This document shows, piece after piece, positions 1-64,000 of a DNA stretch of 64,000 nucleotides. The notes beneath the pieces are model-generated. The model was not told the DNA's origin. It saw only the letters and a program-made list of their open reading frames with translations, and did no database searches. A program made the translations under genes and the position numbers. The first letter of the stretch is position 1; each line of letters opens with the position of its first letter. Source of the stretch: Isoperla grammatica (taxonomy: Eukaryota > Arthropoda > Insecta > Plecoptera > Perlodidae); the NCBI GenBank assembly GCA_945910005.1, contig OX246741.1:45732918-45796917 (forward strand), in the 5' to 3' direction.

Positions 1-650
1 GGTGAACAACAACAACCACTACTCACCCCTGTGTTGTGGCCGCCATGTTTGATGCCGGGAGGGGCGAACAACAACAACCACTACTCACCCATGTGTGTGG
101 CCGCCATGTTTGATGCCAAGAGGGGTGAACAACAACAACCACTACTCACCCCTGTGTTGTGGCCGCCATGTTTGATGCCGGGAGGGGCGAACAACAACAA
201 CCACTACTCACCCCTGTGTTGTGGCCGCCATGTTTAATGACCCATGTGTTGTGGCCGCCATGTTTGATGCCAAGAGGGGTGAACAACAACAACTACTACT
301 CACCCATGTGTTGTGGCCGCCACGTTTGATGCCAAGAGGGGCGAATAACAACAACCACTTCTCACCTATGTGTTGTGGCCGCCATGTTCAATGACCCATG
401 TGTTGTGGCCGCAATGAGTTATGCCGGGAGAGGCGAACAACAACAACCTTTATTCACCCATGTGTTGTGGCCGCCATGTTTGATGCCAAGAGGGGTGAAC
501 AACAACAACCACAACTCACACATGTGTTGTGGCCGCCATGTTTAATGCCAAGAGGGGCGAACAACAACAACCACTACTCACCCATGTGTTGTGGCCGCCA
601 TGTTCAATGACCCATGTGTTTGGCCGCCATGTTTTATGCCGGGAGAGGCG
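1..650. repeat. 62-bp minisatellite with a YY1/Pho-like motif in each unit (copy 1 array)
   Basis: About ten imperfect tandem units of roughly 62 bp run from the window edge to about 650. Each carries a CAA-rich stretch, then TGTGTTGTGGCCGCCATGTT, then a variable GATGCC(A/G)(A/G)GAGGGG tail. Some units are shortened by loss of the CAA part. The GCCGCCATGTT core matches the vertebrate YY1 / insect Pho consensus GCCGCCATnTT. Short open frames here simply follow the repeat and are not treated as genes. The related array at 43,040-43,700 opens the second copy of the duplicated block. Confidence 0.85.
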
Positions 651-1078
651 AACAACTCTCGCCTTTCGATCTTCCGTCCATTCCTGCGGCTGCTTTCTGT
701 AACCAGGGTGCATTGCGGTTAGTCAGTGCTACTCACCATTGCTCTAATATGTTATACTACAGCACATGCTCAGCTGGGCATGTTGTAGGTTATGTACCAT
801 ACCTCAGATGTAAAACTTACATACCCAATTTGTTTTATAACTTTTTTTAGTCCATCTTACTTTTTCCAATAAATGGCATTGCCATCAAATTGGTTATTAT
901 GTTCCATGTCGTGTAACTTTCTTTGTTAATTTGCATTGTCATTGGTATAAATGCACTTTTCAAAACGCATTTTCTGAAGAACAACCCTAATATGCACTGA
1001 TAATTTAGATAGCAGACAGGCATAATAATAATATAGGTAGGTTTGACACAGGATGACTACCATTAATGACTACCAGCA

Positions 1079-4000
1079 ATTGAATTGAATTGAATTTATT
1101 GTGGTTTTCTCGCCCGGAGGCGAGAAGGCCGATAAAGGCCCACAACACGGCCCTCTGCAGCCTAATACACAAATACAAAGACAGATACAGAGACTAATAA
1201 AACAAGGGCAGAGCCGAAACAGATACAGGACAAATTCAAAGACAAATGCTAACAAAAAAAATACACACAGAGCAAACACAAAGACAACGTCTAAATGGAA
1301 ATTAAGGGATAAACGCAAAGACAAGTCAAATCACGCAAAACAAACACAAACACAAGTCCAGATGGGAATTCAGTTGGATGCACAAACACATGTCCAGAGA
1401 TGTCACAAGAGCAGACACAAACACAAGGAAACACAAAATTTAAAAAAACAAAAAAAACAAACACAAACACTTGTCCAGATGGACATGTCACAGGCGAGCG
1501 CACAACACACGAACACACGAACAGTCAGCACAGCACTCCGCGTCCTCTGGCTCGACGCCCTGGAGGCCCCCGCGGTCGAGGTCACCGCGGCCCGGCAACC
1601 CCGGTCAAGTAGTCAGCATGTTGAGGGTACTAGAACCGCAGCCGACGATGGCCGTCGCCGGGGGCGTATAGCTGGTCCAGGAGGGCATCGCGGCCACGGG
1701 CTCGGAGGCGGGCGACGTAAGCGATGGTGAGGGCAGTGAGGAGGTCGGACAAGGGCGGGACCTTGGTGAGCGCGTACACGTCCTCGTTGCGCGTCCAGGG
1801 GCGCAGCCGGGCAATTAGACGAAGGATGCGGCGCTCCAGGGAGAGGTACTGCAGACAGTGCCGACCAAGTACGGGCGAGAGGGCAGCAGCGGCGTGCTCA
1901 AAGAGCGGGCGGAGGAACACCTGGGTGGTATGCCGGAGTGTACGGAAACTGCAGCCACGAAAGCGCCCACGAATCAGCACGAGCAGATTCATCCGCTGCC
2001 TCGCACGCAGACACACATTCCGCGTGTGCGCCCCCCAGTCCAGAGTGGGGGAGAAGGTCACACCAAGGTACTTGGCTGTGGCGGAGACTAAGACGGGCAC
2101 ACTCCATAGCGAGATAGAGCGACGAAAGGGCCTCTGGGACAGCTTTTGGGCCTTGTGTCGGTGCCGAAACAGTAAAAGTTGTGTTTTGGAGGCATTGGGC
2201 AGCACCCGCCAGCGAGACATCCAGCGTTGGAGGGCCGCGAGCAGGCGCTGTAGGGCACGGAACGCCCCGGCCGCGGAACGGTGGGAGCACCAGTACGCCG
2301 TGTCGTCAGAGTACAGGCCAACGGAGCCACCCCGGGAGAGAGGTACTGGTATATAAATGCAGTAAAGGAGGTACAGCAACGGAGAAAGGCAGGAACCTTG
2401 AGGGACGCCGGCGCGAATAGGGAACGGAGCCGAGAGATGGCCATCGACTCGAACCCGCGCCGTGCGGCTGGTGAGAAAGGAACGAATTAGGCGGACCATG
2501 ATGAGGGGAACCCCGACCTGAAGGAGTTTGTAGACAAGGCCGTCGTGCCAGACCTTATCAAAAGCCCGAGAAATGTCGAGGAAGGCAGTCAGTACACAGT
2601 GACCTTTGTTAAGTGCGGTAGTAGCATCCGAGACAAGTCGAGCAACGGGATCAGTCACGCCGCGACCGGGGCGGAAGCCCGCCTGTTACTCCGGGAGGAT
2701 GCCAGCATGCTCAGCAAAGGCTGCCAGTCGAGTCTGAATTATTTTCTCCAGGGTCTTGCCAACGACGCTAAGAAGACTGATCGGGCGGAAACTAGCCGGA
2801 TCGGTGGCAGGCTGGCGTGGCTTGGGGATCATAACCACCACAGCCGAACGGAAACCTTCGGGAAAGTAGCCAAGACGGAGGCAACCGGTAAATAGGGACG
2901 CAAGGTGAACGAGGAAGGCAGAAGGTGCATTCAGCAGCATGAGCCGAGTGACGCCATCCCCTCCCGCCGCCGAATTCCGCCCCGACGACAGCGCACGTAC
3001 TGCATTGTAACCCGTGATCGGACTGACCAAGTCAGGAAAGGGAACGTCGTCGGACGGTAGGACAGAGTGGTTCGAAAGTGACGGCTCATACCTAGAGAGG
3101 CTTGTTTCAACGGAGTCGCGGAATGCAACATCGAAAAGCGGGTCTGTTGGGAAACGGTGTACGTCCTCCAACGAAGCCGCGAAGACGGCGGCCTTCTCGT
3201 CGCCGGTGGCGTAACGTCGTCGTTTACGACCAGCGGAGAGACGACTCGGGTTTGCTGGCCGGTGAGGCACTTGAACCGATGCCAGAACTTGGAACCCTGG
3301 CGGTAGTCAAGGGCCCCACAGGCAGCGATCCACGACTCCTCGCGGTGGGATGATATCCGACGCCGGATGAGGGTGTTGAGGCGGTTCCACTCCGTCTTCA
3401 ACGCAGGGTTGCGGGAGAACGTAAACTGGCGATAGACCCGACGTTTCTGTCGAATGAGGACCACGATGTCAGGAGAAAGGCGCCGGCGAGAGGTGTCTAC
3501 GTTTTTGAGAGGCACCGCCACAGCCACCGCCCTTTTTAACACAGCTACCAGCATGTTCATGTCCGATCGAATAGCAGCGCATGTAGAGGCATCGACACGC
3601 TCTGGCAGAAGACGAAGGACGGTGTGCCGGAAGGAGTTCCAGTCTGCAGACGAATAGTCCCTGACGGCCTTGTAGCGGGGCTGGGGTGGAGGGGGGTTAA
3701 CAGCGTCCGTGGAACACACGAGAGGGAGGTGGTCGCTGCCCACAGACGGGCCTATGGTGACGTCACTAAAATGGCCAGCAAGATTCTCACTAACTAGGAT
3801 GTGGTCCGGGATAGAAGCAACGTTGTAACCGATGAAGGTGGGGTTATCGTTGAACAGGCGGAAAAGGGGAAGGTCCACGAGCATGTCAGTAAACGCCATT
3901 AGCATTGGACCCCGTGTCCCCGAAGGACGCGTGACGTGCGTTGAAGTCTCCCATGAGGATGAACCGGGGAAAGGCAGCCACATACTCAATGAACGCAGCG

Positions 4001-4186
4001 AGGGAAGCCAGAGAATCGGAAGGCGGGACATAGACAACGGCCACTAAGATCGGGCCGAGTGGGGAATGCACAGAACACATAACGGCTTCATGATGCTGGA
4101 AACGGAGAGGGAGAGGAACAGGCACATACGGAACCTGGGGGTCAAGAAAAAGAGCGACCCCCCCGCGCGGTGGGATGCCAGGCGCA
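1079..4186 (-). mobile_element. Jockey-clade non-LTR retrotransposon (LINE), 5'-truncated
   Basis: The element reads on the minus strand. It starts inside an APE-type endonuclease and runs through reverse transcriptase to a 3' UTR that ends in a short (AATTC)n tail. Just before the tail the transcript would fold a CTCGCC/GGCGAG hairpin, like the 3' stem-loops that some LINE reverse transcriptases recognise. The other copy of the duplicated block has the empty site (CCAGCAAGGTAAAG near 44,166-44,178), which defines both junctions. A GCA is present on both sides, so the target duplication is very short or absent. The 3' UTR (about 1,100-1,500) is rich in ACA-type repeats. ORF1 and the start of the endonuclease are missing. 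Confidence 0.9.
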
Positions 4187-4200
4187 GGTAAAGAAGACAT
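1630..4200 (-). pseudogene. Jockey LINE ORF2 remnant: endonuclease + reverse transcriptase, broken
   Basis: ORF2 would encode the enzyme that nicks target DNA and copies LINE RNA. At 4,200-3,890 the endonuclease shows the GDFNARH motif, and near 3,750 the terminal SDH motif. The reverse transcriptase follows, with FRPISLLSVVGKTLEK, FLDISRAFDKVWHDGL, GVPQGSCLSPLLY and a YSDD catalytic box (residues 116-119 of the last open segment, 2,658-1,630). The coding is broken by a shift near 3,895, a compensating shift near 3,205 and an in-frame TAA at about 2,685. The outer segments share one frame and only the middle piece is shifted. YSDD replaces the more usual FADD. The breaks and 5' truncation mean it cannot move on its own. 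Jockey assignment rests on motif wording and is fairly sure. Confidence 0.85.
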
Positions 4201-4507
4201 TAGTCACATTTGTTAAAACACATTGAACAATATCCAAGAAAATGTAACATAATTTTTAAAGTTTACGACGAGTGTATCAATCGGCCATTGATTGAAATGG
4301 TGATAATAAGGTAAACAAACAAAATTTGGAAGTACTCTCTGTACATTGAAACTAAAATAAGTGGCTTCTAGATTACTGGCTATTTGCGATCGCAAAACTT
4401 CGATACGCCCCTACCGGTCAAAATTGTCCCTGAGCTAACGGGTCTAGCGCTCTGTCAACGAATTCTCGCACACCACACGGTACTTATTTTGTTCCAGCTG
4501 TTATACT

Positions 4508-5239
4508 ATTCGTTTCAGTGGTGCAGTGGTGCGTATACGGGCGTATACGCCGTATACACACTGCTCCGGCCAAAAAACTTTCGTATACACACTGCTTTTG
4601 GTTATGATACGAGTGATACGCAATGATACGGTCGTAACATCGTAACATGCCTCGAATGACGGACACATTATTCACGATTGTCAGCTTTTCTCCATTAGTA
4701 AAATTGTGCTCTCTCTCTGGCACTAGCAATTAATTGGCACAAGGCCTCAAATCCTCTAAGACCAACCCTAGGTCAGGGAGTCCCGATATTCAATTTTAAG
4801 TCCCGTTTCCCGCCAATACACTAAGTAGGAAACTATTGTCTCACTTGGTAAAAATATTGTGATGTGTCAAATATCAACAGCCAAGTATCAATAGGTATAC
4901 ATACGGGCCACGGGCGGCGTGTGTGTCGCCAAACCACTTCCCAAGCCCCAAAACGCATTCCTGAACAATTCTCGTCAGTGTTCCAAATTTTTGGCGATTT
5001 TCTGGTGTTGCACTACAAAAACTGCAGTATTTCGGATTGCATTCAGTCCGGTATTGGTTTCTAAAACGCTCAAAACACACTCTAAAACGCCTGTTTTTTT
5101 AAATTGCCTACGGCGCTATTGTTGGGGGCTCTGTCCCCCAAACCCCCCATGTTTTTTTGTCTAGAAAGATGTGTCCCTCCAGCTCCCCACTAAAGCGTAT
5201 ACGTACTGGTAAATTTGGCACTACACCACTGATTCGTTT
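4508..5239. mobile_element. Non-autonomous hAT-like element with 8-bp target duplication
   Basis: The element occupies 4,516-5,231 (716 bp). It begins CAGTGGTGCAGTGG and ends CACCACTG, matching hAT-type CAGTG termini. It is flanked on both sides by ATTCGTTT (4,508-4,515 and 5,232-5,239). The other duplicated copy has a single CTATTCATTTTGAAA at 44,504-44,518, which is the unoccupied site. No transposase is visible. A G-run/C-run hairpin lies near the right end (about 5,120-5,150), a feature shared with the two hAT-like elements in copy 2. Confidence 0.9.
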
Positions 5240-6286
5240 TGAAGAAAAAACTTAGAGGAAAGCGTATTTAGTCTATATGCCAATTGTCATCATAAAGGTT
5301 ATTTCAAAATTATAGACCCAGTAGTTTACTTGGTATACCAATTCACGCAAAGAATCGGAGAATGAGCAAAATTCTTATCGTTCAGTCAACCTCAATTGTC
5401 GAAACACTAATGATCGGAATTTGACGCGATTTCCTTAACAATATGAACCAATAATGTGAGATAATAAAGAAATAAACTTTCTAGATAGAAAGTTCCCCGA
5501 ACGAAAATTCATAGCATGCACAAACATGCAGGGTGCATAGTTTCACGGCCCCAACCGTTGCTATTAAGGTCCAACCGCTGCACCCGGCATATTAGTGCAT
5601 GCCATGAATTTTGGATTGGGCAGTTTCTATCTAGAAAGTTTTTTGTTTATAATTCCACATTATTGAAACATATTTTTAATAGACTCTCGTCCAAGTCCGA
5701 TCATTAGTTTTTCGACAATTGAAGTTGAGAACAATAAGGAATATTTCCATTTTCCGATGCTATGCGTGAATTGTCATAACAAGTAAACTACTGGGTCTAT
5801 AATTTTGAACTAACCTTTATGATACCTATTGGCATATACACTAAATACGCTTTCCGTTAAGTGTTCCTTCCGAATGAATAGTATAAAAGCTAGAACGAGA
5901 TAACTGATCAACGTTCCAGTGATACAACCAATTTCACGCTTATAAGTTAACCCGGCACGGCCGCCACATTAAGAAGTGATGTCACTCTCTAACGCCCTTG
6001 AGAGTGTGAATAAAGTTATTGACAAAGCTACGACCAGTATTACCAAGCAAGAAGCAATTGCTGATAATAACATCATGATTGACTGTCCAATGAGTGCAAA
6101 CAGATTATAAACAATGGATAATCATGCTTTCCTTATATACCAGACAAGTCTGGTTGATATCATATACTTATCACTTATATTAAACATAAATCATCGTCTG
6201 GATGCGCTAACATTTCGAATTTCTTCCTTAATATTTATAGTGATTTGTTCATTGAGCCACCACCTCACGTATTAATGCACCTTTAC
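5240..6286. other. Duplicated-block DNA without recognised genes
   Basis: Apart from the short open frame at 5,979-6,110, this is AT-rich sequence shared with 44,510-45,520. No coding homology is seen. Confidence 0.6.
5979..6110 (+). other. Short open frame (43 codons) with a segment conserved between duplicated copies
   Basis: ATG at 5,979 opens 43 codons beginning MSLSNALESVN and ending at TAA 6,110. About 60 bp in the middle (encoding KATTSITKQEAIADNNIM) are identical in the second copy near 45,240-45,300, while the flanks differ noticeably. The second copy has ACG in place of ATG at 45,195 and stops earlier. Just upstream both copies have a GCCGCCAnATT motif and TGA(T/C)GTCA, which is a perfect CRE in copy 2. 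It could be a small first exon, a conserved non-coding part of a repeat, or chance. I do not recognise the peptide. Confidence 0.25.
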
Positions 6287-6729
6287 ATTTGACGTTATTT
6301 TTATTTTATTTATTTTATTGCAATTAAGGCCAGTGTAGGGCACAATGCCCTCTTTAGCCTGATGAGTGATGATTGATGAATGATAATGAGGAAGGGAGGA
6401 GGGGAAGCCTGGTACCGGCATGTAGCCTACTCCTGTCGAAAAGTACCAAGGGGACCATCAGCTTTACGTCCCATCCGAAAGGACGGTGTAACTTTGACCA
6501 GTCATATAGGTTCCTCCACTAACCTGGACTGCCGAGCAGTTGACGAGAAGAACGAAGCTGTTACACAAGCTTTCGAACCCTCCAATCTGCTCTAACCAAC
6601 GGTAACTAGTGTTTCAGAGGTGAGTGGTCACCCATCCACCTCCTGACCTAGCCCGAGGTTGCTTAACTTCGGTGTTCGTATGGGAACCGGCTAAGCGACC
6701 GCGGCTAAACCGTTGGCTATTTGACGTTA
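6287..6729 (-). mobile_element. 5S rRNA-derived SINE (SINE3-like)
   Basis: Read on the minus strand, the element starts at 6,718 with GCCAACG, like arthropod 5S rRNA. It then keeps 5S internal promoter blocks: ACCGAAGTTAAGC (near 6,661-6,673) followed by GGATGGGTGACCA (near 6,625-6,637). A unique body follows, then a hairpin-forming GGGCATTGTGCCC, then an A/T-rich tail. An 11-bp direct repeat ATTTGACGTTA flanks it (6,287-6,297 and 6,719-6,729). The second duplicated copy lacks it at about 45,520. These are the marks of LINE-mobilised retroposition of a Pol III transcript. Confidence 0.9.
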
Positions 6730-9700
6730 GATTATTCCCAGAACAATTGAATAAGTAAATACATCTATATATTAGTCATTCTGTCTGTGAAATGTATTCT
6801 TTTGTAGGCTATTTGTTATTATTGTTTTGGTAATCCTTGTTTAAGATACTTTTTTAGTCACGCCAACATCGCAATATCAGATACAATTACACACGAGTTG
6901 CTGTGTCTTAGTAATGGAGTTCCCGTCGAGGCTCCATCGTGATAATTATCCTAACAAAATATCTCAGTAGAATTAGAGATATTGGGATAAGTAGTTTACA
7001 TTACAATATTTGAGAACGGGGCAAACATTTAGTACCAAATAGGTAACTGATTTATAACCACCATTTATTGTCTTAATAACTCGAGAAACTTATTAACTTC
7101 TGTACCGATTTTACCACAAAACTAATGGCGTTCAATCCACATCGATACTTGTGGATGGTTCAAATTTCAATTTGATTAGACTCGACATTCGACCGCTATC
7201 GTGAGACCGAAAAAGAAAAAAAAAGAAAAACAGTACTAGTGCAATAATAGTAGAATGGAGACGCTCGCTATGCTCGCTTAACATGTTTAAGACAATATGT
7301 CGTGATAAGTGGCATAACATAGTAAGCAACAAACCGAGGGGCACAAAAGACTGTCACTCATGGTTGTCCTTGAAGCTCTTGTGTCGTCACGATAGTTGTT
7401 GGAACTCGCATCCGAATCGGCCACATATTTTACTAGAAACTATCTGTTAAAAGATGGCCCCAGCCAGTGTTAGACTTTAAGGTAATGTAATGTTGATTGT
7501 CAAACACGTAACTTAGGACTGTTCAAGTTATTTAGCCTAACGAGTACAATACGAGTTAACATTCAGATTCCGCAAAATATAACTAGATCAACCGAAAAAG
7601 CAATCGATAACGTTCTAAAGTTTCCTCATGCAGTTAACCAGATAAAAAGGATTTAAATAAGAAGATAACTACATTCTCCTAACAAAGATAAGCACTGATA
7701 ACCTTAATGTTTTGTGCATTTAAAAATCAATCAACGAATTTGAAGGATTTAAGGCCAATTTTACCGTCAGATATCGGGAGTTCTTTATAGTAGGTCGAAA
7801 TACAGAGGTAAGTGGTTAGTCAACACAATTGTACCATTAATCATTAATAACTCTTTGTTTATTTTGGTTCAGGTTTTGATGCGTTTTGGCCAATGCTTCA
7901 GCTTATACTATGTTCCTTTGAACATCTACTGGAAGAGTGTTTATTTAATTGGTGTGAATAAAACGCATTTCGAATATTAGTAACAGCTATTGAAACTAGT
8001 TTTTATACTTATAGGTGGGTGAAAGGGAGGAATTAATTTCCCGAGTCGTTAAAGGAGAAAAGTACCTTTTTTTAATTGTGCTTAACTACAAAACCTACAG
8101 TTCATATCTGTAATAAAACCATTGACTTGTCACTTGTTTGAAGTAAATCTTATGCTGAGTTAAGTGTTTGCTGGATTCTGGCATCCTGCTTCACTCCGTC
8201 TGAATTGCTTCCCAACTATTTAACTCACCGTCCGCCAATGCACGCGTCGTCTTAACGGTCTATCCTTGGCGAGAACAGGGGTTAGAAGACTCTTGAAAAC
8301 AGTCAGCCAGAATCACTAGGCGTACTACTACGATAAGAAAGATAGATTATTAGCAAATTATTATCGTTTGTAAAATTAAAGTAGGTAATCTCTATTGCAA
8401 CATGAAGCAATGTACAAGTGGGGAACCAGTAGATAGCTGAACTTGACTTCTTGGTATAGCAAAATTGATTGCTTTTAAATCTTAAAATGGTGACGTTTCG
8501 AGTAAATTACACTACTCATCTATGAGATGCATTGTCAAACGCCAGGATAAGTACAGGATTTGTTTTATTTCATGTTAGTTTCAATAAGAAGAACAAACTC
8601 CATAGCAACCACAAACAAATCCTATACTCTACTCGACTGTGCAAAAACCTTTCTCGATCTATCTCCAGGTCGCGACTGTGACCCGCCCTATCATTTTGTG
8701 CGTATTCTCCATTCGTGGTTCACCCCACGGCCGCTCTACAGGTTCGATCCCGGTGGCGCTAGTGTTTGTATCGCATGATGTTATCTCTGAGATGCTTGTT
8801 GTGGTTTCCGCACGTTGTTGATGCGATGTGTAGTATAGGTCTCTTACTCGCCTGAGTTTATTAGGGTGTTTGGGCATTTCAGTAGCTTCACGGACAAACG
8901 GGACCGATGATGCTGGAAAATGATTTACAGATAAAGACAGATACCCGTGCATAAAGGTTTGGCAGCGAAAAAATAATTATTGCTGATATTACGATTTAAA
9001 AATAATTTAAAATACTTTTAAGTATAATATAAAAGAAAAATTATCGAAAGTGTTGTGTATATTTTAGCTAAAAACCTAAAAATTTTACGATCTATTTAAT
9101 GAATTCGTGAGAGCATACAACTCATAAGTAAACGCAAATGTGTCGTGTGAAGCCAACTGCCAGCATTCAAGTTAAGCAACCATTACATTACATTAGACGT
9201 AAGAATTGATAGTAAGATTCTCCTCCACAAAAACTTATCAACGCTTTTTAACGTTGGTTAGTAAAGCTAACTTCATGAAAAAAAATTTCGTTTTAAATAT
9301 ATATTTGAAACTCAAGTTTTACCTTTTCCATGCAGGGTATGGAAACCCAATGTATTTAAGAAAAAAACATTTCAAATTTATTAAATAAAAAACATTTTTG
9401 ATACACTTAAATGTATTATACCATTGTACAGCCATTGCTGGAGGTTTGTATTTAATCATCTAGCATTTAAGTTATACGAGAGGGAGGTTATGCTATTTTA
9501 AATCCGTTTCATATACATGTGATCACTATAGCTCTGGGAAACATTTATAGCAATACTGCGAACAATCACATATAAATGGCTCAAAGTAAGTATTCTGATG
9601 TTTACGACACAGCCGAGTCCAAGCCTAATCCCTAACATAAACAGGTCCACTGTGGATAATTTAAAACTTTTCGTTGGTTACCTGTAACGGTTTGTGTGGA

Positions 9701-10120
9701 CAAACCGCCTGTGGACTTGACTAAGCTGAACCATGAATTTACGAATGTGTGAAAGAACGCCAGGTATCTGCTGATTTTCTTTCAATTGACGCGGTTGAAA
9801 GGGACAGTAGACAATGACCTGAGATCGGCATGCGAATACTTACATTGGGGGCTATAGTTGTGTTTCGTGTTGCATTCCTCACAATGCCAGAAAGACCCAA
9901 CACCTAAAAAGTAAAACATTATTATTTACAGCTATAGAGAGAAAAATCAACCTTTATTAATAAAAAGGCTGTCAATGTACATTAAATGAACTCAAGGGTC
10001 TAGCGTCCTGATTAATACAATATATATACGATTTTGCAAAACCAATTTTAACTATTAAAATTAATATTACACATTCATAAGACAAAATGACAGCTTACAA
10101 CTAAAATGCTTGAGTGTCTT
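6730..10120. other. Duplicated-block DNA, no gene seen
   Basis: The sequence aligns with 45,525-47,470 and 50,945-52,380 in copy 2. It holds dispersed-repeat fragments: 7,130-7,280 recurs at 45,910-46,060 and partly at 22,990-23,060. An 85-bp piece near 8,560-8,645 recurs at 17,265-17,350. The segment 8,700-8,945 is unusually conserved and is listed separately. Confidence 0.6.
8700..8945. repeat. Conserved dispersed segment with a Pol III B-box-like sequence (SINE candidate)
   Basis: The segment contains GGTTCGATCCC (8,742-8,752), an exact Pol III B box. About 245 bp here match 50,945-51,190 with only around ten differences, clearly fewer than the flanks show. The minus strand is also open in both copies for about 97 codons with nearly the same peptide, but the composition suggests a SINE central domain rather than a protein. 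No clear A box or target duplication is seen. In copy 2 it directly abuts the right end of the 3.5-kb TIR transposon. Confidence 0.4.
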
Positions 10121-10121
10121 G

Positions 10122-10147
10122 GGTGGGGGGGGGGGGGGGGGGGGGCG
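10122..10147 (+). repeat. Poly(G) tract
   Basis: An almost uninterrupted run of G. A second run lies at about 10,447-10,480. The second copy of the block has shorter, interrupted runs at 52,394-52,411. Such runs can form G-quadruplexes and may be misassembled. Confidence 0.9.
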
Positions 10148-11249
10148 TTCGACTTCGGTTCCATCTCAGTGGCCGATGTCCAGATGCGACCACATTAATA
10201 TCAGTTACACATGAGAGTCGTGATGTCAAAGGAATCTGAACCGTGCTGCTATCTAGCGTCGAATTCACCGAAGTGTTAGTTTGTCTGACACTCAAACAAG
10301 GAGATTATTTTATCGAATATCGGACGGAAACTGGAGCACAGAGCTAACAGAGTGAAACCAACTTACAGGTGTATTGCATCTTAGCGCAACACTGGATAAT
10401 TATGAGGTTTTATTGGCAGACATCTTAGTAAGGTGGGTTTTGATGGTGGGGGGGGGGGGGGGGGGGTGGGAGGGGGGGGGTGATGAACCTATTTTCTTAC
10501 AGCAAAAACACCGTATCTACGTTTTCATAACCACCGATATTGCAAAGTATGAGAACACATACTTTAATTTGTATCATACATTAATACAATAAACCGGCTT
10601 TCTATGTATCTCATCATACACCCTTCCCGATATGAATGCTCTGAATCAGCTAAGAAGCCACCGTATTTTACCTCTTAAATAGTTCCATTATCATTTAGAT
10701 ACTCTTGACAATGTTCCTTCCTTATTCATTTGATAGGCTTTTGTCAGGGACGGCTTAATATGACCTTTTAGTACTTACCTATAGCGTTTGAATAGAAACA
10801 CTGCGGTGATGGCACATTCTTGGTAGGTGGCGAACCTAGCGGTGAAGCTCTAGCCGGTGTCGGTTGATCCTGGAAGAGATGAAAAATAAGTATGTGTTAT
10901 AATGGGTAACATCTTTATCGACTCAAACTTGATCCAGTCCGCGGGGCAGCGCAACTGTTTTCTTGTCGCCGCCTTTATAAGAGTAAATTCTGCGTGTTTC
11001 CTGTCTTCACACTAGACGCCAAAGACATTGGAATAGTAGGATACCTTTGCTGAGTTATGGTTGGTAGTTCAACGATCCCTCTCCAGGGAATATTTGTGAA
11101 ATTGATCTCTGAAAACACATCAATTTGTCTTTATTCGGAATCAATCCACATTTTTGTAAAATATCGGTTTACACACATTCATAAGAGTTAAGATTTAAGA
11201 TTTCATTTTCATGGCGTTGTTTTACTTGGGGTCTCCCCCATAGTAGGTA

Positions 11250-11411
11250 AAGTCGTCGTACAACAACCTCGGTAATGCTTTCGTCACGGGTGGTTGAGCG
11301 GCAGCCAACCAGCGGTCGTGGCTAATTCAGATACCTGCTTGGATTGGCCGAGACCGTAAACACATCACTGGCAGATGTAGAACGCATTACCGAAGTTGTT
11401 GTACGACGACT
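11250..11411. mobile_element. Short foldback (MITE-like), copy 1
   Basis: GTCGTCGTACAACAAC at 11,250 is repeated in inverted orientation ending at 11,411. The arms are about 28 bp with few mismatches. The same element sits at 55,921-56,082, so it predates the block duplication. No target duplication was recognised. Confidence 0.65.
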
Positions 11412-11599
11412 CTCCTCCGTATAGTAATTATTTTCTTGCCACCAGAATGCGTCTATTCTATTTTTAGTGGCCCATAGGACACATTTGACTACATTTATGT
11501 CGTATAATGTATAGCTCGAGGGAAGCCGGGGTCACATTGAACATGGGGTAATCGGGCCCTTGGTAAGTATCTAGTAATAACACATTATTATATATGTAT

Positions 11600-12365
11600 C
11601 GTACGGAAGCAACAGCTGGACATTCTCACATTGAATAGGCACTTGTTAACAATTTGTGTTTAATTTATGAGCTACATTTGAAATTGGAATACATTTAATA
11701 AGTGAGTTAAGCACGGTCAAGTTGTAATCATCATGAGTAAGCCTGTCTTTTATTCTGTAGGGCGAAACACGTGTTGTAGAGGAGCCTAGTCTACAGTTCG
11801 TCTCCATTCAAAATACACGCCGGCAAAATGCGAACTAAAAGAAACTGTTTTTTATCGTTGGAGACTAATGCTGCCAATCATCTCCTTTATTTGACAAACT
11901 ACTAACATTTTTATATAGTAAAACAGCCCAAACATCATGGACCATCGACTTCGACCATGAATATTCAGGATTAGCCAGTATCATAACGGGTTTTTAAGAA
12001 CAGTAGTAAAATAGCGGTTTCATTTAGTGATGGTCAATTTTCTTGAGAAAAAGATAAATATTAAAAAATATGGGCGACTCTTTGAAAAAGGACCGAAACC
12101 AGAGCACCCGTTTTCGCTATTGCCTAACGAGTGGTTTTTGTTATTTGAATAGAAATCATTGACGGTCACTTGTTTTTTAAACTGTGCATCCTTCCTGGTG
12201 ACAAGTTTGACGTTTACTACCTTGCACAGTAAGCAAGAGTTAAGCTTCCCTTTGAGGAGTCCTCTTTACTGACTGGTTTTGGATAGAGACGAACTTGTGG
12301 GTATTCACTGGGCAATCTGAATGAATGATGTTGTTTTGTACATTACATAAAACCTTAAAGATATA
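11600..12365. other. Intergenic AT-rich DNA
   Basis: No gene, RNA or clear repeat was recognised between the end of the duplicated block and the inverted arm at 12,366. Confidence 0.5.
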
Positions 12366-14485
12366 AATTCACATTAAGAGTCTGTCCACTCAGTAACGTA
12401 ACTGATTTGCAGTGGGGGACTTTAATTTAAAGCTACGTTACCAAACCCGTAGGCTCCAAACACCATCGACGAGTGAGCGATAACCAATCAAAGATCGATA
12501 TTTCAAATACGAAACATATGAATGAGTGATAAGACAGTGTGAACATCTGCGGACAAATGTCAGAATCAACAAGGCCTATTCAGAACAACTTTGAATCTAT
12601 TGAGTGCTTCGTTGCTAGGACGGCTCCAAAGTCACCGTTAACTGATTTCTAAGACAAGAAGTAATGGAACTGAATCCTTAATAGAAGTTAACCTACTTCT
12701 GCTTGAACCGGGATTTGAAACCGGGACCTTCTGCATTGGAAGCAGGGATGCTAACCACTGGACCAACGAGCCACCTAAACCTATAACATGTTTAATGCTT
12801 TATGTCTGAAACTCTGCATCCAATATGAGGCGTAAAAACTACGCTGTAAATTGTCATTGTTAATTATTTATGCGGTGTACATTTGTGAAATTTTGATTCG
12901 TTGTAAATTATTATTATTTTATTTATTCCGGGTGACATCTAAGAATCTGAGCCTGGTATTAATATGTATGATAGATACATATCGCCTTCATACAATCTTG
13001 ACAATTATTAAACCGACAATTGTGAGAGAATACTCTCTAAGGAAACCAATGTAAGCAAGGTATCTACTTTTTTCTTAACAAACCATCCAATTGTTGTGTA
13101 TGTGGCAAAGAAGTGGGAGAAAGATGGGGTGTCTGAAATTTTTTTCTTCGCGATATGAGGAAATTCAATAGTACCGCAAAGAAATTATTTTCCGTTCGCA
13201 ACATAAGCAAAGGTTCTCACAAGAACATCTTCATCTTCCACCATTTTGTTTCGGACTTCATCGAACACTTGCACGAAAAACGTTGGGATAGTGTAAATGC
13301 TCCAATATTAACCGGTTAATCTTCGGATGTTGAGTTTGTGAAAGTAATTGATAAAAATATTCTATCTACAGCATTTAGAATTGTACAAATAGAATCATAG
13401 ATTGTGGCCCATACATCCTGTCCCGTTTATTTGCATTAGGCCCATCAAAAAACAAACACAACAAGTGTCAGAAATTTGGTATATTGGTTTTCTTGTATCA
13501 GTTTTAGTTCGGGCTAGGCGCTGTTTGCAAAAAGATAACGTGCAATATGACTACCAGTGGCTGGTTTGTGTAAAATTGAAATGAAACATTTAAACTGTAT
13601 TAACACTTACATGAGAAAACAAAATAAATAATAAAAATGTTCCCGGTAACATCCTGTTTTATATTTCATAACCTCATCTGTAATAAATACTCTTTTTGTA
13701 ATTATGTGTTATATAAAAGCATTGTCATCTCTCCTAAACTAATCGTTTATGAAACACTAATTTTCTTTCTATCAAGTTAAAAAAAGATTGTGGCAAGCAG
13801 ATTTATTTATCTGGAGTTGGATGTATATTGACTACCACCCTACCATTACAGAACATAGAATAGATACATAGAAACATACAATATACACATTTATAAATAC
13901 GTCTTTAAGCGTTCCCAACAATTTAGTGAAATACACAAATATTTAAATGTTTATATTACTTAATATAACAATGTTAAAATAAAACGTAAATAAAATTTAA
14001 CCAATTTGTTTATTTATAAACACGTTGAGCTGGGAAAAACAAGTTAACACACACATCATTCACAATAAAAAGCTTGGTTGATGAATTTGCATTCTTCAGT
14101 TTAATTTGCCAATTCCCGAACTGTTTCTTGAATTACATTAATAAATATTAAAATTTATTAACTTGAATTAGTATCTTTATTGATTTATAGTAGACAGTAT
14201 AATACATCACCAAAAGCTAAATACAAATTCATTGGCCAACTTTGTTTTATTGTAATTTAATTGTTTTTTGTTTTTCTCACCTCGAAGTGTTTCAATAAAT
14301 TAATTTAATTTTGTAAATGTCATTTATATATTTTTCAATTATATTAAGTAATATAACTATTGAAATATTTGTTTATTCCTTTAATTACTAAACTAATGGC
14401 CAAAAAAGGGCTTGGCCACGATTTAAATTAAAAACCCCCACTGCAAATCAGTTTAATTACTGAGTGGGTAGACTCTTAATGTGAA
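12366..14485. mobile_element. Candidate DNA transposon bounded by ~67-bp inverted repeats
   Basis: The arm at 12,366-12,432 (AATTCACATTAAGAGTCT, later CTGATTTGCAGTGGGGG) recurs inverted at 14,418-14,485 with few mismatches. The intervening 2 kb is AT-rich with no transposase and includes a tRNA-derived sequence. No secure target duplication is seen, so it could be a non-autonomous element or two solo elements facing each other. Confidence 0.5.
12701..12775 (-). repeat. tRNA-derived SINE head / tRNA-like sequence
   Basis: On the minus strand GGTGGCTCG leads into TGGTCCAGTGG, an exact match to the A box TRGYNNARNNG. An anticodon-arm-like CTGC-TTCCAAT-GCAG follows, then a T arm with the loop TTCAAAT. 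The acceptor stem pairs poorly and one T-stem pair is mismatched. It is therefore more likely the head of a SINE or a tRNA pseudogene than a working tRNA. Confidence 0.7.
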
Positions 14486-14778
14486 TTTTTTTTAATTTTA
14501 TTTTTCCCTTAAAAGTTGAGCCTCTTTTGATATGAATGTTTTTGGTAGTGTGTCCTTTTTTAAATTGTTATTAAAGTTGATTATGTACGTTTTGGAATTT
14601 GTATTTTTTTGGGCAATGGTTTACATTTTTGTTTGGTATATACTACTTCCAACGTAGCTAGTCTCACATCGACTTTAGATCCTTCTCTCTCTACCATGTC
14701 TTCACGCACGCTGTTTAAACGAAAATCATGTAGATTCCTGGCGTTATTTTGCACCCTCGTAAATTCGGGAAAACGTGT
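14486..14778. other. Intergenic DNA
   Basis: AT-rich sequence between the inverted arm and the 37-bp minisatellite. No gene was recognised. Confidence 0.5.
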
Positions 14779-15444
14779 ACGTAGACGCGCTCTCTTATCA
14801 ACGCGTCACACAGAGACGTAGACGCACTCTCCTACCAACGCGTCACACAGAGACGTAGACGCGCTCTCTTATCAACGCGTCACACAGAGACGTAGACGCG
14901 CTCTCTTATCAACGCGTCACACAGAGACGTAGACGCGCTCTCTTATCAACGCGTCACACAGAGACGTAGACGCGCTCTCTTATCAACGCGTCACACAGAG
15001 ACGTAGACGCACTCTCCTACCAACGCGTCACACAGAGACGTAGACGCGCTCTCTTATCAACGCGTCACACAGAGACGTAGACGCGCTCTCCTACCAACGC
15101 GTCACACAGAGACGTAGACGCACTCTCCTACCAACGCGTCACACAGAGACGTAGACGCACTCTCCTACCAACGCGTCACACAGAGACGTAGACGCGCTCT
15201 CTTATCAACGCGTCACACAGAGACGTAGACGCGCTCTCCTACCAACGCGTCACACAGAGACGTAGACGCACTCTCCTACCAACGCGTCACACAGAGACGT
15301 AGACGCACTCTCCTACCAACGCGTCACACAGAGACGTAGACGCGCTCTCTTATCAACGCGTCACACAGAGACGTAGACGCGCTCTCTTATCAACGCGTCA
15401 CACAGAGACGAAGACGCGCTCTCTTATCAACGCGTCACACAGAG
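14779..15444. repeat. 37-bp minisatellite, 18 tandem units
   Basis: The unit is ACGTAGACGC(G/A)CTCTC, then a variable core, then AACGCGTCACACAGAG. The array is 666 bp, exactly 18 x 37. Two alleles of the unit alternate: TTATC with GCG, and CTACC with GCA. They show patchy homogenisation. Each unit contains an MluI-type ACGCGT. Confidence 0.95.
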
Positions 15445-16590
15445 CGTTTTCCTAGTGCTTAAACTATTTCACTTCTTTGGACACATTGCCTTCTCTAGGG
15501 TGTTGTGGTGACTTCTAGCAGGCAGTGTCTAGATGCCGGAACGCTCGCAGCGCTGCAAGCGGCAAGCTGCCTTCTTATCCACTCACTCACCACAGGTAAT
15601 AGATTGTCTCTGTCAATACCTTACATTACAGTACACACCCTAAGTAAATAATATGAGGTATCAGGCTCTTTTTATATGTATTGCGTCATTCATGCTATAT
15701 TTGTCGAAGCAATCTGTGAACACAAGTATTATTTGTGGTGCCGCAGTATTTTTTCAACCCATGAAATGAACTATGCGAACTGTGTTAGCAAGTAATCACA
15801 ATATCACTCTTTGTGGTTTTATGAGGTCACATAACTTATCTTGAGTGGGGGACTTTAATCTGGTGTACTGTTTGACCATTTTAAAGCACTTTTTACAGAT
15901 ATTAATCAAGATTTCTAATGGCAGGTCGACCACAGTCTTAACCCACTCAATTTCGTTCGTTATTTCATTCCGCCATCCGATCCATCAGGTTCTAATTGGG
16001 AGCAATATGAGGTCCCACGTCGGGCCTAGCGGGTGAAGGGATGTATTATACAGATGGAGTTCGATCACAAAATGAGAGAAATTTATAAAACAAAATGGCG
16101 GATACTGAATCGGTTTGCATTCGTGTAAAGAATGTCAGTAGATTGTGACCAAGTACATGTTAGCTTGAGAGGTAGATCGACGTTAGATAATTTGGTGTAA
16201 GCAGATAGAAATTATTCGAACAGAAAGATGAAAGGTTTTTACTAAATACGAATAACCGTTGCTGTTACCAATGCAAAGAAACTGGGTTTGAGTTCGGGTG
16301 CGGCTTTTGGCTATGTGACTTTCCAACTTTACTTAAATCTATATTATATTTGTGAAGAAGTAAACGGTGAGTTTGGACGGAGGTGTCATTCAAAGGAAAC
16401 GCATAATAACTTACTCAATACAAATTAGATATTATTTTGTAATTTAGTCTATAGACAATGAATACTAAATTATCAAGTGCAAGTAGCGAACGTTAGTATG
16501 AAACGAACGATCTGATATTCAGTGGTTATGTAGGTATTTAATATCTTACACTATGTTATGTTTCGGCAACAATACATAAACTGTACTAAG
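15445..16590. other. Intergenic DNA
   Basis: No gene was recognised. GAGTGGGGGACTTTAAT near 15,843 echoes the inner part of the inverted arm at 12,366. Confidence 0.5.
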
Positions 16591-16826
16591 CAGGGCCCAG
16601 ATTCACAAAGGTTAGTTTAGGCAAATATTAGTGATATAAATGACACATATGTCGTTATGAAGTGACATGAAAATAAAATATAGTAAAATATCAACAATTG
16701 AGCTAATGACATCCGATTTGTGAATGCGTAGTAATACCCAGAGATAATTTATCTTGATTTATCTAGCTTGAACATGCCTAACTTAGGATAATTTAAAGTT
16801 AGTCAACTTTGTGAATCCTGGCCCTG
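16591..16826. mobile_element. MITE-like foldback with CAGGGCC termini
   Basis: The element starts CAGGGCCCAGATTCACAAAG and ends, inverted, as CTTTGTGAATCCTGGCCCTG. The terminal repeats are about 30 bp and imperfect, and the whole is 236 bp with no coding. The termini are hAT- or Harbinger-like. No matching target duplication could be read. Confidence 0.75.
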
Positions 16827-17459
16827 ATGTTGGGGATTTTAATGAACTTTAAAATGATCTGAATGTTAACCTGAATATTAGGTATACAATATACACTCAT
16901 GCATAACTTCACTGTGCATTGAATCTAGGGATGTACGTCAGGATGAGTTATAAAAAGTATACAAAATTCCATTGAGGAATAAGCTCAGATCAATAAAGGA
17001 AAAGTTTAATATATGTTATGCAAGTCAAGTATACTTGTTTTTATATCTCTTTATGTTTACCATGGTCAAATTATTTTCTTGAACGTTTCCTCATTAAAGA
17101 TGCCCGGTGATAAAAAATGTATTGAAAATGTTTGATGGAAGAAATTAATTAATAATAATTTTGTATGTGAATAAGTAAGACAACGTTTACAGCATTCGTG
17201 GAGGACCCGCAAGTGAATTTTAGAGTCGTAAGCACAATAACACGATTTGTTGCTATGGAATTGTTTTATAACATGCTATTTTTCATGAGAGAAACAAACT
17301 CCATAACAACCATAAAAAGTCACATACTTAACCCGACTCTGCAAGACTCATCCGTTCACTAGACCAACTTCTTTTCTACCACACCTACTACTACGATAAT
17401 AAACTGGCATACAAAGAAATCGAAAAGAAGAATTTGTAAAACTGAATGTAAAATAAGCG
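16827..17459. other. Intergenic DNA with a fragment of the duplicated block
   Basis: About 17,265-17,350 resembles 8,560-8,645 and 47,345-47,430, a dispersed repeat shared with both duplicated copies. No gene was recognised in the remainder. Confidence 0.5.
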
Positions 17460-20400
17460 CTGTACGTCCACCTGGCCTGTACGTCCACCCAGGCTGTACG
17501 TCCACCTGGCCTGTACGTCCACCCAGGCTGTACGTCCACCCAGGCTGTACGTCCACCTGGCCTGTATGTCCACCCAGGCTGTACGTCCACCCAGGCTGTA
17601 CGTCCACCCAGGCTGTACGTCCACCTGGCCTGTACGTCCACCTGGCCTGTACGTCCACCTGGCCTGTACGTCCACCTAGGCTGTACGTCCACCTGGCCTG
17701 TACGTCCACCTGGCCTGTACGTCCACCTGGCCTGTACGTCCACCCAGGCTGTACGTCCACCCAGGCTGTACGTCCACCTGGCCTGTACGTCCACCTAGGC
17801 TGTACGTCCACCCAAGCTGTACGTCCACCCAGGCTGTACGTCCTACTAGCCTGTACGTCCACCTGGCCTGTACGTCCACCTGGCCTGTACGTCCACCCAG
17901 GCTGTACGTCCACCCAGGCTGTACGTCCACCTGGCCTGTACGTCCACCTGGCCTGTACGTCCACCTGGCCTGTACGTCCACCTGGCCTGTACGTCCACCT
18001 GGCCTGTACGTCCACCTGGCCTGTACGTCCACCCAGGCTGTACGTCCACCCAGGCTGTACGTCCACCCAGGCTGTACGTCCACCTGGCCTGTACGTCCAC
18101 CTGGCCTGTACGTCCACCCAGGCTGTATGTCCACCCAGGCTGTACGTCCACCTGGCCTGTACGTCCACCTGGCCTGTACGTCCACCTGGCCTGTACGTCC
18201 ACCCAGGCTGTACGTCCACCCAGGCTGTACGTCCACCTGGCCTGTACGTCCACCTGGCCTGTACGTCCACCTGGCCTGTACGTCCACCTGGCCTGTACGT
18301 CCACCTGGCCTGTACGTCCACCTGGCCTGTACGTCCACCTGGCCTGTACGTCCACCTGGCCTGTACGTCCACCCAGGCTGTACGTCCACCCAGGCTGTAC
18401 GTCCACCTGGCCTGTACGTCCACCTGGCCTGTACGTCCACCTGGCCTGTACGTCCACCTGGCCTGTACGTCCACCTGGCCTGTACGTCCACCCAGGCTGT
18501 ACGTCCACCCAGGCTGTACGTCCACCCAGGCTGTACGTCCACCTGGCCTGTACGTCCACCTGGCCTGTACGTCCACCTGGCCTGTACGTCCACCCAGGCT
18601 GTACGTCCACCCAGCCTGTACGTCCACCTGGCCTGTACGTCCACCCAGGCTGTACGTCCACCCAGCCTGTACGTCCACCTGGCCTGTACGTCCACCCAGG
18701 ATGTACGTCCACCTGGCCTGTACGTCCACCTGGCCTGTACGTCCAACCAGGCTGTACGTCCACCCAGGCTGTACGTCGAACCAGGCTGTACGTCCATCCA
18801 GGCTGTACGTCCACCTAGGCTGTACGTCCACCCAGGCTGTACGTCCACCTGGCCTGTACGTCCACCCAGGCTGTACGTCCACCTGGCCTGTACGTCCACC
18901 CAGGCTGTACGTCCACCTGGCTTGTACGTCCACCTAGCCTGTACGTCCACCCAGGCTGTACGTCCACCCAGGCTGTACGTCCACCCAGGCTGTACGTCCA
19001 CCTGGCCTGTACGTCCACCCAGGCTGTACGTCCACCCAGCCTGTACGTCCACCTGGCCTGTACGTCCACCTGGCCTGTACGTCCACCCAGGCTGTACGTC
19101 CACCTGGCCTGTACGTCCACCCAGGCTGTACGTCCACCTGGCCTGTACGTCCACCTGGCCTGTATGTCCATCCAGCCTGTACGTCCACCTGGCCTGTACG
19201 TCCGCCCAGCCTGTACGTCCACCCAGGCTGTACGTCCACCCAGGCTGTACGTCGAACCAGGCTGTACGTCCATCCAGGCTGTACGTCCACCTAGGCTGTA
19301 CGTCCACCCAGGCTGTACGTCCACCTGGCCTGTACGTCCACCCAGGCTGTACGTCCACCTGGCCTGTACGTCCACCCAGGCTGTACGTCCACCTGGCTTG
19401 TACGTCCACCTAGCCTGTACGTCCACCCAGGCTGTACGTCCACCCAGGCTGTACGTCCACCCAGGCTGTACGTCCACCTGGCCTGTACGTCCACCCAGGC
19501 TGTACGTCCACCCAGCCTGTACGTCCACCTGGCCTGTACGTCCACCTGGCCTGTACGTCCACCCAGGCTGTACGTCCACCTGGCCTGTACGTCCACCCAG
19601 GCTGTACGTCCACCTGGCCTGTACGTCCACCTGGCCTGTACGTCCATCCAGCCTGTACGTCCACCTGGCCTGTACGTCCGCCCAGCCTGTACGTCCACCT
19701 GGCCTGTACGTCCACCTGGCCTGTACGTCCACCTGGCCTGTACGTCCACCTGGCCTGTACGTCCACCTGGCCTGTACGTCCACCTGGCCTGTACGTCCAC
19801 CTGGCCTGTACGTCCACCTGGCCTGTACGTCCACCTGGCCTGTACGTCCACCTGGCCTGTACGTCCACCTGGCCTGTACGTCCACCTGGCCTGTACGTCC
19901 ACCTGGCCTGTACGTCCACCTGGCCTGTACGTCCACCCAGGCTGTACGTCCACCTGGCCTGTACGTCCACCTGGCCTGTACGTCCACCTGGCCTGTACGT
20001 CCACCTGGCCTGTACGTCCACCTGGCCTGTACGTCCACCCAGGCTGTACGTCCACCTGGCCTGTACGTCCACCCAGGCTGTACGTCCACCTGGCCTGTAC
20101 GTCCACCTGGCCTGTACGTCCACCTGGCCTGTACGTCCACCTGGCCTGTACGTCCACCTGGCCTGTACGTCCACCTGGCCTGTACGTCCACCTGGCCTGT
20201 ACGTCCACCTGGCCTGTACGTCCACCTGGCCTGTACGTCCACCTGGCCTGTACGTCCACCTGGCCTGTACGTCCACCCAGGCTGTACGTCCACCTGGCCT
20301 GTACGTCCACCTTGCCTGTACGTCCACCTGGCCTGTACGTCCACCTGGCCTGTACGTCCACCTGGCCTGTACGTCCACCTGGCCTGTCCGTCCACCTGGC

Positions 20401-20808
20401 CTGTACGTCCACCTGGCCTGTACGTCCACCTGGCCTGTACGTCCACCCAGGCTGTACGTCCACCTGGCCTGTACGTCCACCTGGCCTGTACGTCCACCTG
20501 GCCTGTACGTCCACCTGGCCTGTACGTCCACCTGGCCTGTACGTCCACCTGGCCTGTACGTCCACCTGGCCTGTACGTCCACCTGGCCTGTACGTCCACC
20601 TGGCCTGTACGTCCACCTGGCCTGTACGTCCACCCAGGCTGTACGTCCACCTGGCCTGTACGTCCACCTGGCCTGTACGTCCACCCAGGCTGTACGTCCA
20701 CCTGGCCTGTACGTCCACCTGGCCTGTACGTCCACCTGGCCTGTACGTCCACCTGGCCTGTACGTCCACCTGGCCTGTACGTCCACCTGGCCTGTACGTC
20801 CGCCTGGC
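17460..20808. repeat. 17-bp minisatellite, about 197 units, with higher-order duplication
   Basis: The unit is CTGTACGTCCACC followed by TGGC or CAGG, and the two types are interspersed. Because 17 is not a multiple of 3 and no frame of the minus strand contains a stop, very long open frames (up to 684 codons) arise with a 17-residue period. They are repeat artefacts, not genes. A rare variant string (GTCGAACC, GTCCATCC, CACCTAGG) occurs at 18,775 and again at 19,251. That is 476 bp, or exactly 28 units, so a higher-order block was duplicated. Units become more uniform towards the right end. Confidence 0.97.
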
Positions 20809-21295
20809 CTGCGGAACTCCCGAATTTGATCTGGTAAAATTGCTTTAAAATGTGTTTAAATTGTCCCAAATGTTAATCAAAATTATATGTTATCCTGTAG
20901 AGAATTTTGTGATCTTTCTTATAAATGTGTGTTTGTTACAATGAATAATTTCTTATTCAAATGTCCTTAATTTGCGTTTGTAATTTGCTGCTGCAGGACA
21001 TCTTTCATACCAAATTAATAACATCTGCAAAATGAAAATATTTTTCGGAATAAAAAATCATTTATAAGAAAGAACATTAAATTACCTAAAGTGAGACCTA
21101 ATTAAATTTTCTTTAGGGACTTTTTTAATCCATTTTAAACCAACTAAACATACCGAAATCGTGTTTCGCAAAGCAGGTAAACATACAGTCTCCAGGATGT
21201 CTGCCCACCCTTGTTTCAGTCAGCTAGATTATTCATGAAATTGAAACGTTTAACTTTAAAATTGAAACACTGATTCCTCAAATGAATAAAATAGG
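20809..21295. other. Intergenic AT-rich DNA
   Basis: Nothing was recognised on either strand. Confidence 0.5.
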
Positions 21296-21704
21296 TGATT
21301 GTTTTAATTTTTCCACGGTTGGTACTGTCACTATTTCTATAGATATCCGTTTTAGGTTTTGCAAAGATACGTGCTGGTCATTAAAACGTTTTCATTGCGG
21401 GTAAAGAACCAATTTTGGTCTAGGATATGCAGTTTTTCCAATGTATTATACTTTATATTTATTTTGTTAACGATTGGTACGGAGAGCGCATTTGTAGCAG
21501 CATATTAAAATATTCATTCACAAAATACCATTAATAACAATGCACTGAAAAGTTTTCATCCTCAAGAACAAAGTATGTCGTTTTACCGCAACGAAACATT
21601 GTTCATGACCAGTACGTATTTCTTGCAAACCGTTGCAAAACCGTAGCATATCAAAGTAGCAATATTGACAGTACCATCCGTTTAAAAATTAAAACAATCA
21701 TGTT
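21296..21704. mobile_element. Large foldback element (~410 bp)
   Basis: TGATTGTTTTAATTTTT at the left end recurs inverted at the right end. The arms continue inward through GGTACTGTCA and GTTTTGCAAA to TACGTGCTGGTCAT, roughly 110 bp each with mismatches and small gaps. The loop is AT-rich. It has no coding capacity and is consistent with a MITE. Confidence 0.65.
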
Positions 21705-23071
21705 TTTGTTAATTTCAGAAGTCCAAGTTTGAAATTCTTATTTAAACATTTGTATGTCATGAACATTTTATAAAATTGAAAACGGTGGACAGACTGATCT
21801 AAAATAGATCTTAAATCTTAAAGGAAAATGTTTGCACGTGATTTAATAATTTAGCAAAAATGTTTTGTATTTCAAATGAATAGATATGTAACATTCTTAC
21901 CCATACAACTGTTGAAGGTATAGTTATGTTATTAAATAAATTTTATCACAAAAACGAATGCGTGTTACACTGTCACTGTTCAGATGTACATTTTTACAGC
22001 TAGTAATTAATTTTCCGTAACGTGAATGTAATACGTAATATTGTGGGCGTGAATTAAAGAAAATATGTTTATATTTAATTTTTTAACATTTGATTAAAGT
22101 AAAAGAGTATTAGAAGTTTACACCTCACCCGTATAGTTTTATTAACATCGTTAAATTCGAACAATGCGGTTTGACTAGTGTGTGTTAACCACTTCAGTTA
22201 GTACAGCATTTAACATGTATATTAACTCTGCGTGCAATTCTTTTAAATTCGGCTTGATAATAATGACACAGTTGTGAAATTTGTAAGTCTATACCAAACA
22301 AAGATTTCAATTAGTCAAAGTGGTTGAATGACCCTCCAAAGAAGTTAACAAGCACACTTTTAAAGTATTTTAAGCAATGAAAGAATGTGAAGCATACATA
22401 ATTAACACAAACCCTTGTACGGAATAAGGTCTCTCGGGCAAGTTCAAAAGTTTTGTCAGAACGCGTGACTGTAAACACAGCCTTACGCTGACGTAGAAAG
22501 TTTTACTCGGAGCCGAAGAATTATTTATAATGAAATAGCGGCTGGTTTTTATTTCGTTCTAATTTACTCGGCACCTCCACCAAATTGATTCTAACTAGGA
22601 AAACGCTCTGTTTGACGCGTTGATAAGCGAGCGCGTCCATATTATCTACAAACGTTCTGTCGGAAAGATCTCAAAGCTAATAAAAACAACAATTAACAAC
22701 AATTCAAGAATGCGCATTGCAAACATTTTTCTAACTTACTTCCCGATATTGTTAAATGCAGTGCAATGTGCGTTTCTAAGAATTTTTGTTCATTCTGTCT
22801 AGGGTTTTCGCCGCGGTCCGCCACGTTTGTGTAACTTTGCTAATATTTATCAGATCGCCAAAAAATGACCTTATTTGTGTTGGGAAAAAGCTTTAAAAAA
22901 ATTTGGCTTTCTCACATTTTGCCGCCATTTTGTTTCAGAAAAATATTTTGCATTAACTATGGTGTAACTTTGTAACTTTTCAAACGATTTTGCCTCAAAA
23001 CTATACACCTTCAATCAACATCGAGGCTTGTGGGTGGTCCAAACTTCAAGTTGACCGGACTTTCCGCTTAA
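21705..23071. other. Intergenic AT-rich DNA
   Basis: No gene was recognised. About 22,990-23,060 matches the dispersed repeat seen at 7,130 and 45,920 (CATCGAGGCTTGTGG...GGTCCAAA). Confidence 0.5.
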
Positions 23072-23141
23072 TTAGTATAATAATTATTATTATTATTATT
23101 TTTTTTATTATTTTTATAATTTTTATAATTATTTTTATTTC

Positions 23142-23183
<42 letters not shown>

Positions 23184-23222
23184 TATTATTATTATTATTA
23201 TTATTAATATTATTATTTTATT
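23072..23222 (+). repeat. (ATT)n microsatellite
   Basis: Imperfect trinucleotide run. The homopeptide-like open frames here are artefacts. A second run is at 23,383-23,490. Confidence 0.95.
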
Positions 23223-23382
23223 GAATGTATCACAATCATACAATCTCGGTCAAAACCGGCGTTAACATGTTATACGGACGTAATGTCAAGTATTTCCATG
23301 TGTCTACCTTATTTAACTTCACTAATCACGTGTCACTAGTTTAAACAGTCATCAATCTCGGTCAAAGCCGGTGTTTACATGT

Positions 23383-23490
23383 ATATTATTATTATTATTA
23401 TTATAATTATTATTATTATTATAATTATTATTATTATTATTAATAATATTATTTTTATTATTATTATTGTTATTATTATTACTACTATCA
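23383..23490 (+). repeat. (ATT)n microsatellite
   Basis: Second imperfect trinucleotide tract. Both are preceded by a similar AATCTCGGTCAAA(A/G)CCGG sequence, so the tract and its leader may be one duplicated unit. Confidence 0.9.
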
Positions 23491-23849
23491 TGCAGATCGA
23501 TTACATGTAAGTTGCGTATTTTGCCTGCTGGCTTTATAACAGGTTTCTAACTGACGGGATGGTAACATCAACAAGACTCTAATGGCTTGTAAGTTCGTTT
23601 CTTGTGACAATATAGGGTTAGTTAGGAGGTACTTTCCGCTTCGATCAGTAATTATATGTTAATTCCACAATGTGGTTACAGTATTGTTCAGGACTATCCG
23701 CTATGTGTGAATATCATGAAACAGCGGCAACTATGTGATGTAGATTTTTTTTTTTGTTTTTTGTTAGACAAGGCATCTATGCATTATTTGTTTAAAATCA
23801 ATTTAATCAATATCAATATCAAAATTACTCGAATCTGTTAACTTTCACA

Positions 23850-24290
23850 TCCCCTCAAGATGCACGAGAAATTCGCCAACGTTTAGCATTCCACGCTGTC
23901 GCATCGATCTCTGCAAGTTCTCTTCTATAAACCGACTTCAATCAACTTTCAATAGTTTAGTTGCAAAATGTGCCGATTTGGATATTTTACAAATGAAGCT
24001 GGATGCGTTCAAATCCGCTCTATCTACACAAATCTAATAACTAGACTGTTCCTTTCTCCTTCTATTTTATCTTTCACTCATATTTATGTTTAACTGTTGC
24101 TGACATACACTGCTATGCCTGTGTGAATATTATGTAGTGTACGTCTAGCTGTATTTCTTTTCGTTAATTCTCCAGTACTTATATTTGTATTTGTTTGTAA
24201 TTGCACTTGTCCTTGTATAACTCTATTATATTGCACTTGTGGGTCTTGTGACCTGTTGTCAATAAATAATAAATAATAATAATGATAAAA
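23850..24290 (+). mobile_element. Probable LINE 3'-end remnant
   Basis: A degraded coding tail (a frame reading KCADLDILQMKLDAFKSAL before a stop near 24,040) is followed by a T-rich 3' UTR-like stretch. It ends in an (AATAAATAATAAT)-type tail at 24,260-24,290. This is the layout of a 5'-truncated non-LTR element. The family is not identified. Confidence 0.4.
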
Positions 24291-25606
24291 TAAAATTATT
24301 ATATTTGTTAATTTTATATGTTAGTATCAGTAACAATGCATATATTATAGGGAGTGTTTGATGATGTCACAATGGCTATAATGTAGGGGGAAAACTGTGT
24401 TGACATTTGAGTTGTCAATAGAAGACGATGCTCACAAGAAATGTGTGATTATTAACAGGTATGTATTCTCAATTGCGAAGTTTTGTCGAGATTTGTTTGC
24501 TATTGGTAAATAATATAATAATAACTAATAATATAATATATTTATAATATAATTATATAATAATATAATAATAAGATAATAATATAATAATGTGCTCTGC
24601 ACTAAAATGTGATGGACCCTGGAATTATCAAGTGACTACCTAGACACATAAAAAATATTTTAATAACAAACTTTTAAAAATATGTTAGAGGCAAAAAAAT
24701 ATGTTTTTGAACATCAATTAGAGGCCTTAAATTATAAATAATAATAAATAGTTAAAATAAATGTAAATAGATGCATATTTAATTGATAGTTGTAACACGT
24801 TATAAGTGTATGAAACGACAATAATAGCTGGTGAAGCTAAATAAATACAATCTTATCTTATCGAACTATTAAATATTTAACAAGTCTCTTGCTGGGAATT
24901 CAGAGTAAAGTGGAAATTTTATAAAATATTTTAATAAAACTAGTCTTTAAAAACAAACAGTATTCTAAATACATTAATACAAATAATTTACGTTTGTAAA
25001 GTAATGATATAAATGTACCTTTTAAAACATGACGGTATTAAATATATCAGTTTTAGGCCAAAATCAATAGAGTGTGTTTGGATTACAGTACCTAAATAAA
25101 ACTAGAATCACTTGATACAATTAGAGAAGAACCACGTTGAAATGAAAGACAGTATTTAGCCAGTTAAGGATATCTTTCCTCCTACGTGGCTTTATTTAGT
25201 AAAGTGATGGTTTAATAGAACGCTTAATTCGGTGTTATCTTATTTTCTGTTTCCACCTTGCTTTCATCTCCTGACAATATCATTGATGATAATGTTTTTT
25301 TTTATTTCAAGGTATAACGGGAAAATACTAAATCACTGTTAAACTTTAATATAATATGTCATAACTTTGTTCAAGAGTTTTGTAAGTTCTTTTAATTGAT
25401 CAATAATCGTCAACTGTCTTTACTTGACATGTACGAGTGAGCGACCTAAAGCCTCGTAAAGCGTTGTATTTGAGTTGTCATATCCTAAAATTTACACTCA
25501 ATATCAATATTTTGATGCTAGATATTAATTGATTCTACAATTATTTATTCCCGAAAAACAGGATTCGAAAAGTGGATTAAATAGAGTGGCGCCAAGAATA
25601 GTGGGG
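24291..25606. other. Intergenic AT-rich DNA
   Basis: No gene was recognised. A LINE/SINE-tail-like AAATAAATACAATCTTATC lies near 24,840. Confidence 0.5.
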
Positions 25607-26214
25607 CCAATAGACGCATCGTCTGATTTGATTCCCCTACTAGAAAACTCACCTCACGCCAATAGACGCATCGTCTGATTTGGTTTCCCAACTAGAAAAC
25701 TCACTCACGCCAATAGATGCATCGTCTGATTAGGTTCCCAACTAGAAAACTCACTCACGCCAATAGATGCATCGTCTGATTAGGTTCCCAACTAGAAAAC
25801 TCACTCACGCCAATAGATGCATCGTCTGATTTGGTTTCCCAACTAGAAAACTCACTCACGCCAATAGATGCATCGTCTGATTAGGTTCCCAACTAGAAAA
25901 CTCACTCACGCCAATAGATGCATCGTCTGATTTGGTTTCCCAACTAGAAAACTCACTCACGCCAATAGATGCATCGTCTGATTAGGTTCCTAACTAGAAA
26001 ACTCACTCACGCCAATAGATGCATCGTCTGATTAGGTTCCCAACTAGAAAACTCACTCACGCCAATAGATGCATCGTCTGATTTGGTTTCCCAACTAGAA
26101 AACTCACTCACGCCAATAGATGCATCGTCTGATTAGGTTCCCAACTAGAAAACTCACTCACGCCAATAGATGCATCGTCTGATTTGGTTTCCCCACTAGA
26201 AAACTCACCTCACG
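25607..26214. repeat. 50/51-bp minisatellite, about 12 units
   Basis: The unit is CCAATAGATGCATCGTCTGA, then TTAGGTTCCC or TTTGGTTTCCC, then AACTAGAAAACTCACTCACG. The two length variants alternate irregularly, and the outermost units are the most diverged, as expected for unequal exchange. Confidence 0.95.
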
Positions 26215-27190
26215 CCAATGGACCCATCGTCCGCTTCGTCCGAATTGCTCGATTGCTGCTTGATCACTGCCACGACGGCAGGAAATGAGATCATATTATC
26301 CAAGTTGTTATCTATTATAAAATGTATTCGCGTAGCAACCAACAAGGTGTGGAGTGTTTAACTAATCTCCTTCTACTACCTTCTTCGAGTGTAAATGTCG
26401 CTTCCATGTTGATAAGACTCGGCTACGTCAATGCTGACTAAAGGTTGATCATTTCAACATTTGCAGTATTCTAAGATATGCTTATAACATAAAAAAGTAT
26501 TACATTGAAATCGAAATATTGACCTGTGAAAGTACCAACATAAATTATATTATTTCAATTCACTTTACATCGAACAAACGTTTGCAAAATAAACGTAATA
26601 GTGATCAACAATTTATAAAGCGTTTCAAGAACATTGATCCACAGTTTAAAGTGTATTTAGTTTCATTAGTTGTATTGGTGTTTTGTTTATCATTGTTTAA
26701 TCTACCGGTATGCCGAGTGTATTTGTACCGGTTATTAAAAAAATTATAAAAAAAACACCGTAAGAGATAACGCGCTTCATTAAGAGTGTAAAAAAATTAT
26801 GTTCTTGAACCGCTATAAAAATCGTTGGTCATTATTATTTGTCTTTACAAAACTTAGTTCGACGTGAGGAAGCTTCAAGTAGCTATATTGCCGGTACCGG
26901 CGGCTTTATAATGAAGAATAAAGTAATGTTGGCTCTTTCAGAAGTCGATGTGTCAATTTCAAAATTAATTTTTTTTGGTATGCATATTTTATTAATCTGA
27001 AAACGGTGGTATGATCAGTCAACCACGATATTCTCATTCGGTTCCTAGACTTCTTTGAAGATAGTTTGTAGTCTTGGTTACTTAATAAAAATGTGAAAAT
27101 AGTAGGTGCGTGATTTTAACATTGATGTTGATCAGTCGACTACATATTCAAATAGGCTCATTAGTATACTACAATACTGTGGTCTGAGCA
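26215..27190. other. Intergenic AT-rich DNA
   Basis: A 76-codon open frame at 26,519-26,749 has a hydrophobic stretch but no recognisable homology, and it lies in AT-rich DNA. I do not call it a gene. Confidence 0.4.
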
Positions 27191-27198
27191 AATAGTAA

Positions 27199-28620
27199 AT
27201 GACAAAACGAGAGCAATATAGTACAGTAACAAAAACATTTATCTTCCCTAAAAAAAATACAAGCTCAGTAGATAGTGGTATAACATTGAAGTTACTGAAG
27301 AAGATGTTTAATATATGTGTCTATCCATTGCTCAATGTAATAAATTTGTCACTGACGACAGGGAAATTTACTAAGAATGGAAAACTTTTTGTGTCATACC
27401 TATAAAACAAGTGTCAAGAACAAACGATGCTACTGAGTACAGGCCAATAAATATGTTGCCTATTTATGAAAATTTTTTAGAGCTAGTAGTTCATGCCCAA
27501 ATACTTAAATTTTTTAGTTGTAATAATTTGCTTTATAAACTGCAGTCCGGGTTCCGTCCAGGGCATTCGTGTGAAACATCTCTTCAATTGTTACTTAGCA
27601 ACTAAAAATATGACTTAGATAAGGTAAATGTATTGCGGCTGTTTTTATTGATATAAAAAGGGCCCATGAAACTATTTATCGTCAGTTGTTATTAAAAAAA
27701 CTGAAAACTTGTGGCCTGGATGGGAACGTATATAACTTATTCAGGAGTTACCTTTGTAGTCTTAAAAAATGTACCATTTTTAAAAATGAAAAATCTACTG
27801 ATGGTGTTAATGACTATGTTTTTCCGCAAGGGTCAGTGTTAGGACCTTCGCTGTTTTTAATTTTTATCAATGATGCTCATGTAAATATAAATGTTAATGG
27901 TGTAGTGCTGAATCTCTTTGCTGATGACAGTTTGATCTCTGTTAGTGGGTACAGCATTAAGGAAGTTTGTGAGGAACTGAATGACGCTTTGGATAAAATA
28001 AATGATTGCATGGTTTAACAATAATAAGCTTAAATTGAATGTTGAAAAGACGAAAAGTTTATTAGTAACGTCATCACCTGAGAGATAGGTAAATTGTTGA
28101 GTGAAAGTGAGTTCTCTCTCAGTACTAATGGCGAAGACATTGAGGTTAGATGTTTAGATAATTTTTATTGAAACTGCTTTGAACAATACAAATTGTAATT
28201 CGGTGGCAGAGTATAGAACACAAAGTTTATAAGTTATATACATAAAATACTTATATTAATACATTCTTAAGTCTACTTCTAAATATACTAACTGCTGGCA
28301 TTTAGGTAAATACATTTAGGTATTTAGACAAATAAAATATTTAGGTTTTTTGATTAATGAACATTTACATTTTAGTAACCACGTGAGGGCAATGACAAAT
28401 AAGATAAATAAAAGAGTGGGTTTATTGTATCGCGTTGGAAGATTCCTCTCACCGTGGATAGGAAGACTTTTACAAAATGCAATCGTAATGCCTGAAATAG
28501 AGTATTGTGGGACAATTTTATTTAATATTGATTACAAAGAAATGCAAATCCTTCAACGTACTCAAAATAAAGCTATGAGAGCTGTACTAAGATGCGAAAC
28601 GTACCCATATTAATGATATG
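27199..28620 (+). pseudogene. Decayed non-LTR retrotransposon reverse transcriptase
   Basis: Four open pieces in changing frames together follow a LINE reverse transcriptase in order. They are TEYRPINMLPIYENFLE (27,430), QSGFRPGHSCETSLQLLL (27,545), PQGSVLGPSLFLIFINDA with FADDSL (27,825-27,940), and a thumb/C-terminal region (28,350-28,610). The FADD catalytic motif survives. A segment of about 150 bp at 28,165-28,315 interrupts the coding region just after DIEVRCLDN and looks like a secondary insertion. Several stops and shifts make it a fossil. It belongs to the Jockey/CR1/L2-like assemblage, but the exact clade is uncertain and it is not the same family as the LINE at 1,079-4,186. Confidence 0.85.
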
Positions 28621-29308
28621 TTACGAGTTCTTAACATTGTAAGTGTTAGACAAAAATATGCTTTAAAGGTTTTAAAAATGATTAACTACATTTTAAATAA
28701 AATGGGTCAAACATATTTATAGAATTGATAAAACAAGGAAATGAAGTTGGGAATTGCAGGAACGCTGCCAATTGTTCTTGTGTTATCGGTGCAAATAAAA
28801 GATCCCTGCTGTGTTTTTTAATAAACGTTGTGTGACCGGCTGTAGTCCAAAATTAAATCCATGCGATAAATATTATCGGGTTTTAAATAAGCGCAGCGAG
28901 CGTTTATATTCCACTTTTATGGTACTCGGTTTTTGTTAAAATTATTGTTTGTCGTGGTTTGTGTGTCTCGCGATAGAGGTCGGACGGAGATTCCGATTAT
29001 GTTTAAATTTGGAACATTCACAAATTTCGATGTGGATAGGACGCAATTGTTTTGTCAGCATTGTCACCTCGAAAGTCATCAATTTAAAACTTTGTCTTGC
29101 GTAAAATAACATTTGTAAAGTAAAATTATCACTTTGTTATAAATAATATCTAGACTGAAATCAGGTCAACATTCGTAGTCCATAAGGCGTAACAGAGTGT
29201 CGTGAAGGCCCCCCCGCCCCCGCGATGACAACTTTATATATATGGGTTAAAATAAAACTACACGGTATAGTTTACTTTTGGGATCGGACTAATTATTGTT
29301 ACGAATAC
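28621..29308. other. Intergenic DNA with dispersed-repeat fragments
   Basis: About 28,885-29,035 (AGCGAGCG, CTCGCGATAG, TCGATGTGGAT) resembles 48,735-48,865 and, in inverted orientation, 7,130-7,280. It is a shared dispersed repeat. No gene was recognised. Confidence 0.5.
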
Positions 29309-30242
29309 ATATTGTAGTGTGAAAATGGAAGTTTATTCCTTTTAACACTGGATTCCTTCACTGTCGTGTTTTATTCTACTTGATTGTGACATGGGTAAAC
29401 AACACTCTGTTTTAATCACAATCAGGTAGGTGCTGAGCTGGCTACTGTGTAATCATCAATCTAGGGACACAATACTAACATTAGAATACTGACACAGCAT
29501 AATGGTCATACAAGTAATTTGGTAACTTTGCTGTGTCAGGGGTTTTGGGAGGCCCAAGTTGGATTGTTGTTAGGGTTTTGGACTGAGCCCCACTCTAGCA
29601 TTTAAGCTTGAGTGGGGGGTCGAATCATTAAGGTTGAGTGGTGATTAGAGACATGAGCAGCTAGCACAAGCCAGAGAGGGGGTTAACGGGGGGAAGGTGA
29701 CGTGACACGGTCGAGGTGGATTTAAAGTGGTAAGTCTCGGAGTCTCGGAGTGGAACGGTCGGAGGGGCCGTTGAGGATGGACGCACATGTGGGCGCATGA
29801 AGATGGAACGGACCGGGAGCGACCGGCGATGCCATGGGGCACAAAGACTGTCCCCGAGGAACGAACCAAGGAGTCACGAGGGACGTACGGACGGGGCGAA
29901 AGCCAACCAAGGTAGTGTGACTCCTTAGTAGTAGATTAAAATGCCAGATAAATCCTGATCGGTGCCACGTCTTTGCCATGAAATGGATGAATGTCGATTG
30001 TCTAAAATAATAAATGTACGGTTCCTCAATGTTTGTATCCAGGACTGTTGATTTAAGTACCTAGTCTCCCGGTCTTCCTCAGACATAGCAACGATCCCAA
30101 ATGTACGTGTTCACGTATGTCAAGAGAGGGTTATGTCCCCAGTAAAACCTTGTGACAGCCGATCTGAACAAGGGTGCAAGTCCCGTACCAAGGTGGTAGG
30201 GACAAGGGTGGGTCGGCGCGTGAATTCGGCACATAACAATAT
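29309..30242 (+). mobile_element. Solo LTR related to the Ty3/Gypsy LTR at 56,266
   Basis: TGTAGTGTG at 29,313 and ATAACA at 30,238 bound about 926 bp, flanked by ATAT on both sides (29,309-29,312 and 30,239-30,242). The inside shares blocks, in the same order, with the LTR at 56,266-57,150: a GAGCCC...CCCACTC...GGGGGTCGAA segment, GACATG...AGAGAGGGGGT, CCAAGGTAG, and CGGTTCCT...ATTGTTTG beside AATAAAT. No internal Gypsy genes flank it, so LTR-LTR recombination is the likely origin. No protein is encoded. Confidence 0.75.
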
Positions 30243-30477
30243 AATATGTATCATGATTCAATAAAAATATTTCGATTACAGTTTTATTTTTGTTGTTGAT
30301 TTAATAGGTCATAATATATATTTGAGGTGAAATTTGCAGTATCGTCCCCGTTTTACTTCGGGTGTTTGTAACTTATCAGTAGCTGCCTCCGAAGTATTTA
30401 CTAGCGAACACAAGAGAGGGATGTCAAGAGAGATTTATTTGTATTTGAAGCCTCTTTTCGTCTCTTCTATTCAATTC

Positions 30478-30917
30478 TATTCTTTTCTATTCAATGTAGT
30501 TCAGTTCAATTCAATTCAATTCAATTCAATTCGATTCAACTCAATTCAATTCAATTCATTTCAATTCAATTCAATTCAATTCAATTCAATTCAATTCAAT
30601 TCAATTCAATTCAATTCAATTCAATTCAATTCAATTAAATTAAATTCAATTAAATTAAATTAAATTAAATTAAATTAAATTAAATTAAATTAAATTAAAT
30701 CCAATTCAATTCAATTCAATTCAATTTAACTCAATTCAATTTAATTCAATTCAATTTAATTCAATTCAAACAATTCAATTCAATTCAATTCAATTCAATT
30801 CAATTCAATTCAATTCAATTCAACTCAATTCAATTCAATTCAATTCAATTCAAATCAATTCAATTTAATTTAATTTAATTTAAATCAATTCAATTCAATT
30901 CAATTCACTTCAATACA
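30478..30917 (+). repeat. (ATTCA)n pentanucleotide microsatellite
   Basis: About 440 bp of ATTCA repeats, with an internal block of (AAATT)n at about 30,637-30,700. The tail of the Jockey LINE at 1,079 is the same pentamer, so this array may have been seeded by a LINE tail. That is inference only. Confidence 0.95.
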
Positions 30918-31100
30918 ATTTTATCTTATTCGTATACAGTTATGGTTTTGTTAACAATGTTTCTTATTATCTAACTTAATATACAATTTACGTACAGAGA
31001 GTAATTAATTAGAATATAAAAGGTTTAAATAAATATATAAAAGTAATGTACATGGAAAGAAACAGTTTGAAGCCCAAAAAATCCTAACAGAAAGAGCTAC

Positions 31101-31569
31101 TGTGTGTGTGTGCGTGTGCGTGTGCGTGTGCGTGTGCGTGTGCGTGTGCGTGTGCGTGTGCGTGTGCGTGTGCGTGTGCGTGTGCGTGTGCGTGTGCGTG
31201 TGCGTGTGCGTGTGCGTGTGCGTGTGCGTGTGCGTGTGCGTGTGCGTGTGCGTGTGCGTGTGCGTGTGCGTGTGCGTGTGCGTGTGCGTGTGCGTGTGCG
31301 TGTGCGTGTGCGTGTGCGTGTGCGTGTGCGTGTGCGTGTGCGTGTGCGTGTGCGTGTGCGTGTGCGTGTGCGTGTGCGTGTGCGTGTGCGTGTGCGTGTG
31401 CGTGTGCGTGTGCGTGTGCGTGTGCGTGTGCGTGTGCGTGTGCGTGTGCGTGTGCGTGTGCGTGTGCGTGTGCGTGTGCGTGTGCGTGTGCGTGTGCGTG
31501 TGCGTGTGCGTGTGCGTGTGCGTGTGCGTGTGCGTGTGCGTGTGCGTGTGCGTGTACGTGTGCGTGTGC
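31101..31569 (+). repeat. (GTGTGC)n hexanucleotide microsatellite
   Basis: About 78 nearly perfect hexamers, with one G-to-A-type variant at about 31,556. It alternates purine and pyrimidine throughout, so it has strong Z-DNA potential. Open frames in all registers (Cys-Val, Arg-Val, Thr-Arg repeats) are artefacts. Confidence 0.98.
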
Positions 31570-34500
31570 AGATTGTGTTTAACATTGTGTATTGTGTAGT
31601 AGTCGATAATGCAAGGCTATTCATTGATTTGTTTGCGACTGTGGAAATGTCTTGATTATCAATGAATACATTATTTCGTTCCCAAGTGTGTTGAAAGGTG
31701 TTTTGCAATCGATTGAGACAGAGGTAAGTAACTTAAGTAGTAAATTTATTTGTGTTAATACAAAACAATACATTTATGCATGTGTCTAATAGAATAATAT
31801 GGATATAACAAAAAATGACGAGGTACAATCAGCCGCTGTTTATTCTTCCACACAACCGTGGTAATACTAAAAACATAGATAATATAAAATAAAATACACA
31901 GTGATGAAAAGCTAATGATAGATACGTGGTAGACTATAAGTAGCATTATTTACATTATGCTGAAATAGATACAAATACAAATGGTTTACCTTAAAAAAAA
32001 AACACCTTTTTTCAGAAAAAAAAACGTTTTTTTTAATGTTACAAACATAAAATGGTAGAAGCATTAAAATATATTATGCCGATACACAAGAGTGGTTCTT
32101 GACAAAATATTCACTTATCAAAATATAAACATATACATGATATACATATAATATAACCAGACATAAAAAACCAACCCCGACTGGCAATCGAACAAAGGTC
32201 TCTCTGGATTTCTCAATTAATTCATCCACAAGAGGGTTTCTAAAAAAAATATCCATTAACATATTTATTTTTAAGTATATAATAGGATAAACATAGAAAT
32301 ATTTACCAAATAATAATAACATAAACAAAGTAAGGCTTACACAATTGTACACACCAGAAAGTTTTACAAACGTACTAGTATAAAATAAGTGAATAAACAG
32401 TGATTCTACAGCGATAAGCATAGCAAGAGGTGCAAATGACGGCAGCCATCAAACCCAGGTCTTCCTGGATTTCTCAATAAACTCACACACAAGAAAGTTT
32501 CTTAAAAAAATATACATTTATATATTTATAAGTATATAATAACCATACATAGAACTATTAACAAAATAATAATAACATAAACATAGTTAGGCTTACACAA
32601 TTGTAAACACACAAAAAGGACACAACTAGGCTTCAATAAATAGTTATTACAGTATAGATCGTAATGATTGACTGTAGATTTCAAGAGATAGTCAAGTGAA
32701 AAACTGAAAAACTACCATTTGTATATGTCCACCAACAAATATGGGTAACATAACTAAAAGATACCATATTTAAAAGCGTGCGGTTCAAAAATAAAAAAAA
32801 CGTGATTTTTTGGCTTGGAGCTACCAAGTAGCATGAAGCAACTTTTCTCATAGTAATTCCCATATAAACAAAATGTTGCCTCGAGAGGTAAAACGACCGC
32901 TAAATAGGGCACTTATCAACAAAGTATCAATGTGCATTGTTTCTCTACCGATAGTATGCTTCTTAGAAAGGACGTGTACTTCTACAAAATGCATTGCAAT
33001 TAATTTGTTTTTGACATATTGTGTAGACAAATAACAACCTGTCTTAGCGGCACTCTCCACTGTCGCCGAGTGTTTATCGGAGTTGAGGCTGGACTCGTAT
33101 AACACAATGAGTGCTCTGTCTTTCGGGAAGGCGCTAGCGAGCTCAGAACAGATACAGTTGTACTACGCTTCAGAAGAAAAATGAAGCAGAACGGTATAGT
33201 GAATCTAGTAAAGTAGCTAAATGTTCAATATTTTCTTCCTGAACGATGATTTCATGTACTTATGACTCATTGGTGACTTTTTAGTTTTTCACTTGACTAT
33301 GGATGCCTTATCTTAGTTATCTGCCAAACAGGATTTTATACGATCAGCACAGAATGTGAAGTGAGGTGAGTTTATAAAAATGTATTTACTTGATATAAAG
33401 AACAAGTCGAGTGTATAATAAGGGGTATCCATGAGGACCTACCATATTCTTGCCTCTCGATGAGCAGGTTCTGGTTTATCAATATTTTTATTTTAATTGA
33501 GAGCATTACCATATATTCTTCTTTTTTCCATATAGATAATATGTTTTACATTATTTTAAACAAGAGCATTGTTATGTTCTTATTCCCATATAGTTAATAT
33601 ATTTTTCGAAATGAGTGAGTTTGTGTGTGTGATATCAATGTTTTCTTCTGTTTTTGTGTGCCGTGCATAATGCTGAATTACGTTATCGAAGTGTCTTCGA
33701 AAAGTATTTATGAACATTAATGCGGGTATTGTTCTAAGGATACGGTCTTGCGGGTAAATTATAATTAAAATATTCTAGAATATTAGCAATATTTTAAACT
33801 CACGTAGGATTTCGCGGCCCGAGTCAACTAAGGATAAGTGATGTGGTTGACAATTTTATAAAGAAAAGTCATATTTGTGTTTATCCGCCTATTACTTTAG
33901 GCTATAAGGTTATGTTCTTAGCCCAGTGAAACATGTTTTTTTCCGTGGTTTATTACTCTCTAATTTAATGAAACGTTGTTGAACTCAACTCGCTCTAGGA
34001 GACAGAGGGTCATTCACTTTCAAAAGTTGCCTTTTCCACACAAAAAATCATGAGCTATAATCACTATAAATATCTTGTTGCTGAGAAGAATCAAAATTCA
34101 ATTTATAATAATATGTTCAAAATAAAAGTTTTTCTATGTTAAAAGGCCAATGAAATTCGTAGTCAGTTTCATAACTTGCCTTTTCCAAACACTAGTCCTT
34201 TTCAAAACTAGCTTTTTCCATTATTAGCCTATCCCGTGGCCGCATAAGCGTAACCTGCGCTACAACAGCACGAACGCCCTATTCCAATAGATCTTGAACT
34301 GCACTCCTAACAGAGTTTAAATATTTTTTGATAAAAAAATATAATATAATTAACAGCCGAATAGGTTTAAGCCATGAAAACGATTGCGTAAATTTATTTT
34401 TCCTTTCCAAAACAATCATTATAATATTAAAAGAACAATGTTTTTAATTGTAGTGAAAAAAATAAATATTAAAATCATTATTATCAACAATTATTGAAAT

Positions 34501-34805
34501 AAGTTATCTTAATTTTTAAAGTTGTAGTATAAAAACTTGCCCATTACAGTCGCTAGTTTCATAAGAAGGTTTTTTCAAACAAATTTAATATTGTAGAAAA
34601 TGCTTAAATTAATATTTCGAAGACACACAACAATACATTACACAATTTTGTAAGAATGCTCGCAATGATTTCATATTTTCAAACAAAACATACATACTCA
34701 GTTTCTAATGATTTGCCGTTATTTCTGTAAAGTGAAAAAGGCCACTTTTGTTACTGAACGACTCATTTTATTCTCGTAATCAAAAAATAAAATAGTGTTA
34801 TAACG
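31570..34805. other. Gene-poor AT-rich DNA with a local direct duplication
   Basis: No gene was recognised. About 32,185-32,360 and 32,460-32,615 are diverged direct copies sharing CTGGATTTCTCAAT, AGTATATAATA and AATAATAATAACATAAACA. Confidence 0.55.
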
Positions 34806-37800
34806 TCGTTTGTACGAGCCTGTATGTCCCCACACTTAGATATCAGGATAATCATGACCTAAATGTTACCGTAGTTACAAGCATTATGTAAGGCAGAACC
34901 ACCATCGGAGTCTTGGGTGTTAAAGAAGTCAAATAAATTTGCCATCCAACCTTACAGTGAGAGATCTAACGACATCCACATTGGCAAGATTATTCATACT
35001 CAGTGATGGAGCGGTGTTTGATCGTTGTTTGTACGAGCCTGTATGTCCCTGCCCTTAGATATGAGAATTAAGGAGCGCTCTGACATCAGTGTTATCGTGT
35101 TTATAAGCATAATCTAAGGCAGAACAATCATAGGAGTCTTGTGTGTTAATGTAGTCGGATAAAGATTCGCCCTCCAGCCTTACAATGAGAGATCCAACGG
35201 CATTCACACTGACATGTTCACTATTACACAGGATATGAAGCGGTGTTTGATCGTTCTTTGTACGAGCCTATATGTCCCCGCCCATAGATATGAGGAGTTC
35301 AATGATCTCAGAGTTACCGTTATCACAAACATAATGTAAGGCCGACCAACCATCGATGTCTTGGGTGTTAATGTAGTCAGATAAAGGTTTGCCCTCAAGC
35401 CTTACAATGAGAGAATTAACGGCATTCGCACTTGCATGTTCACTACCGGTACTAGGAAAACGCTCCGCGTTGCCAGATGAGCGATTTTTTTTAAGTAAAT
35501 CAAACATATCATTTGCATATCATATTACTCTTACAACAACAAAAATACATTTATGATACGCATGATTTTTCAAAAATATGGTGGTTCAAGTTACAACCTT
35601 AGAATTTGTGTATAGTATTTGTCGATATGTTTCTAATAACTGCACGAAATATTATTAAAATCCGTCAAGAATTAAAACCTTCAAGTTCATTTCAATGGAT
35701 TTCCGCATAATTTCATTCGACCGTGGTCTACTCAATAGGCTCTAATTCATAAACTCTTAAACCAATCAGTGCATGGAAAGTTCAATAATGTAGATACAGA
35801 CTATATCTAAAATATAATATTAATTTATCATACAATAACCCGCTTTTAAATCCTAATAAAAGCTTTTTAATTTGTCAACCAAGTTTTTTGTTAACATTTG
35901 CATTTTTGCCGTGAAAGTAATAAAACATAACACGTCATTGTAGCTATACTATGCTAGCTATCAAAATTCCAAATACATAGTGAGAAAGTTCTGACTGCGT
36001 AAGCCATTTCGGCAGCATACTATGTGCATCTTACTTCAATGGTCCGCAAATGCGAATCATATCGGTGGAACACTGTAAAAATGAAGACATTAACAGCCGT
36101 AAATAAACAATATTTTTTTATAACATGGCGGTTGAAGCTACAAGTTTGAAACAATTGTCAAGTGTTGGTATTATTGATGTGGACCCACGTATAAAAAATA
36201 ATTTATATCCGTTTGTAAGTTTTAATTAGATTAAATTAATAAAAAAAAAGGTTTATCATTAACTCATTTTTTGTAGGTTGGCATCTTACGTCATTGTAGC
36301 CTTTTTGTGACAGCTATCAAGATTCCAAATAAAAATGAGAAAGGTATGATTGCGTACGCTAATTTTGTGTTGACTATGTGCATCTTACTGAAAAGATCCG
36401 CTAATGCGACGATATCGGTGGAACACTGTAAAAATGAAAAAATTAGTACCGTAAATAAACAATATTTTTTTATGACATGACGGGTAAACTTACAAAATTG
36501 AAACTATTTTCAAGTGTTGAGACTATTAATGTTAACCTACAAGTGAAACATAATTTAAATCCGTGAGTAAGTTTTAATTTAATTAAATAAATAAACAAAT
36601 TTTTTTTTTCAGATGAAATTTTTTGTAGATTGGCATCCTGACGAATTTTTCTGGTTATGTTAACAGCATCTAGTTTAGTATTCACGGGTGTTGACCGAAA
36701 TTTTCAGCCAAATCCGTCAAGCCGTTTGACCTGTGCGCGACGAACAAAATTTGGCGAACACACACACACACACATACACACACACAGACAAAGCGCCGAT
36801 CGAGTTGTATGGAAGATTCACTCCGCTTCGCTACGCTCATCTAATCACACAGGACATGAAGCGGTGTTTCATCGTTCTTTGTACGAGCCTGTATGTCCCC
36901 GCCCTTAGATATGAGGAGTTCCATGACCTCAGTGTTACCGTTATCACAAGCATTATGTAAGGCTGACCAACCACCGTCGTCTTGAATGTTAATGTAGTCA
37001 GATAAAGGTTTGCCCTCCAGCCTTACAATAAGAGAATTAACGGCATTCAAACTTGCATGTTCACTATAACACAGTGTATGAAGCGGTGTTTGGTCGGTGT
37101 TTGTACGAGCCTGTATGTCTCCACCCTCAGATATGAGGAGTTCCATGACCTCAGTGTTACCGTTATCACAAGCACAATGTAAAGCCGACCTACCATCGAT
37201 GTCTTAGGTGTTAATGTAGTCAGATAAAGGTTTGCCCTCCAGCCTTACAATGAGAGAATTAACGGCAATTACACTTGCATGTTCACTATCACACAGAACA
37301 TGAAGCGGTGTTTCAACGTTCTTTGTACGAGCCTGTATGTCTCCCTTAGATATCAGGAGTTAAATGATCTCAGTTTTACCGTTATTACAAGCATAACGTT
37401 AGGCCGACCACCCATTGGAGTCTTGGATATTAATGTAGTCAGATAAAGGTTTGCCCTCCAGATTTACAATGAGAGAATGAACGGCATTCGCACTTGCATG
37501 TTCACTATCACACAGTATTTGGAGCGGTGTATCATCGTTCCTATTACGAGCCTGTATGTCCCCGCCCTTAGGTATGAAGAGGTTTATGATCTCAGTGTTA
37601 CGGTATTTACAAGCAAAATTTAAGACCGACCAACCATTGGAGTCGTTTGTGTTAATGTGGTCCGATAAAGGTTTGCCCTCCAGCCTAACAATGAGAGAAT
37701 AAACGGCAATTACACTTGCATGTTCACTATAACACAGTGTATGAAGCGGTGTTTTATCGTTCTTTGAACGAACCTGTATGTCTCCGCCCTTAGATATGAG

Positions 37801-37885
37801 GAGTTAAATGATCTCAATTTTACCGTTATTACAAGCAGAATGTAAGGCCGACCACCCATAGGAGTCTTGGATGTTAATGTAGGCC
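34806..37885 (-). pseudogene. Decayed continuation of the ankyrin-repeat array
   Basis: The same 222-bp ankyrin double unit as in the NACHT gene continues past its stop codon. Markers equivalent to GAGCCTGTATGTC (+ strand) recur near 37,777, 37,553, 37,333, 37,108 and 36,889, then after an insertion at 35,266, 35,030 and 34,818. Translation on the minus strand gives recognisable pieces such as GWSALHNACDNGNTEVMELL (37,146-36,841) and GWSALHYVCDNGNSEIIELL (35,507-35,268). Stops and small indels interrupt every unit or two. Either the gene once had at least eleven units and was truncated, or some pieces remain as spliced exons. Without transcripts the former seems likelier. Confidence 0.85.
35446..36844. 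mobile_element. 1.4-kb insertion inside the ankyrin array with ~355-bp internal tandem repeats
   Basis: Neighbouring ankyrin units read TTCACTATCACACAG without a break, but here TTCACTA (ending 35,445) and TCACACAG (from 36,845) are 1.4 kb apart. The insertion therefore lies precisely between A and T and its right end reads CTAA, as in Helitrons. A 5' TC and a clear terminal hairpin are not evident. Inside are two to three direct repeats of about 355 bp (near 35,575, 35,931 and 36,290) sharing CATTGTAGC, GGTGGAACACTGTAAAAATGA and AAACAATATTTTTTTAT. The right part (36,680-36,840) has a CCAAATCCGTC...ACACAC...CAGACAAAG tail reminiscent of RTE-type LINE 3' ends, then CCGCTTCGCTACGCTC. Confidence 0.65.
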
Positions 37886-40800
37886 CTACTCCAATAAAGA
37901 TTCGTCCTCCAGCCTTACGATGAGAGCCTTAACAGTATCTACACTGGCATGCTTACTCATACTCAGTATATGAAGCGGTGTTTGATTGCTGATTGTACGA
38001 GCCTGTATGTCCCCGCCCTTAGATATGAGGAGTTCCATGACCTCAGTGTTACCGTTATTACAAGCATAATGTAAGGCCGACCAACCATTGAAGTCCTTTG
38101 TGTTAATGTATTCAGATAAAGGTTTGCCCTCCAGCCTTACGATGAGAGCCTTAACGGTATCCACACTGGCATGGTTACTCATACTCAGTATATGAAGCGG
38201 TGTTTGATTGCTGATTGTACGAGCCTGTATGTCCCCGCCCTTAGATATGAGGAGTTCCATGACCTCAGTGTTACCGTTTTCACAAGAACAATGTAAGGCC
38301 GACAAACCATGGGAGTCTTTTGTGTTAATGTAGTCAGATAAAGGTTTGCCCTCCAGCCTTACAATGAGAGACCTAACGGCATTATCACTTGCATATACAC
38401 TTTTACACAGGATATGAAGCGGTGTTTGATTGTTGTTTGTACGAGCCTGTATGTCTCCACCTTTGGATACGAGTAACGTTATGGCTTGTGTGATGTTTTT
38501 AGTCATCTTGGCAGCGAGGTGTAGTGCAGAATCCCCAATTATGTCTCGTGCGTTGATGTATTTAGCAACCGTTTCTCTAACACGCTCAAGAGTTGAAACC
38601 GGGGATTGACAAGAAGTCGATACCTCGTGCGATGGTGGAGATTGCGAGTTGATTTCGGAAATGAGTGCTTCCATATTTTTTACTAGATGTTTAGCGTCTT
38701 TCACCATGTCATGTTTATAAGCGATGTGCAACCAGGTACCTGATGATGGCATTGTATTATTGTTTCCGAGAACACGCAACAGACGTTTTTTTGTCGATCT
38801 CATTTTGTTGATATTATTGTCGTCACGTTCTATTGGCCACTGCGCATGTAAGAGTTCGAAGGCTTGCCAAGACTCACTGTGGCTAGCGTACTCCAGCGCA
38901 TTCAAGCCCAATACTTTGTCGTCCTGGTAAAATGTCGCCTTGTGCTTCAATAGAACCTGCACCATGCTTGGAATGTCCGTGCGTATCCTAGCGTCCCTGT
39001 CTGCCGCTGCCAGATGCAATGCGGTGCGACCGCCCAGGTCTGTGACGTTGACGTCTTCCTTCCCTGCAGACAACAATGACGTCACCGTCTGTAGATCCTG
39101 GTTGACCACAGCCGTGAGCAGCTCGGAGTTCCTTGCAAGCATCAGGTCCACAAGTCGGCGAATCAATTTGAATTCATCACTTAACAAGATCTTTCGAAGG
39201 AAAACTTTGTTTTTTGCGTAATTCTGAGATAACCATAGTGCTGCGAAATATTCCGCGAAGGCTCTGTGTAAGAAGATTGGTTTACCATTAACAATGTTTG
39301 TAATAATACCGGCCCTGTATGCATAGGTGCTTATGTCGTCCAGTATCTCCACTTGTTGCGCTTTGATTTTTAGACTGTTGTGTAACTCCTCAACGTCGAA
39401 CAGAAGTATGATGGAAGCCCGCATATGGCATTTGGAAAAGTTTTTTAAAGCAATATTTTCTTCATAGGTATTATCATATAGTTTGCTCAAACCTATTTTA
39501 TCTAAATAAATTTTAAATTTCTTGGACACAACCTGTTCAAACATTGTGACAATATCGAGTTTGTCAGGTACATCAGCTGTTGTTTTTTGTACTTTAAAGT
39601 AATCCGAGTAAACCTCCGCCACCATCATTGTCAAAAGTGGTGTTCCCATGAATTCTCTGCCAATGTCATCTAAAGAATACGCTATTAAATTTATTAGTTT
39701 TTTTATAGGTTCTTCCAGTTGATAGTTTGTTGTTGAGGTTGTTATATCTTTTTTCCAAAATTTCTTAAAGAATATTATTTGATCTTCTTCACTGAATTTT
39801 CTTATAGTGAAAGTGAGCGTTTGTAAGTGTGATTCCAAGCGATGTTTAAGTGCGTGCCGTGATGTTATGTAAATCTTGCATGTTGTAGTTTTGAGCAAGC
39901 TAGTGATCAAGGACATAGCCCTTTCTGTGTAATTTGGCGCTACCTCGTCCACACCGTCGAGAAACAACACGCACTTCCCCTTCCCCATCATGAATCGAAA
40001 TAAACCACCCTCCAATTTAGTCTCTCTGATGTTAACAGCCAAAGACAAAAACTTGACAGCGTCATCACTAAACTGGTTTAGGTTCTCGATGTGATCCTTC
40101 AGGTCGACTCGGATGACCCAGTGCAAAGGATGGGCCTTCTTGGTCTCCCTGGCGAGGTGGGTGACGAATGTACTCTTCCCCATTCCGGCCTCGGCACAGA
40201 TGATAATCACTCTACCTTCCAGGTCGAGTGCGGTGCTGGGATTGTACAGGGTCGGATTTTCTTCTTTTATGAATTCGTTGATAATATCAACGCTGCCTCT
40301 AGTGTTCAACCACTCGAGATTTCCTTCGGAACACATCCTAAGCTCATGCAAGTTACCTTTATGTTTAACCGCATTCCTGATATTCTCGTTGGTACATTCC
40401 GATCCTACCACGAAGTGGCGACAAGGAGAGTCCCTACTGAAGTCTGTAAAATAAGCAACCTTTGCCTCTGCTGGAACTAATTTCTGCAAATCCTGCGCCG
40501 TTATATTACGTACGAAGTACTTATCTGAGTTATTTGCTTTAAGAATGTCTTTGTTTAACCGCGTTCGCCTCTCCAGAGTTCGAGGAATGTAGTAAGAAAT
40601 TGGCTCCTCGAGTAGAGGTCCAAGCAACACGAATCCTGTGGAGAAGCATTTCTTGACTAAATCATCATTTAAAACATCAGAAACTAAATCAGTACCCTTC
40701 TGCAGCAGGTCCCTCATTTTAACTATTTTATCTTGGAATAAAACGTCAGTGTCTTCCAACTGTACTTGACATTCGGTGTCTAGGTGTGATATCGTAATCG

Positions 40801-42094
40801 TGTCTTGAATCTCACAACACTCAACAGATTTACGCATACGTTTCTTTAGATTTGCTGTAAATGCATCATTCGAAGCAGACACAATGATAATTTTTTTTTT
40901 ACAGTCGTTCTCGAATTGTTGACTTAAAGTTGTGCACATTGCTTGATGCTCATCACTGGAGTCACTGACGATCACCAGCCTCTTGTTCCTATTTCGTCTC
41001 CATTTCGACATCCAGTCATCGGGTTCTTTCAATAAAGAATCCAAATCAAGAACGTTTGTTTCATGGTCATTTACTTTCTGAAACGAATGCACGAGTTTTG
41101 TGCAACAAAGTTTTATGCACGATGGCAAGGGACTAATATGCACAAGGCTATACTTATCAATGTTTTTTATATCGAAAAGATGTTCATCCTGAAAATGTAT
41201 GCTGTTTATATAGAATCGTTTTACATCTTGCGTTGCGAGTGAGGTTATTCGGAAATCATTTAATATTTGATCCAATAGGTCGCTGTCTTTAGTTAAACTC
41301 GTCTTACTCTTACGCCACCATTGACTGATTGAGTGTATGTAACTCTGACATAATTGGTCAATATCCGGGTTAACCATGGGATAACACATCGACAGTTCAC
41401 TTTTGATAAGTTCTGTCATTTGCTCGAAGGAGGCTTGCCTAGTTAACAATATGCAGGCATCCATAAAATCTTTGACATCCTCAACGTCATCGTGCTCACT
41501 CGTTAGATGTTCAAAGATATCTTCATCGCAATTTTCTTTGTAATTAAAACTAAATATTAACCCTGTCTGTAGGTTTGACTTGAAAAAGGTGTCTATTTTG
41601 CTACTGTCGAAAAGTGTCTTACGCTCCTCAACTCTTTTGGACAAATCATTATGCGTTTTCGCGTTAGTGTACAAACAAAATGTACTGTTTTGTATTGTAC
41701 AGCCTTCGAATAAGGATTGGCTGGAAGCGTTTTTTATTAGCTCCTTTATTTCAACGTATGATTTTAAGTATTTCCTTAGTGAGAAGTCATGTTTACCCTT
41801 TAGTTGATCAATACCAAGCATGGCAGAATCCAAGTGCTTCAACTGAATGTAGCACGTCTGCCACACATGGGGATTGTCCTCGGTCTTAAACTTCACAAAC
41901 ACGTCGTCCCAGGCCCCAACCTTGTCCACATTTGACGCCAGGTGGAACTCGGTGACGATCTTGCTGTTCTTGAGACGCAAGAATAGTAAAGCGAGGAATC
42001 TTATTTCAAACTTTGTTCCTGATTCTGTTGCGCGACCCGTTTTGTTATCGTAGGTGTTCGGGGTTACAGCGGCGACGCTAGAAAATAAAACCAT
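37886..42094 (-). CDS. NACHT/STAND NTPase with PD-(D/E)XK nuclease-like N-terminus and ankyrin repeats
   Basis: This is an uninterrupted frame of 1,402 residues. Residues 26-90 resemble a Cap4-like (DUF4297-type) PD-(D/E)XK nuclease: E49, then GAWDDVFV with D63/D64, then YIQLKH with Q84-x-K86. Residues 370-410 (RLVIVSDSS...KIIIVSAS) look like a Rossmann-type segment. The NACHT module has Walker A AEAGMGKST (K640), Walker B LFLDGVDE (D713, D716, E717), the YITSR sensor (742-746) and the distal FLHRAFAEYFAA motif (941-952). Ankyrin repeats fill about 990-1,400, the last in 74-residue double units. STAND proteins oligomerise when their repeat domain binds a trigger, so a cytoplasmic defence or stress sensor is inferred, not shown. 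The last unit diverges and stops at 37,886 where a small indel shifts the frame, so the C-terminus may be truncated. The listed ATG lies within intron-like sequence: TTTTCTAG just after it is a good splice acceptor, so the true exon may start at 42,077. Confidence 0.88.
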   Translation of the reverse strand: MVLFSSVAAVTPNTYDNKTGRATESGTKFEIRFLALLFLRLKNSKIVTEFHLASNVDKVGAWDDVFVKFKTEDNPHVWQTCYIQLKHLDSAMLGIDQLKGKHDFSLRKYLKSYVEIKELIKNASSQSLFEGCTIQNSTFCLYTNAKTHNDLSKRVEERKTLFDSSKIDTFFKSNLQTGLIFSFNYKENCDEDIFEHLTSEHDDVEDVKDFMDACILLTRQASFEQMTELIKSELSMCYPMVNPDIDQLCQSYIHSISQWWRKSKTSLTKDSDLLDQILNDFRITSLATQDVKRFYINSIHFQDEHLFDIKNIDKYSLVHISPLPSCIKLCCTKLVHSFQKVNDHETNVLDLDSLLKEPDDWMSKWRRNRNKRLVIVSDSSDEHQAMCTTLSQQFENDCKKKIIIVSASNDAFTANLKKRMRKSVECCEIQDTITISHLDTECQVQLEDTDVLFQDKIVKMRDLLQKGTDLVSDVLNDDLVKKCFSTGFVLLGPLLEEPISYYIPRTLERRTRLNKDILKANNSDKYFVRNITAQDLQKLVPAEAKVAYFTDFSRDSPCRHFVVGSECTNENIRNAVKHKGNLHELRMCSEGNLEWLNTRGSVDIINEFIKEENPTLYNPSTALDLEGRVIIICAEAGMGKSTFVTHLARETKKAHPLHWVIRVDLKDHIENLNQFSDDAVKFLSLAVNIRETKLEGGLFRFMMGKGKCVLFLDGVDEVAPNYTERAMSLITSLLKTTTCKIYITSRHALKHRLESHLQTLTFTIRKFSEEDQIIFFKKFWKKDITTSTTNYQLEEPIKKLINLIAYSLDDIGREFMGTPLLTMMVAEVYSDYFKVQKTTADVPDKLDIVTMFEQVVSKKFKIYLDKIGLSKLYDNTYEENIALKNFSKCHMRASIILLFDVEELHNSLKIKAQQVEILDDISTYAYRAGIITNIVNGKPIFLHRAFAEYFAALWLSQNYAKNKVFLRKILLSDEFKLIRRLVDLMLARNSELLTAVVNQDLQTVTSLLSAGKEDVNVTDLGGRTALHLAAADRDARIRTDIPSMVQVLLKHKATFYQDDKVLGLNALEYASHSESWQAFELLHAQWPIERDDNNINKMRSTKKRLLRVLGNNNTMPSSGTWLHIAYKHDMVKDAKHLVKNMEALISEINSQSPPSHEVSTSCQSPVSTLERVRETVAKYINARDIIGDSALHLAAKMTKNITQAITLLVSKGGDIQARTNNNQTPLHILCKSVYASDNAVRSLIVRLEGKPLSDYINTKDSHGLSALHCSCENGNTEVMELLISKGGDIQARTISNQTPLHILSMSNHASVDTVKALIVRLEGKPLSEYINTKDFNGWSALHYACNNGNTEVMELLISKGGDIQARTISNQTPLHILSMSKHASVDTVKALIVRLEDESLLE
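42077..42094 (-). promoter_or_regulatory. Candidate splice acceptor at the 5' edge of the NACHT exon
   Basis: On the minus strand the first bases of the frame read ATGGTTTTATTTTCTAG before CGTCGCC. A T-rich tract ending in CTAG is a typical metazoan 3' splice site. If used, the apparent start codon is intronic, and the protein gains a different N-terminus from an upstream exon that I could not identify. Confidence 0.5.
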
Positions 42095-42269
42095 AAATAT
42101 TATACAGGCAATTTTACGGCCAGTTTAGAGGGCGCTGACATCTTTGACGTCCGCCATTACGACCATTCTACTTTCTCAATACACAGCCTTCTCGACGGGA
42201 TAATCCGCGATAGAATCTCAGTTTGAACCGACGTCTAAGAAGGCTGTGCCTCAATGTAACCCGCATAGA

Positions 42270-42990
42270 CCTATTAGAAGTGGACTGAGTGCGCGCCTAC
42301 ACCTGCCGAGCTAACCTTTGCAGCCAAGCAGCGAGGAGTAGGGGAACATTTCTCGGAACTCGATGGCGGCACTGAGCATGCGCATTGCGTAGTGTACCGC
42401 GTGGCCGTAAGACAACTGTACGCGCACAATGTACGACAAGACTCGGAAAAAGATCCAATAAGAACGCTTAGAAAACACATCACACTACTGTTATTTATTT
42501 TATGGCATTTTATTTATATATGGCAACTTGTTTTCTCAATTATATAGCACATCAGTATTAAATCTTTAAAAAAGTGTAATTTCCTGAGTGTAGATGATTG
42601 GAAATAAAATTTTTGTAGGTTTCTGTAAATGTAAGTTTACGTTTAGGTTTATGAAAACTGTTTTGAACTTCATATTTCTATGGGTTTTGGTGGTCATTAT
42701 TTCGAATATATTTCATTTTATTTTTTATTTATTAAGTAATATAATTTTTTGATCTCTCAGTTCATTGGAATTACAGAAGTGCAAAATACCAAGGATTATT
42801 GTATTATGAATATATGAAACGTTTTCTTCCCGTGTCTTGACGTACAGTTGTGCGCGGAACACGAGCTCAAACCTTACCGCCACACGGTTCGCTACGTAAT
42901 GCGCATGATCAGTGCCGCCATTGAGTTCCAGGAATTCGGCCGAGGTTGGCTGCACGGAAAAGTCCGACCACTCACTCCACCCCTTACTAA
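42270..42990. promoter_or_regulatory. Palindromic GC-rich module with YY1- and NRF1-like motifs upstream of the NACHT gene
   Basis: The left arm (about 42,272-42,470) contains GGAACTCGATGGCGGCACTG directly followed by AGCATGCGCATTGCGTAG. The right arm (about 42,850-42,985) is an inverted copy with few changes over about 60 bp, then weaker similarity to the outer GTGGA(C/G)TGAGTG. ATGGCGGC is the YY1 core and GCATGCGC an NRF1 half-palindrome. In animals these mark TATA-less promoters. The module lies 0.2-0.9 kb upstream of the minus-strand NACHT gene. It may be its promoter, a bidirectional promoter, or a foldback element carrying promoter motifs. Confidence 0.5.
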
Positions 42991-43039
42991 CTCTATGGTA
43001 ACCCGTCAAAATTCTAGAAATCTAGAAAAGCAACAATAA

Positions 43040-43710
43040 CCACAACTCCTTCCTGTGGTGTAGCCGCAATGTTTGATACCGGGAGGGGTGAACAACAACA
43101 ATCACAACTCAGTACTGTGTTGTGGCCGCCATGTTTGATGCCGGGAGAAGCGAACAACAACAACCTCTTCTTACCCATGTGTTGTAGCCGCCAAGTTTAA
43201 TGACCGTTGTTTTGTAGCTGCAATGTTTAATGATCTTTGTTTTGTGACTGCAAAGTTTAATGATCGTTGTTTTGTGGCCGCCATGTTTAAGTTTAACGAT
43301 CTTTGTTTTGTAGCCGCCATGATAAGTGATCTTTGTTTTCTGGCCGCCATGTTAAATAATCATTGTTTTGTGACTGCAAAAATGAATGATCGTTGTTTTG
43401 TGGCCGCCATGTTTAATGATCTTTGTTTTGTAGTCGCCATGTTAAATAATCGTTGTTTTGTGGCCGCCATGTTTAATAATCTTAGTTTTGTAGCCGCCAT
43501 GTTTAATGATCGTTGTTTTGTGGCCGCCATGTTTAATGATCGTTGTTTTGTGACCGCCATGTATAATGATGGTGGTTTTGTCGCCGTCATGTTTAATGCC
43601 AAGAGGGGCGAACAACAACAACCACTACTCACCCATGTGTTGTGGCCGCCATGTTTAATGACCCATGTGTTGTGGCCGCCATGTGTTATGCCGGGAGGGG
43701 CGAACAACCC
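43040..43710. repeat. 30-bp / 62-bp minisatellite with YY1/Pho-like motifs (copy 2 array)
   Basis: The outer units resemble the 62-bp repeat at 1-650. The central part (about 43,190-43,590) has amplified a 30-bp version, ATGTTTAATGAT(C/G)(T/G)TTGTTTTGTGGCCGCC and variants. Because 30 is a multiple of three, it keeps a 183-codon frame open that reads as repeated MFNDRCFVAA. That frame is most simply a repeat artefact. Every unit bears GCCGCCATGTT. Confidence 0.85.
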
Positions 43711-46700
43711 TCGCCTCTCGATCTTCCGTCCATCCCTGGTGCAGCTTTCTGTAACGAGGGTTCATTGCGGTTAGTCTGTGCTACTCACCATTGCTCTAAT
43801 ATTTTATAATACCACACTTGCACAGCTGGGCATGGAAAAGTAATTTACCATACCTCAGATGTAAAACTAACATACCTAATTTGTTTTATAACTTTTTTTA
43901 GTCCAGCCCACTTTTTCCAATACTTGGCTTTGCCATTAAATTGGTTATCATATGTTTAAGGGTTGGAATTTTTGTCGGGTAGTTTTATTTGTTAATTTTC
44001 AAAGTCATTTGTATAAATGCACACTTCAAAACGATTTTCCGAAAAATGTCTTTAATATTCAATGATAATATAGATTGCAGGCACGCATAATAATAATATA
44101 GGTATGTATGACTAAGGATTGTCTATCAAGGTTCTGACTCTTGCTATATAAACGTGGGTTATAACCAGCAAGGTAAAGAAGACATAAGTCACATTTGTAA
44201 AAATACATTGAACAATAAATCCAAGAAAATGTTACATAACTTTCAAAGTTTACGACAAGTGTATCACTCAGCCATTGATTGAAATGGTGATAATTAGGTT
44301 AAAAAAGAAAATTTGGAAGTACTCTCTGAACATTGAAACTTAAATGGATGGCTTGTAGATTACTGGCTATTCGTGATCGCAAAACTTCGATACGCCCCTA
44401 GCGGACAAAATTGCCACTGAACTAACGGGTATAATGCTCTGTTTGCGGATTCTCGCACAAGGTACACGGTTCTTATCTCATTCTAGCTGTTATACTATTC
44501 ATTTTGAAATAAAAGTTATTTCAAAATCACAGCCCCAGTAGTTTACTTGTTGTAACAATTCACCAAAGAATCGGAAAATGATCCAAATTCTGATTGTTCT
44601 CTCAACTTCAATTGCCGAAAAACTAATGATCGGATTTTGACGAGATTTTCTTAACAATATGAGCCAATAATGTGAGATAATAAAGAAATATATATTTTTA
44701 ATAGAAAGTTCCCCGAACGAAAATTAAAAGAATGCACTAACACAGAGTGCATAGTTTCACGGCCCCAACCGTTGCTTTTGAGGTTCAACCGCTGCACCCT
44801 GCATATTAGGTCATGTTATGAATTTTTGTTAGGGTAGTTTCTATTTTAACTGTTTGAATTTTTATCATCTCATATACTTGATACATATTCTTAATGAAGT
44901 CTTGTCCTAATCTGATCATTATTTTTTCGAAAATTTAAGTTAAGAGAACCTTAAGCAATATGCTCATTTTCCAATGCTTTGCGTGAATTGTTAACAGGTA
45001 AACTGCTGGGTCTATTATTTTGAAATAACGTTTATGAAGACTATTGGCATGTACGCTAAATACGCTTTACTATAAGTTTTTCCTTCAAAACGAATAGTAT
45101 AACAGCTAGAACGAGATAAGTGATCTACGTTTCAGCAATACCGCCAATGTCACGCTAAGAAGTTAACCCGGCACGACCGCCATATTGAAAAGTGACGTCA
45201 CTCTCAAACGTCCTTGAGAGTGCGAATAAAGTTAGAGACAAAGCTACGACCAGTATTACCAAGCAAGAAGCAATTGCTGATAATAACATCATGATGTGAC
45301 TCTCCAATTAGTGCAAAGAGATTATGAACAGTGGATCTTGGTGATAATCTTGCTTTATTAATAGATCGAACAAGTCAGGTTGATATTATATACTTATCAC
45401 TTATATTAAACATCAAATATCGTCTTGTTTGCCAAAAGTTTAAAATTTCTTCTTAAATTGTTATAGTAATTTGTTTACTAAGCCACTATCTTACGTATTT
45501 TTGCACGAGCTTCTTTGACGTAAGATTATCCCCAGAATCATTGAATAAGTGAATACATCTATATATTTGGCATTCTGTCCGTATAATGTATTCTTATATA
45601 ATTGTTATTATTTTTTTGGTGATCCGTGTTTAAGATACTTTGTTATTCACGCCAACATTGCAATATCAGCTACAATTACACACGAGTTGCTGTGTCTTAG
45701 TAATGGCGTTCGCGATGGGGCTCCATCGTGATAATTAGCCGTACAAAATATATCTTGTTTAATTATACGTTTTGGGATTGTTAATTTTCCTTGTTATTTG
45801 AGAACGGGACAAACATTTAGTACAAAATAGGTAACTGATATTTAGCCGCCATTTATTGTCTTAATAACTCGAGAAACTAATTAACTTCTGTACCAATTTT
45901 TCCACAAAACTAATGGCGTTCAATTTACATCGAGGCTTGTGGATGGTCCAATTTCAATTTGATCGGACTCTACATTCGACCGCTATCGTGAAACAGAAAA
46001 AGAAAAAAAAAAAAGAACTAGTGCCATAATAGTAGAATGGAGACGCTCGCCATGCTCGCTTGATAAGTTAAAGACAATATGGCGTGATAAGTGGCATAAC
46101 ATAGTAAAGAACAAACCGAGGGGCACAAAATGCTGTAACTCCATGGTTGTCCTTGAAGCTCTTGTGTCGTAACGATATTTGTTGGAACTCGCTTCCGAAT
46201 CGGCGACACATATTTTACTCAAAACTACTGTTAAAAGATGGCCCCAGACAGTGTTAGACTTTAATGTAATGTGATGTTTATTGTCAAACACGTAACTTAA
46301 GACTGTTCAAGGTATTTAGCCTAACGAGTACAATACGAGCTAACATTCAGATTCTGCAAAATCTTACTAGATCAACCGAAGAAGCAATCGATAACATTTT
46401 AAAGTTCTCTCATGCAGTTAACCAGTTTAAAAGGATTTTAATAACAAGATAACTACATTCTCCTAACAAAGATAAGCACTGATAACCTTGATGTTTTCTG
46501 CGTTTAAACATCAATCAACGAATTTAAAGGATCTAAAGACCAATTTTACCGTCAGGTATCGGGAGTTCTTTATGGTACATAGAAATACAGAGGTAAATGG
46601 TCAGTCAACACAATTGTACCATTAATCAATAATAACTCTTTGTTTATTCTTGTTCAAGTTTTGATGCGTTTTGACCAATGCTTCAGCTTATACTATGTTC

Positions 46701-47473
46701 CTTTGAACATCTACTGGAAAGTGTTTATTTAATTGGTGTGAATAAAACTTATTTCGAATATAAGTAACAGCTATTGAAACTAGTATTTAGACTTTAGGTG
46801 GGGGAAAGGGAGGAATTAATTTCCAGAGTCTCTAAAGGAGAATAGTACCTTTTTATATTGTGCTTAACTACAAAACTACCAGTTCATATCTGTAATAAAA
46901 CCATTGACTAGTCACTTATTAGAAATAAATCTTATGCTGAGTTGAGTGTTTGCTGGATTCTGGCATCCTGCTTCACTCCGTCTGAATTGCTACCCAACTA
47001 TTTAACTCACCGTCCGCCAATGCCCGCGTCGTCTCAACGGTCTATCCTCGGCGAGAACACAGATAAGAAGACTCTTGAAAACAGTCAGCCAGAATTGCTA
47101 GGCGTACTTCTACGATAAGAAAGATAGATTATTAGCAAATTGTTATCGTTTATATAATAAAAGTAGGTTATCTATATTGCAACATGAAGCAATGTACAAT
47201 TGGTGAACCATGGTAGATAGCTAAACTTGACTTCTTGGTATAGCAGAATGGATTGCTTTTAAATCTTAAAATGGTTACGTTTCGAGTAGGTTACACTACT
47301 CATCTATGAGATGCCTAGTCAAACGCCAGGATAAGTACAGGATTTGTTTTATTTCATGTTATTTTCAATAAGAAGAACAAACTCCATAGCAACCACAAAC
47401 AAATCCTATACTCTACTCGACTGTGCAAATACCTTCTCGATCTATCTCCACGCCGCGACTTTTCATTAATTGC

Positions 47474-50400
47474 GTATAGTTCGGGAGCCACCCTTGAAAA
47501 ATGTTGATATTTCGGGGTGTTAGCTGCACCCCTGTTGAGGCAGAAATTGCAATACATCATTAGATAGATAAAAGTAATGTGCATATCAAAACACCGTGTC
47601 TTTTTTGCCTCAGTGGTGCAAACGGCAAATAATCGTATCTAAGTGACGGCACTTGCGCGAACTAATGGGCATGCACGGACACGAATGTCGGGTACCATTA
47701 CCCTTTTATCATTATCAATATTGTGTAAGTTATATATCAAATGAAAGCTATTGAAACACACAATACAACTGTATAACATTTAAGTAGCTACATTACATAC
47801 CATGTCATAAAATGTAATCAACATCCGGAAATTTATCTTTTTCAATTAGGTAATATCTTATAAGTTTTGTTATAGTACTAAAAAAATCGAATTCTTAACA
47901 TACAAAGCATTTATCGTAACGACAATTTAGTTATTAAAAAGTTATGTTTCTTGCATTTTGTTTGTATTTATGAAATTACGCCAGTAATTAGTAGTTTTTC
48001 ACGGCAATCTGAAGCTTATCCGCAAAGATGGATACTTTTTGATCTCTTATAATTTGATCAATATGAGAATTTTCTTTAATAAAAGTTCAGTACGTAATTA
48101 ATATCAGTTGATTACATAGTTTTCAACAGTGAAATGCTTGTCTTTTATTATAATTCGGGAATTATGAATTTATTTATCGCGATAAAAAGAGTTTTTTTAA
48201 CGATCTCACATTTCTCAGTGAAATAGTAGAAACAACGATGACTTCATAGAAGTAAAAATCAAACAAGAATGATTTCACATTCACATTTAATACACATCCA
48301 CAATTGGTTTTATCAATGTGTGTATAACTTACGAGATAAAAATTGGTTTGTGAGATGATGTAGTACAAAATAAATGACATAGTTTCTCGTCTCCAGAAGT
48401 TGTGAGGCTCGCTAACTAGCCCCTAAACGCAGTAGGATATCGGCGGGGGGAGACAGGGTGTAAAGTGGCATGCCAAGGTTGAATAGAATGAATGGGACGG
48501 TTGTTGTGACGGAGCTGAAGGTGGTCGTAAATGAAAATAAAACGATAAAACGATAAACCTTTGCACTTCCACTTGTAATTGATGGTGAGTTTCGACAATT
48601 ATTTACAAATCTTTCATATAGAATTATTAAAAATAATCAATGCCACATACGAATAATAATAATAGCAGTATAAATGACAAATAATAATACTACTTATAGC
48701 TTATAGTAAAACAATGTAGGCAAAAATGTATGGAAGCGAGCGAAGCGAGCGTTTTCAGTCTATACTTATGACAGTACTTTTGTTTTTGTTTGTTATATTT
48801 TTCTCGCGATAGCGGTCGAACGGAGAGAAATTTTGAGCATCACAAGCTTCTATGTGGATCATTATAGTTTTGAGGAAAAATTGTCGAAAAAATAATGCTT
48901 ACTCGAGTTATTATTTTGTCAAACCAAATAGTTAAACGAAAAATCATCTTGTTTACAAAGTAAAAACCAACATATAGATCTGGTTTGACATTACACTGAT
49001 AGGTGAAATTACGTGGGTAATTTCTGCGTGTGATTGCTTGAAAGTTACTACCCTACTAGTCACTTGGTACGAAACCTAACTCGGGTATTAGATTTCCAAG
49101 TTAGATTTCGTAACAGGGTAGCCACTTTCAAGCGTTCACACACAGAAATTACCCACATAATTTCACCTACCCGTGTAATGTCGGTAATGTAAACCAGTTA
49201 GAGTCGTTAGACTCCGCGCTATCCGTTATTGGTTATTGGGAACGCTGTGCATGCGCCGGTTGATTGTGCGCCGGTTGATTGTTGATGTATACACATGCTC
49301 TATTGAACAATGCCGGTATAGAGTTGGAAACTTTTCGGCAGAATGTTGGTTTTCATAGGTTTGCATTTCTATTGCTTTCTATAAAATAGGAACTATATGT
49401 CAACGAAATAGGTAAGCTATGCACCATCATTATTTTATATTGAACAACGGCAGCAAGTATTTTAAAAGAAAGTTCTACGCTTCATTCATTTTATTTTTAT
49501 TTCATTTTTTTAAAATTTCAATTCATTCATTTTATTACTTTTGCGTGTCATTTGCGTGTGTTTTTACGATTACTTTTTTAGTATGTTCACTATGAAAACA
49601 ATACAATTTACTACATATACCTTCAGAAACACAATACAAACGTAGACATAAATTAAAATGTAATATTTTATAAATTATTATATGATGCACAACTCGATAA
49701 AGATAACGAAATACTGTGCGGGACGAACAACACAATGTGACAACTCCCGTCAGTGTCTTGTCACACATTGAAAGCACCGACTTGAAAAACTAGCAGAACA
49801 AATCTTTTAGCAAATATTATAAAGAGTGAGTTATCTTTCCTTTTAGCAGATGGGGCTATTGGGCCTTTTATGTTTTATTTATACAACCTTGTTATTGGTC
49901 CCAGATGGGCTGTCAATACAAGTAAGCTTGCGGCAGTGGGTCACTCGCCACTGAATGGGTACGGGGCTATCCTTACGAGAACTAAAGAGCGATCGAGTCT
50001 TCCTTTTTCCGCGCTCAAAACAAAAATCTCGATGCTTGAAAAATAGTAGTAGTGGAAATACGCATCGTCGGATAAGAAGACGAAAAACTTGAAAACCAAA
50101 ATAGATATTGCAAATTGGTAACTTCAATAGAGCGCACAATTTAATGTTCATTAATTTGATAATAATATTTGTCTACATTTAAGTAATTATATCGAGGTTA
50201 GAGCTGGACGAAGTCGCAAAATCTAAAGAAAACGTAAATTCAAAATACTATAATATTCTTTGTTTACTAAACAAAAATACAAAAAACCATAACTGACTGT
50301 TCCTAACATACAATTTAGTATAAGGTCCATTTTAAAGTTTTTTTGTACCAAATAAAAATTACTGTGACCTTGCATGGATGAAAACAAACGTTCATGATTT

Positions 50401-50947
50401 CCGTAAGACGGTCACGTGGTTCACTATTATTGTTCATTGTGGGCGTAATATAATAATAATAATACATAAAAATGACAAGATACAATATCTAAAGCTTACA
50501 CAAAGATGCATCGTATGAGCTATTAGTTGCAATGTTTTTTTAATTTCTTATATTGTAAAAAAAAACTGATAAAATAAGCTTCCTTCGAAGTAGATTAATT
50601 CCGTAATTAATTCGCGATTTGTGTTTAGTAACATCCATCTGATGAACTTCCATAGCATATATTATGAGCAAACGTTTCAAGATCTTTCATTTGATATATT
50701 ATACGTTGTCGTATCATAGTAAATAGTGATGATACACGACTATATTCAATCATATGCGTGCGATTACAATAGCAAAAATTATGAATTTCAAATCAAATTA
50801 TTCGGCGTTTGCACCACTAAGGCAAAAAAGGCACGATTACTTGAGATGCACATTTACTTCGTCTAACTCATGGCATATTGCATTCTCTGCCTCAAAAGGG
50901 GTGCAGCAGTGCAAAACATATTTCGGGGGTGGCGTCCGGTCTAGTAT
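47474..50947. mobile_element. 3.5-kb TIR DNA transposon (non-autonomous), GTAT target duplication
   Basis: The element occupies 47,478-50,943. Its ends are about 150-bp imperfect inverted repeats. AGTTCGGGAGCCACCC on the left mirrors AGACCGGACGCCACCC on the right, and inward both carry TTGAGGCAGA, GTGCATCTCAA-like and TTTTTTGCCT(C/T)AGTGGTGC. GTAT flanks both ends. Copy 1 of the block has the empty site near 8,690-8,705. About 13 bp of target-side sequence differ at the left. I find no transposase. The interior includes a nested palindrome at 48,985-49,186 and a GCGAGCGAAGCGAGCG motif at 48,737. The superfamily is not identified. Confidence 0.8.
48985..49186. mobile_element. Palindromic MITE-like element nested in the 3.5-kb transposon
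   Basis: ACATTACAC...TAGGTGAAATTA(C/T)GTGGGTAATTTCTG appears in both orientations about 85 bp deep on each side of a short AT-rich centre (CTAACTC...). It would fold into a long hairpin. It has no coding capacity. Confidence 0.75.
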
Positions 50948-52926
50948 TCTCCATTCGTGATTCACCCCACGGCCGCTCTACAGGTTCGATCCCGGTGGCG
51001 CTAGTGTTTGTATCGCAAGATGTTATCTCTGAGATGCTTGTTGTGGTTTCCGCACGTTGTTGATGCGATGTGTAGTATAGGTCTCTCACTCGCCTGAGTT
51101 TATTAAGGTGTTTGGGGATTTCAGTGGCTTCACGGACAAACGGGACCGATGAAGCTGGACAATGACTTACAGATAAAGACACCGATAGCCGTGCATAAAG
51201 TTATGACAGGCGAAAAAATAATTATTGCTCATATTACGATTTAAAAATAATTTAAAATATTGTTATGTATAATATAAAAGAAAAATTATCGAAAGTGTTG
51301 TGTATATTTAAGCTAAAAATCTAAAAACTTTAAGATCTATGAAATGAATTTGTGAGAACTGAAAACTCATAAATAAACTTTAAATGTGTCGTGTGAAGCC
51401 AACTGCCAGCATTCAAGTTAAGCAACCATTACATTACATTAGACGTAACAATTGATAGAAAGGTTCTCCTTCACAAAAACTTATCAACGCTTTTTAACGT
51501 TGGTTAGTAAAGCTTACTTTGAGGAAAAAGCTTTTCGTTTTAAATATATATATTAAACTCAAGTTTTACTTTTTGCAAGCAGTGTATGGAAACCCAATGT
51601 ATTTAAGAAAAAAACAACTTCAAATGTATTGCATAAAAAACATCTTATACACTTAAATGTATAATATCATTGTACAGCCTTTGCTGGAGGTTTTTGTATT
51701 TAACCGTTTAGCATAAGTTATACGATAGGGAGGTAATGCTATTTAAAATCTGTTTCATATAGTTGTGATCACTGTAAAAATAAGATGCATTTAAAGCAAT
51801 ACTGCAAACAATCACATATAGTTGGGGGTATAGTTATAGTTGGGTCAAAGTAAGTATTCTGATGCTAACGACACAGCCGAGCCCAAGCTTAATCCCTACC
51901 ATCTAATCTTAACAGGTCCATTGTGGATAATTTAAAACCTTACGCTGGTTACCTGTAACGGTTGGTGTGGACAAACCGCCTGTGCACTTGACTAAGCTGA
52001 ACCATGAATTTACGAATGTGTGAAGAACGCCAGGTATCTGTTGCTTTTCTTTCAATTGACGCGGATGAAAGGGGCAGTAGACAATAACCTGAGATCGGTA
52101 TGCGAATACTTACGTTGGGGCTATAGTTGTGTTTCGTGTTGCATTCCTCACCATGCCAGAGAAGACCCAACACCTACAAAATAAAACTTTTTATTATTTA
52201 CAGTTATAGAGACAAAAATCTACCTTTTTTAAGAAAAGGCTGGCAATGTACATTAAATGAAGTCAAGGGTCTAGCGTCCTGATTAAAATACAATATATAG
52301 GATTTTGCAAAACAAATTTTAACTATTAAAATTAATATTACACATTCATAAGACAAAATGACAGCTTACAACTAAAATGCGTGAGTGTTTTGGGTGGGGG
52401 GGATGGGGGGGTCCGACTTTGGTTCCACCTCAGTGGCCGATGTCCTAATGCGTCCACATTAATATCAGTTACACATGAAAGTCGTGATGTCAAAGGAATG
52501 TGAACCGTGCTGCTATCTAGCGTTGAATTCACCGAAGTGTTTTTGTCGGACACTCAAACAAGGAGTTTTTTTCATCGAATATCGGACGATAACTGGAGCA
52601 CAGAGCTAACAGAGTGAAACCAACTTACAGGTGGATTGCATCTTAGCGCAACACTGGATAATTTTTGGGTTTTGGTTTTGTTGGCAGACTTCTCGGAGAG
52701 GGGAGTGGGGATGTCGGTGGAGGGAGCAGAACCTTTTTTCTCACTGCAAATACATCGTATCTACGCTTTCATAACCATCGATATTGCAAGTATAAGAACA
52801 CATACTTAAATGTGTATCATACATTAATACAATAAACCGGCTTTCTATGTATCTCATCATACACCCTTCCCGGTATGAAAGCCCTTTATCAGCTAAGAAG
52901 CCACCGTATTTTACCTCTTTATTAGT

Positions 52927-55252
52927 TCCATTATCAGTGGCGGCCCGACCATATAAATTTGGGGCCATGGCTTCGCGAGCGTTAAGGGGTGGGTGGGTGG
53001 GTAGGTAAAGTTGGTCGAAACCATAAATTAAAAAGGGAATCGTAAAACAAAATGAGTTGTAAAGAATGTGATAATGCGTATCTACAGAATACTAATACAG
53101 AAACACTTCTTAGTTCTAATACAACAAAATTGGCGTTAAATAGAGTACAAAATCATTTTTCCTTAAAAGCCAAAATGATTTACAAACAAAACATTCTAAT
53201 TGCGCGCTTAAAAGAAAATAGAGGGGCGTGCCTGTAGCGAGCGTCCTATTACTGTCCACCCCTAATGGACTACCCTAATGATACTATCTTGTGAATCAGA
53301 CATTAAGATCAGACATCGACGCTGCAATTGATGAGTTCGCTTCCAGGTCTACACTGCTCTCCAAAATTCTGCTGTTAAATAAGTGTCAAAATCACAAATG
53401 CTCCTTCTGTTTGGTCAACTTGTATACTTTGCTATATTTATGAAAATATCTGAGTTTTCATGAGTGAACTTTTAACCTGCATTTAACATTACGAAATATA
53501 GGCCTGCACCAACATGAAAGAAATATTATCATAAGCGTAGTGCCATTATGTTTATAAAATACCATACACTTTTTTCATAATAAGGTAAAATCAGATTCAA
53601 GTTTAGCAATGTTATTTGTAAATATTAAACATATTCATTTTGTTACGCCGATAACTTAAGTTTCGATTTTTAAAGGTGTGTATAAAACGTGAAATAGCCA
53701 CTTCTGGTGGCCGTGGCATCGCCCCACAACCCTCCTGACTTCGAATCTTCACCACATCCCATTACGCCATTATGAAAACCTAAATGCGTATACTCATAAA
53801 ATCCAGTTATCTTGTTTTAAATCCCATATTAATTGTCTACAATAAATGAATAGTCAATATTACATACACGCCCGGACTGGCCAGGTCCGCTGGTCCGCCG
53901 ATCGCGGAGGGCCCCCAGCTCGAGGGTGCTTGGGCCCACATAACGTAAAAAAGTCACGTAAACTAGTTTTTTTCTAAACTTAAAATAGTCAAAAATCGAC
54001 TTCGGTCGTCTTTAGGCCAAGACGTTATGTCCAGTCTGCTTCTTATTAATGTTGAGAGGGATTTATTTTATGATTTGGACAAAAATAAAATAATAGATCA
54101 AGTAGCCTTAACAAGTGAGTTGCTTACAAGGAAACTGTTACTTTAGGGCTAGGGGAGTAAAATGTCGAATCATCTCAGTTAAGTTAAGCCCCTTCTATTT
54201 TAGTATAAGAACATTTTAAACTGTTAAATACATTTTTCTAATCCCTAAAATCCGTTTGTCATCATTTTTACTACGCAAATAATTGTGACATAATTCATTA
54301 ATGCTTTGGTGTGAATAAAATACTGCACTTCATTTTGAACTCCGTTGTAATTATTGGCAGCTCTATAGCATGTGTTTTGTAGTGTTGTGGTATCCTAAAA
54401 ATACTGTGAATTTCTTATTTTAATAAATAATTAAGTCATCAAAAGTCGAAAATCATAATATTCGTATAAAAACCTAGCTGAATTTCTTCATCTTTATAAG
54501 TGCCAAAATAGCGTAAAAACGCGTTTTCATTGTTTTCAAGCACCTATAATTTAAAATTCCGGAGGAGGACCCCCGGACCCTCCGTTTGCTTGGGGGTATT
54601 CCATCCCCCCCCCCCCAGACCCCCCGGTAGAGAGCCCCTATAAAGGTTTTAGCAGAGGGCACCAAATGGTCCCAGTCCGGGCCTGATTACATAACACGAA
54701 TAAAATTAATCATTTAGAATTTAAATATTACCATGTATATTGGTGAAGTCAGTAATCGTATTTAGCGCTTGCTTACTGTCGGCTCATCAACGTTTCAATT
54801 ATTATTTTGTTTTTAATAACACATTTGTGTAAATTTACAACACATAATTTTATTGGAACAACTTTTCTTTTTATTTCATTCTAAACTAATAACGTGTTAT
54901 GAACATTTTCCACCCCTCCCTCTTAATCCTATTCAATTTCAAAGAATCCAAAATATGAAATTATTTAAGAGCCATGCATCTATGCATGACACTTACAATG
55001 GAAGAAAACCTGAAAAGCAAACACGAGTTACACATTTCCATACTGCCTCTACTCCTCTACAAACGCTTAAATCCACATTAAAAAAACTCTATAAAAAAAT
55101 TTCGCCTGCGGCGCTGTTGTGGGGGGCGTCCCCCCCACCCCCCCCATTCATTCGCGCCCGAAGTCGATTTCCACGCAGTCGGTGGTGGGTGGTATATGCT
55201 ACGAATTTGGCCCCGGGCATATCAAAGGGGTCGGGCTGCCACTGTCCATTAT
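52927..55252. mobile_element. Non-autonomous hAT-like element (outer), TCCATTAT target duplication
   Basis: The element runs 52,935-55,244 and begins CAGTGGCGGCCCGACC. Its reversed end reads CAGTGGCAGCCCGACC. The 8-bp repeat TCCATTAT flanks it. The empty site is in copy 1 near 10,683-10,693 (TTCCATTATCAT). No transposase-like frame is present. A 61-codon frame at 53,052-53,237 is unrecognised. A C-rich/G-rich hairpin lies near the right end (55,112-55,147). It contains a second element at 53,867-54,685. Confidence 0.92.
53859..54693. mobile_element. Nested hAT-like element, ATTACATA target duplication
   Basis: The inner element occupies 53,867-54,685 (819 bp), begins CACGCCCGGACTGG and ends CCAGTCCGGGCCTG. 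ATTACATA flanks it on both sides. It lies wholly inside the outer hAT-like element, so it arrived later. A long C/G tract (54,560-54,635) near its right end echoes the outer element and the copy-1 element. No transposase is visible. Confidence 0.92.
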
Positions 55253-55333
55253 CATGTAGATACTCTTAGCAATGCTACTTTCTTTATTTATCTAAAAGGC
55301 TTATGTCAGGGACGGTTTTATGACTTAATATGA

Positions 55334-55541
55334 CCTTGAAGTACTAACCTATAGCGGTTGAATAGAAACACTGCGGTGATGGCACATTCCTGGTAGGTGG
55401 CGAACCTAGCGGTGAAGCTCTAACTGATGTCGGTTGACCTTGTAATACTAGCCTATAGCGGTTGAATAGAAAGACTGCGGTGCTGGCACATTCTTGGTAG
55501 GGGGCGAACCTAGCGGTGAAGCTCTAACTGATGTCGGTTGA
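55334..55541 (+). repeat. 104-bp tandem duplication
   Basis: CCTATAGCGGTTGAATAGAA occurs at 55,348 and again at 55,452, followed by closely similar sequence through TGATGTCGGTTGACC. Copy 1 (near 10,780-10,875) has one unit only. Confidence 0.9.
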
Positions 55542-55920
55542 CCCTGGAAAAGATGAAAAATAGTTGTTTTATAATAGGTAACATCTTTATCGACTCAAAC
55601 AAGATCCAGCCCGCAGGGCAGCGCAATTATTTTCATGTAGCCGCCTTTATAAGGGTAAATTCTACGTGTTTCCGGTCTTCACACAAGACGCCAAATACAT
55701 TGGAATAGTAGGACATCTTTGCTGGATTATGGTTGGTAGTTCAGCGATCTCTCTCCAGGGAATATTTGTGAAATTGATCTCTGAAAACCCATCCATTTGT
55801 CTTTATTCGGAATCAATTGATATTTTTGTAAAATATTGGTTTACACACATTCCTAAGAGTTAAGTTTAAGATTTCATTTTCATGGCGTTGTTTTACTTAG
55901 GATCTCTCCCATAGCAGGTA

Positions 55921-56082
55921 AAGTCGTCGTACAACAACCTCGGAATTGCTTCCGTCACGGGTGGTTGAGCGGCAGCCAACCAGCGGTCGTGGCTCATTCA
56001 GATACCTGCTCGGGTTGGCCGAGACAGTTAACACATCACTGACTTATGAAGAAAGCATTACTGAAGTTGTTGTACGACGACT
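55921..56082. mobile_element. Short foldback (MITE-like), copy 2
   Basis: Counterpart of 11,250-11,411. GTCGTCGTACAACAAC is at the left end and its inverse at the right end. Confidence 0.65.
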
Positions 56083-56265
56083 TTCCCCCTTATAGAAGTT
56101 ATTTTCTTGCCACCATAATGCGTCTACTTTATTTTGAGTGGCCCTAAGGAAACATTTGACTACATTTGACGCCGTTTAATGTATAGCTCGGGAAAAGCCA
56201 AGGTCACTTTGAACATGGGGTAATCGGGCCCTTGGTGAGTATCTAGTAATAACACATTATTATAT

Positions 56266-57150
56266 TGTGAGATAAAAATTAGTACTTGTTCTTTATTTCA
56301 TTTATACCTAGTTTTATTTAATTGCGTGATTTATGGATACTTTACGGTAACTCTTGTGTTTCCTCACAGTGGTCGTCACCGTAAAGTATGCGCTGTGCTC
56401 GGCTATTTCGTCAGTCTTGTTCGATTATAATTTCCTGTTTGTGCAGCAACTTTGCTGACTGCTCGGTTCAGGAGGGGGCTGGTTCGTTGACTTCGTCAGT
56501 GAGCCCGGGTCCCACTCTTTCGTGATTGTCACGGGAGGGGGTCGAACCGAGTAGTTTGATTGGTAGTTTATGACATGGGACAGCCGGCGTTATGCAGAGA
56601 GGGGGTGACTGGGGTATGACGTAGGAAAGTCTAGGTGCAAGGGAACACGTGTGTTATTCAGGGCATTCGGCATTCGACTGGGGACCGGAACGAACGGAGG
56701 ACCAACACCAAGGTAGACCGGGGGAAGATTCAACAGTGAGAAAGAGGGGACAAGACCAAGTGGACACGGAGGCCGCCAATCGAGACAACACCCACGCGGC
56801 CAGGACGGACACGGAGACTGGGATCGGACACCGGGAAACCAAGGTAGAGGCACTCCGACCGCACTTCTAAATCTAGCTGTACAGGGTAACCCGTAGACAG
56901 ATTCGCCACTACTCAGCCACGGTTATGATAAATGTTTTACTAAATAAATCACGGTTCCTTTATTGTTTGAATCAAAGACTTATCATTCCTAAGCTGTTTG
57001 AACTGGAACGTCCTTATCCCTTAGTAGTGAGAACAATCCCTAGAGTTACGCCCCAGTACATCTACGGGACCTTCGACTTCGGAGTCCGTGGGTTCGAGAC
57101 CGAGCCGACGGAATTGGGTTGGAGACACGGTAGGTTCTCGCTATCTAACA
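56266..57150 (+). repeat. 5' LTR of the Gypsy element
   Basis: The LTR begins TGTGAGATAAAA and ends CTAACA, about 885 bp. It includes an AATAAA (near 56,942) before CGGTTCC, plausible as the R-region polyadenylation signal. It shares ordered blocks with the solo LTR at 29,313-30,238. The 3' partner was not found, so the right boundary rests on the adjacent primer site. Confidence 0.7.
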
Positions 57151-57152
57151 TA

Positions 57153-57170
57153 TGGTGAAAGCGCCGTTGC
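57153..57170 (+). promoter_or_regulatory. Candidate tRNA primer-binding site
   Basis: TGGTGAAAGCGCCGTTGC lies two bases after the LTR end. It starts with the TGG that pairs with tRNA CCA ends. The specific tRNA is not identified. Confidence 0.55.
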
Positions 57171-57725
57171 AAGACTTAGTTTTGTTGTATTTGGACTACC
57201 TAGGTCAAGCAGTTTTTTTTTATTCTTCTAAATTCAATTTTCGTTTTACTTATTACATCGTGGCTGTGAGTCTTTGCTATTCTGTCTATGTGGTTCAAGG
57301 CTGTTCATTCATCTCTCTAGCACTGTTTGCTGCGTGTGCACTAGTGCGTCGGGTTTCTATCAACGCGCTTATCACCTCGACTGGCGGCCATCATACATTC
57401 CTTTCGTATGTATGAGTGACACAGGAGTTTTTTACGAACGTGTATTGGTGAGTGGTGCACTCCATTCATGTGTGAAGTCCCCTCTGACAGGACTTTGCGT
57501 TGGCTATCGCGTACCTTGGGTATTCCTAGTTCTGGTGGCAGTCTGTCGGAGGGCGAGAGGTAATTGGAGTGGTGCTATAGGCGACAGTTAGAGGAACAGG
57601 CAGTTGAGGGTGCGGATTTGTCGGGCATAGGAGGTGAGCTTCTAGATTCTCCCGAGTCGTTGCGGAGTGGGTAAGGGCGCGCTTGTGTGTCTCTCACAGT
57701 TCTGTCGCAGAGGGTGGAAGAGGCG

Positions 57726-58680
57726 ATGGTGGGTATGACGGTGGCTCCTAGCATGTTCCGCCCTGGTGTCGAGGATGCGGAGGAATAGATTGAGCGTTAC
57801 GAGACAGCGGCAGGAGCCAGTGGGTGGTCGGAGGAACGGATGGTGGTTGGTTTTCCCTGTTTTTTGGAGGGATCTGAATTAAAGTGGTTTCGCACTTTCG
57901 ATCGACGACGACGAGCAGAGTTAACGGGCGACCCGCCTGAACCTCGGCCACTTGTCTGGGCCTCACTGAAAGATCTTTTTCTAAGGACTTTCGGGGTTGG
58001 TATGGGGGCTCCACATTACTGGGCCACGAAGCTCGCTAACCGAGTACAGCAGCCGGGGGAGAGTGTTCGGTCGTATGTCTTTGCCAAAGCTGATATGTGT
58101 GACAAGGTGGATGTAGGGATGACTAAGGAGTTTCGGGTTCATTGGGTTAGGGGTGGTTTGCGTCGGGATATGTATGAGTGTGTGATTGGGCGCACATTTC
58201 CTGATTTGGACAGTTTGCTGGCTCATTTAGTGGAGTTTGAGATGTGTCGGAGTGGGGAGTTGCCTTGTGGTCAGCCTGGGAGTTCAGGGGTGAATGGGGG
58301 TGGTCAACTAGTGGCCTCGGTCTCGTCATCTCAGGACCTGGGTCTTCGGGTGGTTATGGATATGATTCGTGACATGGGCGAACAACTGCAGACGTTACAG
58401 GAGCGTGTGGTCAAGGGGGGGTCGTCGGCCTCCCCTTACAGCGCGCAGATGGGGGATTTGGCTGACATGCTGCGAACTCTGTCGACTAAGGTGGAGTCTT
58501 CTGCAGGGGGGGTGTTACCTGCCGCTGCGGCGGCGACACAGCTGCTTCTTCGGTGGGGTCTGGGGGGAGGTTTTCTGCTCATAGTCGGTCTCGGTGGCGG
58601 CAGAGGTGTCGTAGGCGCTGTTGGGTGTGTGGGAGTGTCAGGCATTTGAAAACGAGTTGTCATCTTAAGGGTGCGCGGGT
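57726..58680 (+). pseudogene. Gypsy gag (capsid and zinc knuckle), broken
   Basis: Gag would form the particle that packages the element's RNA. The frame opens at ATG 57,726 and is stopped by TAG at 57,786-57,788 where a Trp would be expected. It then continues in the same frame with a Ty3-type capsid N-terminal pattern (SGWSEERMVVGFPCFLEGSE, later FLRTFGVG) to about 58,550. A shift near the G-run at about 58,560 moves to the frame that carries a perfect CX2CX4HX4C zinc knuckle (CWVCGSVRHLKTSC, 58,619-58,660). The shift could be a programmed gag-pol site or simple decay. The premature stop makes this copy defective. Confidence 0.8.
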
Positions 58681-60190
58681 GCGGCTCGCTCATAGGAATC
58701 GCCATTTAGAATTGTTTCCCCAACTGTACGCATCTATTCTCCAGGGTTCTGGGGGGGAAACGCGACCCTCTATGTCCATAGATGGTGTGAATGCTTCTGG
58801 TGAGGTGTCCAGGGGTGCGGAGGGGGATGTGGCTGCGGGGCTGAGCGAAGCTGGGTGGCCAGACAGTGTTGAGGTGGTAGTTATTCCCGCCTTTGGTGCG
58901 TTGCGAATACCTGTCGAGTTGGAAGGGGTTGTTTTGAGTTCCCTCGTTGATTCGGGGGCCGGGGTGTCCTGTGTTAATACGGATTGGGTGCGACATATGG
59001 ATCTTAACCCCGTCGAGGGGTTGGTCTTGCGTACGGCGGACAATTCGTCCCTGCGGGTAGTTGGCCGGGTGGAGGACGTTCGACTTTCTATTGGGGGTCG
59101 GGCCTTATCTCTGTCATTTATTGTTGTGGATGGATTGGCTGTCGATTGTTTGTTAGAGAATGATTTCTGTCGCGAGTATGCTGTAATAATTGATTCTCAG
59201 TCGGAGCGCGTGGTGCTTCACGTGGGTAATGAATGTGTACAGGTACCGTTTGGGGATGGTTCACCCTGTGTTTTGGCCAGGGAGGAGGAAGGGTTGTGTG
59301 GTTTCCTGTCACATATTTAGGGTTGCGAGGAGGAAAACGGGCGGGTACTTGTGGCTAAGGAGGTTACTCTTGAGCCGGGTCGGACTGGTATGGTTGAATT
59401 TGTTGTTTCGTGGGCCGGGCTGGCGGGCGCTAATGTTTTCGAGCCAGTTAGTTCTCTATTATGTAAACGCGGCTTGATCATGCCTTCTGTGTTGTTATCT
59501 GGTATGAGCGCGGGCGTCTTGCCTATCGCGAATGTCACTACACAGCCGGTACGGCTGTTTACTCGGTCAGCGTTGGGCACAGTGGAAGAGGTGGAAGTTC
59601 TACGGAGCGAGTCAGGGGTGGACAAAGTGCAGGACATCCCGGTCTGTGGACTGGAGTGACACGACACGCTTAGGGATGTTTCACCTGACATAGCGTCTCA
59701 CAATGTGAATAAGGATATGCCAGCGGGGGCGCGTCAGCCCTTGCTGGATTTGCTTGCGCGTTATCATGACGTGTTTGCGTGGTCCTCAGACCTGATAGGT
59801 GGCTGTAACGTGGGAAAGTGTGATATTGAGCTCAAGGATCCCACTTCTGTTCACATGCAGCCCTATTGGGTCAGCCCGGGGGAGCGCGAAATCATACGAG
59901 AGCATATTGATGACATGTTAAAAGCGGGGGTGATTACTCCTTCCCAGTCTGAATGGGCATCCCCTATAGTGTTGGTTAAGAAAAAGAATGGGAAAATAAG
60001 GGTAGTGGTTGATTTCAGGCGTCTTAATCTCCAACTGAAGACGTTTAGTTATCCAAGCGCGAATGCGGAGGACCTGTTGGCGTGTTTGACTGGGTGTACG
60101 GTGTTTACATCCCTTGATTTGGCTTCGGGGTTTTGGCAGCTTCCGTTAACATCGAAGCAAAGGAGATATGTAGTTTTGCATGTTGCATGG
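58661..60190 (+). pseudogene. Gypsy protease and N-terminal reverse transcriptase, broken
   Basis: A single frame runs from the zinc knuckle to about 60,180 with in-frame stops at 59,318 (TAG) and 59,657 (TGA). The retropepsin has LVDSGAGVSC (active-site Asp near 58,949) and LLENDFC, where family members usually have Gly before the final acidic residue. The linker EVTLEPGRTGMVEF is typical of Gypsy elements. The reverse transcriptase starts near 59,705 with WASPIVLVKKKNGKIRVVVD and FTSLDLASGFWQLP. Near 60,180 the homology jumps to another frame, which continues into the YLDD box. Protease releases mature proteins and reverse transcriptase copies the RNA. Both are inactivated here as read. Confidence 0.85.
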
Positions 60191-62436
60191 GTTTGTTCAA
60201 GTTTGAAGTTTTACCTTTCGGGATATCGACTGCTCCAGCTTTGTTTCAGGCTGCGATGGACAAGGTTCTAGCAGGGTTAAAGTGGTCGGCGTGTGTGTGT
60301 TATCTTGATGACGTCCTGTGCATGGGGAGGGATTTTACGGAACATCTGGCGCGATTAGAGTTGATGTTACAACGGTTTCGTGCGGCCCATCTCACTCTTA
60401 ATCCTGAGAAGTGTTCGTTTGGATATGATAGGGTTAGGATGTTGGGACATGTTGTGAGTGCGGAGGGGGTGGCTCCCAATCCAGAGACGGTGCAGGCGGT
60501 GTTGGACTTTCCGGTTCCACGGAAACTCAAGCAGGTGCGGTCGTTTGTTGGGCTGGCCTCGTTCTATCGTAAGTTCATTGAGAACTTTTGTAGATTTTGT
60601 GTACCCCTGACTGACTTGACGAAGAAGCAAGTCAAGTTCATTTGGGGTCCAGAGCAAGAGAGCGCTTTCCGTACGTTGCAGGACAAGCTTCTCTCAGCCC
60701 CTATTTTGAGGCATTTCTCCGATTCTGCGCCTACGCAGTTGCGTACTGATGCTTCGAAGGAGGGGTTGGAGGCGGTCATTCTACAACAGTTTGACTCCGA
60801 GTGGCACCCTATTGGTTATGCGTCGAGAAGGTTAACAAAAGCAGAAGCTAATTATGGGGTGACTGAGCTGGAATGCTTGGCTATCGTATGGGCAGTTAAA
60901 TATTTCCGTCATTTTTTGTGGGGACGGCCATTTCAGGTCGTTACCGATCACTGCGCGTTGTGTTTCTTACGGAAGAACTGCGAACGAGGTGGTCGGTTGG
61001 CGAGGTGGAGTATCTATCTGCTGGATCATCAGATTGAAATCATCTATAAATCGAGGAAAAAACATCTGGATGCGGATTGTATGAGTCGTTTATTACCGGT
61101 GGGTGGTTCTGAGCCGGATGATGTGGAAAGTGATATGGAGATAATGACGTTGCCAGTAACAGTAGAGGATATCGCCCAGTCACAGAGAGGGGATGATGCT
61201 TTGGCAGAGCTGATGGACGCTATGACTGATACTGAGGGTGCTACTTCGGAAGTTCGTCGGCAAACGAGGAGTTATGTTTTGGAGAATGGGGTGTTGTACA
61301 GGAAACATTTTTCTGTTCCCGGCCCTAGTAAGTTGTTGGTTATCCCTGAAAATCTGAAGGTTCAAGTTTTGTATGATGCTCATGATAGTCCGGCGGGTGG
61401 TTCGCATTTGGGATACATCAAGACGTTCGGTAAGCTGCGTCAGCGATTTTATTGGGATGGAATGGCTAGGGAGGTGGACGCTTATGTGAGAAGCTGTGGG
61501 GATTGTCAGGCTAGGAAAGTGCCCAATTTGTTGCCCGCGGGTTTACTACAGCCTATACCGGTGGGGGAACCATTTGATATGATCGGTATCGATCTCTTGG
61601 GTCCTCTTAAGCGTAGTATTGGCGGTCATCGCTTCATTGTAACGGCCACCGACTATGCTACGAAGTGGGCTATAGCTCGCCCTATTCCGTCTGGGGGTGG
61701 GACAGATGTGGCTATATTCCTTGTTGATAATTTGATTTGCGTGCATTCTTGTCCCCGAATGATTTTGAGTGACCGGGGGGCTGTGTTTCTCGGGGCTCTC
61801 GTGTCGGAGATTTTGAGGGGCTTGGGTGTTCGTTCCCTTTACACCACCGCCTATAAGCCTAGCACTAACGGCCTCTGTGAACGGTTTAACGGCACGCTCG
61901 CTACCATGTTGTCTTTCTATGTTAACTCTAAGCATGACAATTGGTGTGAGTATGTGTCGTTGTGTACATTCTCTTACAATGTGTCTATTCAAGCTACGAC
62001 CAAGTACACGCCGTTTTATTTGGTATACGGGCGTGAGCCTACGTTGCCGTTGGATGCTGGCTTGGACCTGGATTTGCAGATGGGGGTTGATAGCGCTGAG
62101 AGGGTGGAGGCTCTACGGGAAGCGAAGCGGCTAGTGTTAGATGTTATTAAGGCTGAACAAGCTGTTCAGAAGGATAGATATGACAAAGGGCGTCGTCATG
62201 TGTCGTATGACGTGGGACAGTATGTGAAAGTGTTTTTTTCCTTACGGAAAGTGGGCCAAGTCGAAAAGTTTATGCATCGTTGGTTAGGTCCTTTCAAAAT
62301 TGTGTCAAAATTGTCTGATTTGAATTATGTAGTTAAATTAAAATTAAATAATAAATGGGTTGATGACACTGTCCACGTTTCGCGCTTGAAGCCCTGGTAC
62401 GATCCCGACGAATGGCGGTTGCCCTGGCCTGCTTGA
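60133..62436 (+). pseudogene. Gypsy reverse transcriptase (C-terminal part), RNase H and integrase
   Basis: This frame is open for 767 codons, but genuine homology begins about 17 codons in, after the frame jump. It carries the YLDD catalytic box (residues 57-60), FVGLASFYRKFI, RNase H acids D205, E246 and D272, the integrase zinc motif H417-X7-H425 with C455-X2-C458, and a complete DD35E triad (D487, D547, E583; NGLCERFNGTL). A GPY/F-type segment (LGPFKIVSKL) lies near the C-terminus. There is no chromodomain and no env follows. The catalytic residues are intact, so decay is recent or limited, but without a joined upstream frame the full polyprotein is not made. Confidence 0.9.
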
Positions 62437-62550
62437 TGGATAGTGTTTTGTGTTGTATGTGCTCTATATGGCGGCTTTGTATGTGACTCTGGTCTTGTTT
62501 TTACAACGCTTATATTAACTTGCCTTGTTTGTCTGGACGGAATCTTTGAA
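62437..62550. other. Non-coding tail after pol
   Basis: A T-rich stretch between the pol stop and the satellite. No polypurine tract is obvious. ACAACGCTTATA at 62,503 recurs at 63,820 beyond the satellite, hinting that the satellite expanded between two halves of this tail. Confidence 0.4.
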
Positions 62551-63740
62551 TCGATATTCCACCTACTTCTAGATGTCCGATCAAGCTGAATTTTTTACAC
62601 AGACGTATTTCTGATGACAATACATACACCAACTGTCATATTTACTAAATTATTGTCAATTAATTCATCATTATTAATTAATTAATGTTTTACATGGAAA
62701 TCGATAAATCTTTGAATCGATATTCCACCTACTTTTAAATGTCCGATCAAGCTTAAATGTTTTACACAGACGTATTTCTAATGACAATACATGAATCAAC
62801 TGTCATATTTACTAAATTGTCAATTAATTCATCGTTATTAATTAATTAATGTTTTGTATGGAAATCGATGTTTAAACCACTTTACAACGTCAAATCAAGT
62901 TTAAAGTTTTTACACAGACGTATTCTAATGACAATACACGAATCAATTGTCATATTTACTAAATTATCAATTAATTCATCATAATTAATTAATTAATGTT
63001 TTATATGGAAATCGATGTTTAATCCACTTCCCAACGTCAAATCGAGTTGAAAGTTTTCACACAGACGTATTTTTAATGAAAATACACGACTCAATTGTCA
63101 TATTAACTAAATAATCAATAAATTCATCATAATTAATTAATTGATGTTTTGTATGGAAATGGATATTTCACCCACTTTCTAACGTTGAATTGAGCTGAAA
63201 GTTTTCACACAGACGTATTTTTAATGACAATACACTAATCAATTGTCATATTTGCTAAATATTCAATTAAATCGTCATAATTAATTAATGTTTTATATGG
63301 GAATCGATGTTTCACCCACTTTCGAACGTCAAATTGAGCTGAAAGTTTTCACACAGACGTATATTTTAATGACAATACACGTATCAATTGTCATATTTAC
63401 TAAAAATAGTCAATTAATTCATCATAATTAATTAATGTTTTATATGGGAATCGATGTTTCACCCACTTCCCAACGTCGAATCGAGTGTAAAGTTTTCACA
63501 CAGACGTATTCTTAATGACAATACATGAATCAATTGTCATATTTACTAATTACTCAAAAAAGCCATCATAATTAATTAATTGATGTTTTATATGGGGATC
63601 GATAAAACACTCACTTTCAAACGTCGAATTGAGCTGAAAGTTTGCACACAGACGTATTCTGAATGACAACACATAAATCAATTGTCATATTTACTAAATA
63701 ATCAATATAGTTATTATAATTAATTAATCGATATTCGATA
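62551..63740. repeat. Satellite with ~147-bp period, about eight units
   Basis: Units recur at 62,551, 62,717, 62,865, 63,012, 63,160, 63,304, 63,451 and 63,599 (anchor TCGAT near the start), so most spacings are 144-148 bp. Shared parts are GAAAGTTTTCACACAGACGTATT, split by changes, then ATGACAATACA, CAATTGTCATATTTACTAAAT and AATTAATTAAT. Units differ by 10-20% by eye. No coding is seen. Confidence 0.93.
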
Positions 63741-63864
63741 TATATTCGATTGCAAGATTCTTTAAGACTAAAAAGTATAAAATAATATTACATGAAAAAA
63801 ATATATTTTTTTGAAAACAACGCTTATATCCAAATGCACTAAAAAGCAAAAAATAAATTTTCGC
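63741..63864. other. AT-rich DNA
   Basis: Short spacer between the satellite and the terminal foldback. No feature is seen. Confidence 0.5.
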
Positions 63865-64000
63865 CCAACAAATTTTTGCCTCACTCGGAAAATAAAAGCG
63901 TTGGGCGCTTTCCCTACATAAACAGCAGAATACTGCAATCTATGTCAATACCGAAAGCGGCAAACGCTTTTCTTTTCCGAGTGAGGCAAAAATTTATTGG
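63865..64000. mobile_element. Foldback at the window edge (TIR element or MITE)
   Basis: CCAACAAATTTTTGCCTCAC at 63,865 onwards recurs inverted at 63,951-64,000. The arms are about 48 bp with few mismatches and include CTCGGAAAA(T/G)AAAAGCGTT and GCGCTTTC/GCCGCTTTC. The spacer is about 40 bp. The right end meets the window edge, so its extent and any target duplication are unknown. Confidence 0.7.

Follow-up and report, generated by a model that had tools for sequence, protein, structure and literature searches.

The window, which is the whole stretch of 64,000 nucleotides that was analyzed, contains an open reading frame encoding a protein of 1,402 amino acids. Along this protein, a predicted Cap4-like nuclease domain is followed by a middle region, a NACHT domain and ankyrin repeats (Table 1). 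The latter two had been claimed in the initial annotation, and Pfam detected both of them, with ankyrin repeats reaching as far as residue 1392. G637, G639, K640 and T642 of Walker A and D713, D716 and E717 of Walker B were invariant in a 15-row family alignment. Further, we compared the region downstream of the NACHT domain with the helical-third consensus given in the available part of PMC12258605 and found a closely similar stretch. Thus NACHT, Walker A, Walker B, the helical-third motif and C-terminal repeats, all features of NACHT NLR/STAND proteins, are present in the window protein. The window also carries transposons.

Table 1. Positions of the features of the studied gene within the window.
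Feature	Residues	Positions	Strand	Basis
Whole open frame, 1,402 aa, ATG to TAG		37886..42094	minus	
Predicted Cap4-like nuclease module	20-288	41231..42037	minus	AlphaFold2 model and structural alignments
Predicted PD-(D/E)XK core	20-150	41645..42037	minus	AlphaFold2 model
E30, conserved acid in helix 1	30	42005..42007	minus	invariant in alignments A1, A2, A3
D63-D64, predicted metal-binding acids	63-64	41903..41908	minus	family alignments
Q84-L85-K86, predicted catalytic QxK	84-86	41837..41845	minus	family alignments
Alternating strands and helices	311-450	40745..41164	minus	predicted, mean pLDDT 51
NACHT domain	628-781	39752..40213	minus	Pfam, 33.7 bits (cut-off 26.7)
Walker A, AEAGMGKST	634-642	40169..40195	minus	sequence
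Walker B, VLFLDGVDEV	709-718	39941..39970	minus	sequence
FLHRAFAEYFAA	941-952	39239..39274	minus	near NAIP-like helical-third motif FhHxxhQE[YF]hxA
Ankyrin-repeat region	about 1000-1391	37922..39097	minus	Pfam
Decayed continuation of the ankyrin array past the stop		34809..37885	minus	222-base units with in-frame stops

The ankyrin array of the window copy is shortened and its last repeats are lost; the decayed continuation is itself broken at about 35446-36846. The window's own copy may be weak or dead. The stretch between the nuclease and NACHT domains was poorly modelled (mean pLDDT 51, pTM 0.28 for residues 301-1050). Residues 311-450 are perhaps, at low confidence, a degenerate NTPase-like domain without Walker A; Pfam gave a weak match of nSTAND_NTPase5 at residues 343-411 (E 0.027, under the cut-off). 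The Foldseek list for this poor model was dominated by AAA ATPases; chains of Avs5 and Avs4 appeared further down, and the list can be taken as a hint at most.

The initial annotation had read the front domain as a PD-(D/E)XK nuclease of the Cap4/DUF4297 type and had proposed structure prediction as a check. The AlphaFold2 model of residues 1-350 contained such a core, predicted to consist of a helix (24-43), three strands (47-54, 65-71, 79-86), a second helix (106-122) and a further strand (137-143), with a Cap4-type helical extension after it. The model was based on 5 sequences (mean pLDDT 58, pTM 0.61; residues 1-24 and 89-100 under 50). The best solved Foldseek matches were the nuclease domains of Cap4, LmuA, Avs3 and HerA-DUF4297, in agreement with the proposed type, and these chains aligned mostly inside model residues 20-288, while type II restriction enzymes obtained far lower scores. 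The 20 best matches had modest TM-scores over the query (0.32-0.45), and no viral fold matched at E <= 0.001. The predicted fold supports the nuclease interpretation of the front domain.

Sequence profiles gave this interpretation partial backing. Among 21 family members, the PADLOC LmuA model matched four and the PADLOC Effector/Endonuclease models two (E < 0.001), the window copy being in neither group. No Cap4-type model from PADLOC, Pfam or NCBIfam matched the window copy, and no Cap4 family was among the matches listed for the members scanned, either in Pfam (one listing gave 25 of 31 families) or in NCBIfam. There was one SAVED_PDDEXK match, on the front end of the member L029 (2.4e-4, covering positions 41-231 of the 490 in the model). 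When 13 front ends were combined into a profile, no nuclease was found with it among PDB sequences; a profile of the core ranked Cap4 at the top, but at E 0.34. The whole genome searched with the LmuA model yielded no matches, and the controls were equally silent.

GAWDDV and QLK were located at residues 60-65 and 84-86, exactly where the initial annotation had put them, so that the window copy has the D...QxK arrangement predicted to be catalytic. In a six-frame search of the window, the pattern E-x(28-38)-DD-x(12-24)-QxK matched a single place, which lies in this front domain. E49, one of the residues named in the initial annotation, was rejected as the invariant catalytic acid, as its position varies among the copies; it is often acidic (of 36 copies with an aligned residue, 14 have E and 12 have D, while R is found in 5, S in 3, and H and G in one each). 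In the first helix it is E30 that is invariant, and the conserved set consists of E30, D63/D64, Q84 and K86. D63, D64, Q84 and K86 were invariant in 15 aligned, chosen members, none of them lysine-less. In the same set, residues 1-160 contain 10 invariant columns, and four of the five sites named in the initial annotation (E49, D63, D64, Q84, K86) coincide with them (p = 3.9e-5); with one lysine-less member included (A1, 13 rows), the result was three of five (p = 0.0017). Alignments A1, A2, A3 and A7 were built from chosen diverse members rather than from all copies, and of the seven lysine-less members A1 contains one (L033) and the other three contain none. D63-D64/Q84/K86 is comparable in kind to D40/Q53/K55 in the E. 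coli DUF4297 protein, as described in the available part of PMC11291478.

The window protein belongs to a large gene family of what is likely an insect. We observed 90 matches of the front domain in the 874-Mb genome. After subtraction of 5 matches judged to be second ones in a frame already counted, 85 frames remain, some of which are partial or decayed, and 60 of the 85 have at least 1,000 residues. Many copies are contained in a single open frame, truncated and decayed ones among them; some open frames are longer than that of the window copy, and in L017 and L036 the domain is divided between two frames, as if by an intron. Family copies on unplaced contigs could represent alternative versions of those already placed. 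The arthropod origin of the genome is based on the insect relatives of the family and on TTAGG repeats (12,038 forward and 10,361 reverse matches; the reversed control gave 1,155 and 965), which lie partly inside contigs. A scan for bacterial-type promoters gave a result at chance level.

The domain was read in 38 copies, comprising the window copy plus 37 loci from the 40 numbered L009-L048. Two loci that were not aligned (L025 and L045) and one whose stretch does not contain the domain (L039) were left out, as were five frames without the front domain (L014_447, L024_1671, L041_824, L043_983 and L048_937). L017 and L036, whose DD part is encoded by a separate frame further upstream, are included in the 38 and excluded from the tree; E30 of L036 was outside the stretch read. 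L034 has D-E at positions 63-64. Across the copies compared as a whole, the nuclease and NACHT parts were the most constrained (dN/dS). Within recent clades constraint on the nuclease part was only mild (dN/dS 0.51-0.59), and in one clade the value rose to 0.78 in the helical part that follows.

Outside this genome, the front domain was found in a cockroach and a stick insect, as well as in a single protein of unstated organism, and D/D/Q/K was kept in 4 of 4 relatives from elsewhere. Since the cockroach and stick-insect relatives were placed among the paralogues in the tree, the family is likely old. Viral contigs and prokaryote genomes were each scanned once by exact words with one protein; no close relative was revealed in either, and therefore no donor was found. 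The cockroach protein P0029 starts with a 2A-like peptide; in the loci searched and the window there were six NPGP matches, none in the frame of the gene upstream of the domain.

We compared the window protein with known systems. The order of nuclease, STAND NTPase and sensor is common to it and to Avs3, a bacterial STAND anti-phage receptor (PDB 8DGC). However, it has a NACHT NTPase and ankyrin repeats instead of the NTPase and C-terminal sensor of Avs3, and its gene belongs to a multi-copy family on an animal chromosome. The sensor of Avs3 is TPR-like. The window protein may work like Avs3, but given its Pfam NACHT and ankyrin matches we did not file it as Avs3. CBASS Cap4 (PDB 7YIB) has a C-terminal SAVED domain, whereas the sensing part of the window protein consists of NACHT and ankyrin. 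Neither Pfam nor PADLOC listed a SAVED domain for the full-length window protein. Lamassu LmuA resembles it in the predicted nuclease fold and in the profile matches of four of 21 members, and differs in being a separate protein, partner of the SMC-like LmuB, whereas the window nuclease forms one chain with NACHT and ankyrin. HerA-DUF4297 is a two-component system with a HerA ATPase and lacks both NACHT and ankyrin. The NACHT NLRs of animals and fungi share with the window protein the NACHT domain, the NAIP-like FxHxxxxEYFxA motif and C-terminal repeats, and differ in the N-terminal domain, which is here a predicted nuclease. In animal NLRs this position is taken by death-fold domains. For fungal NACHT proteins, the available part of PMC12258605 lists HET-like, HeLo-like, patatin, PNP_UDP and other domains, with no nuclease among those listed.

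Like the initial annotation, we infer the nuclease activity and the defence role. Domain order, motif conservation, copy number, the clade without the lysine and the selection pattern were observed, while the fold is a prediction. In our opinion the protein is probably an Avs3-like animal receptor that combines a predicted Cap4-type DNA nuclease with a NACHT switch and an ankyrin array, and which would have an intracellular immune role and shred DNA once triggered. The fast-changing ankyrin array would bind a foreign or damage-linked ligand. The NACHT module, judging from its intact Walker A and B, would then exchange nucleotide and the protein would oligomerize. In Avs3 and DUF4297 the nuclease becomes active upon assembly; by analogy, adjacent nuclease domains would pair and cut double-stranded DNA, with D63/D64, Q84, K86 and a metal ion performing the chemistry. 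Invader DNA would be destroyed or the cell would die.

The copies that lost the lysine have to be weighed here. The initial annotation expected D63/D64 and K86 to be kept in relatives; in line with this, D63, D64, Q84 and K86 were kept in those from two other insects, but K86 was lost in one clade. Seven of the 38 copies have G, Y, C or N in its place and form a single clade (support 100/100), and because five of the seven sit in frames of at least 1,340 aa, a lysine-less domain can be kept. This favours a Cap4-type fold that no longer cuts and serves as an assembly or nucleic-acid-binding platform in the style of a pseudo-enzyme. We consider this unlikely, as D/D/Q/K was present in the other 31 copies (across two frames in L017 and L036) and in the 4 relatives from elsewhere, despite a mean column identity of 26% in the 15-row alignment. 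It is quite improbable that the enzyme is active on RNA or a specific DNA structure and not on bulk double-stranded DNA: PD-(D/E)XK folds are versatile, but DNA-bound LmuA structures were among those matched, and the DUF4297 relative is a promiscuous nuclease on double-stranded DNA according to the available part of PMC11291478. Least probable is a mobile or selfish family of intronless, mostly decaying copies among transposons, without an immune role, which would fit the many single-frame, truncated and decayed copies, the transposons in the window and the truncated window copy, but not the constraint on the nuclease and NACHT parts, the 60 long frames, the intron-like split in L017 and L036 or the likely age of the family.

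Extending the Avs3-like reading to the family, we see about an even chance that several old insect orders have a large, fast-evolving NLR arsenal with an active bacterial-type Cap4 DNA nuclease, acting by Avs3-like abortive infection and pre-dating the cockroach/stick-insect split, with one branch of lysine-less pseudo-nucleases.

Animal NLRs are known to signal through adaptor domains, and a receptor carrying its own DNA-cutting effector is the bacterial way. Within the literature searched, a DNA-shredding immune receptor of such kind was described only in bacteria. If the domain is active, animal innate immunity would be tied directly to the Avs/CBASS/Lamassu toolkit and these insects would gain an NLR arm, which would raise the question how the cell keeps the nuclease off its own genome.

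We confirmed that the open frame claimed in the initial annotation is real. It lies on the minus strand of the window, which was placed in contig 9 (56.8 Mb) of the 874 Mb genome, and runs uninterrupted from an ATG at 42094 to the end of a TAG at 37886 (1,402 residues). Pfam listed nothing N-terminal of residue 343 in this protein. Its NAIP-like motif was close to the consensus FhHxxhQE[YF]hxA, as quoted in the excerpt of PMC12258605. Past the stop codon, the ankyrin array carried on as 222-base units with in-frame stops and was interrupted at about 35446-36846 (window coordinates), while the frames of other family copies on contig 9 reached 4,236 residues. These observations indicate that the window's copy is likely a shortened member of its family, and the finding rests on the family rather than on this copy.

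Features of the window's copy (in residues, where positions are known) and other elements of the window (in window coordinates)
Feature	Position	Strand or location	Source
NACHT	residues 628-781		Pfam
Ankyrin repeats	up to residue 1392		Pfam
Walker A, AEAGMGKST			sequence of the window's copy
Walker B, VLFLDGVDEV			sequence of the window's copy
NAIP-like motif, FLHRAFAEYFAA			sequence of the window's copy
Satellite with consensus TGTTTTGTGGCCGCCATGTTTAATGATCGT, a 30-base unit in about 14 copies	43178-43598	upstream of the gene	
Retrotransposon genes (gag, reverse transcriptase, RNase H and integrase domains)	57840-62436		
LINE-like element (reverse transcriptase and weak endonuclease-type match)	1630-4037	minus strand	

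The search of the genome for NACHT gave 73 matches, in open frames of 590-4,236 residues. Residues 1-342 gave at least 90 matches, densest at 44.9-51.8 Mb on contig 9. Five rows that looked like second matches within one frame were removed, which left 85 frames; 60 of them had at least 1,000 residues, and the remainder included short decayed pieces.

We aligned 15 chosen members against the first 1,000 residues of the window's copy (mean column identity 26%). E30, D63, D64, Q84 and K86 were invariant, among 10 invariant columns in residues 1-160. The initial annotation had proposed E49, D63, D64, Q84 and K86 as nuclease sites. Four of these five fell on invariant columns (p = 3.9e-5, for a set without the lysine-less clade); with one lysine-less member included (13 rows), three of five did (p = 0.0017). 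The choice of E49 did not hold, as this position was variable: glutamate occurred in 14 of the 36 copies aligned there, aspartate in 12 and R, S, H or G in the other 10. The predicted catalytic lysine was kept in 31 of 38 copies read and replaced in seven by Y (four copies), G, N or C. The seven copies formed one clade with support of 100/100 (L012, L018, L024, L033, L034, L035, L041). KETTKVD-type low-complexity stretches were present in L012, L018 and L033 of this clade, and L025 was alike. The front region of P0009, a distant relative (ENA source, 2466 aa), seemed by eye to be without the D and K positions, and this protein is perhaps a further pseudo-nuclease.

Sequence profiles gave partial support for the predicted nuclease identity. 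The PADLOC LmuA model matched four of 21 members (L010, 9.5e-8; P0029, 1e-7; L036, 3.2e-7; L027, 7.9e-5), and the Effector/Endonuclease models, of the CBASS type, matched two of 21 at E < 0.001 (L029, 2e-4; L044, 4e-4). The window's copy matched neither in PADLOC. No Cap4 family was among the Pfam and NCBIfam matches listed for the members scanned (in one case 25 of 31 families), and the profile of 13 front ends found no nuclease among PDB sequences. The core profile ranked E. cloacae Cap4 first, with an alignment through DD and QxK at an E of only 0.34.

Protein searches detected the front domain in a stick-insect protein (P0002, Bacillus rossius), in two cockroach fragments (P0005 and P0029, Diploptera punctata) and, together with NACHT and ankyrin, in P0003 (JGI source). 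The remaining proteins listed were mostly ankyrin-bearing and seemingly matched via these repeats. TTAGG repeats were abundant in the genome, as fits an arthropod. When 40 rows were placed in an unrooted tree, the cockroach and stick-insect proteins nested among the genome's own paralogues; long branches were flagged in this tree, and its deep joins are unsure. A duplication of the family before the split of these insects is therefore likely. Immediately N-terminal of the nuclease-like domain, P0029 carries a hydrophobic stretch followed by GGIEINPGP (residues about 19-43), the latter being a 2A ribosome-skipping signature. No 2A-like peptide was found before this domain in the copies fetched from the Isoperla genome.

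The effector-switch-sensor layout is already known; what is new is a predicted Cap4-type nuclease effector borne by an animal NACHT-ankyrin protein. The open-licence literature matches listed held no description of such a nuclease on an animal NLR, and prior notice is possible in subscription papers or preprints, mostly outside this scope. The excerpt of PMC8195603 treats REase effectors of prokaryotic conflict systems and names none in insects.

According to the excerpt of PMC11291478, DUF4297-HerA is a double-stranded DNA nuclease dependent on its PD-(D/E)xK residues (mutant D40A/Q53A/K55A), the structures closest to it are the nuclease domains of Avs3 and Cap4, and abortive infection is the mode of action of the system, in which DNA of both host and phage is degraded. 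Avs3 becomes active when target binding leads to its tetramerisation, which brings the nuclease domains together (PMC11291478, same excerpt). The D/Q/K set found here is of the same kind as D40/Q53/K55, and together with the layout it suggests, by analogy, the same putative cycle in the insect family: the repeats would sense, NACHT would assemble, and the nuclease would pair and cut. Over 13 copies, the nuclease had a median dN/dS of 0.34; over 12 copies, the medians were 0.32 (NACHT) and 0.63 (ankyrin part). In two recent clades, the values were 0.51 and 0.59 for the nuclease, 0.52 and 0.40 for NACHT, and 0.89 and 0.96 for the ankyrin part. Ankyrin alignments possibly out of register would inflate the ankyrin values. 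The helical part C-terminal of the core reached 0.78 in one clade. This pattern of selection agrees in part with the proposed cycle of sensing, assembly and cutting.
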